Below are positions 1 through 64,000 of a stretch of 64,000 nucleotides of DNA, piece after piece. Location of the stretch: the NCBI RefSeq assembly GCF_004320535.1, contig NZ_SIHY01000003.1, forward strand, positions 124,001 to 188,000. Direction: 5' to 3'. The stretch comes from Arthrobacter sp. S41 (GTDB lineage: Bacteria; Actinomycetota; Actinomycetes; Actinomycetales; Micrococcaceae). The position numbers and the translations under genes were made by a program. A model generated the notes under the pieces. The model was not told the DNA's origin, searched no databases, and saw nothing but the letters and a program-made list of their open reading frames with translations. Numbering within the stretch: the stretch's first letter is position 1; each line of letters begins with the position of its first letter.

Positions 1-2
1 AG

Positions 3-641
3 TACGTCGGTGCATCAAGCACTGCACCTCGTACCGGTGTGGCCGATGGTCAGTTGAACATCGGTATTTCCACTTGGGAGAACTGGGCTCACCTAGCCGG
101 TGGCACCGAGCTGGACGTTGAGATTGATACCAATAGCGATGGCAAGGCAGACTTTGTCACCTTCACCACCGTGATGGACGAGATTGATCTGGATCTGGCA
201 GCAACCTTCGATCTGGCGACCGGCGAACAGGTTGATCTTCAGCCAGTGAACGGTGTGCTTGGCGATGTTGATGCCAACACCTTTGACACCAATACGGCAA
301 TCCTGCCAGTCTCCCTCTCGGCCCTTGGCCTGGATGAAGATGCTGCAGATATCTCCTACCGTGTCCTTGGCTACACCTGGTACAACACCGATGACGGTGG
401 CTCCATGGTTCCGGTAGATCAGACCGACTGGATCAACTTCAACGTGGCAACCCCACAGGTTGATTTTGGTGCAGAAGGTTCACTGCTTACCGACCTAAAG
501 GGCAACACGATTCCGGTCACCGTAGCCGACAGCGCCAAGGCTTCCAAGGCACTGCTGCTGCACCTGCACAACGCTGATACCAAGCGTGCCCAGGTACTGG
601 ATATCGTTTCCGGTAACACCGGAAAGCCGAAGAGCAACTAG
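3..641 (+). CDS. C-terminal part of a secreted S8 (subtilisin-like) serine protease, 5' end outside window
   Basis: The frame is open from the first bases of the window, so this is the tail of a longer gene. The GTG at 39 is only an internal codon. The visible part is acidic, rich in Asp, Thr and Gly, and has no catalytic motif. It reads like the beta-sandwich tail of large actinobacterial subtilases, including the phrase DVEIDTNSDGKADFVTF, which resembles calcium-binding repeats, and a TWYNTDDGG segment. The catalytic domain must lie upstream. The gene ends just before a very strong terminator. The family assignment is inferred from the tail alone; another cell-surface or secreted protein with the same tail domain is possible. 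Confidence 0.55.
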   Translation, partial: YVGASSTAPRTGVADGQLNIGISTWENWAHLAGGTELDVEIDTNSDGKADFVTFTTVMDEIDLDLAATFDLATGEQVDLQPVNGVLGDVDANTFDTNTAILPVSLSALGLDEDAADISYRVLGYTWYNTDDGGSMVPVDQTDWINFNVATPQVDFGAEGSLLTDLKGNTIPVTVADSAKASKALLLHLHNADTKRAQVLDIVSGNTGKPKSN

Positions 642-662
642 TCTTCAGTTTTCCCTAGACCG

Positions 663-710
663 GGTCCGGGGCACTTTCCTAGCGAGTAGGAAAGTGCCCC
701 GGACCTTTTT
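663..710. terminator. Strong intrinsic terminator after the subtilase
   Basis: An 18-bp perfect stem (663-680 with 688-705) encloses a 7-nt loop and is followed by five T. It lies between the plus-strand subtilase and the convergent GH3 gene. Confidence 0.9.
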
Positions 711-730
711 AATGCCACGGTTTTTCTCAG

Positions 731-1984
731 CTAGCCAGCTTGGTCTAATTTAGCTTCCAGAATCAGCACTGCCGCTTCACGAACTTGGTCGGCGAACTTC
801 TTTTCCTCGTTAGCTTCTTTGGCTAACGCTTTAGCCATGGTGATCGCCGGGCTAGATTTGACGCACAGTGGCACGGTGCCGCCGGCGGCTACAAACTTCA
901 CTGCGCGCTGACCGACCGCTACCTGCGCCACTTGTTTGGCTTCGCACAGATCATCGGAAATCACCACACCCTGATAACCCAGTTTTTGGCGCAGCAGACC
1001 GGTGATGACCTTCTTTGAAAACGGCGCTTCGTTCTGCGCATCATTTTTTGTGTAGCGGGCGTTGGAGATCATGACCCACGAGTTACCCTGGCTAATCGCC
1101 TGCTTAAAGGGTTCAAGATCGGTGGCGTCTGCACCGATCTCGGTGTCCGTGACACCACTGGAGGTATCGGTATTTTTGGCCACCCTGCCCAGTCCTGGGA
1201 AGTGCTTAACTACCGGCTGCACTCCGGCGTCATTCAACGCGTCGTTCACTGTGCCGATGGCTTGAGAAACTTCGCCGGCAGTATTGCCATACTGTCGCCC
1301 GAAATAACCGATCGGTGCGTTGCTGGTGCCAACTTTGGCTGGAACCACATCGGCGACCGGTGCGAGGTTTACATTGATGCCAGCCTCAGCAAGCTCCGCG
1401 CCGACTTTTTTGATGTTCGTGGCCTGTTTGCCCGAGGACCATTGGCCTTGCTGCGCGGCGGCCGGCAGATTGGTAAAACCTGTCCCCTGCAGGACCCGAA
1501 CAAATCCACCTTCTTGATCGGTGGCCACCCACACCGGTAAATCATCGGGGACATTGGATTTCAGGCGCTTGGTGATGATAGCGGTTCGCGCCGCTGTTTT
1601 TTTCACCGAGAGTTGCGAACGTCCGCGCAAGAAAACATTGGTGATGCCCTGTTTCTCCATGGCTTTCAGTTCAGTGCTACTGGCACCCGTGGCAGGGACT
1701 CCAGCCATCACCAGGCTGGCCGTTTGTTGCTCAACGGACAGTTGATCAACAAGTTCCTCGGCCTGTTCACGAGACGTAGGCGCCTGCGGTGTTTGGGCAG
1801 CGGCGGAGCTACTTTGGGTGCTGTCCTCAGAGGACGTTGCTGATGGTGCAGATCCATTGTTACTTGAAGAGCTGGCTTTTGGAGAGCTCTGCGTACTGGT
1901 CTCGGAACTTGGCGAACTGCAACTGGTCAGCATGAGCATGGCAAGCATTCCCAGCGACATGAGCTGTCTGACGTGAGGGGTCAT
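731..1984 (-). CDS. Glycoside hydrolase family 3 lipoprotein (NagZ-like)
   Basis: A 417-residue exported lipoprotein. The N-terminus is a lipoprotein signal with lipobox LTSC (Cys about residue 22), followed by a Ser/Thr-rich linker of about 50 residues. The rest is the (beta/alpha)8 domain of GH3, with VATDQEGG, VKHFPGLGR and VVISDDL motifs. Family members cleave beta-N-acetylglucosamine or related sugars from peptidoglycan or glycans outside the membrane. In classical NagZ the acid/base His sits in a short loop after KHFPGHG, in a D-S-H sequence. Here the loop reads NTDTSSG with no His, so the catalytic mechanism may differ. It stands alone, convergent with the subtilase. The family is secure; the substrate is not. 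Confidence 0.85.
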   Translation of the reverse strand: MTPHVRQLMSLGMLAMLMLTSCSSPSSETSTQSSPKASSSSNNGSAPSATSSEDSTQSSSAAAQTPQAPTSREQAEELVDQLSVEQQTASLVMAGVPATGASSTELKAMEKQGITNVFLRGRSQLSVKKTAARTAIITKRLKSNVPDDLPVWVATDQEGGFVRVLQGTGFTNLPAAAQQGQWSSGKQATNIKKVGAELAEAGINVNLAPVADVVPAKVGTSNAPIGYFGRQYGNTAGEVSQAIGTVNDALNDAGVQPVVKHFPGLGRVAKNTDTSSGVTDTEIGADATDLEPFKQAISQGNSWVMISNARYTKNDAQNEAPFSKKVITGLLRQKLGYQGVVISDDLCEAKQVAQVAVGQRAVKFVAAGGTVPLCVKSSPAITMAKALAKEANEEKKFADQVREAAVLILEAKLDQAG

Positions 1985-2053
1985 AACTTCATCCTCTCAC
2001 CGTGATCTGCAAGGATACCGAATGTCTTCAGCCAGAATTCCGCTCTGGACGGT

Positions 2054-3379
2054 TCAGGCACGAACTTCTAGTAGTTCATCCCATTCGGTGGTGTAGCGCT
2101 GAGAGATATGTTCACGTTTCATTGTCCAGGTAGGGCTTTGCGCCAAGCCCGCAGGGCCTAGACCAATGGATTTCGCGCCAAATCGAGCTGAAATATCTTG
2201 GACTACCGAGGAGACATTTTTCTGTTCTGTCTCATCGTGCTCATCACCCATGTCAAAAAGATCAAGTTGTTTTTCACCCGGTGAATCGCTGAGGCCAGAG
2301 AGGATCACTCCTCCACGCACGTAGTCCGTCCCCGGCTGCATAAGATCACCCATGGCCGCGATAGCCAGCTTGCTAAGCAGAATCGGATCTCTGGTTGGCC
2401 GCGGTAGGCGCACTTGCGCGCTCGGGAATGAAGCCTCACCTTGAGCAAAGCGGCTGGTGCCTGCAGTGACGGTGAGTAAGGTGGCGTAGCGTCCTTCGCG
2501 GGCCAGCCTGCTCGCGGCCTTCTGCGCATAGATGGACATAACTTCTTCCATCGCTTCACGGGTGCGTACTGGGGAAGAGAAAGATCGAGTGAACATAACT
2601 TGTCCGCGGTCGGCTCGCTCTTCAATCGGGCCAATGCAGCGCTGACCATTAAGTTCAAAAACCGTACGCTGCAAAACCACTGAAAACTTCTTGCGGATTA
2701 ACAACGGGTCAGCCGCCTTGAGATCCGCGATTGTCTCTATGCCCATGGACGCCAACTTGGCACCAGATTTACGTCCAACTCCCCAGACATCAGTGACGGG
2801 CACCCGGGTGAGAATGTTTTCTAAAACCTGCTGATCCATGAGGCCTTGGACGCAGACCCCGTTGAGCCCTGCATTGTGTTTTGCAATGTGGTTGGAGAGC
2901 TTTGCCAATGTTTTGGTGGAGGAAACACCAACGCAGACCGGGACCCCAATGGTCTTATCGATAGCCGTGCGGATGTGTGCTGCGGTTTTACGCACCTGCT
3001 CTAGGTTTCCTTCCAACCCGATGAACGATTCATCGATGGAATACACCTCGTGCCAAGTTCCAAAACGTCCCAGTAGTTCCATCACGCGAGCGGACATGTC
3101 GCCATAGAGTTCGTAGTTGCTGGAGCGCACGGCTAGGTTATGGCTCTCCATCAAACGCTGAATCTTGAAGAATGGTTCTCCGGTAGCAATTCCCAGATCT
3201 TTGGCTTCTTGGGAACGGGCAACTACGCAGCCGTCGTTATTAGAGAGCACCACCACGGGACGATTGCGCAATGAATAGTCAAAGGCGCGTTCGCAAGAGA
3301 CATAAAAATTATTAACGTCCACGAGAGACACATGGTCAGTGTGTTGGTAAACGTTGTTATCGCTTCCGTTGAAGTTCAT
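2054..3379 (-). CDS. umuC: Y-family translesion DNA polymerase, UmuC-like
   Basis: A 441-residue polymerase V catalytic subunit homologue that copies past DNA damage. The catalytic palm is intact: the [10 protein letters not shown] motif near residue 22 supplies the first Asp and [11 protein letters not shown] near residue 114 the Asp-Glu pair. A helix-hairpin-helix/thumb region follows ([12 protein letters not shown]). QLDLF near residue 373 fits a beta-clamp-binding motif. The start is the ATG at 3379, giving about 18 residues more than the usual UmuC N-terminus; the ribosome site is weak. A LexA-type box lies about 90 bp upstream, so SOS induction is expected. The usual partner umuD is not adjacent but lies 6.5 kb away in the same orientation. 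Confidence 0.93.
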
Positions 3380-3771
3380 CTGATCCCATCTCAGCGTTGA
3401 TCATTCAATAACGCGCTTAATGTCAGAACAAAACTTTCGAAAAATAATCTGCCATACTCAAATCATAGAACGTTTGTTCCATTACATGCTAACTACAAGC
3501 TAACGATTCGACACCTACAGCGAGCTGATTGAGGCTCACACCAGCACAGATCTCGATGAGCCTTCACCGGGCACTATTTTTCGGTCCAGATCCTTTGTAT
3601 GCCTACCAAGTGGATCCTGCGACTGAACCACCGCTGCGTTCAGATTCCATCGCAGCACGAAGGTTCACTTGCCCGCCATTGGGCGTCGCAACTAGGATTT
3701 TTGGATCCGACTGGGGGTGCATGAAGCGGATCTTGACCACCGGTTCCAGCCGCCGGGCGACTTAGCCCGAG
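3380..3771. other. 392-bp gap between umuC and the nitronate monooxygenase gene
   Basis: It contains the LexA-type box described separately. The rest has no recognisable gene. A 78-codon plus-strand frame (3529-3765) and a roughly 50-codon minus-strand frame without a good start over the same DNA resemble nothing I know. The minus-strand reading is fairly protein-like (a KIRFMHPQSDPKILVATPN stretch) and could be a gene fragment left by rearrangement. Confidence 0.4.
3468..3479. promoter_or_regulatory. Putative LexA (SOS) box upstream of umuC
   Basis: The sequence GAACGTTTGTTC matches the Gram-positive SOS half-site pattern GAAC-N4-GTTC exactly. It sits about 90 bp upstream of the umuC start, in promoter distance for the minus strand. 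LexA binding is inferred. Confidence 0.7.
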
Positions 3772-4872
3772 TCAGCGCACTGCTGCGAGCCGGCGCATGA
3801 TTACTACTGTCGGCTCTTCGGTGGCGTCGCGATAGCCTGTGCCGGCCCAGATATTGATGTTTTCCGAATCATTAGCGGCCGCTGCCGCTTTACGGATAGG
3901 ACTGGTCAGATGGTGAATGGCTGGGTAGCCACTGGGTGCAGCACCATGGAACTGGTCCACGAAATCATTACGCAAAGCCCTCGCCGGACGACCCGAGAAG
4001 GCTGTAGTCAAAACCGTCTCAGTGCGACGAGGATCCGCCAGCGCCGCCTTATAAGGTTTTGAGGCTCCGCTCTCATCGCTACGCAGTAGCACGCTTCCAA
4101 GAACAGCGGCTTCTGCTCCGTGCGCGAGCGCCTCGCGCACTGCGTTGGGCGTTGAGATTCCGCCTGCTGCCCACATAGGAAGTGTGGTCCGGGAACGGAC
4201 GCGGTCAAGCAACTGCGCCAATGGTATCTGCTCGATCGGCGTGCCCGGCGTTAAGGTTCCTGAGTGACCGCCCGCTTTGTACGACTGAACTACTAACCCG
4301 TCGACACCTAGGTCTGCGGCCTGCTGTGCTTCGTCCGGCTTGGTGACAGTCTGAAATACCAATGATCCGGCTTTCTGCAGCCGGCGAACAGCCTCGGCAG
4401 GGGGAAGCCCAAAGGTAAAGCTGACCACTGGCACGGGATCACTGACCAGCATGTCCACTTTTTCCGCCCACTCATCGTCGTCCTCTAGGGCTTCGACCTC
4501 GTTCAGGGACAGGTCGTAGGTTGCTGCTAGCTCACGCAGGGCCTCGGTGTATTCAACAAAGGCATCTTTGTCGATTGGCACCGGGTTCGGTGCGAAGAGA
4601 TTTACGCCGAAAAGGTTGGCTCCGATGGTGGAAATTCCAGTACTTACCTCGGTGATCTGTTCAGCGAGCTGTTTGGGCGATTTATATCCACCAGCCAGCA
4701 TGCCCAATCCTCCCGCTTCGGCGGCGGCCAAGACAAGAGCAGGGGTGCTCGGACCGCCTGCCATAGGTGCAGAAACCAGCGGAATGGTTGCCCCGAGCTT
4801 GGCCAGGAGGCCCGAGGCTGCCAGCGGACTAGTGTCGTTTGAATACTCAGCCGATGCACTGCGGTCAGTCAC
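3772..4872 (-). CDS. Nitronate monooxygenase (2-nitropropane dioxygenase family)
   Basis: A 366-residue FMN-dependent TIM-barrel enzyme predicted to oxidise alkyl nitronates such as propionate 3-nitronate to carbonyl compounds and nitrite. Visible marks are VSAPMAGGPSTP near residue 33 (phosphate/FMN entry), KAGGHSG around 199-205 with the family's catalytic His at 203, AAGGI at 235-239 and LGS at 259. Length fits the family. It is transcribed away from an MFS exporter and a tautomerase-reductase operon, and the group together with a LysR gene looks like one detoxification or catabolic module. Some relatives act as enoyl-ACP reductases (FabK); the nitronate assignment is favoured but the substrate is untested. 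Confidence 0.85.
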   Translation of the reverse strand: MTDRSASAEYSNDTSPLAASGLLAKLGATIPLVSAPMAGGPSTPALVLAAAEAGGLGMLAGGYKSPKQLAEQITEVSTGISTIGANLFGVNLFAPNPVPIDKDAFVEYTEALRELAATYDLSLNEVEALEDDDEWAEKVDMLVSDPVPVVSFTFGLPPAEAVRRLQKAGSLVFQTVTKPDEAQQAADLGVDGLVVQSYKAGGHSGTLTPGTPIEQIPLAQLLDRVRSRTTLPMWAAGGISTPNAVREALAHGAEAAVLGSVLLRSDESGASKPYKAALADPRRTETVLTTAFSGRPARALRNDFVDQFHGAAPSGYPAIHHLTSPIRKAAAAANDSENINIWAGTGYRDATEEPTVVIMRRLAAVR

Positions 4873-5331
4873 GTGAGTCTCACCCTTTGTCTTTGCTGAT
4901 CTTCGCGGAAGAATTCCGGGAGGACGGTTGCGCTAGCTCAGGCGCTTGAAGCGCACCCTACCTAGTAATTACCTCCATAGTAGGCACAGCCTAAGGCGCT
5001 AAAAAAATGCCGTCTAGTCATCAACCATGCATGGCGCGCATAGCCGATCATGTCTACGGCAAAGATTGAACGTAAAGCGGCAACAAGCCCAGTTCTGCCG
5101 CTATAGTTCCACCGTCGCAGCTGGCTCCACATAGACAATGTCACCAAGATTCAGGGCTGGGAGTGCCACGGAGGCGCTCACCAAACTCTATCTGCAGGAA
5201 TCAGTACGCACGTCCATGCTTCTGATGCATAGATCATGCGTAAATGCCAATTTTCGTAAGCCCGATCCGAGAGTAGCCTCGAAAGCAGATGAGATAGAAC
5301 GTGGTGTCCTATCAAAAGTGATCGGAGATCG
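4873..5331. other. 459-bp divergent intergenic region
   Basis: It separates the minus-strand nitronate monooxygenase from the plus-strand MFS gene and must carry both promoters. Short frames on both strands show no protein features. No long palindrome or riboswitch was recognised. An operator for the nearby LysR protein would be expected here but I cannot point to one. Confidence 0.5.
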
Positions 5332-6543
5332 GTGTCATTGAAGGCGAAAGTAGTAAGCTCCGGATGGGTCATCGCGCTACGGGCCGGGGCCGCGTTGGCG
5401 GCAGCCGTCGGGGTTGGTCGTTTTGTGTTCACCCCGATTCTTCCTCTGATGCAAGAGCGAGCTGGCGTCACCGCCGAGCTGGGAGCGGCTCTAGCCACAA
5501 GCAATTACCTGGGCTACATGATCGGCGCCATAGTTATGATGGCAGTTCCACGGTGGGCGCGTTCTGCACTCGCCCTGCGTATTAGTATTTGCGTACTCGT
5601 ACTCTCTCTGATGGCGATGCCCGCCACCGAACTTCCCGAGGCTTGGATCGCACTTCGCGGTCTTGCCGGACTAGCCAGCGCGATCATGTTTGTCGTCGCG
5701 GCAAGCGTCATTGTCCACACCATTCCAAAACAATCCCACCACCTGGTTGGCTGGTCTTACGGCGGAGTCGGAGCTGGAATCGCGATCTCAGGTGCGGTAG
5801 TACTTATGATCGCTCAGTTCGGAGATTGGCGTGAGGCCTGGTTTGCTTCTGGGGTGCTTACGGCAATACTTGGTGCCTTCGCATGGCAACTGGTACAGGC
5901 CGAGCAGTCAGAACACACCTCGCCTGCACATACGGAGCCGATTCATCGCCCCCACCGCTGGTTTGTCCCGCTCGTGGCGGCATACTTCCTCGAAGGTGTC
6001 GGATACATCATCGCGGGCACATTCCTGGTCGCTGCAATAGCGTCCTCTGCCTCGGGCGGACTGGGGAAGCTCAGCTGGATTGTGGTCGGTTTGGCAGCTA
6101 TCCCGTCCTGTCTTGGCTGGGCCTGGCTGAGCAAGAAGTTGGCCCACCCTACTTTGCTGACCATCGCGCTATTGCTGCAAGCGGCGGGAATCGGATTAGC
6201 TGCCCTCGACCTTGGCATGGCAGGAGCGGTACTCTTTGGCGGGACATTCATGGGCATTACCACCCTCGCCCTTGATGCGGGAGCACACCTGCAAGTCCCC
6301 ACAGCGGTCGCAATCCTCAGCTTGGTATATGCAGTAGGACAAACTGCCGGCCCTATCCTTGTTGCCCCGTTGTTATCAGACGGATTCCATGGTCCGCTGC
6401 TCATAGCTGCCGTAATCGTCGCGCTAGCTGCGGTGTCTACGGCGCTGATTCGGATTCGATTCCCGGCCGTCCACCGGCCTGCCAGCGAATCCACATTCGA
6501 ACCGGTGACCGCCGAGACTGTCGGCGCAGGCGTGAACCGCTGA
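5332..6543 (+). CDS. MFS transporter, YbfB/YjiJ type
   Basis: A 403-residue, 12-helix major facilitator protein of the YbfB/YjiJ type, recognisable from the N-terminal helix with GVGRFVFTPILPLMQ and the ATSNYLGYMIGA segment. Such proteins are predicted exporters of unknown small molecules in the cytoplasmic membrane. The start is the GTG at 5332, four bases after GGAG; a TTG at 5338 has more usual spacing. It precedes the tautomerase-reductase-PNPOx genes by 59 bp and probably shares their transcript, suggesting export of a substrate or product of that pathway. The helix pattern is sound; the substrate is unknown. Confidence 0.85.
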   Translation: MSLKAKVVSSGWVIALRAGAALAAAVGVGRFVFTPILPLMQERAGVTAELGAALATSNYLGYMIGAIVMMAVPRWARSALALRISICVLVLSLMAMPATELPEAWIALRGLAGLASAIMFVVAASVIVHTIPKQSHHLVGWSYGGVGAGIAISGAVVLMIAQFGDWREAWFASGVLTAILGAFAWQLVQAEQSEHTSPAHTEPIHRPHRWFVPLVAAYFLEGVGYIIAGTFLVAAIASSASGGLGKLSWIVVGLAAIPSCLGWAWLSKKLAHPTLLTIALLLQAAGIGLAALDLGMAGAVLFGGTFMGITTLALDAGAHLQVPTAVAILSLVYAVGQTAGPILVAPLLSDGFHGPLLIAAVIVALAAVSTALIRIRFPAVHRPASESTFEPVTAETVGAGVNR

Positions 6544-6602
6544 ATGGACCACGCACGTAAAGCTTTGCCCATTACAACCGTTTTTATGAAAGGAACAAGA
6601 TC

Positions 6603-7034
6603 ATGCCACTGATCACCATCGATGTCATTCGAGGTCACGACGAGGATTACCTGGTCCGTCTTCTTGATGCGATCCACGACGCCGTCGTCGAAGCGTTCGA
6701 TGTCCCATTCACCGATCGGTACCAAATCCTGCACCAGCATGAACCGTTCGAGCTTCGTGCCTTAGATACAGGTCTGGGTTACACCCGTACGCAGAACTTG
6801 ACCATCATAAAGGTCACTAGCAAGCCCCGACCGACCGAGGCGAAACAGCGTCTCTACGAGAAGATCACCACATACCTCGGTGACCGGTTGGAGATTTCAG
6901 GCGAAGACGTCATCGTGAGTATCACGGAGAACACCTCCGCGGACTGGTCATTTGGCCAAGGACGCGCGCAGTTCCTGACCGGCGAACTTCCCGACGACAC
7001 CCAAAATGCACAGGACAAGGTGGCAGAAAAATGA
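6603..7034 (+). CDS. Tautomerase family protein
   Basis: A 143-residue member of the tautomerase superfamily (4-oxalocrotonate tautomerase fold). After removal of Met it begins with Pro (MPLITIDV), the catalytic N-terminal proline of this family. The length matches fused double beta-alpha-beta members. Such enzymes interconvert enol and keto forms or hydrate halo- and nitro-compounds. The ATG follows AAAGGAACAAGATC. The 3' end overlaps the start of the reductase gene by four bases (ATGA), so translation is coupled. The neighbours suggest a role in breakdown of an unsaturated or nitro intermediate; the exact substrate is not evident. Confidence 0.85.
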   Translation: MPLITIDVIRGHDEDYLVRLLDAIHDAVVEAFDVPFTDRYQILHQHEPFELRALDTGLGYTRTQNLTIIKVTSKPRPTEAKQRLYEKITTYLGDRLEISGEDVIVSITENTSADWSFGQGRAQFLTGELPDDTQNAQDKVAEK

Positions 7035-8023
7035 GTACTTTTCCCGCTTGGATCGCCCGCAAGGACGAAGATAACCGCATCCGCACCACCCTTGAGGAAG
7101 CCGAGACTAGCTTCCTAGACGACCTCGACGTAACCGTGCAGGTTCACTACTCCAGCATTAACTACAAAGATGCTCTGGCACTGCACGGCAAGCCCGGTGT
7201 CATCCGACGCACTCCGCTCATCGTCGGCATCGACCTGGCCGGAGAAGTTATCGCCTCGCGGGATAAGAGATGGCACCCGGGCGATCTGGTCACGCTCGAC
7301 GGCGCGGGCCTAGGCGAAGAGCTCCACGGCGGGCTGGCCGGTCTTGCACGTGTTGGCGGCGATGATCTGGTTGTCATCCCTGATGCCTTCACCCCCGCCC
7401 AGAGCGCCGCAATCGGCACCGCAGGATTCACTGCGGCACTGAGCATTCTTGCGCTCGAGCGTCAGGGAGTAAACCCCAATGACGGCCCTGTCCTGGTCAC
7501 CGGCGCTGGCGGCGGAGTCGGAACGGTCGCCATCGCGATGCTCGCACAAGCTGGCTACGAAGTCATCGCGGCAACAGGCCGCCCCGACGCGCTATGCGAG
7601 CGACTGACCGAGCTCGGTGCAACATCGATCATCAACCGTGGTGAGCTGAACACCGACCGCCCACTGGCCCGGCAGCAGTGGGCTGGAGTCGTCGACAGCG
7701 TAGGGGGTCCTACCCTTGCAGGGGCGCTGGCCGGACTGCACAACAACGGCGCCGCGGCTGCCTGCGGACTAGCTGGTGGCAGCGATCTGCCAACCACCGT
7801 GCTGCCATTTATCCTCCGTGGCGTCAATCTACTGGGCGTGGACTCGGTCCGCACGAAGCCAGGGCTGCGCCGCGACGCTTGGGAACGCCTTGCCCGCGAC
7901 CTCAACCCGGAGCATCTAGATTCCGTCACACGCACCGTCCTGCTCAAAGACGCCGCAGATGCAGCAAAGGACCTGCTCGACGGGCATGGGACAGGACGCA
8001 CCGTCGTCCAAATCTCCGAATAA
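7031..8023 (+). CDS. Zinc-free MDR oxidoreductase, acrylyl-CoA reductase (AcuI/YhdH) family
   Basis: A 330-residue medium-chain dehydrogenase/reductase. SSINYKDAL at 41-49 is the family signature, with Tyr45 near the substrate. The NADPH-binding loop is TGAGGGVG at 157-164. The Cys/His zinc ligands of alcohol dehydrogenases are absent, as expected for the AcuI/YhdH/YhfP group, which reduces acrylyl-CoA or activated alkenes with NADPH. It overlaps the tautomerase gene by four bases and precedes a PNPOx-fold gene by 31 bp. A two-step route of isomerisation then reduction of an electrophilic alkene would fit, but this is inference. Quinone oxidoreductase activity is the main alternative. Confidence 0.87.
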   Translation: MSTFPAWIARKDEDNRIRTTLEEAETSFLDDLDVTVQVHYSSINYKDALALHGKPGVIRRTPLIVGIDLAGEVIASRDKRWHPGDLVTLDGAGLGEELHGGLAGLARVGGDDLVVIPDAFTPAQSAAIGTAGFTAALSILALERQGVNPNDGPVLVTGAGGGVGTVAIAMLAQAGYEVIAATGRPDALCERLTELGATSIINRGELNTDRPLARQQWAGVVDSVGGPTLAGALAGLHNNGAAAACGLAGGSDLPTTVLPFILRGVNLLGVDSVRTKPGLRRDAWERLARDLNPEHLDSVTRTVLLKDAADAAKDLLDGHGTGRTVVQISE

Positions 8024-8054
8024 CCACGCAGAACCAAGAGCTAAGGAAGAGAGA

Positions 8055-8618
8055 ATGACCGAGCTACGTGAACGGCTAGCAAAGCTGCCATCGTTCCCCA
8101 AGGAACTATCGACCCTGGATAGCGAGACTGTCCCCGAGAATCCGAACTCTTTGTTTGAATCATGGCTGAACAGCGCCATCGAAGCAGGGAATCGGCAACC
8201 GCACGCGATGACGTTTGTTACCAATCGTGCAGACGGAACTCCCGTGGGGCGCACCCTGATCATCAAGGACTTTGACGAGAACGGCTACCAGTTCTCCACC
8301 CACCGCAGCTCCCGAAAGGGCCAAGAGCTCCAAGAGAACCCTCGCGCATCGTTGGTATTTTTCTGGCGCGAGTCCGGACGTCAAGTACGCGTCACCGGTA
8401 CCGCGTCAGCGCTCAGTGACGAAGCATCGCAACTGGACTGGAGCGGACGCCCCAGCTACGACGGCCAACCGAATCCCGACTGGCAGCACTACACACTCGT
8501 GCCCGACGAGTTCGAGTTCATGCAAGCAAGGGAAGATCGCAACCACACTCGCGTGGAATATAACCGCGATAACGTCGGGCAATGGGCTCACCACCTGGTG
8601 GCAACTCCCGCGGGCTAA
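8055..8618 (+). CDS. Pyridoxamine 5'-phosphate oxidase family flavoprotein
   Basis: A 187-residue FMN-binding split-barrel protein. The ATG at 8055 follows AAGGAAGAGAG; the reading frame extends upstream but without a better start. Typical PNPOx features are MTFVTNRADGTPVGRTLIIKD, STHRSSRKGQEL and FFWRESGRQVRV, the last close to the core of true PdxH. The C-terminal part (HYTLVPDEFEFMQ) is also PdxH-like, but the end lacks the full RLxP-type tail of PdxH. In this operon it more likely acts as an FMN- or F420-dependent reductase or oxidase on the pathway substrate than in vitamin B6 synthesis. It is the last gene before a strong hairpin. Confidence 0.8.
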   Translation: MTELRERLAKLPSFPKELSTLDSETVPENPNSLFESWLNSAIEAGNRQPHAMTFVTNRADGTPVGRTLIIKDFDENGYQFSTHRSSRKGQELQENPRASLVFFWRESGRQVRVTGTASALSDEASQLDWSGRPSYDGQPNPDWQHYTLVPDEFEFMQAREDRNHTRVEYNRDNVGQWAHHLVATPAG

Positions 8619-8651
8619 AGGCCAGCAACTGACCGATTTCTCATAGCAGCC

Positions 8652-8692
8652 ATTGTCGTTGCCGCCCCTCAAATAAGGGCGGCAACGACAAT
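8652..8692. terminator. Intrinsic terminator-like hairpin after the tautomerase-reductase-PNPOx operon
   Basis: A perfect 16-bp stem (8652-8667 with 8677-8692) encloses a 9-nt loop. The downstream T-run is weak (TGGTTT). It separates the operon from the LysR gene. Confidence 0.75.
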
Positions 8693-8742
8693 TGGTTTAA
8701 ATGGACAGCTAACAGATCGGCAAGGGTCTATGCTTGGGAAGC

Positions 8743-9594
8743 ATGGATGTGGAAGTACGGCACTTAAGGGCCTTCGTCGCTGTAGCCGAAGAAGAATCCT
8801 TTACTCATGCGGCCTTGAGACAGCGGATCACTCAACCGGCCCTGTCAAGAACGGTGCAGCAACTCGAATCCGCTCTCAAGGTCCAGCTGATCCGGCGGAC
8901 CTCAAAGCGCTTCGAGCTTACCGCAGCGGGAGCCTTATTCCTAGATCATGCCAGGACTACGCTGGCCAACCTTAATCGAGCAATTGCCGTGGCCCGAGGA
9001 AACACTACAATCACTCTAGGTTTCAGTTGGCTCCTGCCCACCCCATGGGCGCAGGATATGGCACGACATTTACAAGATACCGCCGGCATCGAAGTGACCT
9101 TTACCCGAGTAGATGCCACGGCTCAACCCCTGGCCCGTGGAGATGTAGACGCGGTCGTCTTGCGCTCACCGGTATCCCCAGCGCTGCTCGACAGCCCCCG
9201 AACAATCAAGCTCTTTGAAGAACCACGCGTACTCGCGTGCTCGAATCGATCCCCCTGGACTTCCGGAGCGCCAATCCGGTGGGAAGACGTACCCCAACGC
9301 CCCTTGGTCATCAACACGGTTAACGGGTCAACCACAACGGATCTCTGGCCGAATCTCACTCCGGAGATTGTGGAGACACGCAGTTACGATGAATGGATCG
9401 AAACTGTCGCCGCCGATCGCGGAGTTGGAATCATCCCGGACATCGCTCGCACCAGGGGCATACACCCTGGCGTTGAATTTGTGCCCTTGATCGGAGCGCC
9501 ACCAGTCACCGTTTGGCTCAGTGTCGCGGACCAGGTACCTGCACATCGAGCGCGATCGATCCTCGACGCTTCACGTCTGGCCCTGAATGCGTAG
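8743..9594 (+). CDS. LysR-family transcriptional regulator
   Basis: A 283-residue LysR protein. The N-terminal winged helix-turn-helix (HLRAFVAVAEEESFTHAA, then TQPALSRTVQQLE) is followed by a periplasmic-binding-protein-like effector domain. The ATG at 8743 gives the normal LysR N-terminus; a TTG nine bases upstream is possible. It lies downstream of the module in the same direction, behind a terminator, so it probably has its own promoter. It is the obvious candidate regulator of the divergent nitronate monooxygenase and MFS-tautomerase-reductase genes. The effector is unknown, and no T-N11-A operator could be assigned with confidence. Confidence 0.88.
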   Translation: MDVEVRHLRAFVAVAEEESFTHAALRQRITQPALSRTVQQLESALKVQLIRRTSKRFELTAAGALFLDHARTTLANLNRAIAVARGNTTITLGFSWLLPTPWAQDMARHLQDTAGIEVTFTRVDATAQPLARGDVDAVVLRSPVSPALLDSPRTIKLFEEPRVLACSNRSPWTSGAPIRWEDVPQRPLVINTVNGSTTTDLWPNLTPEIVETRSYDEWIETVAADRGVGIIPDIARTRGIHPGVEFVPLIGAPPVTVWLSVADQVPAHRARSILDASRLALNA

Positions 9595-9849
9595 ACCGAA
9601 GGTCGGATTGTGAATTCGTTGCGCATTTGTCCTGCGACTCACGATGCGCGGTAACGAGTGCCAGCCAGGCATTTCTCGTCCTGCTTCATGGCCAAGTTCT
9701 TAGAGGTTGTTCCGGGGTATGCCCGCTAGGCATCGGCCAGGGTTCTAGCGTCGGAGCAAAGAACGAGCTTACGTCAACGTGGGGAAGCACTGTTGTTGCG
9801 GATCCGAAGGATCAGCGATTGTATGAGTCATCCGTATAGGGATTATCGG

Positions 9850-10266
9850 TTACCTGACATGATGCAGGCACCTAGTAATCACGCCAAAAACGCCTACTTC
9901 ATCGCCCTCGGTTAGTAAGACCGGCAAGGGGGATTCGTCGCTGAGCAAGCCAACCTTGGCTCCATCAATGTGCCAGCGTCGCACCAACATCTGACCATTA
10001 AGATTCACAATCACCACTGAGCCGTGACGGACCGATAGTGAGCGATCAACAATCACTTCATCACCGTCATAGATGCCCGCCGAACGCATCGCATGTCCGC
10101 TGACGCGCATGATGAAGGTGGAGACACGATCCCGTACCAGCAGACGGTTTAGATCCAGTCCGCCGTCAAAGTAGTCGCGCGCTGGTGAAGGAAAACCCAT
10201 CGCCGAAACAGCTTGTACCGGCCCGTGACTAGCTCCGGGTGGCAACAATTCATTGTCTTCAGCCAC
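9850..10266 (-). CDS. umuD: UmuD-like S24 protein with substituted catalytic Ser and Lys
   Basis: A 138-residue homologue of the polymerase V regulatory subunit. The GTG at 10266 lies eight bases after AGGAGG and is preferred over the GTG at 10275. Alignment by eye with E. coli UmuD is clear: GFPSPARDYF at the cleavage region, LDLNRLLV, VSGHAMRSAGIYDGD and the ending GVFGVITR. The usual VSGxSM carries Ala in place of the nucleophilic Ser (residue 59), and the usual VKKL/VKRL carries Arg in place of the general-base Lys (VRRW, Arg96). RecA-stimulated self-cleavage should therefore be impossible. The protein would stay in the uncleaved, structural form. It lies downstream of a GT87 gene, 6.5 kb from umuC. 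Confidence 0.85.
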   Translation of the reverse strand: MAEDNELLPPGASHGPVQAVSAMGFPSPARDYFDGGLDLNRLLVRDRVSTFIMRVSGHAMRSAGIYDGDEVIVDRSLSVRHGSVVIVNLNGQMLVRRWHIDGAKVGLLSDESPLPVLLTEGDEVGVFGVITRCLHHVR

Positions 10267-10288
10267 CGCCACCACCTCCTACTGCAAA

Positions 10289-10320
10289 CTAGTACAAATA
10301 TTCGAATACTAGAATTGTAC
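10289..10320. promoter_or_regulatory. Palindromic AT-rich region upstream of umuD
   Basis: The 68-bp gap before umuD holds overlapping inverted repeats: CTAGTA/TACTAG arms at 10289-10294 and 10307-10312, the perfect 10-bp palindrome TATTCGAATA at 10299-10308, and GTACAA/TTGTAC at 10292-10297 and 10315-10320. None matches GAAC-N4-GTTC. A LexA or other repressor site is plausible but unproven. Confidence 0.35.
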
Positions 10321-10343
10321 AGTGCGGCGCGGAGTGCTTCATG

Positions 10344-11483
10344 CTAGTTGGTTTCTGCTATTTCCTGAGGCTTCGCTACTAGGGCAGTAACGAGGCAAAT
10401 GAGCATGCCTACAACGGGGACCGCAGGCCAGATATACCACCACGATGCCAATTCATGATCCGGGTGGATGCCAAAGAGGCGGATGGCCCACTTTGCTGAC
10501 AGCATCAGTTCCACGCTAAAGAACACAACCACCAGCAACATGATCCGTCGTGGCCAAGCCTTCAGCCGCATGGCAACCACAACCCAGGCGTAGGCCATGA
10601 CTGGTCCCCACACCCAGTGGTGTGACCAGCTCACTGGAGATACCAGCAAGGGGCAGGTCGACGCTACGCCCAGAAGCACCACCGGCTCAACCTTGTCGTG
10701 AAGCCGGTAAAGAAGAGCGATGAATGCCAGGCCCACGGCGAGCGCTAGGACAAACCAGATCAGCGAACCCGCGCCCAAGCGAGTCAGTAATCCTTGAAGC
10801 GAAATGTTGTCGATATAGCCAACGTCTCCGACGCGCGAAGGATCACGCACGACGTCGAACCAGTAGTCTAGGGTGTTGCGCCACTGGAAGATCAGCCCGA
10901 CCAACTGAGTGCCCAAGAAGACTAAGGTTCCGGTAATCACTGCACGCCATTTACGCATGGCCAACGGGAGAATCAGCAGGGCTATAGGTGTGAGCTTAAT
11001 TCCGGCGCAAATGCCCACGGCAATAACAAACGGAGTCATTGACTTCGAATTAACTAGCGCCAGATAACAAGCGCCGAGGATCAGAATGTTGATCTGACCA
11101 AACCAAATGGTGTCCCTGAAGGGACCGGAGATCAGCATCAGGCTGGTCAAGGTCAGCGGCGTAACCCATCGCCCCAGCTGCGGCCAACGCCGCGCTATCC
11201 GCAGAGCCAGATCCTTGGCAACAAAGAAGGTCAAGACAATAGAAGCCACCATGGTCACTGCTACTGAAACCCAGTAGGGGAAGACGGCCATTGGCAGGAA
11301 CATGATTGCCGCAAACGTTGGATAAGTGAAGGGCAATCCGGGCGCATTAATCGGACCGACAAATGGCCCATATAGATTCTGCGGTTCGCGCAGAAGAGTC
11401 AGCGCACCTTCGCGGTATACAGACAGATCCCAGCCAGTGGGTTCGATGGTGATCAACGTCCAGACCAGTAGCAAGACCATCAC
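10344..11483 (-). CDS. GT87 family (DUF2029) polyprenol-phosphate-dependent mannosyltransferase-like membrane protein
   Basis: A polytopic membrane protein of at least 379 residues with about ten hydrophobic segments. Near the N-terminus GWDLSVYREGAL carries the Asp of the GT-C catalytic loop, followed by the FTYPTFAAIMFLP segment characteristic of GT87/DUF2029. Relatives such as mycobacterial PimE add mannose from polyprenyl-phosphate-mannose to cell-envelope lipids on the outer side of the membrane. The start is uncertain: GTG at 11483 and ATG at 11480 lack a ribosome site, and the frame is open upstream to about 11543 with a basic stretch before the first helix. The acceptor is unknown. 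Confidence 0.8.
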   Translation of the reverse strand: MMVLLLVWTLITIEPTGWDLSVYREGALTLLREPQNLYGPFVGPINAPGLPFTYPTFAAIMFLPMAVFPYWVSVAVTMVASIVLTFFVAKDLALRIARRWPQLGRWVTPLTLTSLMLISGPFRDTIWFGQINILILGACYLALVNSKSMTPFVIAVGICAGIKLTPIALLILPLAMRKWRAVITGTLVFLGTQLVGLIFQWRNTLDYWFDVVRDPSRVGDVGYIDNISLQGLLTRLGAGSLIWFVLALAVGLAFIALLYRLHDKVEPVVLLGVASTCPLLVSPVSWSHHWVWGPVMAYAWVVVAMRLKAWPRRIMLLVVVFFSVELMLSAKWAIRLFGIHPDHELASWWYIWPAVPVVGMLICLVTALVAKPQEIAETN

Positions 11484-11712
11484 TATTTCTAGGATGGCCG
11501 TTGATCGCCTGACTGGTCTGATGATTGAGGAACGGATAAATCTTCACCCTAGCGTTGGTGGATCTGGCAATCCGGTTACCGAAGCACCAGAGAGCAGTAA
11601 TAGAAATCTGTCGACACCATTTCGAATTTAAGGACAGAATGGCAATCGTCCTCGATGCCAGGCTGCGCCCATTCTACTTTTGCGCCTGCTATTAACCCTA
11701 GAGCAAAAACCG

Positions 11713-12918
11713 CTAGTTTAATTCCGCTGCCCGCGCGGCATTGTGCGTCGCAGTTTTTCGGGACAAAACTAGCGCCACAACCACGGACAGCGCGGTCCCT
11801 GCGCCGGCAAGAATAATGATCATTTGAGCAGAATTCATTATCAATCCCGGCGTTCCCAAGAGATATCCCAACGCCACCATGGCGTTAATGAGCATGCGCA
11901 ATTGAGCCCACGCACTTCCGTGGCGTGCTTGCGGAACGTGCTCATAGATGGCGGTTCGCACCCCGGTATTGCGCAGGCCGTTGCGTAGTCCCCCGACAAG
12001 GAAAATAATCAGCAATGCCGTGGCATTTGGCCAAAGTCCCTCCACAAGTATCGCCATACCTACAAGCGCTCCCCCGAAAAGTGTGGGTACTGATCCGCGC
12101 GAGTCGAACCACGAGTTGCCACCCATCAGTGCCCCTGCCACCGCACCTAATGACCAAGCGCCCAGCAACAGTGCATACCCCGTATCATCGGCGGTGATAT
12201 CTCTCAGATAGAAAACTCCTGCTACGCCCTCGGCCGAGGTGAACAAAACAATGGCCGCCACAGGTATCAACAGAATCCGCAACCAACGGTTCTGAAACAG
12301 AACCGGACTACTTGTAGTCCGCTTCAGCCGGTCTTGGTTTTCGGGCTGCGGTTCGCCCAGCGCAGTCTCACGTAGAGTCCAACGCATCAAGATAGCTGCG
12401 ATGCTGAGCAATGCGAACCCAACGGCCCCGCACCAAAGAACCGTGCCGAAACCCGCATGCGCTGACAACCATGAAGCAACTGCCGGAGCGATGATTCCAG
12501 ACAGGGACGTGGCGACCACAAGAAAGCTGCCAGCTCTGGACAAGCTAAAGCTGCCACGAATTCGCGGAACAATCTTGAAGATCACTGAACCATTAATCAC
12601 CGCGCAAATACTGGCCACTGGCATGAGAGCCAAACAAAGAATCATGTTTTCTGCCTGCGCCAATACCGCGAAGATCAATACGTGGACGCAAAGGTTAATA
12701 ATCCACACGCGCCATAACGACGAACTATCCACCCATCGGCCCACTAAGCTCGCGACAAGCACCGGAGGTAACAGCCCACCTAAGAACAGTGCGGTCACTG
12801 CCCACGAACCCAGCTGGTCTGCGGCTTCAAGGGTCAAGGCAAAAACGGCCATGCCCTCACCCAAAAGTGAGAAGAAAGCGACAGCAACAAACAGCAGACA
12901 AAGCACCGACTGATTCAT
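11713..12918 (-). CDS. MFS transporter
   Basis: A 401-residue major facilitator protein with about twelve transmembrane segments, starting at the ATG at 12918 behind AGGAGG (spacing 11). Longer readings up to 12963 would place the ribosome site inside the gene. It shows the cytoplasmic loop GRWVDSSSLWRVWI, a degenerate form of the MFS GxxxDRxxRR motif, and an ELxxGLRNGLRN segment near the C-terminus. It is divergent from an SDR gene and has no linked regulator. It resembles drug-exporter-like MFS proteins of actinobacteria, but no substrate can be given. Confidence 0.8.
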   Translation of the reverse strand: MNQSVLCLLFVAVAFFSLLGEGMAVFALTLEAADQLGSWAVTALFLGGLLPPVLVASLVGRWVDSSSLWRVWIINLCVHVLIFAVLAQAENMILCLALMPVASICAVINGSVIFKIVPRIRGSFSLSRAGSFLVVATSLSGIIAPAVASWLSAHAGFGTVLWCGAVGFALLSIAAILMRWTLRETALGEPQPENQDRLKRTTSSPVLFQNRWLRILLIPVAAIVLFTSAEGVAGVFYLRDITADDTGYALLLGAWSLGAVAGALMGGNSWFDSRGSVPTLFGGALVGMAILVEGLWPNATALLIIFLVGGLRNGLRNTGVRTAIYEHVPQARHGSAWAQLRMLINAMVALGYLLGTPGLIMNSAQMIIILAGAGTALSVVVALVLSRKTATHNAARAAELN

Positions 12919-13033
12919 CAGTACAGTGACCTCCTCGTGCATGTTTAGCGCGGTCTCTATCACTGACGGAAACTTTCCGTCACGGTAATTGGTTCTATTC
13001 TAGAGAGAAGAGAAACAAGTCCGAGGGAGCATT

Positions 13034-13888
13034 GTGAAGGTATTACTGGTCAGCTGCGGCGACGTCGCCACCGAAGCAGGGTTACGCTTCCACGCCAAGG
13101 GACACCACGTCACAGGATGGCGCCGCAACAGTAACAAGCTTCCAGAAGAGTTCGCCGGAACGGATGTCGACTTACTCGATCCCAACCGTTGGCCAGTGGT
13201 AGATCCAGATACCGAGGTCGTAGTGCTCACCCCGGTTCCGGTAACCCGCGACGCACAAGGATATGAGCGCAGCTATTTGCAGGTGGCTCAAGAACTCAGC
13301 GCTCGGCTTCGTAGCCAGGCACCAAAGCTGCGCCGACTGATTTACATCTCCTCCACTGCCGTGATGGGCGGTGAAGATGGCCAGTGGGTTAACGAGCAGG
13401 CACCCGTAGTTGCCACCCGCGATACGGCAAAGGTCTTGGCCCGCACAGAGGCAGCGCTCACCGAGAGTGGACTGCCGGTGACAATCTTGCGCGCCTCGGG
13501 AATTTACGGCCCGGGACGTAACCGACTGATAGACCTGGTGACCTCGGGCAGCGCCCGAATCCCACACGGTTCACACTGGACCAACCGAATACACCGCGAT
13601 GATCTAGCCGCCGCCATTGTCCATGTAGCCGGCTTAGATGATCAGGTAGCCGACCTGTACTTGGCCACGGACAATAGTCCTGCCCAGCTGGCAGAGGTCT
13701 ACGAATTCCTAGCCAACGAACTAGGTCTAGAGCAGCCTGAACATGAGGCACCTCCGGCCGAACGACGTGCTGGCGACCGGCGCTTGGACAACACCCGGCT
13801 GTTGGACAGCGGGTTGTCCCTTCAATTCCCTAGTTACGTCGAGGGCTACCGTCAGATGTTATCGGGCACTTCCACCCGGCATGCCTAG
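13034..13888 (+). CDS. NAD(P)-dependent SDR/epimerase-like protein (YeeZ-like)
   Basis: A 284-residue Rossmann-fold protein of the atypical extended SDR group. The N-terminal strand MKVLLVSCGDVATEAG takes the place of the usual GxxGxxG dinucleotide loop. The region YISSTAVMGGEDGQWVNE corresponds to the SSxxVYG..G.W..E motif, but Tyr of the catalytic YxxxK is replaced by Met. ILRASGIYGPGRN is the conserved later motif. The GTG start at 13034 follows GAGGGAGC. Without the Tyr, normal dehydrogenase or epimerase chemistry is doubtful, as in other YeeZ-type proteins whose function is unknown. It is convergent with the DadA-like gene. Confidence 0.75.
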   Translation: MKVLLVSCGDVATEAGLRFHAKGHHVTGWRRNSNKLPEEFAGTDVDLLDPNRWPVVDPDTEVVVLTPVPVTRDAQGYERSYLQVAQELSARLRSQAPKLRRLIYISSTAVMGGEDGQWVNEQAPVVATRDTAKVLARTEAALTESGLPVTILRASGIYGPGRNRLIDLVTSGSARIPHGSHWTNRIHRDDLAAAIVHVAGLDDQVADLYLATDNSPAQLAEVYEFLANELGLEQPEHEAPPAERRAGDRRLDNTRLLDSGLSLQFPSYVEGYRQMLSGTSTRHA

Positions 13889-13994
13889 GCCCGGCGGTTC
13901 ACTCGGCAATCTGATGAGCACCTTGCTTGATTGTGCGGAGTCCCTTCAACCCTCCTACCTCCGTGAGAATCCGGCTGGTTCAAATTGCTCAGCT

Positions 13995-15272
13995 CTAGAA
14001 CCCTTTACGCAGCGGATTGAAGTGACGTGCGATAGTGGGGACTTCTTGACCGGTGATTTGGGCAGCCAAGATTTTTCCCGTCAATGGACCAAGGGCTACG
14101 CCCCACATTCCATGGCCACCGCCGACAGAAATCCGCGGGGAACGCGTTTGGCCAACCAACGGCAACCCGTCAGCGGTGCATGGACGCCCACCAACCCACT
14201 CTTCCTTGCGGTTCTCCCAGTTGATCCCCTTGTACACCGGAGTAGCAGCGGCCACGATGGCTTCGATGCGCTTTGGCTCCAGTTTGTGGTTGACGTCCCG
14301 GAATTCCATGGTGCCGGCGATCCGGAAGCGATCCCCCAGTGGGGTGCAGGCTACGCGCTGAGTTGGGAAATAAATGGGGTGCGTTGGCATATGTTCCGGC
14401 TCCACGGTGAACGAATAACCTCGTCCAGCCTGAACCACAACGTTGACGCCGAACTTTTGAGCCATGTCGGTCATCCACGCACCGGTAGCAAGAACTACGT
14501 GGTCCGCCGTGATGGCCCGGCCTTCTGAACCAATAACCGTCACCGAGTTCTTGTTGTCGCGAATATCGGTGACATTAAAAGCGCCAATAATGTCACCACC
14601 GCGTGCAACCACAGACTCAGCGAGAGAAGCAATGAACTTTGGCGGGTTGATGTAGCGCTGATTCTTGATTGCTACGCCGGCGGCGACGCGATCAGAAAGG
14701 GTAGGCTCAATGCCACGCAGCTGATCCCCGGTGAGCAGCTCAAAGTCGACAGTGCCACCGGTTTTTTCGATCATCTCAAACTCGTGCAGCAGCGCGTTCC
14801 GGTCCTTGAGCGAAGTAAAACCAGTCAAGAACGGATCGGCCGCCTTGGAATGCTCCGCAACTCCTGGGCCAGCGGCCGTGTGCTGAGAGATTTCGTCAAA
14901 GGCATCAAGTCCGGTGATTCCGATTTCCGAGAAGACTCGCATGGCTTCTTCCCATCGCTTGGGCATTGAGTGCCAGGCAAAGCCGATCAAGAAGCGCAGC
15001 AGTTTGGCATCAGCGCTCAGGGGGATATAAAGCGGAGAGGTTGGATCCAACATCATCTTCAGTCCGTTGGAGAAGATTGATGGCTCTGCGATGGGCAGAG
15101 TGAGAGCTGGGGTCAACCAACCGGCGTTACCCCACGAGGACCCCGAGGCAACCCCGCCACGATCTACTACCGTGACCTTGACGCCAGCGTCTTGGAGATA
15201 CCAAGCAGTCGACAATCCGATAAATCCGGCACCGACAACGACTACATGATCTGGCGCAGTCATCCCAGCCAT
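13995..15272 (-). CDS. FAD-dependent D-amino-acid dehydrogenase/oxidase (DadA family)
   Basis: A 425-residue flavoprotein of the DAO superfamily. The FAD-binding motif VVVVGAGFIGLSTAWYL begins near residue 9. ASGSSWGNAGWLTP near 36 is the typical DadA-type second segment, and the C-terminal GGGHGMWGVALGP binds the flavin again. The enzyme should oxidatively deaminate D-amino acids to keto acids and ammonia, passing electrons to a quinone or oxygen. The ATG at 15272 follows AGGAGAG at good spacing. No racemase or regulator is beside it. Related glycine or sarcosine oxidases share the fold, so the substrate is open. Confidence 0.87.
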   Translation of the reverse strand: MAGMTAPDHVVVVGAGFIGLSTAWYLQDAGVKVTVVDRGGVASGSSWGNAGWLTPALTLPIAEPSIFSNGLKMMLDPTSPLYIPLSADAKLLRFLIGFAWHSMPKRWEEAMRVFSEIGITGLDAFDEISQHTAAGPGVAEHSKAADPFLTGFTSLKDRNALLHEFEMIEKTGGTVDFELLTGDQLRGIEPTLSDRVAAGVAIKNQRYINPPKFIASLAESVVARGGDIIGAFNVTDIRDNKNSVTVIGSEGRAITADHVVLATGAWMTDMAQKFGVNVVVQAGRGYSFTVEPEHMPTHPIYFPTQRVACTPLGDRFRIAGTMEFRDVNHKLEPKRIEAIVAAATPVYKGINWENRKEEWVGGRPCTADGLPLVGQTRSPRISVGGGHGMWGVALGPLTGKILAAQITGQEVPTIARHFNPLRKGF

Positions 15273-15595
15273 GATCCACTCTCCTAGAAACTCGTTGGCC
15301 CCATAATGCGAGGTTGTATGTGTTCACTGTCGCGCGATCCAGGCAGAATTTCAACGAGTTCTGAGGATTCAACGGTGAGCGCCACCACACTCCCCTGTGA
15401 TCTGTATTTTTTGCGGAAATCCTTGCTCTACACCGTCTTTTCTACGGCACTTCCCTCGACTAGATCATTTTTACCCCGTCGGAAAGCGTTAGACCCCTCA
15501 CAAGAAGTTCGCTCTATCTGTGCTCTGCGTACACTGAAAGTAAGCAAATAATCATCTTTCTCGACAAGCCGTTTTAAAGGATCACCACCACACAC
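15273..15595. other. 323-bp divergent intergenic region
   Basis: It separates the DadA-like gene from the gene at 15596 and should carry both promoters. An 81-codon plus-strand frame (15306-15551) has no homology cue or ribosome site and is not called. No repeat or RNA element was recognised. Confidence 0.5.
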
Positions 15596-16801
15596 ATGGC
15601 CTCACGAAAACCAGCCAAGAAGAAAACCGCACAGGGTCATCCGGCTCGTCAGTCCGGGGCGAGCTCCGTACCTTTTGAAACTGAAGTGCGCCAAGCTTTA
15701 CAGCCTTTTAAGTCCCAGCTGTTCCGCCACTTCCAAGAAGACGGACACCCCGCCAGCGAAACACGCGCTGCGCTCGAAGGACTCACGACGCTACTGACCG
15801 TGCATGCGCAGTTGCGCAAGAGTGTTGACGTCCAGTCGCTGGATCCAACTGTTCTTGGCGAGCAGCTCGGCCACCTGTCCTCGCTGGGCAAGCAAGTTTC
15901 AGAAGCCAGCGCTGCGATCCTCAAGCACTACCTAACCTTCTTGGGCACCACTGCAAACTTTGGTGGCAGCGTAGAAGACTTCAAGCAGACCTTCGAGTTC
16001 CTCTCCCGTATGGCTGGTGATTCACCAATCGTCGCCCCTTACCTTGAAGACGACGAGGCCAACGGAGCCTTCGAATCAATGCCATTTGTCTTTGCTGCCC
16101 GCGAACTTATCGGCTGGGTCGGTGAAGGTAAGCCAACTACACCAGCTGGCGTTCTCACCGGAGAAACCTTGCAAGATGCAGCCCAGGCACTGGGAATGTT
16201 CATCAAGGTCGACGAAAGCGCCGAGGCTATTGAGCACCCTGAGTGGGAACCAGAAGACGGAACCAGCGTTCCATCGCTGGCTGACATCCCTCGCCTTTCG
16301 GCCTATTGGGATGCACTAATCGGAACCGCATTGTTGCGCTATCAGGCACCTAATGCGACACCTACCGAATCACTGAGTGAAGCATTGCTCGCCACCAGCG
16401 GTGCAGGGTCACGCTTGATCAAGGAACTGATCGCTGAGGTGCTCTACTCGCACATTCTGATCAATACTCTTGAAAAGCCGGGCCAGGCACAGATCGCCGA
16501 GATGGTTGCTGGGGTGCTGAGTAATGCTGCCTCGACAAACACCGTCCGTACTGAATTTGCGCTGCAGATTCCTACCAAAGAGGATCTGCCCGAAGAGCAG
16601 CACCACTTGATTCCTAGCCTCGAAGAAGTTGTTCCTCAGGTGGAATCGCTACTTCGTGTCTTTGAGCGCGAGGGTCTGGTTCAGATCACTGAGGAAATCA
16701 CCGTTCCGATTGTGCTGCGCTCCTCGTTGGAACGCGCACTGGGCAAGGTCTCCGAGCATGTCCTGAAAACCGACTCCGACTCTAACGATTCAGAGGCATA
16801 G
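15596..16801 (+). CDS. Conserved hypothetical protein, 401 residues
   Basis: I do not recognise a domain. The protein starts with a Lys-rich, probably disordered stretch (about 20 residues) and continues as a mostly helical, acidic, soluble protein with no signal peptide or membrane segment. No Cys-rich or nucleotide-binding motif is seen. The central part has several GET/PTTPAG and LRYQAPN turns. The C-terminus ends in Asp/Ser-rich residues. Codon use matches the neighbours, the ATG is clear and a perfect terminator follows, so it is a real single-gene unit. AAGGA lies 15 bases before the ATG, longer than usual. A role in nucleoid or protein interaction is possible from the basic tail but is speculation. 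Confidence 0.7.
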   Translation: MASRKPAKKKTAQGHPARQSGASSVPFETEVRQALQPFKSQLFRHFQEDGHPASETRAALEGLTTLLTVHAQLRKSVDVQSLDPTVLGEQLGHLSSLGKQVSEASAAILKHYLTFLGTTANFGGSVEDFKQTFEFLSRMAGDSPIVAPYLEDDEANGAFESMPFVFAARELIGWVGEGKPTTPAGVLTGETLQDAAQALGMFIKVDESAEAIEHPEWEPEDGTSVPSLADIPRLSAYWDALIGTALLRYQAPNATPTESLSEALLATSGAGSRLIKELIAEVLYSHILINTLEKPGQAQIAEMVAGVLSNAASTNTVRTEFALQIPTKEDLPEEQHHLIPSLEEVVPQVESLLRVFEREGLVQITEEITVPIVLRSSLERALGKVSEHVLKTDSDSNDSEA

Positions 16802-16814
16802 TCGGCGCAGAACA

Positions 16815-16855
16815 AAAGCGACGGATCCGGGAGAAAATCCCGGATCCGTCGCTTT
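16815..16855. terminator. Intrinsic terminator after the 401-residue hypothetical gene
   Basis: An 18-bp perfect inverted repeat (16815-16832 with 16838-16855) has a 5-nt GAAAA loop and ends in a short T-run. Confidence 0.9.
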
Positions 16856-17150
16856 CTACTTAAGCTCGCATGTATCGGCGTCCTACTGTCTCCGTAAGAA
16901 CGGAAACCTGAAGTTATAAAAGGTACGTCGCATTGCCGACAGACAACGGCACGCGATGGGGGCGCAATGCCGATGAAAGATCAGTCTGTTCACACAATGC
17001 AACGTACCTTTTAATCACCCTCTGGTCCTTGATGATGCCACTCGCAAAACACCACCAAGTACCTTCTCGGTGATCGGTCTTCACCGATACATATCTAACC
17101 TATCGTGTTCAGCGAAAAATCGAAATCATACTTTAGTAGGAGGGTAAGGC
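16856..17150. other. 295-bp gap holding the inverted-repeat element
   Basis: Besides the 97-bp element, the gap contains a small hairpin (TCGGTGA/TCACCGA at 17067-17073 and 17081-17087) downstream of the minus-strand kinase gene. It lacks a T-run and is not a convincing terminator. No gene is visible. Confidence 0.5.
16917..17013. repeat. Short inverted-repeat element flanked by TA, MITE-like
   Basis: Arms 16919-16935 and 16995-17011 are inverted copies with one mismatch over 17 bp (beginning AAAGGTACGT). The element is about 93 bp, has no coding potential and is bordered on both sides by the dinucleotide TA, as produced by IS630/Tc1-type transposition. Inside, the near-repeats GCATTGCCGA and GCAATGCCGA may form further structure. 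It lies between a terminator and the 3' end of a histidine kinase gene. A structured RNA or regulatory hairpin is the alternative. Confidence 0.5.
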
Positions 17151-18335
17151 CTAGAACGGAATGCTGGCGCGAAGGGTCCAAACACCTTGCTCTTGGCTGG
17201 TTGAGAACTTTCCACCAAAGGCACGCATCCTGTCGGCCATACCAATGAGGCCACTTCCGCCCGCTGGTAGCCCCTTCACTTTCCTACCGGAAACACCCAC
17301 CTGATTAGTGATTTCTAGTGAGGCTTCGGTGCCGTTTGAAAGCAATTCTAATGAACAGTGACCACCCGGGACACCGTGCTTTATGACATTCGTTGTACCT
17401 TCTTGCATCACACGATAGATCGCAGTTTGCGCAGAACGAGGCAGTTCGGAGATTTTTTCATCCGTGGTCGAGGTCACTCTAAAGTTGGCATCTTTGAGCC
17501 GTTGAGCAAAAAGTTCTGCTCCCTGAAGCGCATTGACAGTAGTTGCAGCCGGCTTATCAAAGTTGGCACTGCCTTCTGTGGACATGGTGCCATCGGCCCG
17601 TAGGACGTTGAGCATCAGTCGCAAGTCATGCAAGGTTTCGGTACTGAGCTTAGCGATGATATCGAGTGCCTCTAGCGCGGCCTGCCCGTCGTTGGCGAAC
17701 TTGGCCGCCTTTGACTGCATCGCGACGATAGTGATGTCATGAGCAACGATGTCATGCAGATCGCGGGCGATGTTTTTACGTTCTCTGTCTATGGCTATAC
17801 GCGTCTGTTCCCGAGCCTTTTGCATCTGATCAACAGCGTGATCATTCTTCTCTCGCAATGAATAGATACTGCGCGTTACAAAGTAGGACAGGGCAGTCAA
17901 CGGCACCAGCGCGACGAGCAATATGGCGTCCTGATGGGCTTGGATAGCAAACAGAACCATCCAGGCCGCCGATAGCGTGAGGAACAATCCTCGAACACTT
18001 CGTGCATCAACAGTTGCTGCCAGCGCCGCAAAAATCATAAACGCAGTGAAGGTGAAGAAGAATAGGAAGCTCTCGTTGAGGAAGAAGAAGGCAACGGCAA
18101 TAAACAGTCCGAGGGACGCTGCGACCCATCGAAGACCGATAGCCAGCACCACGCAAAGCACGAGCCCTACGAGGGCTCCCAAGATGGTTGTTTGTGACGC
18201 TCGACTAAAACCGTCCCTAAAGAGGGTGACGGACTCACTGCCCGACAGGAGAACAAGGACAGCGATCCCCACCCAAATAATGACACCCCGGCCAGCGAGG
18301 TGCTTGGTCAGGGTGCCTTTTAGTCGTTCACTCAT
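17151..18335 (-). CDS. Two-component sensor histidine kinase, NarL/DesK type
   Basis: A 394-residue membrane kinase. Six hydrophobic segments lie roughly at 17-31, 50-67, 71-88, 90-108, 115-132 and 137-153, with very short loops, so there is little extracellular domain and the signal is probably sensed in or at the membrane. A short coiled coil leads to the HisKA_3 domain with ARDLHDIVAHD and phospho-acceptor His194. The ATPase domain ends with the G-box GGSGLIGMADRM. It lies 41 bp downstream of a small secreted-peptide gene on the same strand, and the likely cognate regulator is divergent just beyond that. This arrangement resembles peptide-sensing two-component systems; the signal is unknown. 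Confidence 0.88.
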   Translation of the reverse strand: MSERLKGTLTKHLAGRGVIIWVGIAVLVLLSGSESVTLFRDGFSRASQTTILGALVGLVLCVVLAIGLRWVAASLGLFIAVAFFFLNESFLFFFTFTAFMIFAALAATVDARSVRGLFLTLSAAWMVLFAIQAHQDAILLVALVPLTALSYFVTRSIYSLREKNDHAVDQMQKAREQTRIAIDRERKNIARDLHDIVAHDITIVAMQSKAAKFANDGQAALEALDIIAKLSTETLHDLRLMLNVLRADGTMSTEGSANFDKPAATTVNALQGAELFAQRLKDANFRVTSTTDEKISELPRSAQTAIYRVMQEGTTNVIKHGVPGGHCSLELLSNGTEASLEITNQVGVSGRKVKGLPAGGSGLIGMADRMRAFGGKFSTSQEQGVWTLRASIPF

Positions 18336-18376
18336 ATGCCGAATAATTCACGGCGACAGCGTTCAAGTCAAATAGC

Positions 18377-18559
18377 TTATTCGCAACCTACGCCGTAGTG
18401 AATGCATATCCACTTCGAAAAGTCTGCACCCCATCCGGCTGGGGTTGCAACTGATCCGGAGCCGATTGACTGACTCTGCGCCGCTGATGCGGGAGCAGCC
18501 ACTGCGGTTAACGGTGCCAATGCCAATGCGGCAACGGCCATCATCTTCAAAGCCTTCAT
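18377..18559 (-). CDS. Small secreted peptide (60-residue precursor) between kinase and regulator
   Basis: I do not recognise a family. The ATG at 18559 lies six bases after GGAG; a GTG at 18571 would add four residues. A textbook Sec signal peptide (basic MKALK, Ala/Leu-rich core, cleavage after APASA) leaves a mature peptide of about 34 residues. It is Ser/Gly-rich at first and ends with WICIHYGVGCE, whose two Cys, six residues apart, could form a disulphide ring. The gene lies 41 bp upstream of the histidine kinase on the same strand and next to the divergent response regulator. The likeliest roles are extracellular signal for that kinase or a small bacteriocin. Real expression is inferred from start, signal and context. 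Confidence 0.65.
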   Translation of the reverse strand: MKALKMMAVAALALAPLTAVAAPASAAQSQSIGSGSVATPAGWGADFSKWICIHYGVGCE

Positions 18560-18641
18560 AACAAACTCCACATCTCGACAACTTATATACTTTCAAGTGA
18601 GCACCCGTTTGGAGCTTGCAGCATCGACGCTAAGGAAACAG

Positions 18642-19316
18642 ATGGAACAAATAAAGGTCCTAATCGCTGATGATGAGCCACTAATTCGGCATGCGTTGGG
18701 GACAATCCTATCAACGGATTCTGGGCTTGTAACCGTATTTTTTGCAGAAAATGGACAGCAGGCAGCCGACTATTGCGTGGCAAACGAAGTTGACGTTGTT
18801 TTGATGGACTTACAGATGCCAATCATGGACGGGGTTAGCGCGACTCGCGCCATTAAATCTCGCATAGACAGCCCCGCAGTCCTTGCAATTACGGCATTTT
18901 CCTCGGATGAGTATTTAGTGCCTGTACTTACCGCAGGCGCCAGCGGCTATTTAGTTAAGGATTCAGAACCGGGAGAAATAATTAATGCCGTGCACGCAGT
19001 TCATCACGGCACTGCGGTCATTTCCCGCTCGGTTTCAGCCGACCTGATTTCCGCGGTGCGCAAAGCACATACGGATAATTCTCAACAGGTCGAAGATCTC
19101 ATTGATGATCTGGGCATAACCAGTAGAGAAATCCAGATTCTAAAACTCCTTGCTCAGGGATTTAATAATGTTGAAATCTCCAAAACCCTCGGCATCACCG
19201 AGACCACGGTCAAGACACACATGGCAAAAATCTTCGTCAAGCTCTCAGTCCGCGACCGCGTTCAGGCCCTGATAGCTGCTGCGCGACTGGGGATTGTTGA
19301 AATCCCGAAGGATTAA
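18642..19316 (+). CDS. Response regulator, NarL/LuxR family
   Basis: A 224-residue regulator starting at the ATG at 18642 behind AAGGA (spacing 7). The receiver domain carries the acidic pair DDE at residues 10-12, phospho-acceptor Asp56 in VVLMDLQMP, Thr in AITAF and Lys in YLVKD. The C-terminal LuxR helix-turn-helix includes TSREIQILKLLAQG and TETTVKTHMAKIF. It is divergent from the peptide and kinase genes, leaving only about 80 bp shared promoter space, so autoregulation of all three is likely. Codon use looks more AT-rich by eye than the ClpC gene that follows, suggesting different ancestry. Confidence 0.9.
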   Translation: MEQIKVLIADDEPLIRHALGTILSTDSGLVTVFFAENGQQAADYCVANEVDVVLMDLQMPIMDGVSATRAIKSRIDSPAVLAITAFSSDEYLVPVLTAGASGYLVKDSEPGEIINAVHAVHHGTAVISRSVSADLISAVRKAHTDNSQQVEDLIDDLGITSREIQILKLLAQGFNNVEISKTLGITETTVKTHMAKIFVKLSVRDRVQALIAAARLGIVEIPKD

Positions 19317-19392
19317 GTACTTCCCCTCCGAAGCACCTCGAAGGGTGTGAGCTCGAGTGCTAAAAAAGGAATTTTGGATCATGCGGGAATAT

Positions 19393-19434
19393 CTTGAGGT
19401 CCTATGCGTTGAACATGAGCATAGACCGCTCAAG
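19393..19434. promoter_or_regulatory. Long imperfect inverted repeat in the clpC leader
   Basis: Arms with outer CTTGAG/CTCAAG and inner TATGC/GCATA segments pair over about 15 positions with one bulge around a 10-nt centre. It lies about 20-60 bp upstream of the start codon. CTTGAG and CTCAAG are the half-sites of the HspR (HAIR) box, but the spacing here is far larger than the canonical 7 bp, so an RNA hairpin or a different repressor is equally possible. Confidence 0.4.
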
Positions 19435-19453
19435 TTTCTACTAGGAGGCTCAC

Positions 19454-22012
<2,559 letters not shown>

Positions 22013-22028
22013 GAAGCACTAGCCTGTT

Positions 22029-22080
22029 GGGGGCTTGATACGCCGGAGCTTTGGCTTCGGCGTATCAAGCCCCCTTTTGT
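22029..22080. terminator. Intrinsic terminator after clpC
   Basis: A 17-bp perfect stem (22029-22045 with 22058-22074), extended by a few inner pairs, is followed by TTTTGT. Confidence 0.92.
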
Positions 22081-22163
22081 GTGTGCACTGATCTTTAGCG
22101 GGAGCTCAGTTACTGCGTGTTAGGGTGAACCCAATTCTTGGACACGATGAGAGCAACTGCGCT

Positions 22164-22577
22164 ATGGAAATCTCCACCACTAAGGTCCCCTCCCCTGAGC
22201 AAGTTATTGCTCTGTACAACTCCGTGGGGTGGAGCGCCTATACGGATCACCCCGACGTACTGGCCACGGCACTGAAAAACTCTGACTTTCTTGTCTACGC
22301 CTACGACAAGGAACACCAACTCATCGGCTTAGCCCGGGCGATTTCCGATGACGCGACCATTTGCTACGTGCAAGACATCTTGGTTCACCCAGAAGCCCAG
22401 CGCAGCGGTGCCGGCAGGGAACTATTTACTGCCGTTCAAGACCGATACAAACACCTTCGCCAGTTTGTGCTTATTACCGATGATGAGCCAGGGCAACGAG
22501 CGTTTTATGAATCGATGGGGCTGACTGAAGGTGCAGATTTTAAATCTGGGCCAATCAGGGTATTCGCGCGATTCTAA
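22164..22577 (+). CDS. GNAT-family N-acetyltransferase
   Basis: A 137-residue acetyltransferase of the GCN5 fold. It begins with the common VPSPEQVIALYNSVGW lead of small actinobacterial GNATs, continues with LIGLARAISDD, and has the acetyl-CoA binding loop QDILVHPEAQRSGAGREL (R/Q-x-x-G-x-G/A type). RAFYESMGL is the usual C-terminal motif. The ATG at 22164 is used; a GTG at 22125 would add 13 residues and neither start has a strong ribosome site. The substrate amine is unknown. It stands alone between a terminator and a lipoprotein gene. Confidence 0.85.
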   Translation: MEISTTKVPSPEQVIALYNSVGWSAYTDHPDVLATALKNSDFLVYAYDKEHQLIGLARAISDDATICYVQDILVHPEAQRSGAGRELFTAVQDRYKHLRQFVLITDDEPGQRAFYESMGLTEGADFKSGPIRVFARF

Positions 22578-22643
22578 AATAGATAGCTTTGAGCGCAGGT
22601 CCCCTAATAGACTGGGAATTCATCACTCTCCTAGGAGCTACTC

Positions 22644-23555
22644 TTGCGCATCCGAAGTTTCATGACCTTGTCTCTCGTTGCCATTTTGATGACAGGGTGC
22701 AGCGCAAGCCAAGCCCCAACACCTTCTTCCGAACCCTCAGAGTCAGCAACTGCCCCGGCTAACGCCCCGGCCTCTGCGGTAACTGCTGACACCGAGCTTG
22801 CTGAAAATTCGCTCGCCCCGTCTCCGACTAAATCCACTGCAGCACCCTTGACTGGTCAGGCATGGGCGGACTCCAAGATTAAGATGTGGAAAGACAATTC
22901 GGGCATCAAATCCACTCAAGGATTCTCGTACCCCTACAATTTGATGACTTCATGGGAGTCGCCAAAGCCGGGCGTCATAAATATCTCGTTAGACAACAGC
23001 ATGATTTTCAACCGGGACGGAATGCAAGAAAGCTACCAGACCCGCGAGGATGAACTCCGGTTCATGGGCCTAATCATGTTCGAGAGCGTGGGTGAGAAGT
23101 CGCCGGAGTTGGAAAGCATCACTTTCGCCACCGAGGACGGCAAGAATTCCGGAACCTACTCCCGCGCCCGAACCGGAGCAGACCCCAACGACCGCAAAGC
23201 CTGGGCCAAAGAAAAATACGCGCAGTGGCTTTCGGGCATGAATGACGTTTACGAATCCATGTGCCACGCAGAAATTACCACCTTAGAGGTGTACCGCCGC
23301 TGCCTTCCGGATGACCCACATGCCTACGTAGATAAGGTGGAGTCACCGGCCTTTGGTGAACTTGTCGTCACCATCAAGGACGGTCCGTGGATGGGTGGAA
23401 CCTATGACACTCCTGCCTCAAGCTTCGTCTCCTCAAACATGATCATCAAGATCAACGACAAAGCTGCTGCCGGAGAGCAAGTCGATAAGCTGACCGTCAT
23501 CGCTAGGTCCGGCGGGGATACAGGCACTGCCAATCGTGAAGACTGGATTCAATAG
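22644..23555 (+). CDS. Hypothetical lipoprotein
   Basis: A 303-residue exported protein. The TTG at 22644 follows AGGAGC at good spacing. A lipoprotein signal with lipobox LMTGC (Cys about residue 19) is followed by a Pro/Ala/Ser/Thr-rich linker to about residue 70, then a folded acidic domain with no family I recognise. Two Cys around 207 and 220 (MCHAEITTLEVYRRC) may form a disulphide. No catalytic motif is visible. It should sit on the outer face of the membrane. Neighbours (GNAT and alpha/beta hydrolase) give no functional clue. Confidence 0.75.
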   Translation: MRIRSFMTLSLVAILMTGCSASQAPTPSSEPSESATAPANAPASAVTADTELAENSLAPSPTKSTAAPLTGQAWADSKIKMWKDNSGIKSTQGFSYPYNLMTSWESPKPGVINISLDNSMIFNRDGMQESYQTREDELRFMGLIMFESVGEKSPELESITFATEDGKNSGTYSRARTGADPNDRKAWAKEKYAQWLSGMNDVYESMCHAEITTLEVYRRCLPDDPHAYVDKVESPAFGELVVTIKDGPWMGGTYDTPASSFVSSNMIIKINDKAAAGEQVDKLTVIARSGGDTGTANREDWIQ

Positions 23556-23617
23556 AGCTAGAACCCCGGCCTCAACAGATTCTGCCGCTATCCGCATCGC
23601 GCCCTAGGCTTAAATCT

Positions 23618-24280
23618 ATGACGCAAGAACTGTCGATTCCTTTTAACGATTCTGTGCTGAGCGCACTGTGGATGCCGGCATCGAAGGCTAAAGCCCTGAT
23701 GATTTTGGCCCATGGTTCTGGTGCGGGCAAGGACCACGAGTTCATGACTGGGTTCGCTCAAGCAGTCGCTGATCTCGACGTCAGCGTACTGCGTTTCAAT
23801 TTCCCGTATATGGACGCAGGAAAGAAATTCCCAGACAAGGCACCTACCGCCATCGCTGTCTGGCATCAAGTGCGTTCATGGGTTGAAGATCATTTAGCCG
23901 GCGGTCTGCCAGTGGTTGTTGCCGGCAAGTCATTTGGTGGACGTATGGCCTCATTGGCTGTCGCCGAAGGTATGCCGTCGAACGCTCTGATCTTCTTGGG
24001 TTACCCATTGCACGCACCTAAAAAGGAAGATAAGCTTCGCGACGAGCACCTCTACCCCTTAGCAGTTCCGATGCTGTTTTTGGAAGGCACCAAGGATCCG
24101 TTTGCCAACCCGGAAAAGATGGAAGCAGTTGTTGCGAAGCTAAATAAGTCGACGGAACTGGCCTGGTTCGAAGGCGGCAATCATTCATTCAAGGTGGCGC
24201 GTTCACAACGAACGGTGGCACAGGATGGCGCTTGGTTGGCCGGTGCAACTGTGGACTTCATTTCCAAGCACGCTCTATAG
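23618..24280 (+). CDS. Alpha/beta hydrolase (dienelactone-hydrolase-like small family)
   Basis: A 220-residue serine hydrolase. ILAHGSGAGKDHEFM near residue 31 supplies the oxyanion region. The nucleophile elbow is GKSFGG (Ser about 109). GTKDPFANP near 165 gives the Asp and GGNHSF near 190 the His, so the triad is complete. This matches the compact KANL3/Tex30-like or Abhydrolase_11 group of unknown substrate. It is a single cytoplasmic gene, convergent with the ATPase gene nine bases away. Confidence 0.85.
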   Translation: MTQELSIPFNDSVLSALWMPASKAKALMILAHGSGAGKDHEFMTGFAQAVADLDVSVLRFNFPYMDAGKKFPDKAPTAIAVWHQVRSWVEDHLAGGLPVVVAGKSFGGRMASLAVAEGMPSNALIFLGYPLHAPKKEDKLRDEHLYPLAVPMLFLEGTKDPFANPEKMEAVVAKLNKSTELAWFEGGNHSFKVARSQRTVAQDGAWLAGATVDFISKHAL

Positions 24281-24288
24281 ACCGCGCC

Positions 24289-24987
24289 TTAACGCCAGCA
24301 ACTTTGCGGGTCATCAAAAAACTCTTGCCATCCACGCACAAGATCTAGTTGCTCATATTCACTCTCACGCAATCCCCACACACCGACTTCCAAGATTCGC
24401 GCGCCTGGGAACGCCGCAAGCATTGGTGAGTGAGTTGAGATGACTATCTGAGACCCGGAATCAAGGATGGTTCGAAGCAGCTTCATGAGCCGCAGACAAC
24501 CTGCCAAAGACAGTGCTGATTCCGGCTCATCCAAGATCCATAGTCCTTGGATATAGGGAATTCTCTCTTCTACAAGATCAAGGAAGGACTCGCCATGGCT
24601 TCGCTCGTGCAACCTTGTTTTGAATCGCGATTCTTCAAGATAGGTATAGAAACTGTGCATGGTTTCAGCACGCAGAAAGAATCCTTTGCGCGAAGCTGCC
24701 GCACCGCGCTGAAGCTTTAGCTGTTGCCATAGCTCCGATTCGCTGGCTCGCGTTGTGTTCATAGCACCCGTGGAGCCACCTTCAGCATTCATTCCATAGA
24801 CCATGGCCAATGCTTCAACGAGTGTCGACTTTCCTGTACCGTTTTCGCCGACAAGAATCGTGACCTGCCCTAGGTCCAGACCATCATGAAGAAGCTGACG
24901 CACCGGAGGAAGAACAAAAGGCCATTGCTGATTTCCCTCTAGAGCCTGAGGGTCGATAGCTTCCACCCGGCGCACCGGCATGAACAT
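24289..24987 (-). CDS. AAA-family ATPase, COG3910 (ABC/SMC-type fold)
   Basis: A protein of about 232 residues with an ABC-ATPase fold but no transporter partner. After VRRVEAIDPQ and WPFVLPPVRQL come Walker A GENGTGKST, GFFLRAET, the signature-like SHGESFLDL, Walker B LWILDEPESAL and a switch His in STHSPML. This order is that of COG3910 predicted ATPases. The ATG at 24987 fits the family N-terminus. Upstream ATGs (25050) would overlap the end of ramB by 44 bp; ribosome sites are poor in every case. It follows ramB closely on the same strand, so co-transcription is likely. The biological role of the family is unknown. Confidence 0.78.
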   Translation of the reverse strand: MFMPVRRVEAIDPQALEGNQQWPFVLPPVRQLLHDGLDLGQVTILVGENGTGKSTLVEALAMVYGMNAEGGSTGAMNTTRASESELWQQLKLQRGAAASRKGFFLRAETMHSFYTYLEESRFKTRLHERSHGESFLDLVEERIPYIQGLWILDEPESALSLAGCLRLMKLLRTILDSGSQIVISTHSPMLAAFPGARILEVGVWGLRESEYEQLDLVRGWQEFFDDPQSCWR

Positions 24988-25006
24988 CTGAGAAATTTCC
25001 ACAGGA

Positions 25007-26497
25007 TCAGTATTGCTGACGTTGCAAGAAGCTATAAACCTCTGTTTCATCCACACCAGGGAAGGCACCAGTCGGCATTGCAGCTAGCAAGTGCGTGTTG
25101 GCACGAGTGGCTGGCCACGCGTTGCCAAACCAGCGGTCAGAAAGATCTGCCGGTGGGCGGCGACAACAATTTTCGTCCGGGCAGGTGGACTGACAACGCT
25201 CTTTGGTGTCACGACCGCGGAACCATTTCACGTGCTCAAACGGGACACCGATTGATAGCGAATACAGCCCTGAGGAGTGCCGTTCGGTGCGTGCCGAGCA
25301 CCAGTAAGTGCCATTGACCGTATCCGTGTACTGCTCAAAAGACCGAAACTTGTCCATCTGTTCAAAGACCACTCGGCTGGTCCAATAACGGCAGATGCTC
25401 TGTCCCTCGATGGCGCCCGTATGATCCGCAGGGAAATTCACGCGGTCGTTTTCATAAGCTTTGTGCAGGATTCCTGACTCGTGCACCTTCTGGAAGTGGC
25501 AAGTCATACCCAAGTGTTCGGTAGCAAGATTGGTGAATCGGTGAGCAGCCGATTCGTAGGACACCGCAAACGCATCGCGCAGGTCCTCGATGGCCAGCTC
25601 ACGATTGTTCTTTGCACGACGCAGGTAATCAACAGTCGATTTCTCCGGCATCATCAATGCTGCGGCAAAGTAGTTTGTGGCCACACGCTGGGACAGAAAG
25701 TCAGAGTAATCCGTCGGTGTTTTATGTCCCAGGACATGATGCCCTAAGGCCTGCAAGAGAACTGACCGCGGATCATGATCGGTGCGATTGGCCTGAGTCA
25801 GGTAGATACGCATGTTCTTCAGATCGGTCACCGAACGTGTGGAGTGAGGCAAGTTGCCTACAAAGCGCAGACTGAAGCCAAGATGTTCAGCAATGTCTGC
25901 TGCACGGTGATGAGACAGCGGACCAGCATCGTGGCCTACCGCCGAAAGAACCTTGGAAGCTTCTTGCTCAATTTCTTTGTAGTAGTTATTGCGACCTCGC
26001 ATCTCGTGACGCAATGCCGTATTGGCTCGGCGGGCTTCTTCCGGAGTCGCTGCCTGGTCGTTCAGTCGGCGTTCAAGTTCATGCTGAAGTCCAACCAATG
26101 ATTCGAGCACGTCCATGGGAAGGCGCGTACCCACACGTACGGTGGGTAAACCTAGTGACTCGTATAGCGGTCCACGTTGAGCGCGCTCCAACTCGATTTC
26201 CAGGGCCGCTCTACGTGAAGGAGGCTCGGTGCCCAACAGGTCATCAACTCCGACGTCGAGGGCCCCGGCCAGCGACTTGAGCAAAGAAAGTTTTGGTTCG
26301 CGCTTGCCATTTTCAATCAGTGAAAGCTGGCTCGGCGCAGTATCAACCACGGCCGATATATCGTCCAAAGTCATCTGCTTACTTTTGCGAAGGAAACGTA
26401 TCCTTCGTCCCAGAGCAATGGCGTCCATCTCCGGAGCTTCTCCGGGTCCGTTGCTATTTTCCGGCTTCTTTGCGCGGTTCCATGTGGTTGCAGTCAC
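25007..26497 (-). CDS. ramB: RamB/ScfR-type transcriptional regulator of acetate/glyoxylate metabolism
   Basis: A 496-residue regulator in three parts. The first is an XRE helix-turn-helix (LGRRIRFLRKSKQMTLDD, APSQLSLIENGKREPKLS, roughly 30-90). The second is an ImmA/IrrE-like domain with ALGHHVLGH near 250. The third is a C-terminal domain with a Cys cluster (CQSTCPDENCC near 430). This architecture is that of RamB and related short-chain fatty-acyl-responsive regulators, which control isocitrate lyase and malate synthase in corynebacteria and mycobacteria. Those two genes lie 2-5 kb downstream here, which supports the name. The GTG at 26497 is used; an ATG at 26428 would drop 23 residues. 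Confidence 0.85.
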   Translation of the reverse strand: MTATTWNRAKKPENSNGPGEAPEMDAIALGRRIRFLRKSKQMTLDDISAVVDTAPSQLSLIENGKREPKLSLLKSLAGALDVGVDDLLGTEPPSRRAALEIELERAQRGPLYESLGLPTVRVGTRLPMDVLESLVGLQHELERRLNDQAATPEEARRANTALRHEMRGRNNYYKEIEQEASKVLSAVGHDAGPLSHHRAADIAEHLGFSLRFVGNLPHSTRSVTDLKNMRIYLTQANRTDHDPRSVLLQALGHHVLGHKTPTDYSDFLSQRVATNYFAAALMMPEKSTVDYLRRAKNNRELAIEDLRDAFAVSYESAAHRFTNLATEHLGMTCHFQKVHESGILHKAYENDRVNFPADHTGAIEGQSICRYWTSRVVFEQMDKFRSFEQYTDTVNGTYWCSARTERHSSGLYSLSIGVPFEHVKWFRGRDTKERCQSTCPDENCCRRPPADLSDRWFGNAWPATRANTHLLAAMPTGAFPGVDETEVYSFLQRQQY

Positions 26498-26710
26498 ATA
26501 CCTAGACTAGGCGAAGAACGCTCAACTTTTCCAGAAGTCCGAGAGAAAAGATCCATTACTCCGGTCTTGCGGAGCGCAACCAAGGAAATATTTTCAATTC
26601 TTCCGATTGCCTCTAAGCCTCGTCACTCACAACAAATGCACAGCGCTACACCGGAATCTTGCACCCCTGCCACTCGTTGAAAATATCAATAGTGAACTAC
26701 GAGGAGAGCC

Positions 26711-27331
26711 ATGACAGCCATTGTCGAAAAAGTACTATCCGCGAAAAACTCCGCCCACGATCCACCACAGACTTTTGTCGTGATGGGTATCGACGGCGCA
26801 GGTAAGAGCACCGTCATCACCGCTCTGGTGCAAGAACTAAATAATGAGCAGATCCCGGCACGCAAACTCGCTAATGTTGCGGGGCGCCGCTGGCTTAATA
26901 ACTTTTCGCGAACCTCCGGCATCCCGGTGCCACACCTTGCTCAGGAATTAATCGAGACAACGTTTCGACTCTTCAACGTTGCCCGAAACTCCCTCACCGC
27001 CGCACAAGCTCCGGGCCTCACGGTGATGGACCGCCACTTGTATTGCCAGTTGGTGCTACGCCACGTTCGCGGCCACAAGCCGGGGATCCTCTTGCCGTGG
27101 CTTGCGAAGAAAAGCGCCGAGGGAACCACCGTCATTCTTCTGGACGTTGATCCTTACCTCGCCTCACAACGCATCAATGCGCGAGATGAAGACGAAGAAT
27201 CCGTGGAATACCTTCAGGCAGCACGAACCGAATACCTTCGTTTGGCCGAACTCAACGACTGGTTGGTACTTGATGCATCAAAGCCGACGACGCTATTGGT
27301 TGATCAGTTACGCATGATCGCAGGCAAGTAG
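26711..27331 (+). CDS. Thymidylate-kinase-like P-loop protein
   Basis: A 206-residue nucleoside-monophosphate-kinase-fold protein. Walker A is VVMGIDGAGKSTVI near residue 24. The DRxx motif reads MDRHLYCQLV, and a lid-like segment follows in SQRINARDEDEESVEYL. It lacks the canonical thymidylate kinase DRY and FPR sequences, so it is a paralogue rather than the housekeeping Tmk. The ATG follows GAGGAGAGCC. It is divergent from ramB and followed nine bases later by a hypothetical gene, probably as an operon. The phosphate acceptor is unknown. Confidence 0.7.
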   Translation: MTAIVEKVLSAKNSAHDPPQTFVVMGIDGAGKSTVITALVQELNNEQIPARKLANVAGRRWLNNFSRTSGIPVPHLAQELIETTFRLFNVARNSLTAAQAPGLTVMDRHLYCQLVLRHVRGHKPGILLPWLAKKSAEGTTVILLDVDPYLASQRINARDEDEESVEYLQAARTEYLRLAELNDWLVLDASKPTTLLVDQLRMIAGK

Positions 27332-27340
27332 ACTCGACTC

Positions 27341-27943
27341 ATGAGCGAAGCACAGGCTACCTACGCACCCGGAACCATTCTTGAGCTTTCCAAGAGCACC
27401 AAGAAGCAGTGGGAACTGGGCCAAGTCCGACTTATCGCCGCAGGCACTCTGGCCGATGACGGCACCTTGCAGCGAGGCGGTGAAGCTGAAGCGTCCTGGC
27501 AAGTTTCCATTCGCTCCATTGAGAAGGAAGCTTCTTTCACTGCCACTCTCCCAGCCCAAGTTATTACCTTGATCGCTGGAGACTTCGTTGAGTTGGATGT
27601 TGATGGAGAGCAGCACGGTCTAGAACCGTTGCGTCCACTGAAGTTCACCACCGAAGCACCGGTTGGAGCCAGCCAGCCTACCGAAGAACTACTCACCGTT
27701 TATGTTGCCGCCGATCCGCAGAAGGTTCGCCCTACGGTGAGAATCGTCGAGCTGTCCAAAAAGCGCGAGCAGTACCTCTTTGATGGACAGCTAGGCATCC
27801 TGCTCCAAGGCTCAGCCACCTTGCTACTCGGCGAAGATCAGCTGCCCGTTAATCTTCGCGACACCGTGGCAGGTTCGGACGTTCAAGAGCCACGCATTTC
27901 CGGTCGCGGTGTCATGGCGGTTGTTTCTTTCGACCTTGCCTAA
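27341..27943 (+). CDS. Hypothetical protein, HutD/cupin-like fold possible
   Basis: A 200-residue soluble, beta-rich acidic protein with no signal peptide or membrane segment. Repeating beta-type stretches, GGEAEASWQVSIRSIEKEASF near residue 46 and LLQGSATLLLGEDQLPVN with LRDTVAGSD later, are faintly like the two half-barrels of HutD/Ves proteins, but no signature is complete. Nine bases separate it from the kinase-like gene, indicating co-transcription. A clear terminator follows about 110 bp downstream. Function is unknown. Confidence 0.65.
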   Translation: MSEAQATYAPGTILELSKSTKKQWELGQVRLIAAGTLADDGTLQRGGEAEASWQVSIRSIEKEASFTATLPAQVITLIAGDFVELDVDGEQHGLEPLRPLKFTTEAPVGASQPTEELLTVYVAADPQKVRPTVRIVELSKKREQYLFDGQLGILLQGSATLLLGEDQLPVNLRDTVAGSDVQEPRISGRGVMAVVSFDLA

Positions 27944-28055
27944 AAGCGCACGTCCTTTCCCGTAGAGGGCCGGCACAGTGCACCCCTCAACAGAGGGTTT
28001 CGGTTATCTGCACGCTCGTCATCACGCGAGACATTCTAAAATTTCATACTTCTTC

Positions 28056-28087
28056 TCGGCCAGACCACTAGGTCTGGCCGATTTTTT
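28056..28087 (+). terminator. Intrinsic terminator upstream of aceA
   Basis: An 11-bp perfect stem (28056-28066 with 28071-28081) encloses an ACTA loop and is followed by six T. It ends the kinase-hypothetical operon. Confidence 0.93.
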
Positions 28088-28246
28088 GCGCTTTGGGATA
28101 CTTTTGACCAAAGAAGCGTAAATCTTTCATATTTGAGAAGAAGTGAAGATCTTAAAGTAGAAAACCCCTATTTCAACCCTTGCGCTTGAGGAAAAGTAGT
28201 TCTCACGAAGAAGTTCACAAGATCATCTACCGATCAACATGAACCC

Positions 28247-28262
28247 GGAACTTGCGCAAAGG
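28247..28262. promoter_or_regulatory. Candidate RamB-type site overlapping the aceA ribosome site
   Basis: GGAACTTGCGCAAAGG resembles the corynebacterial RamB motif (A/G)AA(A/C)TTTGCAAA with an altered centre. It lies just before the aceA start, so binding here would block transcription or initiation. The match is partial. Confidence 0.4.
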
Positions 28263-28272
28263 AGCCAAGGTA

Positions 28273-29586
28273 ATGACTACCGAGAACACCAACGAAACCT
28301 CGATCGACAACCGCATCGCAGCTATCGAGACTGACTGGGAGAACAACCCCCGCTGGAACAATGTCACTCGTGATTACACTGCCGCTGACGTTGTAAAGCT
28401 GCAGGGACGAGTTCAAGAAGAGCACACCCTGGCTAAGCGTGGTTCGCAGAAGTTGTGGAAGCAGCTCACCGAGGAAACCCCAACCGGTGGCTACACCAAC
28501 GCACTGGGCGCACTGACCGGCAACCAAGCAGTACAGCAGGTCAAAGCCGGACTCCGAGCCATCTATCTTTCAGGCTGGCAGGTTGCAGCAGACGCCAACC
28601 TTTCAGGCCAGACCTACCCAGACCAGTCGCTCTACCCAGCAAACTCGGTCCCACAAGTGGTTCGTCGCATCAACAACGCACTACAGCGTGCCGACCAGAT
28701 TGAATTCTCCGAAGGCATTCACAGCGTTGAAGACTGGATGGTCCCAATCGTCGCTGACGCAGAAGCCGGATTTGGCGGTCCACTGAACGCCTACGAACTG
28801 ATGAAATCAATGATTGCGGCCGGCGCCTCAGGCGTTCACTGGGAAGACCAGCTGGCCAGCGAAAAGAAGTGCGGCCACCTCGGCGGCAAGGTGCTGATTC
28901 CAACTCAACAACATATCCGCACCCTGAACGCGGCCCGCCTGGCCGCCGACGTGGCTGGCACACCCTCGGTGGTGATTGCCCGTACCGACGCAGAAGCAGC
29001 AACCCTGATCACCTCGGATGTTGATGAACGAGATCAGCAGTTCATCACCGGCGAGCGCACTCCGGAAGGCTTCTACAAGGTCACCAACGGCATCGAGCCT
29101 TGCATCGCCAGAGCCAAGGCCTACGCACCGTATTCGGATTTGATCTGGATGGAGACCGGAACCCCGGACTTGGAGCTGGCCCGCAAGTTCGCTGAGTCGG
29201 TCAAGAAGGACTTCCCGGATCAGATGCTCGCCTACAACTGCTCACCTTCGTTCAACTGGAAGAAGCACCTTGACGATGCCACCATCGCTAAGTTCCAGCG
29301 TGAACTTGGTGCCATGGGCTTCAGCTTCCAGTTCATCACCCTGGCTGGTTTCCACGCATTGAACCACTCAATGTTCGATCTCGCCCAGGGTTACGCAAAG
29401 GACGGCATGAGCGCCTACGTCGAACTGCAGGAACGCGAATTTGCTTCCGAGTCTGCCGGCTACACCGCCACCAAGCACCAGCGCGAAGTTGGCACCGGCT
29501 ACTTCGACGCAATCTCCACGGCGCTGAACCCGAACGCCTCCACCCTGGCCCTGGTGGGATCCACCGAAGAAGGCCAATTCCATTAG
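28273..29586 (+). CDS. aceA: Isocitrate lyase
   Basis: A 437-residue enzyme that cleaves isocitrate to glyoxylate and succinate, the first step of the glyoxylate shunt, allowing growth on acetate or fatty acids. The ATG at 28273 follows AAAGGAG; an in-frame TTG at 28252 is not supported. The catalytic KKCGH motif is at about 198-202, and Mg-binding EDQLASEKK and TDAEAATL segments are present. Length is normal for the short bacterial class. aceB follows on the same strand after 79 bp containing a hairpin, and the RamB regulator is nearby. Assignment is secure. Confidence 0.97.
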
Positions 29587-29602
29587 ACCCTAATGGGTCG
29601 AT

Positions 29603-29650
29603 GGTGCTAGCCGGCAAGGTCGCCGGCTAGCACCACCACCATTTTTGATT
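29603..29650 (+). terminator. Hairpin between aceA and aceB
   Basis: A perfect 13-bp stem (29603-29615 with 29622-29634) has a 6-nt loop, followed by CACCACC and then TTTTTGATTTTT. The T-run starts seven bases after the stem, so termination may be partial. It could set the ratio of lyase to synthase. Confidence 0.7.
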
Positions 29651-29665
29651 TTTAAGGACGCTGCC

Positions 29666-31303
29666 ATGAACTCCCCCATCACCTTGAACAACATCACCAT
29701 CACCGCTATCCCAGTTCGCCATCAGGAACAAATCCTCTCCAGCGATGCCTTGGACTTCCTGTCATCCCTGCACAGTGCTTTTGAAACCCGCCGTGCCGAA
29801 CTGATGCAGCGTCGCCAGGTCAACCGGGCACGCATTGCCAACGGACGCGATCCAAAGTTCTTGGACGAGACCCGCTCAATTCGCGACGATGATTCATGGC
29901 AGGTTGCTCCGATTGCTCCGGGGCTGGAAGATCGCCGCGTAGAAATCACCGGTCCAATCGAGCGCAAGATGGCCATCAATGCTTTGAACTCCGGCGCCAA
30001 CGTATGGCTGGCTGACATGGAAGATGCTTGCTCGCCCACCTGGCAGAACGTGATCAAAAATCAGGTAAACCTGATCCGCATCCTGGATAAGGAACTGGAC
30101 TTCACCGCACCAGATGGCCGCGAGTACAAGCTGAACCACACCGAGCTGCGCGAACTGCCCACCATTGTGGTTCGTCCTCGTGGCTGGCACCTTCCAGAAA
30201 AGCACCTGCTGGTTGCCGGTACCCCAATGTCCGGTGCCCTGGTGGACTTCGGACTGCACTTCTTCCACAACGCACACCGCTTGCTAGCTGCAGGTCGTGG
30301 ACCGTACTACTACCTGCCAAAGCTGGAAAACCATCTGGAAGCACGTTTGTGGAACGACGTCTTCAACATGGCTCAGGACCTGATGGGCATCAAGCGCGGC
30401 ACCATTCGCGCCACGGTTCTCATTGAGACCATCACCGCTGCCTTTGAGATGGAAGAGATCCTTTATGAACTGCGTGAACACTCTTCGGGGCTGAACGCAG
30501 GTCGTTGGGACTACATCTTCTCGATCATCAAGAACTTCCGTTCCCGCGGACCACGCTTTGTTTTCCCTGACCGTGACACGGTAACCATGAGCGCACCGTT
30601 CATGCGGGCTTACACCGAGCAGTTGGTTCGTGCTTGCCACCGACGCGGTGCCACCGCAATCGGCGGGATGAGCGCCTTTGTTCCAAACCGCAAGGATGCT
30701 TCGATCAACGAGATCGCTTTTGGCAAGGTGCGTGAGGACAAGGCTCGCGAAGCTGCCGATGGTTTTGACGGTTCCTGGGTGGCTCACCCAGATCTGGTGT
30801 CGGTAGCCCGCGAGGTGTACGACGAAGTGCTCGGCGAAAAACCGAATCAGTTGCAGCGCACCCGTGAAGATGTTGAGGTCTCGGATTCGGCACTGCTGAA
30901 CATTCAGAGTGTGAGTGGCAGGATCACCGAGCGCGGTATTCGCGACAATATCGAAATCGGTATCCGTTACATCGAGTCCTGGTTGCGCGGCAATGGCGCA
31001 GTGGCCCTACGTAACCTGATGGAAGATGCAGCTACCGCTGAGATTTCACGATCCCAGCTGTGGCAGTGGATCCACCAGTCAGCCATCACCGATGAAGGCG
31101 AAATCATCACCCGTCGTTGGGTACAGGATCTGGCCGAAGAGACCATGGATCACTTGGAGCGGTTTGAAGGAGACCGTTTTGAGGAAGCTTTGGAAATCTT
31201 TGAAGCTTGCGCCTTGCGTGATGACTTCCCAACCTTCCTGACCAAGAACGCTTACCTGCGCTACCTTGATGCTCCAGCTCGCACGCTGGAAATGGCAGGC
31301 TAA
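29666..31303 (+). CDS. aceB: Malate synthase A
   Basis: A 545-residue enzyme that condenses glyoxylate with acetyl-CoA to malate, completing the glyoxylate shunt. The ATG at 29666 follows AAGGA (spacing 9); the frame opens at 29645 without a ribosome site. Typical isoform-A segments are GPIERKMAINALNSGANVW, LADMEDACSPTW, VVRPRGWHL with the catalytic Arg, AGRGPYYYLPKLE and FVFPDRD. It lies directly downstream of aceA. Some actinobacteria use isoform G instead, but length and motifs here are type A. Confidence 0.97.
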   Translation: MNSPITLNNITITAIPVRHQEQILSSDALDFLSSLHSAFETRRAELMQRRQVNRARIANGRDPKFLDETRSIRDDDSWQVAPIAPGLEDRRVEITGPIERKMAINALNSGANVWLADMEDACSPTWQNVIKNQVNLIRILDKELDFTAPDGREYKLNHTELRELPTIVVRPRGWHLPEKHLLVAGTPMSGALVDFGLHFFHNAHRLLAAGRGPYYYLPKLENHLEARLWNDVFNMAQDLMGIKRGTIRATVLIETITAAFEMEEILYELREHSSGLNAGRWDYIFSIIKNFRSRGPRFVFPDRDTVTMSAPFMRAYTEQLVRACHRRGATAIGGMSAFVPNRKDASINEIAFGKVREDKAREAADGFDGSWVAHPDLVSVAREVYDEVLGEKPNQLQRTREDVEVSDSALLNIQSVSGRITERGIRDNIEIGIRYIESWLRGNGAVALRNLMEDAATAEISRSQLWQWIHQSAITDEGEIITRRWVQDLAEETMDHLERFEGDRFEEALEIFEACALRDDFPTFLTKNAYLRYLDAPARTLEMAG

Positions 31304-31356
31304 GTAGCTACTAATACCCGGCCGATTGTCACCAGTCGTCCTCAAGATCGGCCACG

Positions 31357-31409
31357 AAAAGCGGCATTCATCCGTTGGTAACCAGTCCAGCGGGCGGATG
31401 CCGTTTTTT
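31357..31409 (+). terminator. Probable terminator after aceB
   Basis: CGGCAT (31362-31367) pairs with ATGCCG (31398-31403), extended by AAAA with the following T-run, and six T end it. A separate hairpin (GGCCGAT/ATCGGCC, 31320-31326 with 31347-31353) precedes it. Confidence 0.65.
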
Positions 31410-31433
31410 GTGTGCACTGGTTAGGCTGTAGCC

Positions 31434-32519
31434 ATGGCCTTCCAGTTCAAGAATCCAGCCGAGGATCTTTGGCAACCCGATGTACTGGGCGAGAACTTTT
31501 CTGCGCGCCAACTGCCACTGGTTGATGGTTCTACTGCGACGCTAGTTAGGCACAAGCCCAAGAAGAAGCAACGGCTACGTTTCTCCCCACCATTGCGTGG
31601 AATTGCGGTGCTCTACGTACATGGCTGGTCTGACTATTTTTTCCAAAAAGAGTTGGCTGAATTCCTCAGCGAAGCCGGCGCAGATTTTTATGCACTGGAC
31701 CTGCGCCATTACGGACGCAACCTCGCCGCCGACCAGGCTCATGGTCTGCATGCAAAAACCAGCCCGGGGTTCACCACCGACCTCGAAGAATATTTTGAAG
31801 AGTTTGATGTTGCGCACCGGATCATTTCCAGTGCCCACCCGGGCACCCGCTTTGTCCTGCTGGCACATTCCACCGGTGGGTTGAGCGCTTGCCTCTATGC
31901 CAGCGCCAATCCTCACAAGGTAGATGCGTTGGCGCTCAACAGCCCCTGGCTGGAATTTCAGGCCAGCGAGTTTGGACGCACCGCCCTGGCCCGGATGATT
32001 CAACCTGCCACTACCCGAAACCCCCACCGTTTTTTGCCCACCATTGATCCCGGGTTTTATACCCGTACCGTCTCCAGCCAATTTGCTGGCGAGTGGGATT
32101 ATGACCTTGAGTGGCGTCCGGCCAACGGGTTTAAACTCACCACCGGTTTCATCTCTGCAGTATTTTCCGCCCAGGCCAAGGTGAAAAAGGGGTTAGACCT
32201 ACAGATGCCTACCTTGGTGATGCTCTCAGCCCATAACTACTTACTGCCCCGTTGGAATGACACGGCCACCCGTGCCGATGTCGCTCTCAACGTCCAAACG
32301 GTGGCGCAGCGCAGCCTGAACCTAGGACGAGAACTACATATTGTGCGCCTTCCCGGAGCCCTACATGACATCTTTTTGTCCACACCAACGGTGCGTGCTG
32401 CCGCCTACCGTAGCCTCGGCTCGTGGCTTGCCGCCCTGAAAACAAGACAACGTGATTCACAGTTGACCTCCTGCATCCGCGCGGTATTACCCGAAGGCAA
32501 CGAAGTACTGGATAACTAG
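31434..32519 (+). CDS. Alpha/beta hydrolase, lysophospholipase-like (serine aminopeptidase S33 domain)
   Basis: A 361-residue cytoplasmic hydrolase. VLYVHGWSDYFF near residue 56 is the HG oxyanion motif. The nucleophile elbow is LLAHSTGGLSA (Ser about 146). A late Asp in the MLSAHN-NDTATRAD region and His in GALHDIFLS near 325 complete a likely triad. This pattern is that of the Hydrolase_4 (monoacylglycerol lipase/lysophospholipase) group. The stop codon overlaps that of the convergent phosphatase gene by four bases. Acyl-glycerol or lysolipid is the likeliest substrate, by family only. Confidence 0.82.
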   Translation: MAFQFKNPAEDLWQPDVLGENFSARQLPLVDGSTATLVRHKPKKKQRLRFSPPLRGIAVLYVHGWSDYFFQKELAEFLSEAGADFYALDLRHYGRNLAADQAHGLHAKTSPGFTTDLEEYFEEFDVAHRIISSAHPGTRFVLLAHSTGGLSACLYASANPHKVDALALNSPWLEFQASEFGRTALARMIQPATTRNPHRFLPTIDPGFYTRTVSSQFAGEWDYDLEWRPANGFKLTTGFISAVFSAQAKVKKGLDLQMPTLVMLSAHNYLLPRWNDTATRADVALNVQTVAQRSLNLGRELHIVRLPGALHDIFLSTPTVRAAAYRSLGSWLAALKTRQRDSQLTSCIRAVLPEGNEVLDN

Positions 32520-33085
32520 CGGACCAACTTTTCTGGAACTGCGTCGTTGACCAGTTCCAGCTCCCAGGCCCCAGTCTGGTCCTGGCCCACAATGGCTACC
32601 GAGCCATTGCGGATGGTATCCAGCTTGTAGCCGGCTAGGTGCGAGAGCGTGTAGCGAATGATGGTGCCGTGGCAGATGATGGCAACATTTTTGCCCGGGT
32701 AGTCTGCCGCGATCTGATTGATTGCGCGCAGGCCCCGGTCAACGACGGAGTCCAGTGGTTCAATGCCGCCACCGAGCTTATCTGGCCACAGTTCAAGCGC
32801 TTCGGCCTCCACCATGCCTTCACCCTGCGCGTAGTCGCGTTCGATCAGCAGGTCGTAGCTAGGACCAAGTTCCAGGCCCAGACCGTCGGCGATAATTTGC
32901 GCGGTTTCCCGTGCTCGGGATAGCGGGGAGGAAACGATAACGTCCCAGTTACCGCCGGCGAGTACGCTCACTGCTTCGCTTGCTTGGGTCCGTCCGGTGT
33001 CGTTCAGCGGAATATCACTGGAGCCTTGCAGTCGGCCTTCAAGGTTCCATTGCGTCTGTCCGTGGCGGACGAATCCAAGTTTCAT
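32516..33085 (-). CDS. Histidine phosphatase family protein (phosphoglycerate-mutase-like)
   Basis: A 189-residue protein of the histidine phosphatase superfamily. It begins MKLGFVRHGQTQWN, with the phosphorylated His in RHG at residue 8, and carries LNDTGRTQA, SSPLSRARETA and the second His in IICHGTIIRY near 138. The ATG at 33085 follows GGGAG; the frame runs upstream to 33250 but the extra residues are not protein-like. It could be a phosphoglycerate mutase or a broad phosphatase of the CobC/GpmB type. Length favours a phosphatase. Confidence 0.88.
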   Translation of the reverse strand: MKLGFVRHGQTQWNLEGRLQGSSDIPLNDTGRTQASEAVSVLAGGNWDVIVSSPLSRARETAQIIADGLGLELGPSYDLLIERDYAQGEGMVEAEALELWPDKLGGGIEPLDSVVDRGLRAINQIAADYPGKNVAIICHGTIIRYTLSHLAGYKLDTIRNGSVAIVGQDQTGAWELELVNDAVPEKLVR

Positions 33086-33271
33086 AAGCCCATTCTCCCA
33101 CCTCAATGGTGCTACCGGGCAACCGCTGGTGGTCAAGCTCACGATTGATCTGTGCCACGTTCTACACACCAAAGCCTTGTGAACACATAGGATTTTCTCG
33201 GCTGATTTCTGTTTTTGAACGCTTTCAGGCCCAGATCGAATGCACCCCAATAGGATCCGAGCAATACTATC

Positions 33272-34678
33272 GTGACCGATATCAAGGCCTCACTTGCCCG
33301 CGGGCTCACGGCCCGCCACATCCGCTTCATGGCCCTGGGCTCAGCGATCGGAACGGGCCTATTTTATGGCTCCTCCTCCGCTATCCAGGCTGCCGGCCCC
33401 GCCGTACTTTTTGCGTACATGATTGGCGGCGCAGCCGTCTTCATCGTTATGCGCGCCATGGGTGAGATGGCCGTGAAGCATCCGGTTTCCGGATCCTTCG
33501 CACACTACGCTTCGCGCTACTTGGGCAACTTTGCAGGCTTTGTCACTGGCTGGACCTTCAGCTTTGAAATGGCCATTGTGGCCATCGCCGATGTGACCGC
33601 TTTTGGCATCTATATGGGCTTCTGGTTCCCGCAGGTACCGCAGTGGATCTGGGTTCTGGTGGTGGTGCTGCTGATCGCCACCATTAACCTGATGAAGGTT
33701 AAGGTCTTTGGCGAAACCGAATTCTGGTTGGCCATTGTGAAGGTTACGGCGATTATCGCCATGATCGTTGGCGGTGTTGCCCTGATCATCTTCGGCTTTA
33801 ACGCCCCAGACACCGATACCGCTACTGGCTTTGCCACGCTCATGAGTGCCGGCACGCTGTTCCCCAACGGCTTTATGGGCCTGCTATTGTCCTTCGCCGT
33901 GGTGATGTTTGCCTTTGGCGGCATCGAAACCATCGGTATTACCGCCGGCGAAGCTGATGATCCTTCGAAGTCTGTTCCAGAGGCCATCAACACTGTGCCA
34001 TGGCGTATCTTGCTCTTCTACGTAGCTTCCCTGGCTGTAGTGATGATGCTCTTTGATTGGCGCCAGATTGACGGCTCCGCCTCGCCATTTGTGCAAATTT
34101 TTGACGGACTGGGATTGCCGGCAGCTGCACACGTACTCAACGCCGTGGTTATCACCGCAGCCATTTCAGCCATTAATGCCGATACCTTTGGCGCTGGACG
34201 CATGCTCTACGCCATGTCTCTGGCGGGCCATGCACCGAAGTCCTTCGGCCGGGTTTCACGCAACGGCGTGCCGTGGATGTCGGTGATAGTCATGGCTATT
34301 GTGTTGCTGGTTGGCGTGGTGCTCAACGCCCTGTTGCCTGAAGCGCTGTTCACGATTATCGCCTCGATCGCCACCTTCGCGACCGTGTGGGTTTGGATCA
34401 TGATCTTGGCTTCCTACCTAGCCATGCGCCGCAAAGAAGCGAAGGCTGGGCGCGATAATTCGGTAGCTCGCGAGTACGCAGTACCGGGCGGAACCATCGC
34501 AGCCTGGGCAGCGATGATCTTCATGGTCTTTGTTGTAGTACTGCTAGCACTGAGCGCGGAAACCCGCGTGGCCTTGTACACCGGCGTCGTCTGGTTGATC
34601 TTGCTGGGTGTGCTCTACAAGGTGTTGCTGCGCCCTACCGATTCAAGCAAACAAGATAGCGACTCGCTGCTGGGCTAA
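33272..34678 (+). CDS. APC-family amino acid permease (AAT type)
   Basis: A 468-residue, twelve-helix amino acid:proton symporter of the AAT group. The first helix has [16 protein letters not shown], the conserved substrate-binding unwound segment, followed by [18 protein letters not shown] and, in helix 6, [15 protein letters not shown]. These match proline- and aromatic/GABA-type permeases. The GTG at 33272 has only a weak upstream GGA. No linked catabolic gene indicates the substrate. A terminator follows. Confidence 0.88.
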
Positions 34679-34697
34679 TAACCGGCGCTTGCAATAT

Positions 34698-34737
34698 GGC
34701 ACCCGGCTTCATCGTGAAGCTGGGTGCCACTGTTTTT
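34698..34737. terminator. Intrinsic terminator after the permease
   Basis: Fourteen-base arms (34698-34711 with 34715-34728) pair with one G-T mismatch around a 3-nt loop, followed by ACTGTTTTT. It lies between convergent genes. Confidence 0.88.
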
Positions 34738-34747
34738 AAGCAGGAAT

Positions 34748-35473
34748 CTAGTCGACTCGGCGTCTATCCCCGGTGCGTTCTGCGATTGAAAGAGGATCTG
34801 CAACGGAGCGCAATTCTTGGAACAGCGCCAGAGACGCCCACAGCAACATGCTCAGTCCCACGATCCACAAACTGGCTAAACCGAGGTTTAGGTAGGCCAG
34901 CACTCCGCCAAGGGAGCCGATGGTGATCATTACCCACAGCACCGCATAGCGCAGCCATAACAGCCGAATAGTTCCTTGATTGGAACCGGTCAACAGCCCA
35001 AGGATCGCTCCGCCGAGCGCTTGGCCTAATTTCACCAAGGTGCCAGTCATATAGGTCAGACCGAGTGACACTTCCCCGGAACGGGTATAGGAAACATTCA
35101 CCACGCCCATCGCACCAGCCAATAACAAGGCCGTGGCATGTGGGAAAGCCGAACCGGTTGCTGCGGCAGTCAGAAGTAACGCGGCACTGAAATACATGGC
35201 TACGGGCCTGCGTAGAGCTGCCAGTGGAGCGGTAATCAACGTTGCAATAACTACGCCGATAACAAAGCTAGCCACAAGCGACATGGCGTTAATCCAACCG
35301 GTGTTATCCCCGGTCATCAGTGCGGCCGAAGAGCGGGTGGAGTTACCGGACATGAACGATAGGAAGTAGCCACCAAAGTGCACAAAGCCGACACCGTCGA
35401 CAAATCCTGCCATGGCGGTGATGGTTCCTGCGAAGAGGATAGCTCGCCAGCGAAGATTCTTTGCCACGTGCAC
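34748..35473 (-). CDS. DUF1275 (YoaK) family membrane protein
   Basis: A 241-residue integral membrane protein with about six hydrophobic segments. The family signature is clear: TAMAGFVDGVGFVHFGGYFLS followed by FMSGNSTRSS near residue 41, and a central YTRSGEVSLGLTYMTGTLVKLGQ in pieces. Function of the family is unknown; it has been likened to small transporters. The GTG at 35473 is used, with another GTG six bases on. It is single and convergent with the permease. Confidence 0.87.
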   Translation of the reverse strand: MHVAKNLRWRAILFAGTITAMAGFVDGVGFVHFGGYFLSFMSGNSTRSSAALMTGDNTGWINAMSLVASFVIGVVIATLITAPLAALRRPVAMYFSAALLLTAAATGSAFPHATALLLAGAMGVVNVSYTRSGEVSLGLTYMTGTLVKLGQALGGAILGLLTGSNQGTIRLLWLRYAVLWVMITIGSLGGVLAYLNLGLASLWIVGLSMLLWASLALFQELRSVADPLSIAERTGDRRRVD

Positions 35474-35602
35474 TGCTTTCTTTGTTTTCGGTGTTCGCCT
35501 CGTTGCTGAGGCGCTAGGCCTTCTCTATTATTCCAGCTCTAGGTCGTACTCAGTACAAAGGGATAGTGGAATGCAATCGGCATAAAAGTTGTTGAGTCAA
35601 GC

Positions 35603-36289
35603 ATGACTGAAAATACTGGCAATCAGCCTCTTGAATCTAAGCGCCTGCGGGTAGATATCTTCTCCGACATCGCCTGCCCTTGGTGCTTCATTGGTAAGCG
35701 TCGTTTTGAGCATGGCGTTGAAGCTTTTGAATACTCGGAGAATGTTGACGTGTTCTGGCACGCTTATCAGTTAGATCCTTCCCTGCCCGATAACTATGAA
35801 GGTAGCGAAGCTCAGTATCTTTCAGCAATGAAGGGCATAGACCAGTCCCAGGTTCAGCAGATGCTCGAACATGTGACCGCTCAGGCAGCTTCCGAGGGGT
35901 TGAAGTACGACTTTGACAACCTAAAGGTTGCAAACTCGTTCACCGCTTTGCGTGTACTGGAATACGCAAAGCAGCATGGCGCAGGCAACGAGATGAAGGA
36001 AGCATTGCTCTCTGCACATTTCGAAAAGGGCCTGAACACCGGCGATACCCCGACGTTGCTTGAAATTGCCGAATCATTGGGGCTCGATACCAAGGAGTTA
36101 GCGACGCAGCTTGAAGCTGGCGCCTTCGCTGAGGACGTCAAGGCGGACATCTCCCAAGCCCAGCAGATCGGTGTCACGGGAGTTCCGTTTTTCGTTCTTG
36201 ACGGTAAATACGGCATCTCCGGTGCACAACCAGCCGAGGTATTTGCTAACGCACTAACCGAGGTTTACGCAGAGAAGGTTAACGCCTAG
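35603..36289 (+). CDS. DsbA-family oxidoreductase (FrnE-like)
   Basis: A 228-residue cytoplasmic thioredoxin-fold protein with the DsbA helical insertion. The redox motif CPWC lies at about residues 27-30 in DIACPWCFIGKRRFE. The cis-Pro loop is GVTGVPFFVLD near 191, and the C-terminal GISGAQP is conserved in FrnE/2-hydroxychromene-2-carboxylate-isomerase-like members. No signal peptide is present, so it acts inside the cell, probably as a disulphide oxidoreductase in stress defence. The neighbours give no specific role. Confidence 0.88.
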   Translation: MTENTGNQPLESKRLRVDIFSDIACPWCFIGKRRFEHGVEAFEYSENVDVFWHAYQLDPSLPDNYEGSEAQYLSAMKGIDQSQVQQMLEHVTAQAASEGLKYDFDNLKVANSFTALRVLEYAKQHGAGNEMKEALLSAHFEKGLNTGDTPTLLEIAESLGLDTKELATQLEAGAFAEDVKADISQAQQIGVTGVPFFVLDGKYGISGAQPAEVFANALTEVYAEKVNA

Positions 36290-36320
36290 TAGACACCGAT
36301 GGTCGGATCAGTACCTCCGA

Positions 36321-36938
36321 CTATTCGCAGACGAGTTTGCCTGCAGAAGTATCCAATTTGCGGTCCTTTTGCAGGCTTTCGAATTTTTCACCGAGCGCCA
36401 GGTCTACGTTGCTGCCCCATTTGTCTTCGTCAAAGATGAAGACCGTTCCTGGCACCTGTCGTTGTACGGTAAAGGCTTGAGCGTATCCATCAGGTCCGGC
36501 GATGACTGCTCCAACCGTGTTTGACAGCGAATTCCAGCCAGACGTTAGCGAAGAAATCTTGAAGCCACGGTCTTCCAAGGACTTGGCTGTATCTCCGGCC
36601 AGGCCGGAAATTTCAGTGGTGTTCAAAACCCGGATACGGAAACTCGCGGGGTCCTGATAGGAGAAGTTCACTTCAGGACACTTGGTGTTTTCAATTTTTG
36701 TGGGACTTGGCGTTACTTCGTTCGCGACGGTGGGTTTCGCGCCCGGTTTCCAGTTTCCAGTGGCGATGAGTAGCGCTCCAACGGTCACTGCAAGAACTAG
36801 TACCGCCATCGCCATAAAGACAATATTCTGTCGTCTGCGCGCAGACTTTTTCGCTTTGTGATCTGAGCTGAAGCTCAAATCTTGCCCATTAACGATGTGT
36901 GCCCCGTGCCATTGATCCGGGTCTTCACTTTTACGCAT
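36321..36938 (-). CDS. LytR C-terminal-domain membrane protein
   Basis: A 205-residue protein with a Lys/Arg-rich cytoplasmic start, one transmembrane helix at about 40-60 (FMAMAVLVLAVTVGALL), a short linker, and an external LytR_C domain from about 88 (CPEVNFSYQD, then IRVLNTTEISGLAGDTAKSLEDRGF in pieces). LytR_C domains are found at the end of LCP wall-polymer ligases and as free anchored proteins in actinobacteria. A role at the cell wall is inferred. It follows the 100-residue ParB-like gene on the same strand and may share its transcript. Confidence 0.83.
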   Translation of the reverse strand: MRKSEDPDQWHGAHIVNGQDLSFSSDHKAKKSARRRQNIVFMAMAVLVLAVTVGALLIATGNWKPGAKPTVANEVTPSPTKIENTKCPEVNFSYQDPASFRIRVLNTTEISGLAGDTAKSLEDRGFKISSLTSGWNSLSNTVGAVIAGPDGYAQAFTVQRQVPGTVFIFDEDKWGSNVDLALGEKFESLQKDRKLDTSAGKLVCE

Positions 36939-37019
36939 CTTCCCACCTAGCTTCCGGCAACCCTTCGGCTGTAACTAGCTGAGGAGAACAGCTTCGTTAT
37001 CCTCGTGGCGATAGCTTAT

Positions 37020-37322
37020 CTAATTGACGTCCAAATCCAATATCCGGGCGTGTATTACGGAACGGTGATGTAACGCAGAACGTAATGCACGGTGCACCCC
37101 GTCTTCAAGATACAAGACGCCCTCATACCGGACCACGTGTGAAAACAGATCCCCGTAGAAGGTGGAATCTTCAGACAGCAAGGTTTCAAGATCCAGAGTC
37201 GACTTAGTCGTGACCAACTGATCCAACTTCACCTGCTGTGGTGGGATTTCGCTCCAATCGCGCGAAGAAACCAACCCGTGTTCTGGGTACGGACGGCCAT
37301 CGCCTACTGCTCGAAATATCAC
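37020..37322 (-). CDS. Conserved small actinobacterial protein, ParB-nuclease-like fold possible
   Basis: A 100-residue soluble protein starting at the GTG at 37322. The order VKLDQLVTTK, then a helical stretch, then VLYLEDGVHRALRSAL and IHARIL recalls the small ParB/sulfiredoxin-like fold (strand, helix, G-x-HR motif), but a DNA-binding domain is missing. I recall similar proteins next to LytR_C genes in other actinobacteria, as here. Function is unknown; antitoxin-like annotations are possible but no toxin gene is present. Confidence 0.65.
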   Translation of the reverse strand: MIFRAVGDGRPYPEHGLVSSRDWSEIPPQQVKLDQLVTTKSTLDLETLLSEDSTFYGDLFSHVVRYEGVLYLEDGVHRALRSALHHRSVIHARILDLDVN

Positions 37323-37713
37323 CCATTAAGCATACGATCTGAGTGTTTGAATCGCTGGAAAGAACTTACGCGTTAGTGATGTGCGCTTAAGCAAGTTTTC
37401 TTGGTAAACATCCGAGTTTCAAGTTCGTCACAGCTTCCAAACCGGCGCTCGGGAGACCGTTACATTACCGCGTAACCCATGCGCGGCAATCCGCATGCGG
37501 ACCCTATGCTGTTGAAAGCTGGTGACGGATTTGCCGACTCCACGCGATTTTCCCTGAAGATTCAAGGGTTTCGCCACTTGCACTAAGTGCGTGAGGGCGA
37601 ATTATCTTCCTCTCCCAGGCGCTTTGCAAGCAATGTTACAGCGCAAGAAACTTGAGGGAACCGGGCGTAACTTTAGCTGGTAACAGTCGCGTCATAAGGT
37701 GCACGCTGGAGTT
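37323..37713. other. 391-bp upstream region of the 2OG-Fe oxygenase with repeated GTTAC/GTAAC motifs
   Basis: No gene is visible. GTTAC-N8-GTAAC lies at 37459-37476, GTTAC-N7-GAAAC at 37635-37651 and GTAAC-N8-GTAAC at 37667-37684, the last two within 80 bp of the oxygenase start. The units resemble GlnR half-sites, but the spacing differs from the usual six bases. They may be operators of another regulator. Confidence 0.45.
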
Positions 37714-38754
37714 ATGAAAAACGTAGTCACCGAGATCCCACTCCTCGACATCTCTACCTCGCGTAACGCAGACGGAAGCTTCAACGAAGATTTCGTCGCT
37801 GCACTTCGCGATGCGGCCCATCGTGTTGGATTCTTCCAAATCGTTGGCTACAGCTCCCAAAATGGTCAAGATCAGGAGCTGTTGGACACCATCGCTGAAT
37901 TCTTCAACAAGCCTGTAGAGCAGAAGATCAAGCTAGATAACCGCAACAGCGCACAGTTCCGCGGCTACACCCGCATGGGCACCGAAATCACCCGTGGTCG
38001 TGCCGACGCCCGTGAGCAGATTGATTATGGACCAGAGCGTGATGCCTTGGCCGTTGTTCCCCAGGACAAGCCTTACTTGAACCTGCAGGGCCCTAACCAG
38101 TTCCCAGAAGATTTCCCGCAGCTCGAAAACCGCGCCATGGCCTGGGCAGAGCTGATGAACAAAACCGGACATGAACTACTGTCGGCCATCGCAGTAGGTC
38201 TAGGCCTGTCCGAAGATCACTTCGACGAACCGTTCGCCAACACCCCATCATGGATGGGCAAGTTGGTTCACTACGTTTCCGGCGATGTAGTTCCTGAATC
38301 GGGCAACCAGGGTGTTGGCCTGCACGCAGACTACGGTTTTGTCACCCTGCTACTTCAGGATCAGGTCGGCGGACTGCAGGTCCAGCCATATGGTCAAGAA
38401 GAGTGGATCGAAGTTCCACCAACTCCAGGAGCCTTGGTGGTGAACCTCGGCGAGATGCTTGAGGTTGCTACCGACGGTTACCTGATGGCAACCATCCACC
38501 GCGTCATTGCACCACCAGCGGGTGTTGACCGTTACTCGGTTCCTTTCTTCTACTCACCACGTCTAGATGCAGTCATCGACAAGGTCGAGTTGCCAGCAGA
38601 ACTAGCTGCAGACGCCCGTGGTGTTTCTGATGATCCGCAGAACCCAATGTTGGCTTCCTACGGGGCCAACGTCCTTAAGGGTTGGTTGCGTGCTCACCCA
38701 CAGACCGCGGCCATCCACTACCCGGAGATTGCCAAGGCCAAGAAAAGCGCCTAA
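37714..38754 (+). CDS. Isopenicillin-N-synthase-like 2-oxoglutarate/Fe(II) oxygenase
   Basis: A 346-residue non-haem iron oxygenase. The N-terminal DIOX_N region (IPLLDIST, DAAHRVGFFQIVGY) precedes the double-stranded beta-helix core. The iron facial triad is His204 and Asp206 in LHADYGF and His262 in ATIHRV. The co-substrate Arg273 and Ser275 lie in DRYSVPFFYSPR, the RxS motif of the 2OG-binding subgroup. No antibiotic genes are beside it, so it is one of the many orphan members that hydroxylate unknown small molecules. The ATG at 37714 has GGAG only two bases away; a GTG at 37699 is the alternative. Upstream repeats may regulate it. Confidence 0.87.
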   Translation: MKNVVTEIPLLDISTSRNADGSFNEDFVAALRDAAHRVGFFQIVGYSSQNGQDQELLDTIAEFFNKPVEQKIKLDNRNSAQFRGYTRMGTEITRGRADAREQIDYGPERDALAVVPQDKPYLNLQGPNQFPEDFPQLENRAMAWAELMNKTGHELLSAIAVGLGLSEDHFDEPFANTPSWMGKLVHYVSGDVVPESGNQGVGLHADYGFVTLLLQDQVGGLQVQPYGQEEWIEVPPTPGALVVNLGEMLEVATDGYLMATIHRVIAPPAGVDRYSVPFFYSPRLDAVIDKVELPAELAADARGVSDDPQNPMLASYGANVLKGWLRAHPQTAAIHYPEIAKAKKSA

Positions 38755-38791
38755 TTCTTCCTCTCTACCCTGATTCTGGGCAAAGACAGAC

Positions 38792-38852
38792 AAGACCTGT
38801 TGGTCTCAGCTCGAAATTGATTTTCGAAGTTGAGATCAACAGGTCTTTTTTA
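38792..38852. terminator. Long hairpin terminator between convergent genes
   Basis: An outer perfect 11-bp stem (38792-38802 with 38837-38847) continues inward with further pairs and ends in a T-run. It serves the oxygenase and probably the convergent VOC gene. Confidence 0.88.
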
Positions 38853-39225
38853 TTGCTACATAATCCTTGCCGGCGAGCACGCAAAACTCATTACCTACAG
38901 GATCAGCGAGAACTACCCAGCTCACGTCTACGTCTTGACCAACATCGGCGTAGGAAGCACCTAGGGACAGCAACCGGTCAACTTCCTGTTGCTGACCAAG
39001 CTCGCGCGGGCTCACATCTAGGTGCAATCGATTCTTGATGGTTTTTGCTTCCGGGACTTGAGCGAAGGTCAAGATCACGGGAAACACTTCTTGCGATTGT
39101 GGACCAATGCTGATCAGCCCGACTTCTTCTTCAAAGACTCGATAATCTAGCGCTTCACTCCAGAAGCGAGCCAAGAGCACCGGGTTAGCGCAGTCAATGG
39201 AAATCTCACTCAAAACGCTTGCCAT
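38836..39225 (-). CDS. VOC (glyoxalase/bleomycin-resistance-like) family protein
   Basis: A 129-residue vicinal-oxygen-chelate protein with two beta-alpha-beta-beta-beta halves. It starts with SEISIDCANPVLLARFWSEAL, a typical glyoxalase-like opening, and ends with WVVLADPVGNEFCVL, the usual metal-ligand Glu region. RLHLDVSPRE supplies the mid His. This is the small Glyoxalase_6 type, common and mostly uncharacterised in actinobacteria. The 3' end lies within the terminator shared with the oxygenase. Confidence 0.85.
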   Translation of the reverse strand: MASVLSEISIDCANPVLLARFWSEALDYRVFEEEVGLISIGPQSQEVFPVILTFAQVPEAKTIKNRLHLDVSPRELGQQQEVDRLLSLGASYADVGQDVDVSWVVLADPVGNEFCVLAGKDYVAIKKTC

Positions 39226-39306
39226 GATTACTGCCTCGTCGAGTCATTCATCGATTGATAGATGTCTCGGATCCTACCGGGAACTGCTCACGGGATCTTG
39301 ATAGGC

Positions 39307-39355
39307 AAAAAAATAATGTCCTGATTCATCATTTTCATGATGAATCAGGACATTA
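39307..39355 (-). terminator. Strong terminator downstream of tRNA-Ser
   Basis: A 19-bp perfect stem (39314-39332 with 39337-39355) with a TTTC-type 4-nt loop. On the minus strand it is followed by a run of seven T. Confidence 0.93.
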
Positions 39356-39359
39356 AATT

Positions 39360-39447
39360 TGGCGGAGGATAGGGGATTTGAACCCCTGAGGGCGTTAACC
39401 CAACACGCGTTCCAGGCGTGCGCCATAGGCCGCTAGGCGAATCCTCC
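39360..39447 (-). tRNA. tRNA-Ser (anticodon GGA)
   Basis: An 88-nt tRNA with acceptor stem GGAGGAT/ATCCTCC, discriminator G and encoded CCA. The anticodon loop CTGGAAC gives anticodon GGA (codon UCC). It has the long variable arm of class II serine tRNAs and a GGTTCAAAT T-loop. A strong terminator follows at once. Confidence 0.97.
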
Positions 39448-39635
39448 TCAGTTTGCTCCGTGGAGCAGAGTCCAGCATATCTAAATTCTCGCCCAATAAC
39501 GAATCGGGCACTCTCCCATCGTATCCGCCCGAAGAAACCAAGGCGCATTCCCCTGAAATCCGGTGATTTTATGGGTTATGCCCAGCTCGGAACTTTCCCG
39601 TTTTGCAACCCACAGAAGCATTGATACTGCTATTT

Positions 39636-41168
39636 ATGAGCAAAAGAGAGGTATTTCACAGCACCGATGATCCTCGGCGCCTGCACATTAGCCCTCCCGG
39701 AACGCGGACAACTCCGGGTGATTTCGGCCGGTGGGCAGCGCATCTAGATCAAGATAATCTCTTCACGCAAATTGCGGCCACCGCCCGGCAGCTCTATGAA
39801 CAACCGCCGGTTTCTTCAGCGGCCCAAGGTTTGGATGCCTTGAAGACTATGTCGCGATTACGCAGCATGCTTGATGCTGCAGAAGCCGCCGTCTTAGCTG
39901 ACTCGTTTGAACATGCCGTGAAGTCAGCATCTGCTCAAGGCACCCAAGAGCCGCTCATTGATTCGTCACCAGACCCATTTCAAGAGCAAGCCACCGCGTA
40001 CTACAGCGTGAATCCCTCCGATGAGGCGATAGTGCGTTCTTCCTTCGTTGCCGAGGCGTCCATAGCCATACGTGCATCCGAAGCCAACATTAGAGATCGA
40101 TTATTTATCGCTGAAGGTCTGCGACATTTATGCCCGGAGACTCTTGAAGAACTCAGTTGTGGTGAGATCACCACCAGGACCGCGCAGGAAATCGTTAAGC
40201 AGTCTCAAGATCTTGAACCAGCAGACGTGCGCTACATGCAACAGACGCTTTTGCCTATCGCGCGAACCGCAGCTGATTCGGCAGTGGCTCATAGGGCACG
40301 AAAAATTCATGAACGGTTACATCCTCAACCCATTGAAGAGCGCCACAAAAAGGGCGTCCAGGACCGCAAGGTCATCTACTGGCATGAGCCCAATGGAATG
40401 TCGACGCTACAGTTGCACGTCCCTGCAGAAAAGGCCTTGAGCATCATCAACACCGTCAACTGGCACGCCTCGCAGCATGATGACCCGGATGATGAACGAA
40501 CCGAACAGCAACGAAGACTGGACATTATTTGTGATGCCCTGATCGACGGTTGGCCTGCCGCGCCGGGAACGCCGTTGAAGGCACGAGTCGCCGTGACGAT
40601 CCCCGCACTGGAGATGTTGGCCAACCCGAAGCGTGCACTGGCAGATTTAGAAGGCTACGGACCAATACCTATTGGGACCGCGCTGCGCATTGCTCAGGAC
40701 GCCCCGTCATTCATGAAGGTACTCACCGATCCGTGGTCCGGCGCTGTGATTGATGTTGGGCGAGAAAAGTATCGTCCTTCAAAGGCCTTGCGGGACTTCT
40801 TGCGCAACCGGGACATCTGTTGCCGGTTCCCTGGCTGTAATCGGCCAGCCGAGACTTCAGAAATAGATCATATTGAGGCATGGGCTGCCGGTGGACATAC
40901 CTCTAGGACCAACACCCATCTGCTGTGCAAGCGGCACCAGATGTTTAAACACGCTTTGGGCTGGCAAGCCACATACTTGGCTGATGGTTCGGTGAATTGG
41001 CGTTCTCCGCACGGGGTGATCTGCATTGAGCTGCCAGGCAGTGTCACCAATGTGCAGAATTTCGATTTTGAAAAGGACCAGACCCCGATGCTTCCTCCCA
41101 TGCAACTGACCGATCGGGTACGCCGAGTATTAGGTTGGATTGATCCGCCAGATCAAGAAACAGGGTGA
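39636..41168 (+). CDS. DUF222 / HNH endonuclease domain protein
   Basis: A 510-residue protein of the DUF222-HNH group, which occurs in many divergent copies in actinobacterial genomes. The DUF222 part covers about residues 60-330. The HNH nuclease is C-terminal: CCRFPGCNRPAETSEIDHI, WAAGGHTSRTNTHLLCKRH in pieces, with the two Cys-x4-Cys-type pairs and the DH and N residues intact. These proteins were once called 13E12-like mycobacterial repeat proteins; some may be homing or self-splicing related. The ATG at 39636 has no strong ribosome site. It lies just downstream of, and divergent from, the tRNA-Ser gene. Confidence 0.88.
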   Translation: MSKREVFHSTDDPRRLHISPPGTRTTPGDFGRWAAHLDQDNLFTQIAATARQLYEQPPVSSAAQGLDALKTMSRLRSMLDAAEAAVLADSFEHAVKSASAQGTQEPLIDSSPDPFQEQATAYYSVNPSDEAIVRSSFVAEASIAIRASEANIRDRLFIAEGLRHLCPETLEELSCGEITTRTAQEIVKQSQDLEPADVRYMQQTLLPIARTAADSAVAHRARKIHERLHPQPIEERHKKGVQDRKVIYWHEPNGMSTLQLHVPAEKALSIINTVNWHASQHDDPDDERTEQQRRLDIICDALIDGWPAAPGTPLKARVAVTIPALEMLANPKRALADLEGYGPIPIGTALRIAQDAPSFMKVLTDPWSGAVIDVGREKYRPSKALRDFLRNRDICCRFPGCNRPAETSEIDHIEAWAAGGHTSRTNTHLLCKRHQMFKHALGWQATYLADGSVNWRSPHGVICIELPGSVTNVQNFDFEKDQTPMLPPMQLTDRVRRVLGWIDPPDQETG

Positions 41169-41282
41169 AAACAACCTAGTTGAGATGCGTTTAATCTGCG
41201 CTCTTCATTGCACTTGAAAGCTGAGAGCAAGCGCACGCTCACCGATTTTTATCAGGCACGAGTCTCGGGTAGTATTTTGGGT

Positions 41283-41370
41283 GACCCCTCGTGTGGTGTC
41301 ATCCTGTTGAACTCCCCCAGGACCGGAAGGTAGCAAGGGTAGATAGGCTCTGGCAGGTGCATGAGGGGTC
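41283..41370 (+). ncRNA. ffs: Small signal recognition particle RNA (4.5S type)
   Basis: The terminal stem is GACCCCTC (41283-41290) with GAGGGGTC (41363-41370). The apical domain contains CCGGAAGG with the GGAA tetraloop, and the conserved symmetric and asymmetric loops in CCCCCAGGA and TAGCAAGGGTA are present, followed by CTCTGGCAGGTGC. This is the bacterial small SRP RNA that binds Ffh. It lies just upstream of gluQRS and dnaX, a common actinobacterial order. Confidence 0.95.
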
Positions 41371-41403
41371 TTTACTTTTTCACGCAAGTCGAATGGAGTC
41401 CAC

Positions 41404-42324
41404 GTGGGCGCTGGCCGTTTCGCCCCTAGCCCTTCTGGGCCACTCCACCTTGGCAATTTACGCACTGCTATTCTCGCTTGGCTTTTTGCCCGCTCAACAC
41501 AACGCGAATTTCTACTGCGCGTTGAAGACTTGGACCGAGTTCGTTCCGGTGCCGAAGCCACCCAAATTTCTGAACTTGAAGCTTTGGGACTGAATTTTGC
41601 TGGTCCCCTCCTGCGTCAGTCAGAGCGCTTCCCGATTTACTTTGCAGCCATTGAGCAGCTCAAACAACGAGATCTCGTTTATCCATGCTTCTGTTCACGC
41701 AAGGACATTGCCGAAGCTGGCAGTGCACCGCATGCCGCACCCGGGGCTTATCCGGGCACCTGCCGAAACCTGAGCGATAGTGAACGCGAAGCTAAGGCGA
41801 AAATCCGTCCCGCAGCCCTGCGCCTGCGCGCTGAAGTGAACGAATTTTCTGTTCATGACCAGTTCGCAGGTAACTACAGTGGCACCGTGGATGACTTTGT
41901 TTTGGTCCGTAACGATGGGGCGCCAGCATACAACTTGGCTGTAGTCGTTGATGACGCTGCCTGTGGAATCGACCAGGTAGTGCGCGGTGATGATTTGCTC
42001 TCCTCGGCACCGCGCCAAGGCTATCTTGCCTCACTGTTGGGCTACGAAATTCCCGACTATGTTCATGTGCCGCTGGCACTGAATAGCAAAGGCCAGCGCT
42101 TAGCCAAGCGTGATGGTGCAGTAACACTCGAAGAGATCACCGAACACGGGGTACATCCAGCCGATGTTGTGGCGATTTTGCTAGAGTCGTTGGGCTTGCC
42201 AAGCACAAGTTTGCAGGCAGCCCTAGAAGCTTTCGATCCGGTGAACTTGCCTCGTGAACCGTGGATCGTAGAACCTGAAAATATCGTCCAACAGCTGATG
42301 CCCCGAGCATCACGCAACCGATAG
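41404..42324 (+). CDS. gluQ: Glutamyl-Q tRNA(Asp) synthetase
   Basis: A 306-residue truncated glutamyl-tRNA synthetase homologue that glutamylates queuosine in tRNA-Asp. The class I signature appears as GRFAPSPSGPLHLGNLRTA (HLGN for HIGH). The KMSKS counterpart is LAKRDGA near residue 238. A zinc site is formed by YPCFCSRKDI and YPGTCRN. The anticodon-binding domain of full GltX is absent, which fixes the GluQ type. The GTG at 41404 follows GGAG by six bases. dnaX begins nine bases downstream. Confidence 0.92.
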   Translation: MGAGRFAPSPSGPLHLGNLRTAILAWLFARSTQREFLLRVEDLDRVRSGAEATQISELEALGLNFAGPLLRQSERFPIYFAAIEQLKQRDLVYPCFCSRKDIAEAGSAPHAAPGAYPGTCRNLSDSEREAKAKIRPAALRLRAEVNEFSVHDQFAGNYSGTVDDFVLVRNDGAPAYNLAVVVDDAACGIDQVVRGDDLLSSAPRQGYLASLLGYEIPDYVHVPLALNSKGQRLAKRDGAVTLEEITEHGVHPADVVAILLESLGLPSTSLQAALEAFDPVNLPREPWIVEPENIVQQLMPRASRNR

Positions 42325-42333
42325 GGAACCGGT

Positions 42334-45300
42334 GTGAGTACAGCGCTATATCGCAGATATCGTCCCGATACGTTTGGCGACGTCATCGGACAAGAGCACG
42401 TTACCGCTCCCCTGATGACGGCTCTGGAAAAGAACCGTGTGAATCACGCGTACCTCTTCTCCGGCCCTCGCGGTTGCGGCAAAACCACCTCGGCACGCAT
42501 CTTGGCTCGTTGCCTGAACTGTGAACAGGGTCCGACTCCCGTTCCGTGTGGCACGTGCCCTAGCTGTGTGGAGCTAGCCAATGGTGGCCCGGGCTCCCTA
42601 GACGTTATCGAAATTGACGCTGCCAGCCATGGTGGTGTGGATGATGCTCGTGACCTTCGTGAACGTGCAACTTTTGCTCCTACCCGTGACCGCTACAAGA
42701 TCTTCATCATCGATGAGGCTCATATGGTCACCGCTGCAGGTTTCAACGCGCTTCTGAAAATTGTTGAAGAGCCACCGGCTCACATCAAGTTCATCTTCGC
42801 GACGACCGAGCCTGAAAAAGTTATCGGCACTATCCGTTCGCGTACCCACCACTACCCATTCCGTCTGGTTCCACCAGAGGCGCTGTTGGCGTACCTGCAG
42901 GTGTTGTGCGAACGCGAAAACGTTGCAGTAGCCGAGGGTGTACTCCCCTTGGTAATTCGTGCCGGTGGCGGTTCAGTCCGCGATACCCTCTCCGTTCTGG
43001 ACCAGCTGATGGCTGGCGCTCGGGAAGGCACCCTGGATTACGAAACTGCGATTGCGTTGCTTGGTTACACGCACTCCACCTTGCTGGATGAAGTAACCCT
43101 GTCGCTTCACGAATCTGATGGTGCTGGGCTCTTTGGCGCTATCGATCGCATTATCCAGACTGGCTTGGATCCACGCCGATTTGTTGAAGATATTCTTGAG
43201 CGCTTCCGTGACTTGATCATTGCCAAGGCAATGCCTGAAGGTCTGGAAAAGATCTTGCGTGGAGTCCCCGAAGATCAGCTTGAGGCATTGCATCTGCAGG
43301 CAGGGTTGGTTGGCGCTGGCGAGCTTTCGCGCTGGGCCGATGTCACCAATCAGGCTCTGAGCCAGATGACCGGCGCGACCTCGCCGCGGCTGCATCTGGA
43401 ATTGCTGGCAGCTCGTCTGATGCTGCCGGGTTCAGAGAATTCTGATTCTGCTTTTGCAGCCCGTTTGGATCGACTCGAACGCCAAGCAATGACTGGCGGC
43501 CCACTGCCGGCCCTTGAAGAAGGAGATGCAGCGACAGCTGCTGCTTCCTTGGGCGCGCCAGTTAATCCGGTAGCCGCCCGTCAGGGTGCTGCCGCAGTAC
43601 GTGAAGCATTAGCGGCAGCCAAGGCCCGCCGTGAAGGCGCTCCAATGCCTGCTGCCAGCGAAGCACCCGCTGCACCTGAGGAACAACCAGCGCAACCGGT
43701 CCAGCAGCCAACGCAACCAGTTCAGCCGGTCCAGCAGCCAGTGGCGCAGGTCCAAGAGCAGCCGTCAGCTCCAGCACCAGCTCAGCATCCGGTTCAGCAG
43801 GAACAGCCTGCCGAACCTCAGGGCGAGCTGCAGGCACCAGCGGTCGAAAACGAAGATCCAAATGCACCATTGGATCCGGGCGCAGATTCGCTGAATACCG
43901 GTGAAGCTGCGGACTGGGGAGCAACCTGGGGACCAAAGGACGATAGTCGTTCGGTCACCACTGAAGTTCAGCCTGGTCCTAGTGTTCCGGCTGCACGTCC
44001 AGAGGGTGTTGCGCCGTTCAGTCTGGTTCCTGACCCATCTAGTGGCGAAGATTTGTCCTTCGGCACCGGTGTATCTATTGATGACGTCAAACAGAACCCT
44101 GCCATGGCCGAATTCGCTCGTCGCACCGCGGCAAACCGCACTCAGCAACCAGCAGCCCCCGCACAACAGCAACCGCAGGCACCGCAAGCGCCAGTAGCGC
44201 AGCCGGTTCAAGCACCGACACAGCCAGCGGCACCGGCTGAAACTGAGCAGCCTTCTCAAGCTCAAATTGATGCGCAGCGTCAGGCTGCCCAGCAGGCTCA
44301 GCAACAGCAGGAGCAGCAGGCGCAACGCGAACAGGCTCAGCGTGCACAAGCTGAACGTGAAGCTCAAGAAACTGCATCGCGCGAACAGGCCCAACGTGAG
44401 CAAGCTGAGCGTGAAGCTGCCGAACGCGCAGCTCAACAGCAAGCCCAGCAACAGCAAGCACCTGCTCCACAGGCGCAGCAACCGGCTACAAGTTCTGGCG
44501 TGCAGAAGTTCCAGCAGGCTTGGCCGATGATTCTGGAACAACTGCAGGGCAGTTCGCGAGTTCTTCATTCGATGGTGTCCACCTATGGTTCGGTGGCTGG
44601 CTTTGATGGTCGCACGCTCACGTTGGCCTTCAGCAACACAGGCCCGATTGTGAATCTGCGCAATCGTCCAGATTTGATGAATACCATCACCGGTGTGGTG
44701 TCCCAGGTCGCTGGTTCACCAATAGAGATTGTCCTTACCGAGGGCGGCTCTAACCCGGGCGGTGGTGGTTCCCCAAAAGGTGAGCGCCGGCCACTCCCGG
44801 CGCAAATCCCAGCACCAACTAAGTTCAACAAGCCTGTAACTTCCGCTGGGGTAGCCGCACGTGCCGCAGCACGTGCGCAGGCCGCTGCTCCTGTACCGGA
44901 TCCGAGCGCTCCGCCTTCGGCCCCAATACAGGCACCGCAACCAGTTGCACCGCGTTCGGGCTCTGCCGATGGCTACACCAGTAGCTATGACGACGTTCCG
45001 CCGCCTTACGACGAGCCTTTTATGGATGAGCCTCCGTACCCGGATGATCCATATTATTCTTCTCAACCGGTAGCGGAAGCACCTGTCCAGGTGGTAACCG
45101 AACAGCCGCAGCGTGCTGAGGTTGTTGCTCCACAGTCCAGTGCTCCGCGCAGTTTTGGTGGTCCCCCGGTCGCGCCTAAACCACGCATGACCGCTGGCAT
45201 GAGCGCGCGTGAAGCTGAGGGCGGAGCGCTCAATATTCCGCGCCCAGTCTCTTCCACGCCGCTGCATCCGCAGAGCACAACTGCGTCGTTCCAGAATTTG

Positions 45301-45873
45301 ACTACCCCTGAGCCGGATCCAGCACCGCAGGTTCAAGAACCTGTCGCTGCTCCGCAGTCGCAGTCGGAGCCACAGCCGCAGTCACCTGTAGCATCGGCAC
45401 CAGCTACCGTACCGACCACTGCTCCCGCCGTTGTTCCTGCGCCTGCCTCGGCGCCGGTTGAACAGCAACAGCAGCCCGCGCCGGTTCAAGCTGCGCCGGT
45501 TCACGCCGCACCGGCTCCAGAAGCAGCCCCGAGTTGGGGCACGCCACAGGAACAAGCCGCTGCACCGAGCGAGCCTGCAGCCAGTGCCGCAGGACAACGC
45601 ATGAGCCGCTACCAGCAGCTGATGAACCAGGCCAAGGATTCGCCCACTGCACCAGCACCGACTCAAGCCGCCAGCGGTTGGGGCGGTCCGAGCGCAGCTC
45701 CGGATCGCGCCGCGATCCAAGAGCCTGAAGAGTTCGTCCCGAGCGACGACGACATCCAGGTCGAAGATTCAGCGCTCATCGGTGTTCCCGCCGTGGAACG
45801 GTTGCTCGGTGGTCTAGTCATTGAGCAGCGAGACGTTAACGGCAATGTTGTGGAAATCAAGCGCAGCCTGTAG
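42334..45873 (+). CDS. dnaX: DNA polymerase III subunits gamma/tau
   Basis: A 1179-residue clamp-loader subunit, much longer than the E. coli protein. The AAA+ domain (about 1-370) has Walker A SGPRGCGKTT, a zinc module of four Cys (CLNCEQG...CGTCPSC), IIDEAHM and sensor sequence. A long Pro/Gln/Ala-rich region with a charged Ala/Gln/Glu coiled-coil stretch (about 640-720) follows. A conserved tau-type domain near 730-810 (FQQAWPMILEQL, AFSNTGPIVN) links to more low-complexity sequence. The length is due to the two disordered regions. The GTG at 42334 begins just after gluQ. No frameshift signal for gamma was identified. recR follows. Confidence 0.95.
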   Translation: MSTALYRRYRPDTFGDVIGQEHVTAPLMTALEKNRVNHAYLFSGPRGCGKTTSARILARCLNCEQGPTPVPCGTCPSCVELANGGPGSLDVIEIDAASHGGVDDARDLRERATFAPTRDRYKIFIIDEAHMVTAAGFNALLKIVEEPPAHIKFIFATTEPEKVIGTIRSRTHHYPFRLVPPEALLAYLQVLCERENVAVAEGVLPLVIRAGGGSVRDTLSVLDQLMAGAREGTLDYETAIALLGYTHSTLLDEVTLSLHESDGAGLFGAIDRIIQTGLDPRRFVEDILERFRDLIIAKAMPEGLEKILRGVPEDQLEALHLQAGLVGAGELSRWADVTNQALSQMTGATSPRLHLELLAARLMLPGSENSDSAFAARLDRLERQAMTGGPLPALEEGDAATAAASLGAPVNPVAARQGAAAVREALAAAKARREGAPMPAASEAPAAPEEQPAQPVQQPTQPVQPVQQPVAQVQEQPSAPAPAQHPVQQEQPAEPQGELQAPAVENEDPNAPLDPGADSLNTGEAADWGATWGPKDDSRSVTTEVQPGPSVPAARPEGVAPFSLVPDPSSGEDLSFGTGVSIDDVKQNPAMAEFARRTAANRTQQPAAPAQQQPQAPQAPVAQPVQAPTQPAAPAETEQPSQAQIDAQRQAAQQAQQQQEQQAQREQAQRAQAEREAQETASREQAQREQAEREAAERAAQQQAQQQQAPAPQAQQPATSSGVQKFQQAWPMILEQLQGSSRVLHSMVSTYGSVAGFDGRTLTLAFSNTGPIVNLRNRPDLMNTITGVVSQVAGSPIEIVLTEGGSNPGGGGSPKGERRPLPAQIPAPTKFNKPVTSAGVAARAAARAQAAAPVPDPSAPPSAPIQAPQPVAPRSGSADGYTSSYDDVPPPYDEPFMDEPPYPDDPYYSSQPVAEAPVQVVTEQPQRAEVVAPQSSAPRSFGGPPVAPKPRMTAGMSAREAEGGALNIPRPVSSTPLHPQSTTASFQNLTTPEPDPAPQVQEPVAAPQSQSEPQPQSPVASAPATVPTTAPAVVPAPASAPVEQQQQPAPVQAAPVHAAPAPEAAPSWGTPQEQAAAPSEPAASAAGQRMSRYQQLMNQAKDSPTAPAPTQAASGWGGPSAAPDRAAIQEPEEFVPSDDDIQVEDSALIGVPAVERLLGGLVIEQRDVNGNVVEIKRSL

Positions 45874-45964
45874 CCCGCACCACGGCGAACTGTCGGGGTG
45901 AGACACTAAGGTGTAACACGGAAGTTTTCCACTAGATCTAAGCAAGGCAAGAAAGAAGGCGCAC

Positions 45965-46765
45965 GTGTACGAAGGTGCTGTACAGGAACTGATCGACGAG
46001 CTCGGTCGCTTACCTGGCATCGGCCCAAAGTCGGCTCAGCGCATTGCTTTCCACATTCTTGATGCCGATTCTGAGGATATGACCCGGTTGGCCGCTTCCA
46101 TCCAGCTGGTCAAGGAAAAGGTTAAGTTCTGCGAGATCTGCTTTAACATCTCCGAGCAAGAACGATGTGCAATTTGTCGTGATGAACGTCGTGACGGAAC
46201 CAAGATCTGCATCGTCGAGGAATCCAAAGACGTCATGGCCATCGAGCGCACCCGCGCCTTTGGTGGCAAATACCATGTGCTTGGTGGCTCGATTAATCCG
46301 TTGGCTGGCATTGGCCCGGAACAGCTACACATCCGTGAATTGGTCACCCGCCTGGCCGATGAGTCCATCACCGAATTGATTCTGGCTACCGACCCGAACC
46401 TTGAGGGCGAGGCCACGGCAGTTTATCTGGTGCGCGCGCTGGCTCCTTTGGGCATTCGAATCACTCGCCTGGCCTCCGGACTTCCGGTGGGTGGCGACTT
46501 GGAGTACGCCGATGAGGTCACCTTGGCTCGTGCCTTTGAAGGTCGACGCACCGCAGGGTCAAACTCTGCGGCAGCACGACGCAACGATGCACCTACATCT
46601 GCTCCAGCGCGAAACGACGAAGCAGAAGAGGACAAAGCACCCGCTTCTTCGAGCGCAGAACCCCGGTTGTTCCGCGCGGTTAACCCGGATCAGGCTCCCG
46701 CCGATGAAGCTTCGCGCCCGTCACACCCGGTAGTTCCACCGATGGATGACCACCGTAGCCGGTAA
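45965..46765 (+). CDS. recR: Recombination protein RecR with C-terminal extension
   Basis: A 266-residue recombination mediator. The first 198 residues are standard: Hh[15 protein letters not shown], a four-Cys zinc finger (CEICFNI...CAICRD) at about 58-75, and a Toprim domain with [19 protein letters not shown] and a closing [19 protein letters not shown]. The usual protein ends there. Here a further 65-70 residue tail, rich in Ala, Pro, Glu and Ser, continues to the stop and is likely disordered. It starts with GTG at 45965, 91 bp after dnaX; the ybaB/ebfC gene often found between them is absent. Identity is secure; the tail's role is unknown. Confidence 0.95.
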
Positions 46766-46874
46766 CTAATCAAGGCTTCGCCTAGTGAACCTCGCCCACC
46801 CGCAGCTCGCGGGAACGGCGGGGTTTATTAGTTTCAGCCGACGGTCAATACATAGGTGTGCGATGGAACACGCT

Positions 46875-46922
46875 TAGTTGAGAATTATCAACTATCGGCG
46901 TATGGTTGATATAAATCAACCA
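46875..46922. promoter_or_regulatory. Tandem palindromic operators overlapping the exporter promoter
   Basis: Two perfect palindromes share the core TTGA-N6-TCAA: TAGTTGA/TCAACTA arms (46875-46881 with 46888-46894) and TGGTTGAT/ATCAACCA arms (46903-46910 with 46915-46922), offset by 28 bp. TTGAGA (46878-46883) and TATGGT (46901-46906), 17 bp apart, fit -35 and -10 elements. MarR proteins bind such sites, and a MarR gene is in this operon. Confidence 0.7.
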
Positions 46923-46923
46923 A

Positions 46924-46949
46924 TCGGCTCTCATAGCCGACCCTTTTTT
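46924..46949 (+). promoter_or_regulatory. Small terminator-like hairpin in the exporter leader
   Basis: TCGGCT (46924-46929) pairs with AGCCGA (46935-46940) around a 5-nt loop, followed by CCC and six T, just ahead of the GGAG ribosome site. It could act as an attenuator of the exporter transcript. Confidence 0.45.
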
Positions 46950-46962
46950 CTTTGGAGCTTTA

Positions 46963-48669
46963 ATGACCGAAACCGCACCGGTCGTCAAGGTAAAGATGAC
47001 GCACCGAGAAATCCTCACCGCCCTCACCGGCATTCTCATGGGCATGTTCGTCTCGATCTTGGCTAATACCGTCGTTTCCAGTTCACTGCCGGTAATCGTT
47101 TCCGATTTGCACGGCAGCCAAACTTCCTACACCTGGGTAGTAACCGCCACCTTGCTGGCAACTACCATCTCTACCCCTATCTGGGGAAAGCTCGCTGACC
47201 TCGGCAACCGTAAGCTGTTGCTGCAGATCTCGCTGGCAATCTTCGTTCTCGCATCAGCGGCTGCCGGCTTCTCGCAGGACACTGCCTTCCTGATTTCCAT
47301 GCGTGTCATCCAGGGTCTTGCCGGTGGTGGCGTTGGCGCCCTGGCACAGATTGTCATGGCCGACTTCCTCTCCCCACGCGAACGTGGCAAGTACATGGGG
47401 CTGTTCGGCGCAGTGATGGCCATCGGTACCGTCGGTGGACCATTGATCGGTGGCTTTGTCACTGACACCATCAACTGGCGCTGGAACTTCTTTATCGCCC
47501 TGCCATTTGCCATCGCTGCAGTCATCCTGATTCAGCGCACCCTGCACCTGCCAGCTGTTGCCAAGCGCAAGGTCAAGATCGACTACTGGGGCATCGTGTT
47601 GCTCTCCGGCGGCGTTTCCTTGCTCTTGATCTGGATGTCGCTGGGCGGCTCCGAATTTGAATGGGCTTCTACCACCAGCTTCCTGATGGTCCTTGGCGCG
47701 ATCGTTCTGATTGCTTCATTCATCATTGTTGAAATCAAGTCTTCAGAACCACTGTTGAACATGTCCCTGTTCAAGAACCGCACCTTCACCTTCGCTGTCA
47801 TTGCCTCGTTGGCTGTTGGCGTGTCAATGTTCGGCACCTCGGTGTTCCTCAGCCAGTACATGATCATGGCTCGTGGTGCCTCAGCCACCATGGCCGGACT
47901 GATGACCTTCCCACTGATGGGCGGCCTGCTGGTGATCTCAACCATCGGTGGCGCAATCATCTCGCGCACCGGTAAGTGGAAAGCACTGGTAGTCACCGGT
48001 TCGGTACTCATCGTCATTGGACTGTTCCTGCTGGGAACCATCCACTACGACACCAACTACGCGGTAGTTGCTTCCTTCATGTTCATCCTTGGCGCCGGTA
48101 TGGGTCTGGTCATGCAGAACATGGTGCTGGTAGTGCAGAACTCGGTGGACATCAAGGAACTGGGTGTTGCTTCTTCCTCGGTGAACTTCTTCCGCACCTT
48201 GGGCGGCACCGCAGGTACCGCAGGTTTGGGTGCCATCTTGGCAGCCACCATCCCGGACATGATCGCTGATCGCCAGGCAGATTTGATGCAGGCCATCGGA
48301 TCGCTCGGCGAAAAGGGCAAGGCCGTGGCAGAGGTTCTCTCCTCGGGCAACCTGCCAACGGTCTCCACCCTGCCAGAGCCGGTACGAGTGATCTTCGAAT
48401 CCATCTATGGTGATGCAGTGCCTTCACTGTTCACCTTCGCAGCTCCGCTGTCCTTGCTCGTTGTTGTCGCCGTATGCCTGATCCCTAATCAGTCACTAAC
48501 CACTCAGAACGCTTCCGAGCGTCTGCAGGAAGTTGAAGCCGAGGCCGCCGTTCTTGGAGCTAGTTCCACCGGCACCAGCAATAACGCTGAGCGCGAGGCT
48601 GAGACAATGGAAGCTGTTGCGGCACACAGCGCAACCTCGCAGTCAGCGCAGAAGTCAGCCGATAGCTAG
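46963..48669 (+). CDS. MFS multidrug exporter, DHA2 (EmrB/QacA) family
   Basis: A 568-residue drug:proton antiporter with about fourteen transmembrane segments. VVSSSLPVIVSDLHGS in helix 1 and WVVTATLLATTISTPIWGKLADLGNRK (read in pieces) are typical of the DHA2 group; motif A is GKLADLGNRK, and GGPLIGGFVTD matches motif C. A C-terminal cytoplasmic tail of about 60 residues is Glu/Ala/Ser-rich. The ATG follows TTTGGAGC. It is co-transcribed with a MarR gene starting ten bases after its stop. The promoter is covered by two TTGA-N6-TCAA palindromes, pointing to substrate-responsive derepression. Confidence 0.92.
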   Translation: MTETAPVVKVKMTHREILTALTGILMGMFVSILANTVVSSSLPVIVSDLHGSQTSYTWVVTATLLATTISTPIWGKLADLGNRKLLLQISLAIFVLASAAAGFSQDTAFLISMRVIQGLAGGGVGALAQIVMADFLSPRERGKYMGLFGAVMAIGTVGGPLIGGFVTDTINWRWNFFIALPFAIAAVILIQRTLHLPAVAKRKVKIDYWGIVLLSGGVSLLLIWMSLGGSEFEWASTTSFLMVLGAIVLIASFIIVEIKSSEPLLNMSLFKNRTFTFAVIASLAVGVSMFGTSVFLSQYMIMARGASATMAGLMTFPLMGGLLVISTIGGAIISRTGKWKALVVTGSVLIVIGLFLLGTIHYDTNYAVVASFMFILGAGMGLVMQNMVLVVQNSVDIKELGVASSSVNFFRTLGGTAGTAGLGAILAATIPDMIADRQADLMQAIGSLGEKGKAVAEVLSSGNLPTVSTLPEPVRVIFESIYGDAVPSLFTFAAPLSLLVVVAVCLIPNQSLTTQNASERLQEVEAEAAVLGASSTGTSNNAEREAETMEAVAAHSATSQSAQKSADS

Positions 48670-48679
48670 GAGTATTCCC

Positions 48680-49156
48680 ATGGATACCACTAGAACGGAT
48701 GACGCAGTCTGTAGCCAGGAGCGCACCGACCGCTATTCGAAGGCCGAACAGGAATTGTTTTCCTTGATTGCCCTCACCTCGCGTTTTAAACGTGAACTAG
48801 CGGTCCGCCTCCATGGTCAGCTGACCCCGGGATATTTGCCGGTACTCGGACTTATTTTGCGCACTGAGCGCATCACCCAATCCGAGATCTGCGAAAAGCT
48901 GTTGATCGATAAGGCCACGCTGTCTCGGATGGTTTCCAAGCTGGAGCAACTTGATCTGATTGTTCGTGAAGTCAATGCCGAGGACCGCAGGGCCTTCGAC
49001 TTGCTACCAACGGAGCACGCAAAAAGTCGTTGGCGTAGCGGCTTTGAGCAATGGCGAGGAGAACTTCGCTCACGTATGACCAACTGGGAAGATGCGGACT
49101 TGGATACGTTGGTTGATCTTCTGGGTAGGTTGAACTCGGAGATTCAGACAATCTAG
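48680..49156 (+). CDS. MarR-family transcriptional regulator
   Basis: A 158-residue winged-helix protein. The ATG at 48680 is eight bases after TAGGAG; the frame is open further upstream into the exporter gene but that is not used. The wing-helix region reads ERITQSEICEKLLIDKATLSRM and the wing EVNAEDRRAFDLLPTEH, close to the MarR DxRxxxxxLT signature. It follows the exporter gene by ten bases and most probably represses the shared promoter at the tandem palindromes. A perfect terminator closes the operon. Confidence 0.9.
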   Translation: MDTTRTDDAVCSQERTDRYSKAEQELFSLIALTSRFKRELAVRLHGQLTPGYLPVLGLILRTERITQSEICEKLLIDKATLSRMVSKLEQLDLIVREVNAEDRRAFDLLPTEHAKSRWRSGFEQWRGELRSRMTNWEDADLDTLVDLLGRLNSEIQTI

Positions 49157-49190
49157 CTGCAAGCCTGCTTCGTCAACAAGATCGGTGCGA

Positions 49191-49235
49191 AGACTCGGGC
49201 ACCACGGGATAAATCCCGTGGTGCCCGAGTCTTTC
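49191..49235. terminator. Intrinsic terminator after the MarR gene
   Basis: A near-perfect 20-bp inverted repeat (49191-49210 with 49213-49232) has a minimal loop, followed by TTTC. Confidence 0.9.
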
Positions 49236-49272
49236 CTGGTCCGAAGCAACTGGCCATGCCTAAACTTCAGCT

Positions 49273-49824
49273 ATGGGAATCAAGAGCAGCAATACCGGCG
49301 CCATCGCCAATGCCACCGGCACCTCGTGGGAACAGTGGAGCGCAACGCTGGAGTCGAAGAACGCAAGCGCACTGACACATAAGGAAATTGCCGAGCTCGC
49401 TTACGCTCACATGTCCGAAACAGTGCAGAACCCAGGCTGGTGGGCGCAGTCCGTAGCAGTAGCCTACGAGCAGCAAATTGGACGGCGTCTACCTGGACAG
49501 GCCCAAGATGGAACCTTCCAAGGTTCGGTCAGCACCACCACCGATGCCGATTTGGACGCTGCACTGGCCAAGTGGGAATCTACCATTGCACACTTAGACA
49601 AATTCAATTCCCAAGCTCTCAGCGACCCCGCCCGTACCAGTAGCTCCGAACGCTGGCGTTACTGGCGTGCGAGTTTTTCCGACGGCACCAAGACCCAAGT
49701 AGACATTGGGCTCAAAGGGGACAAATCCTCGATTGCCATTAACGTTACTAAGGCTAAGACACCAGATCAGTTGTCGGATTGGAAGAGCTTTTGGCGACAA
49801 ATATTGGCCGAATTCAAGAAGTAG
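49273..49824 (+). CDS. DUF4287 domain protein
   Basis: A 183-residue soluble protein. The N-terminal half is DUF4287: ATGTSWEQWSATLESKNA, then LTHKEIAELAY and PGWWAQSVAVAYEQQIGRR, all conserved in the family. The C-terminal half (about 85-180) resembles an SRPBCC/AHSA1-like beta sheet with WRYWRASFSDGTKTQVDI and ends in a helix. Function is unknown. It is a single gene between a terminator and the lysC leader. Confidence 0.83.
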   Translation: MGIKSSNTGAIANATGTSWEQWSATLESKNASALTHKEIAELAYAHMSETVQNPGWWAQSVAVAYEQQIGRRLPGQAQDGTFQGSVSTTTDADLDAALAKWESTIAHLDKFNSQALSDPARTSSSERWRYWRASFSDGTKTQVDIGLKGDKSSIAINVTKAKTPDQLSDWKSFWRQILAEFKK

Positions 49825-50029
49825 TCAGCGATTTTCAACAACAGCTGTGAAAGTTTCTAGGCAATATGACCAATGTTTACCGTCACAAGTAGGTGAACTT
49901 GGCCTGCAACTGACACAATATTTATTTGGTAGATGTCTTGCGCTGTGCCATGGACTAGAAACCTGAACGTTTCTACCCGTGCAGCACCAACGCCGAGACA
50001 TAGCTTTCAAACAGGTGGAGTGAGTGCCC

Positions 50030-51316
50030 ATGGGCCTAATTGTTCAAAAATTTGGCGGTTCGTCCGTATCGGATGCCGACGGCATCAAGCGTGTGGCGCG
50101 TCGAATTATTGAAACCAAGTCCCAGGGTCACGATGTCGTAGTTGTCGTCTCCGCGATGGGTGACACCACCGACGACCTGCTGGATCTGGCGGGTCAGCTC
50201 ACCGATGATGCACCTGCACGAGAAATGGACATGCTGCTCTCCGCCGGAGAACGCATCTCGATGTCTTTGCTCGCTATGGCCATCAACCAGTTTGGTGAGC
50301 AAGCTGCTTCCTTCACCGGATCCCAGGCCGGTCTGATTACTGACTCATCCCACGGTAAAGCACGCATCATGGAGGTCTCTCCACAGCGTGTGCGTAAGGC
50401 CATTGACCGCGGCTTCATCGCGATTGTTGCTGGCTTCCAAGGCATGAGCAAGGAATCCAACAACATCACCACCATGGGTCGCGGTGGTTCTGATACCACC
50501 GCAGTGGCATTGGCTGCAGCCCTCGGCGCCGACGTCTGCGAAATCTACACCGACGTTGACGGCATTTACACCGCTGACCCACGCGTGGTCGCCTCAGCTA
50601 AAAAGATTGAAAAAATCACCAGCGAAGAAATGCTGGAAATGGCCGCTAGCGGCTCAAAGATTCTGCACCTACGTTGTGTGGAGTACGCGCGACGCTTTGG
50701 TGTGCCGCTGCATGTGCGTTCTTCATTCAGCACTCACGAGGGCACTTGGGTGCTCCCGAACCCCGACGACAAAATCAAAATTCAAGAGGGAGAACCCTTG
50801 GAACAGCCAATCATCTCAGGTGTCGCCCACGACCACTCCGAAGCCAAGGTCACCGTTATCGGCGTGCCAGATATCCCTGGCAAAGCAGCCCAGATTTTCG
50901 GTGTCATCGCCGCAGCTCAGGCCAATATCGACATGATCGTGCAGAACATTTCGACTCGCGGCTCGGGCAAGACCGATATCTCCTTCACCCTGCCAATGAC
51001 TGAAACCAAGAACGTATTGGGCGCGCTCACCACCGCTCAGGGCGAGATCGGTTTTGAAGACATTGAGCACAACGACGAGGTCGGCAAGCTGTCGCTGATC
51101 GGTGCCGGCATGCGCTCGAACCCAGGTGTCTCCTTCACCTTCTTCGAAGCCCTGCACACCGCAGGCGTGAACGTGGATATGATCTCCACTTCAGAAATCC
51201 GCATCTCTGTGGTCACCGACGCTGACAAGCTTAATGACGCTGTGCGTGCCATCCATACCGCTTTTGATTTGGATACCGACGTAGAAGCTACCGTTTACGG
51301 CGGCACCGGACGCTAA
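50030..51316 (+). CDS. lysC: Aspartate kinase (alpha subunit)
   Basis: A 428-residue enzyme that phosphorylates aspartate, the first step to lysine, threonine, methionine and diaminopimelate. VQKFGGSSV at about 5-13 is the kinase signature, followed by VVVSAMGDTTDDLL and TTMGRGGSDTTAVALAA. Two ACT domains at the C-terminus (HSEAKVTVIGVPDIPGKAA, then GKLSLIGAGMRSNPGVS) mediate feedback inhibition. The ATG at 50030 is nine bases after GGAG; the upstream GTG at 50024 is too close. An in-frame internal start gives a separate beta subunit. No asd gene follows before the terminator, unlike in corynebacteria. Confidence 0.96.
   Translation: MGLIVQKFGGSSVSDADGIKRVARRIIETKSQGHDVVVVVSAMGDTTDDLLDLAGQLTDDAPAREMDMLLSAGERISMSLLAMAINQFGEQAASFTGSQAGLITDSSHGKARIMEVSPQRVRKAIDRGFIAIVAGFQGMSKESNNITTMGRGGSDTTAVALAAALGADVCEIYTDVDGIYTADPRVVASAKKIEKITSEEMLEMAASGSKILHLRCVEYARRFGVPLHVRSSFSTHEGTWVLPNPDDKIKIQEGEPLEQPIISGVAHDHSEAKVTVIGVPDIPGKAAQIFGVIAAAQANIDMIVQNISTRGSGKTDISFTLPMTETKNVLGALTTAQGEIGFEDIEHNDEVGKLSLIGAGMRSNPGVSFTFFEALHTAGVNVDMISTSEIRISVVTDADKLNDAVRAIHTAFDLDTDVEATVYGGTGR
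50798..51316 (+). CDS. Aspartate kinase beta subunit from an internal start (predicted)
   Basis: An in-frame TTG at 50798 lies five bases after AGAGGGAG and would give a 172-residue protein made of the two ACT domains. In Corynebacterium glutamicum the beta subunit is also 172 residues and starts at the same point in the alignment, before GVA.D.SEAKV. Heterotetramers of alpha and beta then sense lysine plus threonine. The position is well supported; initiation at TTG is inferred. Confidence 0.6.
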   Translation: MEQPIISGVAHDHSEAKVTVIGVPDIPGKAAQIFGVIAAAQANIDMIVQNISTRGSGKTDISFTLPMTETKNVLGALTTAQGEIGFEDIEHNDEVGKLSLIGAGMRSNPGVSFTFFEALHTAGVNVDMISTSEIRISVVTDADKLNDAVRAIHTAFDLDTDVEATVYGGTGR

Positions 51317-51329
51317 GTCCGCTCTACCC

Positions 51330-51381
51330 AAGATCAGGCCGGTGTCTGCTGAATTTTCAGCGGACACCGGCCTGATCTTTT
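51330..51381. terminator. Intrinsic terminator after lysC
   Basis: A 17-bp perfect stem (51330-51346 with 51363-51379), extended by an inner TGCTGAA/TTCAGC-type stem, ends in TTTT. It lies between lysC and the convergent phoD. Confidence 0.92.
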
Positions 51382-51396
51382 GAGCGGATATTTCGA

Positions 51397-53007
51397 TTAC
51401 TTGGCTGGTTCCAAAGTTTTGGAGTAGACAGTTTCGCCCAACCCGTTGCGCAGGCTGACGGTAAACATGTCTTGATCATCCAGATCAACATGTCCAAAGA
51501 ACTGGCTCTTGCCATCGCGAGGTGACTGGTTAGCGACGGTACCGGCCAGAGCGAAGTCCACCTTCGGCCCAAAAGTTCCGTCCATCTTGTTAGGGCCGAA
51601 GGAACCGGCGTTAACCGGGCCGGCAACAAATTCCCAGAACTCGTTAAAGTCGCTGAAGGCCGCTCGCTCAGGCGAGTAGTGGTGTGCCGCGCAGTAGTGC
51701 ACATCCGCGGTCAGGAAGACGACGTTCTTGATGTCACGGTCTTTAATGGCTTTGAGCAGTCGCGCCAATTCCAGTTCTCGACCCAACGGGGCACCGTGAT
51801 CAGCGTTAGCAATGGATTCTTGTGCCTTGCCGTCAGGAACGATGATGCCCAGAGGCAGATCATTGAGGATGACTTTCCAGGTCGCCTTGGACTGGCTTAG
51901 CCCGTCGACCAACCAGCTCAGCTGTTTTTCACCGAGGATCGCAGTTTCCTTTGACTCCATGCCAGCGGTGTTCTCTGACTTGAAGGTGCGCATATCCAAT
52001 GCGAACAAGTCCAAGGCCGGACCGCGGGAAATCTTGCGGTAAATTCGTGCAGCTTCAAAACCGGTGCCACCGCGCAAAGCACGAGGATCAGCGATGGGCT
52101 GATATTCCTGCCACGCTTGGCGTCCTCGGGATGCCAAGGTATTGATATCACGCACGGTGTAACGCTCATCAGTGATGGTCTCCCCCGGCCACCAGTTGTT
52201 GTGCGTTTCATGGTCATCCCACTGCGCGATGACAGGGACTTGTGCATACATCGCCCGCACGTTAGCGTCCATCATGTTGTAGCGGTGGCGCCCACGGTAT
52301 TCGGCCAAAGTTTCGGCAACCTTGGAAACTTCTTCAGTCACTAGGTTGCGCCAAATCTGGCCATCGGCTTCTTTAACCTCGGCAAGGATCGGACCGTCAG
52401 CGTAGATCGTGTCACCACTGTGCACAAAGAAGTCAGGCTTGGTGGCGTGCATCGCGGCGTAGGCACGCATGCCTCCGATTTCCTCATTGATGCCCCAGCC
52501 CTGACCGGCGGTGTCGCCCGACCAAACGAAGCTTTGCGCTCGGGCAGCCTCATGGTTGCGGCGGCCGTTGAGGGATGGTGCGGTGCTAAACCAGCCCTGT
52601 TCGGTTTCACCTACGGTTCCGTTCTCATCTTCAAAACCGATGCTTACCGAGAAGCGTGTTCCAGCTGGCAGATGGGCGGCACTGATTTTTGCGGTGAAGT
52701 CGCTCGCCTCGGTAGCCTGGGCACCTCTTAGGGTGCGGGCGAAGGATCCCCGACCGCGAATGATCTGTCCGGTTTCATCCACGGCACGCAACTGTGCGCG
52801 CAGTCGGCCTTCACCAGAACTGCGGGCCCAGAGTACCGCGCTGTTGGTGGAAACGTCACCCATGGAGAAACCACTGGTGAGTCCCAAACGTGAACGGACC
52901 AAGCGTGGGCTGCTAGAGGCCAGAGCGGCACCGGTGGGCCCAACGAGGCCTAGGGCTCCTGCGCCCAAGGCGCCGGTCAGCAAATTTCGACGCGAAATAT
53001 TAGTCAT
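51397..53007 (-). CDS. phoD: Alkaline phosphatase D (PhoD family), Tat-exported
   Basis: A 536-residue secreted phosphodiesterase/phosphomonoesterase. The N-terminus carries a Tat signal: SRRNLL, a hydrophobic core, cleavage near ALA. An Ig-like N domain (about 35-145) precedes the metallophosphatase domain with FVWSGDTAGQ, PDFFVHSGDTIYADG, QWDDHETHNNW and VFLTADVHYCAAHHY, all metal-ligand motifs of PhoD (calcium/iron dependent). It should release phosphate from organic esters outside the cell. No Pho box was identified. It is a single gene convergent with lysC. Confidence 0.93.
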   Translation of the reverse strand: MTNISRRNLLTGALGAGALGLVGPTGAALASSSPRLVRSRLGLTSGFSMGDVSTNSAVLWARSSGEGRLRAQLRAVDETGQIIRGRGSFARTLRGAQATEASDFTAKISAAHLPAGTRFSVSIGFEDENGTVGETEQGWFSTAPSLNGRRNHEAARAQSFVWSGDTAGQGWGINEEIGGMRAYAAMHATKPDFFVHSGDTIYADGPILAEVKEADGQIWRNLVTEEVSKVAETLAEYRGRHRYNMMDANVRAMYAQVPVIAQWDDHETHNNWWPGETITDERYTVRDINTLASRGRQAWQEYQPIADPRALRGGTGFEAARIYRKISRGPALDLFALDMRTFKSENTAGMESKETAILGEKQLSWLVDGLSQSKATWKVILNDLPLGIIVPDGKAQESIANADHGAPLGRELELARLLKAIKDRDIKNVVFLTADVHYCAAHHYSPERAAFSDFNEFWEFVAGPVNAGSFGPNKMDGTFGPKVDFALAGTVANQSPRDGKSQFFGHVDLDDQDMFTVSLRNGLGETVYSKTLEPAK

Positions 53008-53447
53008 GGAATTCAGTGTTCATGACTAATTCAGCCGCTTCCTTGAGCTGAGATGAATACAAAGAGAAATTATCCTAGCGACCGCTGCACCGAAAACTCG
53101 CTGGGCTAGATCGCTTGAAAGCACCTTCTTCAAATGCCAAGCTCACATGGTGTCACAGCTTGTATTGAATGGGCCCCTACTCCGAGAATTCTATCCGGCG
53201 GGGTGTACGGGAAATCAAAACTTTTGAGAATTCGCAGTCATGAAATCATCACGAGTCAGATCGACGCCTGTCCCGTAAGACGACCGGCTCACGGGACTCT
53301 CCAAAATGGCATTCCGGGCACACCCCTCACGGCGCTGTTTCAGCGGTGAAGCAGTGCACTTGCCGGTTAGACGCTCATTGAAGTTCGGCGTCATTGGAGG
53401 TGGTCCGAAGTCACTCTGCCTGCTGGTCACATGCGACAATTCAATGC
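53008..53447. other. 440-bp gap upstream of a small accessory cluster
   Basis: It contains several overlapping short frames on both strands, none protein-like. A 7-bp inverted repeat, GTCCCGT/ACGGGAC (53270-53276 with 53291-53297), is present but not flanked by a transposase fragment. The phoD promoter should be at its left end. I see nothing else. Confidence 0.45.
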
Positions 53448-53972
53448 ATGGATACGCTAGCTTCGCTGCATCGTGCCACTCGCTCATCAGCAAATGGAAT
53501 CGTTGAACTTCGCGACTCTTTAGCTCTTTGGCAACAGGAACAGTCGATTCAGCAATGGTCACCAGGAGAACTCCCCGTTAGCGACGTTGCAGAACAAATC
53601 AGCCTTGCTGAATGGTGGATTCGCACCGACGCACAAGATGTCACAGCCGCCGTACGCCTAACAAATACTGACGACCTCATTTGGCCTGACCGCAATCCAG
53701 CTGCGGCATATATCCACGGCCTGATGGTTGATCGTTCTCTATCCGGGCAAAGGATTGGTCAGGCTATCTTGAAATGGGCGGAAGAAAAAATTCGAGGCAG
53801 CGGTCGCGCTGTTGCCCGACTGGACTGCGTCGCAACAAACGACAATCTACGTAGATACTATGAAGGGCTCGGTTACCGCGAACGCGGAATCATTGAATTC
53901 GGGCCTGACTCGACATGGCATCCGGTACTCAGATTCGAGAAGGACATTATTTCAGTACAGAACGTGGACTAG
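53448..53972 (+). CDS. GNAT-family N-acetyltransferase
   Basis: A 174-residue GCN5-fold enzyme. The ATG at 53448 is the first good start; the frame runs upstream to 53394 with unconvincing residues. AAYIHGLMVDRSLSGQRIGQAIL is the acetyl-CoA binding strand and loop (Q-R-I-G-Q type), followed by LDCVATNDNLRRYYEGLGY, the conserved C-terminal helix and YxxxGY motif. Substrate unknown. It opens a group of three small same-strand genes with loose spacing that looks like accessory DNA. Confidence 0.82.
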   Translation: MDTLASLHRATRSSANGIVELRDSLALWQQEQSIQQWSPGELPVSDVAEQISLAEWWIRTDAQDVTAAVRLTNTDDLIWPDRNPAAAYIHGLMVDRSLSGQRIGQAILKWAEEKIRGSGRAVARLDCVATNDNLRRYYEGLGYRERGIIEFGPDSTWHPVLRFEKDIISVQNVD

Positions 53973-54077
53973 ATGCTCGGTGATTTACGGAATCCCGCGG
54001 AGCATTTATCCTGCGAGGCTAGTCGACGAACTGGTTCAATCAAGGTTTCCGGTGCGCGTATCTGGCAGGATTCTGTC

Positions 54078-54533
54078 ATGGATAACAACTACCCAGCCAT
54101 CCCATTTCGTCCCGAACCACGCGACTTCCCGGGGCACCTGATGCCACTGTCCGTGCCAGAGGGGTTACGTCTCGAGCTCAGCCGCTCAAAGAGCGTTGAA
54201 GGCCAAGAAGAAAAGTTTGAAGAATGGATGTCCGTTCTCAACGATAGATACGATGAGTGCCTCGCATCAATACCTGCTCAACGTGCAGTTTTTGAAGCGA
54301 CCTTCCGCCATGAGGAAGCTGATGGTTCAGCATGGATGTATCACCTGAGCCTCACGGGAACCGAGGGGTCTGGTCTCGATGAGGAGCACGCTATTGATGC
54401 GACCCACGCAGGATACAGTCGCCAAGTTAAGCAGCCAGGTTGGGAAGAGCTAACACCGAAGTTCATGCTAACCCCAGAGCATCTTCGTTCCGCGATGCTC
54501 AGCTGGGCAAAAAGCGGGGAGGAGCCAAAGTAG
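54078..54533 (+). CDS. DUF6176 family protein
   Basis: A protein of about 150 residues. GLRLELSRSKSVEGQEEKFEEW near residue 30 and the later FEATFRHEEADGSAWMYHL with IDATHAGY fit the DUF6176 family, small ferredoxin-like alpha/beta proteins of unknown function. The ATG at 54078 is chosen; the frame opens at 53973, immediately after the preceding GNAT stop, but that stretch does not look coded. The ribosome site is weak. Its role beside GNAT and kinase genes is unknown. Confidence 0.65.
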   Translation: MDNNYPAIPFRPEPRDFPGHLMPLSVPEGLRLELSRSKSVEGQEEKFEEWMSVLNDRYDECLASIPAQRAVFEATFRHEEADGSAWMYHLSLTGTEGSGLDEEHAIDATHAGYSRQVKQPGWEELTPKFMLTPEHLRSAMLSWAKSGEEPK

Positions 54534-54598
54534 GGTTTCGTTCATTGCACTCGGCTCTCAGCGCATCCGTAATCCGGCACTTATCTTCAGCTGATTTC

Positions 54599-55273
54599 AT
54601 GGAAAATGAGTCCATGAAGAAGTTCATGAAGTCATTGGCAGAAAGAGTTCTCGACAACGTCGGGCCAGGACGCAGACTAGTGGCGATCGACGGTGTGGAC
54701 GGCAGCGGCAAAACATCTTTCGCAGCTAACCTCATAGCGGAGATCAATGAACGGCCTGTCATCATCATCCACGTAGACAATTTTCTGAATCCAGCTTCAA
54801 TCCGTCATGCCCGGGGGCGCTCCTCCCCCAAAGGCTTCTGGGAAGACACCTATGACTATCATTCGTTGATAGACCACGTGTTAGAACCACTCAAGGCCAA
54901 CGGCAACGGACAGTATTCGCCGGCTTCATACGACGTTCAAATGGACAAGTTCAGGTTGGCTGACAAGGCACTGGCCCCATCAAATGCACTCATCATAGTT
55001 GAAGGCATGTTCCTCCACCGTGACGAACTAGTTTCACACTGGGATTGCTCAATGTTCCTCGACGTCCCATTCATAGAAACTGCCGCTCGGATGGCAGTTC
55101 GCAACGGCAGCAATCCAGACCCCGAGCATCCAACGATGAATCGATACGTCGGCGGCCAGCGACAGTACTTCGAAGCCGCCAAACCGTGGGAACGCGCCAC
55201 CTTCATCATTGACAACACTGATTACTTGTCTCCGAAGCTTATTGATGCCGGATCAGTTTCAGCTACGCGCTAG
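54599..55273 (+). CDS. Uridine-kinase-like P-loop phosphotransferase
   Basis: A 224-residue protein of the uridine/pantothenate kinase-like family. Walker A is AIDGVDGSGKTSF near residue 30. IIHVDNFLNPASIRHARGR is the base/sugar-binding loop, DTYDYHSLIDHVL follows, and IIVEGMFLHRDEL matches the EG motif of uridine kinases. Arg-rich lid residues appear later. The ATG at 54599 or 54614 is possible. Many actinobacteria carry such paralogues with unknown substrate. It ends the small accessory cluster. Confidence 0.8.
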   Translation: MENESMKKFMKSLAERVLDNVGPGRRLVAIDGVDGSGKTSFAANLIAEINERPVIIIHVDNFLNPASIRHARGRSSPKGFWEDTYDYHSLIDHVLEPLKANGNGQYSPASYDVQMDKFRLADKALAPSNALIIVEGMFLHRDELVSHWDCSMFLDVPFIETAARMAVRNGSNPDPEHPTMNRYVGGQRQYFEAAKPWERATFIIDNTDYLSPKLIDAGSVSATR

Positions 55274-55414
55274 AGGATTCGCACTACGGACAGTTCAGTT
55301 ACGCTGAGTGCTAACCTGACCCTCAACATCTAGTATTCAGATCAGCCAAAGGCAGGATTGCCTTGTTAGCGGCAACCGTCATCACGTATCTGGGACGCTA
55401 CCTAATCCACGTTT

Positions 55415-56089
55415 CTAGCGTGCCACGTAGCGATGCTCGGGACGGCCTCGGGTCCCGTAGCCCAACTGCAGCTCCAAGGATTCGTTGGCTACCAGGGCAG
55501 CGAGATAACGCTGGGCAGTAGCTCGTGCAACGCCTACGGCTTCTGCCACCTCGGCCACACTCATTGGTTCAGCTGCTTCCTTCACGCAGTTGAGCACCGC
55601 CTGTTCGGTGGGAGCAGCACCCACACTCGGGGCTGTTTCTTCACTGCCTTGCAAGGCTCTGAAGAGTCGGTCAACACCCTGCTGATTAAATTCAGTCACA
55701 CCGGTGAGTTGACGTCGATACCGTGCCCACCCTTTGAGTTTGGCGCTCAAAGTTTTAGCGTCAAAAGGCTTGATAATAAATGCCAGGGCGCCGTGCCGAA
55801 TGGCTTTGTCAATGTTTTTTGGCTCGGTGGCCGCCGAGATCATGATGGCATCTACGTCCAGTTCACGCAGCAGCTCAATGCCACTGACATGTGGCAAGTA
55901 CAGGTCCAAGAGTAACAAGTCAGGCTTAAGCGTAGTGACAAGTTTGGGTACCGTGCGCGGGTCTTGGACTGGTTCCAAAGCTTGGAAACCCGGAATGGAA
56001 TTGACCATCTCTGCGTGGAGGGCACCTACACGAAAGTCGTCATCGACGATCATGACTTGATAGTTTCCATTGGCGTTTTCGCTCATCAC
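55415..56089 (-). CDS. citB: Response regulator of the CitB/DcuR family
   Basis: A 224-residue regulator. The receiver domain has VMIVDDDFRVG, phospho-acceptor Asp in LLLLDLYLPHVSG near residue 62, and IIKPF with the conserved Lys. The C-terminal DNA-binding part contains a helix-turn-helix (MSVAEVAEAVGVARATAQRYL) of the CitB/DpiA type and ends with GYGTRGRPEHRY. Its start codon overlaps the stop of the kinase gene by one base (TGATG), so they are translationally coupled. It most likely activates the divergent citrate transporter gene. Confidence 0.9.
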   Translation of the reverse strand: MMSENANGNYQVMIVDDDFRVGALHAEMVNSIPGFQALEPVQDPRTVPKLVTTLKPDLLLLDLYLPHVSGIELLRELDVDAIMISAATEPKNIDKAIRHGALAFIIKPFDAKTLSAKLKGWARYRRQLTGVTEFNQQGVDRLFRALQGSEETAPSVGAAPTEQAVLNCVKEAAEPMSVAEVAEAVGVARATAQRYLAALVANESLELQLGYGTRGRPEHRYVAR

Positions 56090-57792
56090 TACGCTCCTTC
56101 AGTCTTGTTGTTGTTCTCTGGGGTGGAAGGTTCCACCAGTACCGCAGGCAATCGGGCGGCAAACACCGCGCCGTCGGTGCCGTTGCCCGGATCAGCAATC
56201 CAGACATCCCCACTGCGGGCCTGTGCCAGTCGCTTGATCAAGGGCAACCCGACCCCGCGCCCATGTTCATTGCCTAGATGCGATCCGGTACTGACATCCC
56301 GGGCAAAAATGTCTTCCGTGGTGGTGATGCCGGGACCGGAATCTGCCACCGCCAGGTGCAGCGTTGTCGCCTCGGAGAGCAAATCAATTTCCACCCACGG
56401 CTCTCCGCTACCGCGCAAGGCCGCGGTAAAGGCGTTGTCTAGCAGATTGCCCAGCACCGCGGTGGCGTCTTGAGCATCATGAGCCGAGGCGATCTGGCCA
56501 AAGAGCATCGATTGACTCGACACCCGCAATTTGATGCCCTGTTCGTGAGCACGGACCGCCTTGGCCGAGATAAATGCCGAAAGATAGGCGTCTTGGATCG
56601 CTTCCAGTCCGGGCACCTGTGCGATCTTCGGCCCGGTTTCCATCACTTCACGCAGGTAGGCTTCGGCCTGCTCAATTTTGCCCAAATCAATAAGTCCCAA
56701 TACCGCGTGCATACGGTTGGCGAACTCATGGCGCTGAGCACGCAAGGCATCAGCCATATCTTGAACCGCATCCAGCTTGGTGCCCAGGGCCTCGATGGTG
56801 GTGACATCATGGAGCAGCACCACCTGCCCCAAATCCAGTCCGTCACGGTTCACCTCGTTTACTCGGGCAACCAGTGAATTGCCGTTGGCTTCCAGGCGCA
56901 CCGGGGCCGGATCTCGTTCTTTAATGGCCTTGACCAACCGTCGGTCCAGACCAGCAGATTCAAAGTGCCGCCCAACTACGTCTTCGAGTTCGGTGCGATG
57001 TGGCAGGCCCAAAAGTTGCCGGGCCGCTTTGTTGCGCACGGTGATCCGTCGGTCAACGCCGATGCCCATCACGCCTTCGGTCACACCGTAGAGCACCGCC
57101 TGCTGATCACGGACCAGCTGGGCAATTTCGGTCGGTTCAAGTCCCAGCGTCTGGCGTTTGAGTCGGCGCACGGTGATCCGTCCGGCCACCGTGGCCAGCC
57201 CGGCAGCCAAGAGGGCAAAGAGCACGATCCAGCTAAACGATTGTAAGAGTGCACCGGTCAGTGACTGGGTGGTCACGCCCACCGAAACCTCGCCGATGAT
57301 CTGGCCGGATCCGCCATGGATAGGGACCTTGGCGCGCACCGATTCGCCCAAGGTGCCATGCTCCCTAGACACCGCTTCGATTCCGTCCAGTGCCACCGGA
57401 TCGGTGGAAACCATCTGGCCTATTTCTGCTGGATTGGGATGACTCAGGCGCAGTCCGCGGTCCTCGGTAATCACCACAAAGTACGCCTGTTTTTGTTCCA
57501 GAATGGCATTGGCCAGCTGCTGCAATTTCCCGTTGGATAGCTCTTTTTCATCAAGGTCTTCCATCGCCGAGTAGCGGTTCACCTCGTCAACAACTTCCGG
57601 AAGTACCGCGACAGATCTAGCGATGGTCAGCGAGGTGTCTTCGGCGCGCGAATACACCCGGTCATAACTGGCATAAAGCGTTCCGGCGGTGACCAGCACG
57701 ATGAGTACACCAACAACAAGGAACTGCAAACGCATAATGCGCGATGCAAAATGCCTCGAGCGAGGGCCAGAACGGAACATGCCACCCAGCAT
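56089..57792 (-). CDS. citA: Sensor histidine kinase of the CitA/DcuS family
   Basis: A 567-residue membrane sensor. A first helix at about 22-45 and a second at about 185-205 enclose a periplasmic-type PAS/Cache domain (AYFVVITEDRGLRLSHP, ESVRAKVPI) typical of citrate and dicarboxylate sensors. A cytoplasmic PAS domain follows, then the SPOB-type HisKA with QRHEFANRMHAVLGL (His about 353) and the ATPase domain with NLLDNAFTAAL and GRGVGLPLIKRL. With the co-transcribed regulator and the divergent CitMHS gene this forms a citrate-responsive uptake system like C. glutamicum CitAB. The ATG at 57792 or 57780 may be used. Confidence 0.9.
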   Translation of the reverse strand: MLGGMFRSGPRSRHFASRIMRLQFLVVGVLIVLVTAGTLYASYDRVYSRAEDTSLTIARSVAVLPEVVDEVNRYSAMEDLDEKELSNGKLQQLANAILEQKQAYFVVITEDRGLRLSHPNPAEIGQMVSTDPVALDGIEAVSREHGTLGESVRAKVPIHGGSGQIIGEVSVGVTTQSLTGALLQSFSWIVLFALLAAGLATVAGRITVRRLKRQTLGLEPTEIAQLVRDQQAVLYGVTEGVMGIGVDRRITVRNKAARQLLGLPHRTELEDVVGRHFESAGLDRRLVKAIKERDPAPVRLEANGNSLVARVNEVNRDGLDLGQVVLLHDVTTIEALGTKLDAVQDMADALRAQRHEFANRMHAVLGLIDLGKIEQAEAYLREVMETGPKIAQVPGLEAIQDAYLSAFISAKAVRAHEQGIKLRVSSQSMLFGQIASAHDAQDATAVLGNLLDNAFTAALRGSGEPWVEIDLLSEATTLHLAVADSGPGITTTEDIFARDVSTGSHLGNEHGRGVGLPLIKRLAQARSGDVWIADPGNGTDGAVFAARLPAVLVEPSTPENNNKTEGA

Positions 57793-57966
57793 AGACGCAC
57801 TGAAGAGCCAACGCGATTTTAAAGAGCAAAAAGATGGTTAAGAACTTAAGCGTTCAATAATCAGCACAAGGCGCGCAACGTGAGCCCCGCCACGTACTTT
57901 TGACTGGTGCCCTGAACTTCTGGGTGACACAAAGACGTACCACTCACCGAAATGGAGGTCGGGGCA

Positions 57967-59391
57967 ATGCTTGTTGCACTCGGATTCCTCATGGTCGCCA
58001 CCTTTATGGCGCTGATCATGACAAAACGCATGACGCCACTTCTGGCATTGATTCTCGTCCCAACCATCTTCGGTTTGTTCACCGGCGCCGGCTTCGGCCT
58101 GGGCGACATGATCATGGACTCCATCAAGGACATGTCCGGCACCGCAGCACTGCTGATGTTTGCCATCATGTACTTCGGCATCATGATCGATGTTGGCCTC
58201 TTTGACCGCCTGGTTGCTGGCATTCAAAAGCTTGTAGGCAATGACCCGGCCAAGGTAGTTATGGGCACCTCGCTGCTCACCGCAGTCATCTCGCTAGATG
58301 GTGACGGCTCCACCACCTTCATCGTGGTCACCGCAGCCCTGCTGCCGATCTACCAGCGTCTGGGCCTGAGCCCAGTAGTACTGACCTGCGTTGCAGGTTT
58401 GACCAACGGCACGCTGAACATCGTTCCTTGGGGCGGCCCAACCGCTCGTGCTGCCGCAGCGCTAAAGGTTGATGCAGCTGACGTCTTTGTTCCAATGCTT
58501 CCTTCCTTGGGTGTCGCACTGGTTGTTATTGCCCTGTTCGCATGGCAGATGGGCGTTGCTGAACGCCGTCGCTTGCAGCGTGAACGCCCAGAGCTCTGGG
58601 GCACCGAATTCGGTGGCGGCAACATGAGCTCCCCAACCGGTGGCACCTCACCAGCTGGCACTTCGTCATCCGGTGGAAACCTTGCTGTCCTTGAAGCTGT
58701 AGCCCGCAAGGGGGATGGTTCAGAAGCTGCCACGATGAACGGCACCGTACTGGATCCAAACCGCGAGACCCTGCGTCCAAAGACTTTCTACTTCAACTTG
58801 GTGCTCACCGTAGCCATCATGGTGTTGCTGGTTGTTGACGTTCTTCCACTGTCCTACCTGTTCATGGTTGGTACCGCAGTTGCCTTGGTAGTGAACTTCC
58901 CGAAGGTCTCCGACCAGGTGAAGATGATTGCAGCGCACTCCAGCGAAATCATCGCTGTGGTCTCCATGGTTCTCGGTGCAGCAGTACTCACCGGCGTGCT
59001 CTCCGGCACCGGCATGGTTGATGCCATGAGCCAGTGGCTGGTTGATATCATCCCTGACTCCATGGGCCCATACATGGCAGTTATCACCGGTTTGATCTCC
59101 ATCCCGGCCACCTTCCTGATGAGCAACGACGCCTTCTACTTCGGCATCCTGCCAGTGCTCACCGAAGCCGGTGCACACTTCGGTGTTCCAGCCGTAGACA
59201 TGGCTCGCGCCTCGATCACCGGCCAGCCGGTACACATGCAGTCCCCACTGGTTCCTGCCATCTTGCTGCTGGTATCGCTCTCTCGCGTAGATCTGGGCGA
59301 TCACCACAAGAAGGTATTGTGGCGCGCATTGGTTGTGGCCTTGGTTATGCTTGCCACCGGTGTGATCTTCGGAGCAATCCACATGGGCTAA
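57967..59391 (+). CDS. CitMHS-family citrate:cation symporter
   Basis: A 474-residue membrane transporter of the CitM/CitH family. The ATG at 57967 is eight bases after GGAGG; the ATG at 57952 would sit over that ribosome site. About twelve hydrophobic segments are seen. SLDGDGSTTFIVVTAA near residue 100 and LTNGTLNIVPWGGPTARAA are the family motifs, and SNDAFYFGILPVL marks the second half. These proteins import citrate with Mg2+ or Ca2+. It is divergent from citAB, whose product should induce it. A terminator follows. Confidence 0.92.
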   Translation: MLVALGFLMVATFMALIMTKRMTPLLALILVPTIFGLFTGAGFGLGDMIMDSIKDMSGTAALLMFAIMYFGIMIDVGLFDRLVAGIQKLVGNDPAKVVMGTSLLTAVISLDGDGSTTFIVVTAALLPIYQRLGLSPVVLTCVAGLTNGTLNIVPWGGPTARAAAALKVDAADVFVPMLPSLGVALVVIALFAWQMGVAERRRLQRERPELWGTEFGGGNMSSPTGGTSPAGTSSSGGNLAVLEAVARKGDGSEAATMNGTVLDPNRETLRPKTFYFNLVLTVAIMVLLVVDVLPLSYLFMVGTAVALVVNFPKVSDQVKMIAAHSSEIIAVVSMVLGAAVLTGVLSGTGMVDAMSQWLVDIIPDSMGPYMAVITGLISIPATFLMSNDAFYFGILPVLTEAGAHFGVPAVDMARASITGQPVHMQSPLVPAILLLVSLSRVDLGDHHKKVLWRALVVALVMLATGVIFGAIHMG

Positions 59392-59422
59392 TGCCCGCAG
59401 ACAGTAATTAGTTCAAAAGCGA

Positions 59423-59468
59423 CGTCCCGCAGTCCTCAATCTTGAGCACTGCGGGACGCCGCATTTTT
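59423..59468. terminator. Intrinsic terminator after the citrate transporter
   Basis: An 11-bp perfect stem (59423-59433 with 59448-59458), with an inner CTCAA/TTGAG stem, is followed a few bases on by five T. Confidence 0.88.
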
Positions 59469-60024
59469 AAGCGTCAAACCATGAGGGGAGAAAATCCTGC
59501 GGCGGATCTTCACCCACCCTGCCGTCGATGGCTTCCCGCAGTAAATCAGCGTGTCCGGTATGCCGGCCGTACTCTTCAATCAAGTCGCAAACGATCCGAC
59601 GTACCGACAAAAATTGTCCTTCAAAATCCAGGGCTGATTCGGTATCCAACAGGTTGTTCTCGAGGATCTGTTGCGTGATCATTCGACTATTGGCCACCGC
59701 TTGGTCATAGAGTTCATAGAGATTTTCAGCTGTTTGAGAGCTGTCTACAGCAAATGGATCGTGTCCCTGAGCGGTGAGTTCCAGCAACACTTCGGGACGC
59801 TTTTGTGCAATGAGATAAGTGAATTTCTCATCCTCTACTGCTGCAAGGTGTTGGAGCAGACCGCCAAGGCTCAAGGCACTACTGGGCAGTTGTGCAGTTA
59901 ATTGCGTGATCTGCAGCCCGTCAGCCTTGTACCTAAAAGTCACCCGCAACCGATCAAGCATGGCAAATAGGTGCAGCTCTTCGCTAGCAAACACTGGCGG
60001 TTCCCAAACAGGAAAATCATCCAT
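59467..60024 (-). CDS. DinB-like (DUF664) protein
   Basis: A 185-residue helical-bundle protein of the DinB/DUF664 superfamily. The first part, EELHLFAMLDRLRVTFRYKADGL, and SLGGLLQHLAAVEDEKF give the first metal-ligand His, and LIEEYGRHTGHADLLREAIDG supplies the other two in the C-terminal helix (H-x3-H arrangement). Such proteins are mycothiol- or bacillithiol-dependent S-transferases in many actinobacteria, so a detoxification role is reasonable. It is a single gene convergent with the citrate transporter. Confidence 0.87.
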   Translation of the reverse strand: MDDFPVWEPPVFASEELHLFAMLDRLRVTFRYKADGLQITQLTAQLPSSALSLGGLLQHLAAVEDEKFTYLIAQKRPEVLLELTAQGHDPFAVDSSQTAENLYELYDQAVANSRMITQQILENNLLDTESALDFEGQFLSVRRIVCDLIEEYGRHTGHADLLREAIDGRVGEDPPQDFLPSWFDA

Positions 60025-60099
60025 GGCCTACTCCTGAGGTTGGTGTGAGTTGGCGTACCAAAGTGGTCTCACCGAGCGATGAATTGAATAATGAGAAGT

Positions 60100-60999
60100 A
60101 TGCCCGTTACCGCCACCATTTTGGAAGCCTCACAGTGGACGCCCTTGGCCAACCACCACGAGGCCCGCGCGCGTGCCTTCGGTGAACCATTTGTAGACCG
60201 ACGCATGAAGGGAAAGAAGCATCCGATTGAGGACTTTCTTTTCACTTATTACACGCAAAAGCCGGGTCAGCTGTATCGCTGGCATCCAGGAATGAATGTT
60301 GTGCTCAGCGGGGAGCAGGCTCAACAGCGTGCTGATTGGAAGTTCTATCGACCGGTTCAAACCGCCTCGGGCACCGGCTACGAGTTTGATGCACAGGCCT
60401 TTGTTCAGGCACGTGCCCGGGCCATAGATTTTGCCCGAGTAATTCTGGCTGGCACCTCGGAACGGGCCGGAAATTTTGCGTGCTTCGGCTTGCACGAATG
60501 GGCCATGGCCTACAAATCTGAGGTTAATGGCATCCGTCATGAGTACCTACCCCTGCGCTTGGGCGCAGCGGCTACCGACGAAGTAGTGGAAACCGAAAAA
60601 ATTCGTTGCACGCACTTTGATGCCTTCCGTTTTTATACGCCACAAGCAGTGGGCCTCAACGAGCTACAGCCCACCCGCGAAACTCAACGCGACCTGGAAC
60701 AGCCCGGTTGCCTGCACGCCAACATGGACCTCTACAAGTGGGCCTATAAGCTCTCCCCAGCCGTGCCTAGCGACTTGGTTATGGATTGTTTTGAACTCGC
60801 ATGGGATATCCGCACCATGGACATGCAAGCTTCTCCCTATGACCTGGGCGACTGGGGCCATGAGCCGATTCGTATCGAGACTCCTAGCGGAAAAGCCGAA
60901 TACGTTCGGCTGCAAAAACAATTTGCCGATAGGGCTGATGTGCTGCGTCTTAGACTGCTGGAAGTCGCCAACAACCTACCGCTTATCGTCCAAGACTAG
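60100..60999 (+). CDS. Protein of the actinobacterial family annotated as 3-methyladenine DNA glycosylase
   Basis: A 299-residue soluble protein. The block KGKKHPIEDFLFTYYTQKPGQL and YRWHPGMNVVL (read in pieces), followed by GLHEWAMAYK and the late DLYKWAYKLSPAVPSDLV, is typical of an actinobacterial family carried in databases as 3-methyladenine DNA glycosylase. I see no helix-hairpin-helix or other glycosylase motif, so the enzymatic name is weak; the protein should be regarded as of unknown function. The start may be the ATG at 60100 or 60091; neither has a clear ribosome site. Confidence 0.65.
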   Translation: MPVTATILEASQWTPLANHHEARARAFGEPFVDRRMKGKKHPIEDFLFTYYTQKPGQLYRWHPGMNVVLSGEQAQQRADWKFYRPVQTASGTGYEFDAQAFVQARARAIDFARVILAGTSERAGNFACFGLHEWAMAYKSEVNGIRHEYLPLRLGAAATDEVVETEKIRCTHFDAFRFYTPQAVGLNELQPTRETQRDLEQPGCLHANMDLYKWAYKLSPAVPSDLVMDCFELAWDIRTMDMQASPYDLGDWGHEPIRIETPSGKAEYVRLQKQFADRADVLRLRLLEVANNLPLIVQD

Positions 61000-61032
61000 A
61001 TCTTGGTTAGGGTCACGGAGCACAATGTTTTT

Positions 61033-61461
61033 ATGGGCACCAATACTCGCCCTAGTCGGGTTCTAATCCATGGATTCATCGTCGTACTGATCTTGGTGGC
61101 GACTTCTTGCTCAGCGCCACAGCAACCTTCTGCGCAAACTCAACTGAAAATCATCTTCCGTGCCGACGGTGAAAAAGTTACCGCCCAGCACACCCTGGAC
61201 TGCAATGGGGAAAAGGCCACCAATACCAGCACTCTGCCCGATGCTTTGGCTGCCTGTGCTTCTTTGGAAAAGTTAACTACCCTAGTAAATTCCTCGCCCA
61301 ACCCCACTAAAGTCTGTACCCAAATTTACGGTGGGCCGCAACGCGCCCAGGTCTCTGGACTGTTGCGCGGACAAGCGGTAAACCTCGAATTCTCCCGATC
61401 CGACGGCTGCTTGATTAGCCAATGGGACGCAGCAAAATTCCTCTTGGATTCCGGTACATGA
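61033..61461 (+). CDS. Lipoprotein with subtilisin-inhibitor-like (SSI) domain
   Basis: A 142-residue exported protein. The N-terminal hydrophobic stretch ends with ATSCSAP, a lipobox-like Cys around residue 26. The mature part has four Cys in the order of the Streptomyces subtilisin inhibitor: one in HTLDCNG, one in LAACASLEKL, one in KVCTQIYGGPQ and one in RSDGCLISQWD. In SSI the loop after the third Cys is the protease-binding site; here the equivalent bond would be Gln-Ile. A role as membrane-anchored inhibitor of extracellular subtilases is inferred from fold only. The ATG at 61033 is the best start, though the ribosome site is distant. Confidence 0.7.
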   Translation: MGTNTRPSRVLIHGFIVVLILVATSCSAPQQPSAQTQLKIIFRADGEKVTAQHTLDCNGEKATNTSTLPDALAACASLEKLTTLVNSSPNPTKVCTQIYGGPQRAQVSGLLRGQAVNLEFSRSDGCLISQWDAAKFLLDSGT

Positions 61462-61511
61462 GGGAAACAAACCACAAATTAGTTGCAAGAATCTACTACA
61501 ATTAGAAGACT

Positions 61512-63089
61512 ATGGATTTTTTCCTTCTGGTCATCGGATTATTGTTCGCCACTATTCTGATCGTCGGTGTCGGAGAACGCATTAAACTGCCTTACCCGAT
61601 CCTGATGTTGATATTCGCGTCGCTGGCGGGCTTCCTCCCGTTCATGCCCGAAATGCATATCGAACCAGAACTGATCCTGCCAATATTCCTACCGCCTCTG
61701 CTCTTTGCCACAGCGCAGCGAAGCAGCTGGTCGGTCTTCCGACTTCGGTGGAAAGCCCTGATCCGGCTAGCGGTAGTGCTCATTGTGGTCACTGCGGGTA
61801 CGGTCGCGGCCACAGCCATGGCCTTCACCCCCGTCGTTTCGATCCCATTGGCACTGGCTTTGGGCGCGATTGTTGCCCCGCCTGACCCGGTAGCAGTGGA
61901 CGCCATTGCGACGAAGGTAAAAATGCCACGACGATTAACTTCGTTGCTGGAAACCGAGGGTCTGTTCAACGATGCCATGGCTATCGTGATCTTCCAGTTG
62001 GCTGTTCAAGCCACCGTGGATAACTCAAGTGTCGGGCTGGAGCTCATCCCACAGTTTGTCATCGGTGCTGCTGGTGCAGTGGTCTTGGGTCTAGCCATGG
62101 GTTGGGCTATTGGTGCGCTGAACCGCTTTGTTCCTAACCTGGCCGCACGTAGCGCCGCCACCTTGGTGGCCCCCTACGCGGTGTACATGATCGCTGAAGA
62201 AGTCCATGTCTCAGGGGTTATTGCAGTGGTGGTCACCGCCCTGGAAATGGTTCGTCGTGACCGTCCTCAGGACTCGGCGGAACGCTTGACCCGTCAGGCC
62301 TTCTGGGAAGTACTGGAACTGCTCGCCACCGGTCTGGCCTTCGGCTTGATGGGCATCGAAATGAACCAGGTTATTCAGGAGGAAGGCAGCAACCTGATTG
62401 GCTACATCCCGGGTATTGCCGCCATCTGTTTCGTAGTAATCGCGATACGTGCACTGTGGATGTTCGGCACGTATTATTTGCCTAACCGCAGCAAGGCCAA
62501 AATCCCCGCACGCAAGGACTCACTGGTACTCACCTGGTGTGGCATGCGCGGTCTGGCAACCTTGGCCCTCGCCTTGGCGCTACCTCATGTACGAGCCGAC
62601 GGAACGGTCATCGAAGAACGCAACTTTGTTGTGGTGACCGCGTGCGCGGTATTGCTGTGCACCTTGGTGGTGCCAGGTCTGACCCTTCCAGCTCTCATGC
62701 GTGTACTGAAGCTGCGCAATAACGAGCAGGACACCAAACGTGCTCGTCGTGCTTTGGCCCGTCGCGCTGAAGCTGTTGCAATGTCAACGCTGCGCAAGAA
62801 CGTTGACTTGCAGGAGTTACCGGAGAACTACCAGCAGGCAGTACGCCGCCGCATGAACTCATTGCATTCAATCTTGTCTAAAGATCCGGACCCGCACGAT
62901 GCGATCTCTGATGAAAAATACACTCAGATTCGCGCCGTGATCGCCAAGGCAGATTCGATCCAGGCCATTGCCTTGGAAGCGGCCCGCGACGAGTTGCTCA
63001 AGGCTCGCCGCGAACCGAATATTGATCCGCATTTGGTGGACGAGATTGTTGTCCGCTTGGACCGACGCACCGCCACCTTGGACCGCTAG
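61512..63089 (+). CDS. Na+/H+ antiporter, CPA1 (NhaP) family
   Basis: A 525-residue cation:proton antiporter with about twelve transmembrane segments and a cytoplasmic tail of about 130 residues. ILPIFLPPLLFATAQR and ALGAIVAPPDPVAVDAIA are the CPA1 motifs (the latter being the substrate-inhibitor region), followed by LETEGLFNDAMAIVIF with the paired acidic ND-type site in helix 5. The tail is charged and helical, likely regulatory. It should export Na+ in exchange for protons. The 3' end overlaps the convergent methyltransferase gene by four bases. Confidence 0.9.
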   Translation: MDFFLLVIGLLFATILIVGVGERIKLPYPILMLIFASLAGFLPFMPEMHIEPELILPIFLPPLLFATAQRSSWSVFRLRWKALIRLAVVLIVVTAGTVAATAMAFTPVVSIPLALALGAIVAPPDPVAVDAIATKVKMPRRLTSLLETEGLFNDAMAIVIFQLAVQATVDNSSVGLELIPQFVIGAAGAVVLGLAMGWAIGALNRFVPNLAARSAATLVAPYAVYMIAEEVHVSGVIAVVVTALEMVRRDRPQDSAERLTRQAFWEVLELLATGLAFGLMGIEMNQVIQEEGSNLIGYIPGIAAICFVVIAIRALWMFGTYYLPNRSKAKIPARKDSLVLTWCGMRGLATLALALALPHVRADGTVIEERNFVVVTACAVLLCTLVVPGLTLPALMRVLKLRNNEQDTKRARRALARRAEAVAMSTLRKNVDLQELPENYQQAVRRRMNSLHSILSKDPDPHDAISDEKYTQIRAVIAKADSIQAIALEAARDELLKARREPNIDPHLVDEIVVRLDRRTATLDR

Positions 63090-64000
63090 GAGCTCTTGCG
63101 CTCCAGCTTGACCATGACTTCGTAGTGGTCAGTCTGCGGGAACATGTCCATTACACGGGCCACCCGAGGCGTGTAGTTTTCTAGACGCTCAAGGTCCCGG
63201 GCCAAGGACTTGGCATTGCAGCTGGAATAGATCAGGTGCTGCACATCAGATTTGTTCAGCCACTGCGAAAGTTCAGCTGAGATCCCTCGTCGCGGTGGGT
63301 TCACAATCACTGCGTCCGGGGCCCAGCCTGCGTTCAGTGCAAACTCGGTGGCATCTGAGACAACAAAGTGCGCATCGGTGAAACCCATTGATTCAGCGCT
63401 GATCTTTGCGGCAGCAACTGCCTCTTCGCTAGTTTCAATTCCGTAGACGGTGCGGCCTTCGCCAGCGGTATGCAGGGCAAAGCCACCGACTCCGCTATAC
63501 AGGTCCCACACGCTTTCAGGTTCAACGTCATCAATCCATTGGCGTGCCTGACGATACAGGGCCGCAGCGATCTCGGTATTGGTTTGGAAGAAACCTTGTG
63601 GACGCAGATGCATTGGCACACCGTTGAGCCCAAATTCCAAGGTGGTGCGACGGGTAAGGATAATTTCTTCCTCACCTTCCAGCACTGCCTTGTGCTCCGG
63701 AAGGAAGTTCACCGAAACCACACTGTGGTGCGGCAACAGTTCCAAGAATTGTGGCAGCGAATCGCGCAAGGCCACAAAGTGCTTCTTTGTGCGCAAGACC
63801 CAACGCACCATCACCGCTCCGGTGTCCGAAAGTGTGAGGATTACATGCTTGAGCTCACCCTTGCGCTTGGGAACGTCATAAGGGATGAGTTTGAGTTCTT
63901 TGATGAATCGCTCAATCACCGGCAACAGTGTGCGCAAGGTTGGCGCAATGACGCCACAGTTGCGCAGGTCCACGCCGTGCCCCTCGGTATCGAGGATGCC
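63086..64000 (-). CDS. TrmA/RlmC-type RNA (uracil-5-)methyltransferase, 5' end outside window
   Basis: The last 300-odd residues of a class I methyltransferase; the frame continues past the window edge (GHGVDLRNC before the GTG at 63973), so the iron-sulphur cluster Cys of the N-terminus are not all visible. RPQGFFQTN, the SAM motif DLYSGVGGFALH, VNPPRRGIS and YSSCNAKSLARDL with the catalytic Cys, then MFPQTDHYEVM, define the RlmC/RlmD/TrmA group that methylates uracil-5 in 23S rRNA or tRNA. The short linker and DLR-C segment favour RlmC (E. coli RumB) type. The start is outside this window. Confidence 0.88.
   Translation of the reverse strand, partial: GILDTEGHGVDLRNCGVIAPTLRTLLPVIERFIKELKLIPYDVPKRKGELKHVILTLSDTGAVMVRWVLRTKKHFVALRDSLPQFLELLPHHSVVSVNFLPEHKAVLEGEEEIILTRRTTLEFGLNGVPMHLRPQGFFQTNTEIAAALYRQARQWIDDVEPESVWDLYSGVGGFALHTAGEGRTVYGIETSEEAVAAAKISAESMGFTDAHFVVSDATEFALNAGWAPDAVIVNPPRRGISAELSQWLNKSDVQHLIYSSCNAKSLARDLERLENYTPRVARVMDMFPQTDHYEVMVKLERKSS

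Follow-up and report, generated by a model that had tools for sequence, protein, structure and literature searches.

A small gene lying between a sensor histidine kinase and a divergently transcribed response regulator in Arthrobacter sp. S41, a genome that belongs in Glutamicibacter, encodes a 60-residue peptide, and we consider it probable, if well short of certain, that peptide, kinase and regulator form one peptide-signalling circuit. The three genes are conserved as a unit, the C-terminal core of the peptide is under purifying selection, and the peptide gene is coupled to one subclade of HisKA_3 kinases. The circuit looks like a kind not yet described in the literature covered: no paper on such a peptide–kinase circuit was recognisable by title in full-text searches of an open-access library.

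The peptide gene and its two-component neighbours

The window, that is, the whole stretch of 64,000 nucleotides that was analysed, had previously been described from its letters alone. This sequence-only reading had noted a 60-codon gene with a ribosome-binding site, a signal peptide and a C-terminal Cys-x6-Cys motif, 41 bp ahead of the kinase and about 80 bp from the divergent regulator, and all these features are confirmed (Table 1), the distance between the two ATG codons being 82 bp. The peptide gene starts with ATG, and its translation reads MKALKMMAVAALALAPLTAVAAPASA followed by AQSQSIGSGSVATPAGWGADFSKWICIHYGVGCE. If the product is cleaved after residue 26, a site set by eye without a predictor, 34 residues would be left. 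In the conserved core, which ends in W-x-C-x6-C, Pro40, Ala41, Gly42, Trp50, Cys52, Tyr55 and Cys59 are invariant in all 18 rows of the genus. Neither Pfam nor NCBIfam holds a family that the peptide matches at its cut-off. Upstream, TATAAG within TATATAAG is conserved in 18/18 genus rows of the intergenic alignment; apart from this probable -10 region, no regulator binding site was found there, and neither the 82-bp region nor its alignment revealed a clear internal repeat.

The flanking genes pass as a HisKA_3/NarL two-component system on Pfam domains above cut-off, namely HisKA_3 in the kinase (E=3.6e-15) and Response_reg (E=2.9e-27) together with GerE (E=3.5e-17) in the regulator. The kinase likely has six membrane helices with short loops, a topology matched by the succession of helices in a fold model of poor quality (mean pLDDT 65, pTM 0.36). 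Six scanned neighbours of the unit are ordinary, including an epimerase-like protein, a FAD oxidase, a 401-aa protein and a ClpB-type chaperone; among these six there is no immunity, export or transport gene and, as had been remarked from the sequence, no AgrB-like or other processing gene.

Three features beyond the kinase deserve mention in their own right. The 401-aa gene adjoins the trio in 12/12 Glutamicibacter and 9/10 Paeniglutamicibacter-group loci, the contig of the tenth ending early. Directly past it lies an inverted repeat, and the 97 bp between it and the kinase resemble a small mobile element, with no other copy of their end motif in the window.

Table 1. Features at the peptide–kinase–regulator locus, in positions of the window
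Feature	Position	Strand	Basis
401-aa protein, without Pfam match	15596-16801		
Perfect 18-bp inverted repeat with 5-base loop, probably a terminator	16815-16855		
97-bp stretch with 19-bp inverted ends, 95% complementary	16917-17013		
HisKA_3-type sensor histidine kinase of 394 aa with H-box RDLHDIVAHDIT and probably six membrane helices	17151..18335	-	Pfam; sequence; fold model
Peptide gene (60 aa and stop codon), made up of signal peptide, variable linker and conserved C-terminal core	18377..18559	-	Sequence; 18/18 genus genomes; dN/dS
Conserved core VATPAGWGADFSKWICIHYGVGCE, codons 37-60 of the peptide	18380..18451	-	Alignment column counts
Signal peptide, Sec-type, codons 1-26, ends A-S-A	18482..18559	-	Sequence; conserved in 18 rows; cleavage site by eye
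Divergent intergenic region, 82 bp, peptide ATG to regulator ATG	18560..18641	.	Sequence
Ribosome-binding site GGAG of the peptide gene	18566..18569	-	Sequence; six bases ahead of ATG
TATATAAG, probable -10 region of the peptide–kinase transcript	18582..18589	-	Alignment; function inferred
Response regulator, 224 aa, receiver + LuxR-type HTH (NarL type)	18642..19316	+	Pfam

Conservation of the unit and its coupling to one kinase subclade

The peptide gene is vertically inherited and present in every Glutamicibacter genome, a search at E<=1e-6 having detected it in 18/18. With a single peptide as query against 395 family genomes, strong matches (E<=1e-10) were confined to the own genus, where 18 genomes gave one; weaker matches, at about 1e-3 to 4e-6, fell mostly in genera g23, g27 and g15, the chance-match background lying near E=0.1. 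Kinase and divergent regulator adjoin the peptide in all 30 loci read (the best 30 of the family matches), over which kinase identity ranges from 30 to 100% and regulator identity from 43 to 100%. A comparison of the trio across relatives, with the expectation of a conserved frame around a variable mature sequence, had been suggested by the sequence-only reading. Trio, signal, Cys pair and synteny are indeed conserved (30/30 loci, 18/18 genomes), but the mature part shows no hypervariability among members of the genus, in which the linker is variable and the last ~24 residues are under constraint. Pooled dN/dS within the genus amounts to 0.03-0.14 for the core (four identity bins), 0.34-0.66 for the linker (three bins) and 0-0.08 for the signal, values to be read as approximate, since synonymous sites approach saturation in the wider bins. 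A partial Mantel test of the peptide core against the sensor domain gave r=0.21 (p=0.037), and the signal peptide gave the same value, so that nothing specific to the core emerged. A peptide HMM that included the signal was discarded as a guide to distribution: it matched 81/396 order genomes at E<=0.01, yet beyond the two genus members the listed matches were weak, most of them covering the signal part and often lying within long frames.

Several lines of evidence, beginning with these 30 loci, show the peptide gene to be evolutionarily tied to its kinase. Among the nine HisKA_3 kinases of the own genome, only that of the unit has a divergent regulator and a peptide; seven of the other eight have a regulator directly downstream, and for one none was found. 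In a control set of 109 loci, picked by kinase similarity and with a few loci present twice, a peptide-like ORF lies upstream of the kinase in 36/55 loci of divergent layout (2.65 expected from shuffles), in 2/49 of the usual layout with the kinase before the regulator (1.50 expected), in 3/4 with the regulator before the kinase (0.15 expected) and in 0/1 without a regulator. In a tree of 122 kinases, from which near-copies had been left out (L114-L119 and L122, with L120, L121 and L123 kept; L132; L117), all 50 peptide-labelled rows fall in one 70-row side (support 100/99), and the label changes 6 times, against 38.8 in shuffles. A second tree, quickly built and wider in scope (112 kinases), splits off 39 rows without peptide (SH-aLRT 98) and places all 55 labelled rows among the other 73, inside which deep forks are unsupported; here, the label changes 10 times, against 37.7 in shuffles. 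One locus with a negative label in the latter tree, L253, was peptide-positive on later reading. For both trees, labels were set by a detector and by eye, matches at L095, L152, L241, L148, L266 and L267 being deemed spurious by eye. A uniform label-blind detector scores 45 of the 73 rows and 1 of the 39, with L148 (in the 45) and L152 (the single one) looking spurious, and it misses 12 labelled rows, eight of them with leaderless ORFs plus L076, L083, L128 and L137. Thus, the peptide labels rest partly on the eye, but the contrast between the 73 and the 39 rows does not.

Variants of the unit in other lineages

A kinase-alignment scan of named genomes retained the best 80 of 428 relatives (79 loci), among which a peptide lies between kinase and divergent regulator in 12/12 Glutamicibacter and 10/10 Paeniglutamicibacter-group loci. 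The 18 divergent Nesterenkonia loci encode a different peptide in six cases (hydrophobic start, ...FFCxAFPxxxxC) and none in 12; therefore, the kinase–regulator pair can persist without a peptide. Two Kocuria loci have peptides of the type ...DDFLCKL[LF]RSC. The surroundings differ while the unit stays intact, clpB and the 401-aa gene being found at 12/12 Glutamicibacter loci, and Nesterenkonia and one further genus having neighbours of gcvT type. In the Paeniglutamicibacter group (L026-L033), CTGTTGACTT is conserved about 30 bases ahead of the peptide start and a clear ribosome site is missing, the transcript perhaps being leaderless. In Nesterenkonia, the regulator–kinase block is flipped relative to gcvT and its neighbour gene between the peptide-bearing and the peptide-less group (L128 versus L132).

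Order-wide (396 genomes), a kinase search returned single loci of other families, whose dissimilar peptides keep the signal and the C-terminal Cys pair (for example, ...MALCDLIPELCPPHLR). Class-wide (394 genomes), it added 29 loci, five with a divergent regulator, 23 in kinase–regulator order and one without a regulator in reach. One of these five led to family f57 of another order, where the kinase has a match in 77/293 genomes, a peptide of such kind is present in 19 of 30 loci read (by our own count), and seven loci of genus g224 share the type ...GLCxxYPxWC. The same layout of a predicted export signal, a variable linker and a C-terminal Cys pair thus recurs in further families and in a second order. 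The variant peptides of five other lineages had no NCBIfam match at E<=0.1. Variants are under selection too, with a dN/dS of 0.30 in genus g224 (seven rows), 0.24 in Nesterenkonia (six) and 0.11 in Paeniglutamicibacter (six). A candidate peptide from Ornithinimicrobium (L155) is weak and does not stay in frame in the related L148. A plasmid search with the kinase returned 10 records that are about 30-32% identical to it across 54-61% of the query.

Ten loci of genus g59 have leaderless ORFs of 13-30 residues in place of the signal-bearing peptide. A related kinase (E<=1e-60) occurs in 7/59 genomes of this genus, and in 7/7 a short ORF, mostly preceded by a strong GGAGGTG site, lies between it and the divergent regulator: MGIFYVFGKMIGIFR, MSIFYVFGKMIGIFR, MWDWLGRWLGIWK (twice), MWDWLGRYLGIWK, MWYWLGQLIGIFK and MMTVWTWLCQQLGVCSN. 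Another g59 genome (L082) has MGIFYIFGKMIGIFR. At two further divergent loci, the ORFs are MFASSIWTALCKLLRACS, in which CKLLRAC resembles the CKLLRSC of a Kocuria peptide predicted to be exported, and ...DPTWLCEVFGICD. The likeness of the leaderless ORFs to the core was noticed ahead of its statistical test. With Cys columns excluded, p against the core profile is 0.0002-0.01 in four of six tested variants and about 0.1 in the two of GIFY/SIFY type; over all columns, it is 0.0015-0.048 and about 0.3, respectively. Of eight Cys-type variants from other families, scored over all columns, only those of f17 (p=0.008) and Kocuria (p=0.036) fall below 0.05. All-position scoring thus leaves 8/14 variants above 0.05, and peptides from different families fail to align as a single one. 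Several of the loci L207-L212 share GACGAAAGTCG and the palindrome GAATCGATTC ahead of the leaderless ORF, both of them candidate regulatory sites.

Peptide-less Nesterenkonia kinases (e.g. L126, from 4485 onwards) have an N-terminal extension containing F[ES][AS]GG[FY]W-x-[CSYA]-R ahead of the first membrane helix. The N-terminal FWSCRDLNKW of such peptide-less Nesterenkonia kinases resembles the core at a shuffle p=0.004 in two rows, and membrane helices of other kinases score equally; a fusion of the core to these kinases is at most weakly suggested. It would be rather unlikely, in our estimate, that a whole family of peptide circuits on one HisKA_3 subclade, spanning at least two orders, shares one core epitope, presented as a Sec-exported Cys loop, as leaderless peptides (e.g. 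MWDWLGRWLGIWK and MFASSIWTALCKLLRACS) and perhaps as the kinase-fused FWSCRDLNKW, with the receptor tracking the ligand first outside the cell, then inside it and lastly within the receptor chain itself.

Because they have no Sec signal, the leaderless variants are hard to square with plain export; if the signalling reading is right, they would make one ask by what route a kinase senses a peptide that is seemingly not exported. Together with the peptide-less Nesterenkonia loci and a core that is conserved rather than diversifying within the genus, they weaken the notion of plain cell-to-cell signalling, for which export is a prediction. The peptide may instead be a membrane-bound or periplasmic subunit that tunes the kinase of its own cell, as an accessory regulator in stress sensing, and we regard this as possible, though less probable than not by some distance. 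Such a role would fit the tight one-to-one coupling to the kinase (30-locus reading, layout control, 112-kinase tree), the hydrophobic leaderless versions of 13-18 residues and the Nesterenkonia variant, which has an N-terminal hydrophobic stretch and lacks an A-x-A site. It agrees less well with the A-x-A-bearing signal peptide of most variants and with the position of the unit in lanthipeptide clusters of two genera, since peptide signals are usual in such clusters.

These two genera are g88 and that of genome G1304. In g88, two genomes combined give the order regulator, peptide, kinase and a class II lanthipeptide operon with two LanM and a C39 exporter: L181 encodes two LanM proteins (TIGR03897, E=6e-128 and 3e-91), and L182 a precursor of the plantaricin C family (E=1e-10) and a C39-domain exporter. 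The peptide itself was found in 3/6 genomes of g88, one of them with a match no better than E=0.002. In G1304, which belongs to family f57, the peptide–kinase pair is flanked on one side by a LanM-type gene (DUF4135 E=1.5e-43, LANC_like E=6e-27) and an ABC exporter, and on the other by an ABC transporter pair, which is followed by the regulator. In a further genome, G1186, peptide and kinase come after ketosynthase, MFS and PALP genes.

The sequence-only reading had left the choice between a signalling circuit and a self-regulated bacteriocin. We favour signalling, because the gene occurs in every genome of the genus (18/18), is inherited vertically and has no immunity or transport gene among its six neighbours, and because a separate lanthipeptide adjoins the unit in two other genera, in g88 with its own lantibiotic precursor. 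A role as a small bacteriocin, made under the control of the two-component system, is distinctly unlikely on these grounds, even though the peptide is small, predicted to be exported and equipped with a Cys pair. The peptide also resembles lactococcin 972 in having a signal peptide and, weakly, over residues 1-46, but it falls short of the family model TIGR01653, scoring 15.6 bits (E=0.014) where the cut-off is 32.1: the score is half the curated one, the similarity lies in signal and linker, and the mature part is much shorter. Finally, an unrelated secreted protein that has only the promoter region in common with its neighbours, as the missing Pfam or NCBIfam family might hint, is highly improbable given an association that persists over many genera, in differing surroundings and on only one kinase subclade.

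Known peptide-sensing systems and the proposed circuit

Compared with known systems, the unit is reminiscent of ComX-ComP-ComA of Bacillus in that a peptide gene directly precedes a multi-helix kinase of the NarL-partner type, with a NarL-type regulator; ComP senses ComX, a modified 10-residue peptide (PMC8895600). Unlike that system, the Glutamicibacter peptide has a Sec-type signal instead of being a ComQ-modified propeptide, it has a Cys pair, and its regulator is divergent. The peptide had no ComX match in Pfam at E<=1, and no ComQ-type isoprenyl transferase occurs among the six scanned neighbours. AgrBDCA likewise combines a small peptide with a kinase, AgrC, that has six helices and no large outer domain. 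However, neither AgrB nor AgrD turned up in the Pfam scan of the peptide or among the six neighbours, and the HisKA_3 kinase and LuxR-type regulator seen with Pfam are not of the Agr types. With the two-component systems that serve lantibiotics and respond to peptide pheromones, the unit shares its place in a class II lanthipeptide cluster in g88 and G1304; in Glutamicibacter, by contrast, it stands alone, and a distinct peptide of Sec type, neither the lantibiotic nor a double-glycine peptide, is the candidate signal. Judged by family scans of the trio and of its six neighbours, the unit classes with the HisKA_3/NarL two-component systems rather than with ComQXPA, Agr or lactococcin 972.

In the signalling circuit that we favour, the peptide would be exported by Sec and cut past A-x-A, and its two cysteines may close the C-terminal segment into a loop. 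This loop or the surrounding core (W-x-C-x-x-[YLFW]-G-x-x-C in Micrococcaceae) would bind as ligand to the adjoining kinase, whose predicted six membrane helices leave almost no outside domain. The kinase would then pass phosphate to the divergent NarL-type regulator, which may act on the shared 82-bp promoter region, towards peptide and kinase in one direction and towards its own gene in the other, so that the circuit would regulate itself. We infer that the regulator also acts on distant targets, in the present genome as elsewhere, and that in some lineages the neighbouring lanthipeptide cluster would be such a target.

Peptide signals of actinobacteria are little known; in the part consulted of a review of two-component quorum sensing, a KEGG-based census assigns the full ComQXPA and Agr pathways to other phyla and lists neither as complete for actinobacteria (PMC8895600). 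If the proposed circuit is real, many soil, food and host-associated actinobacteria carry it, and the genome sequence itself reveals the natural ligand. The circuit would, in some lineages, turn on antimicrobial lanthipeptides, and silent clusters could then be tested with synthetic peptide.
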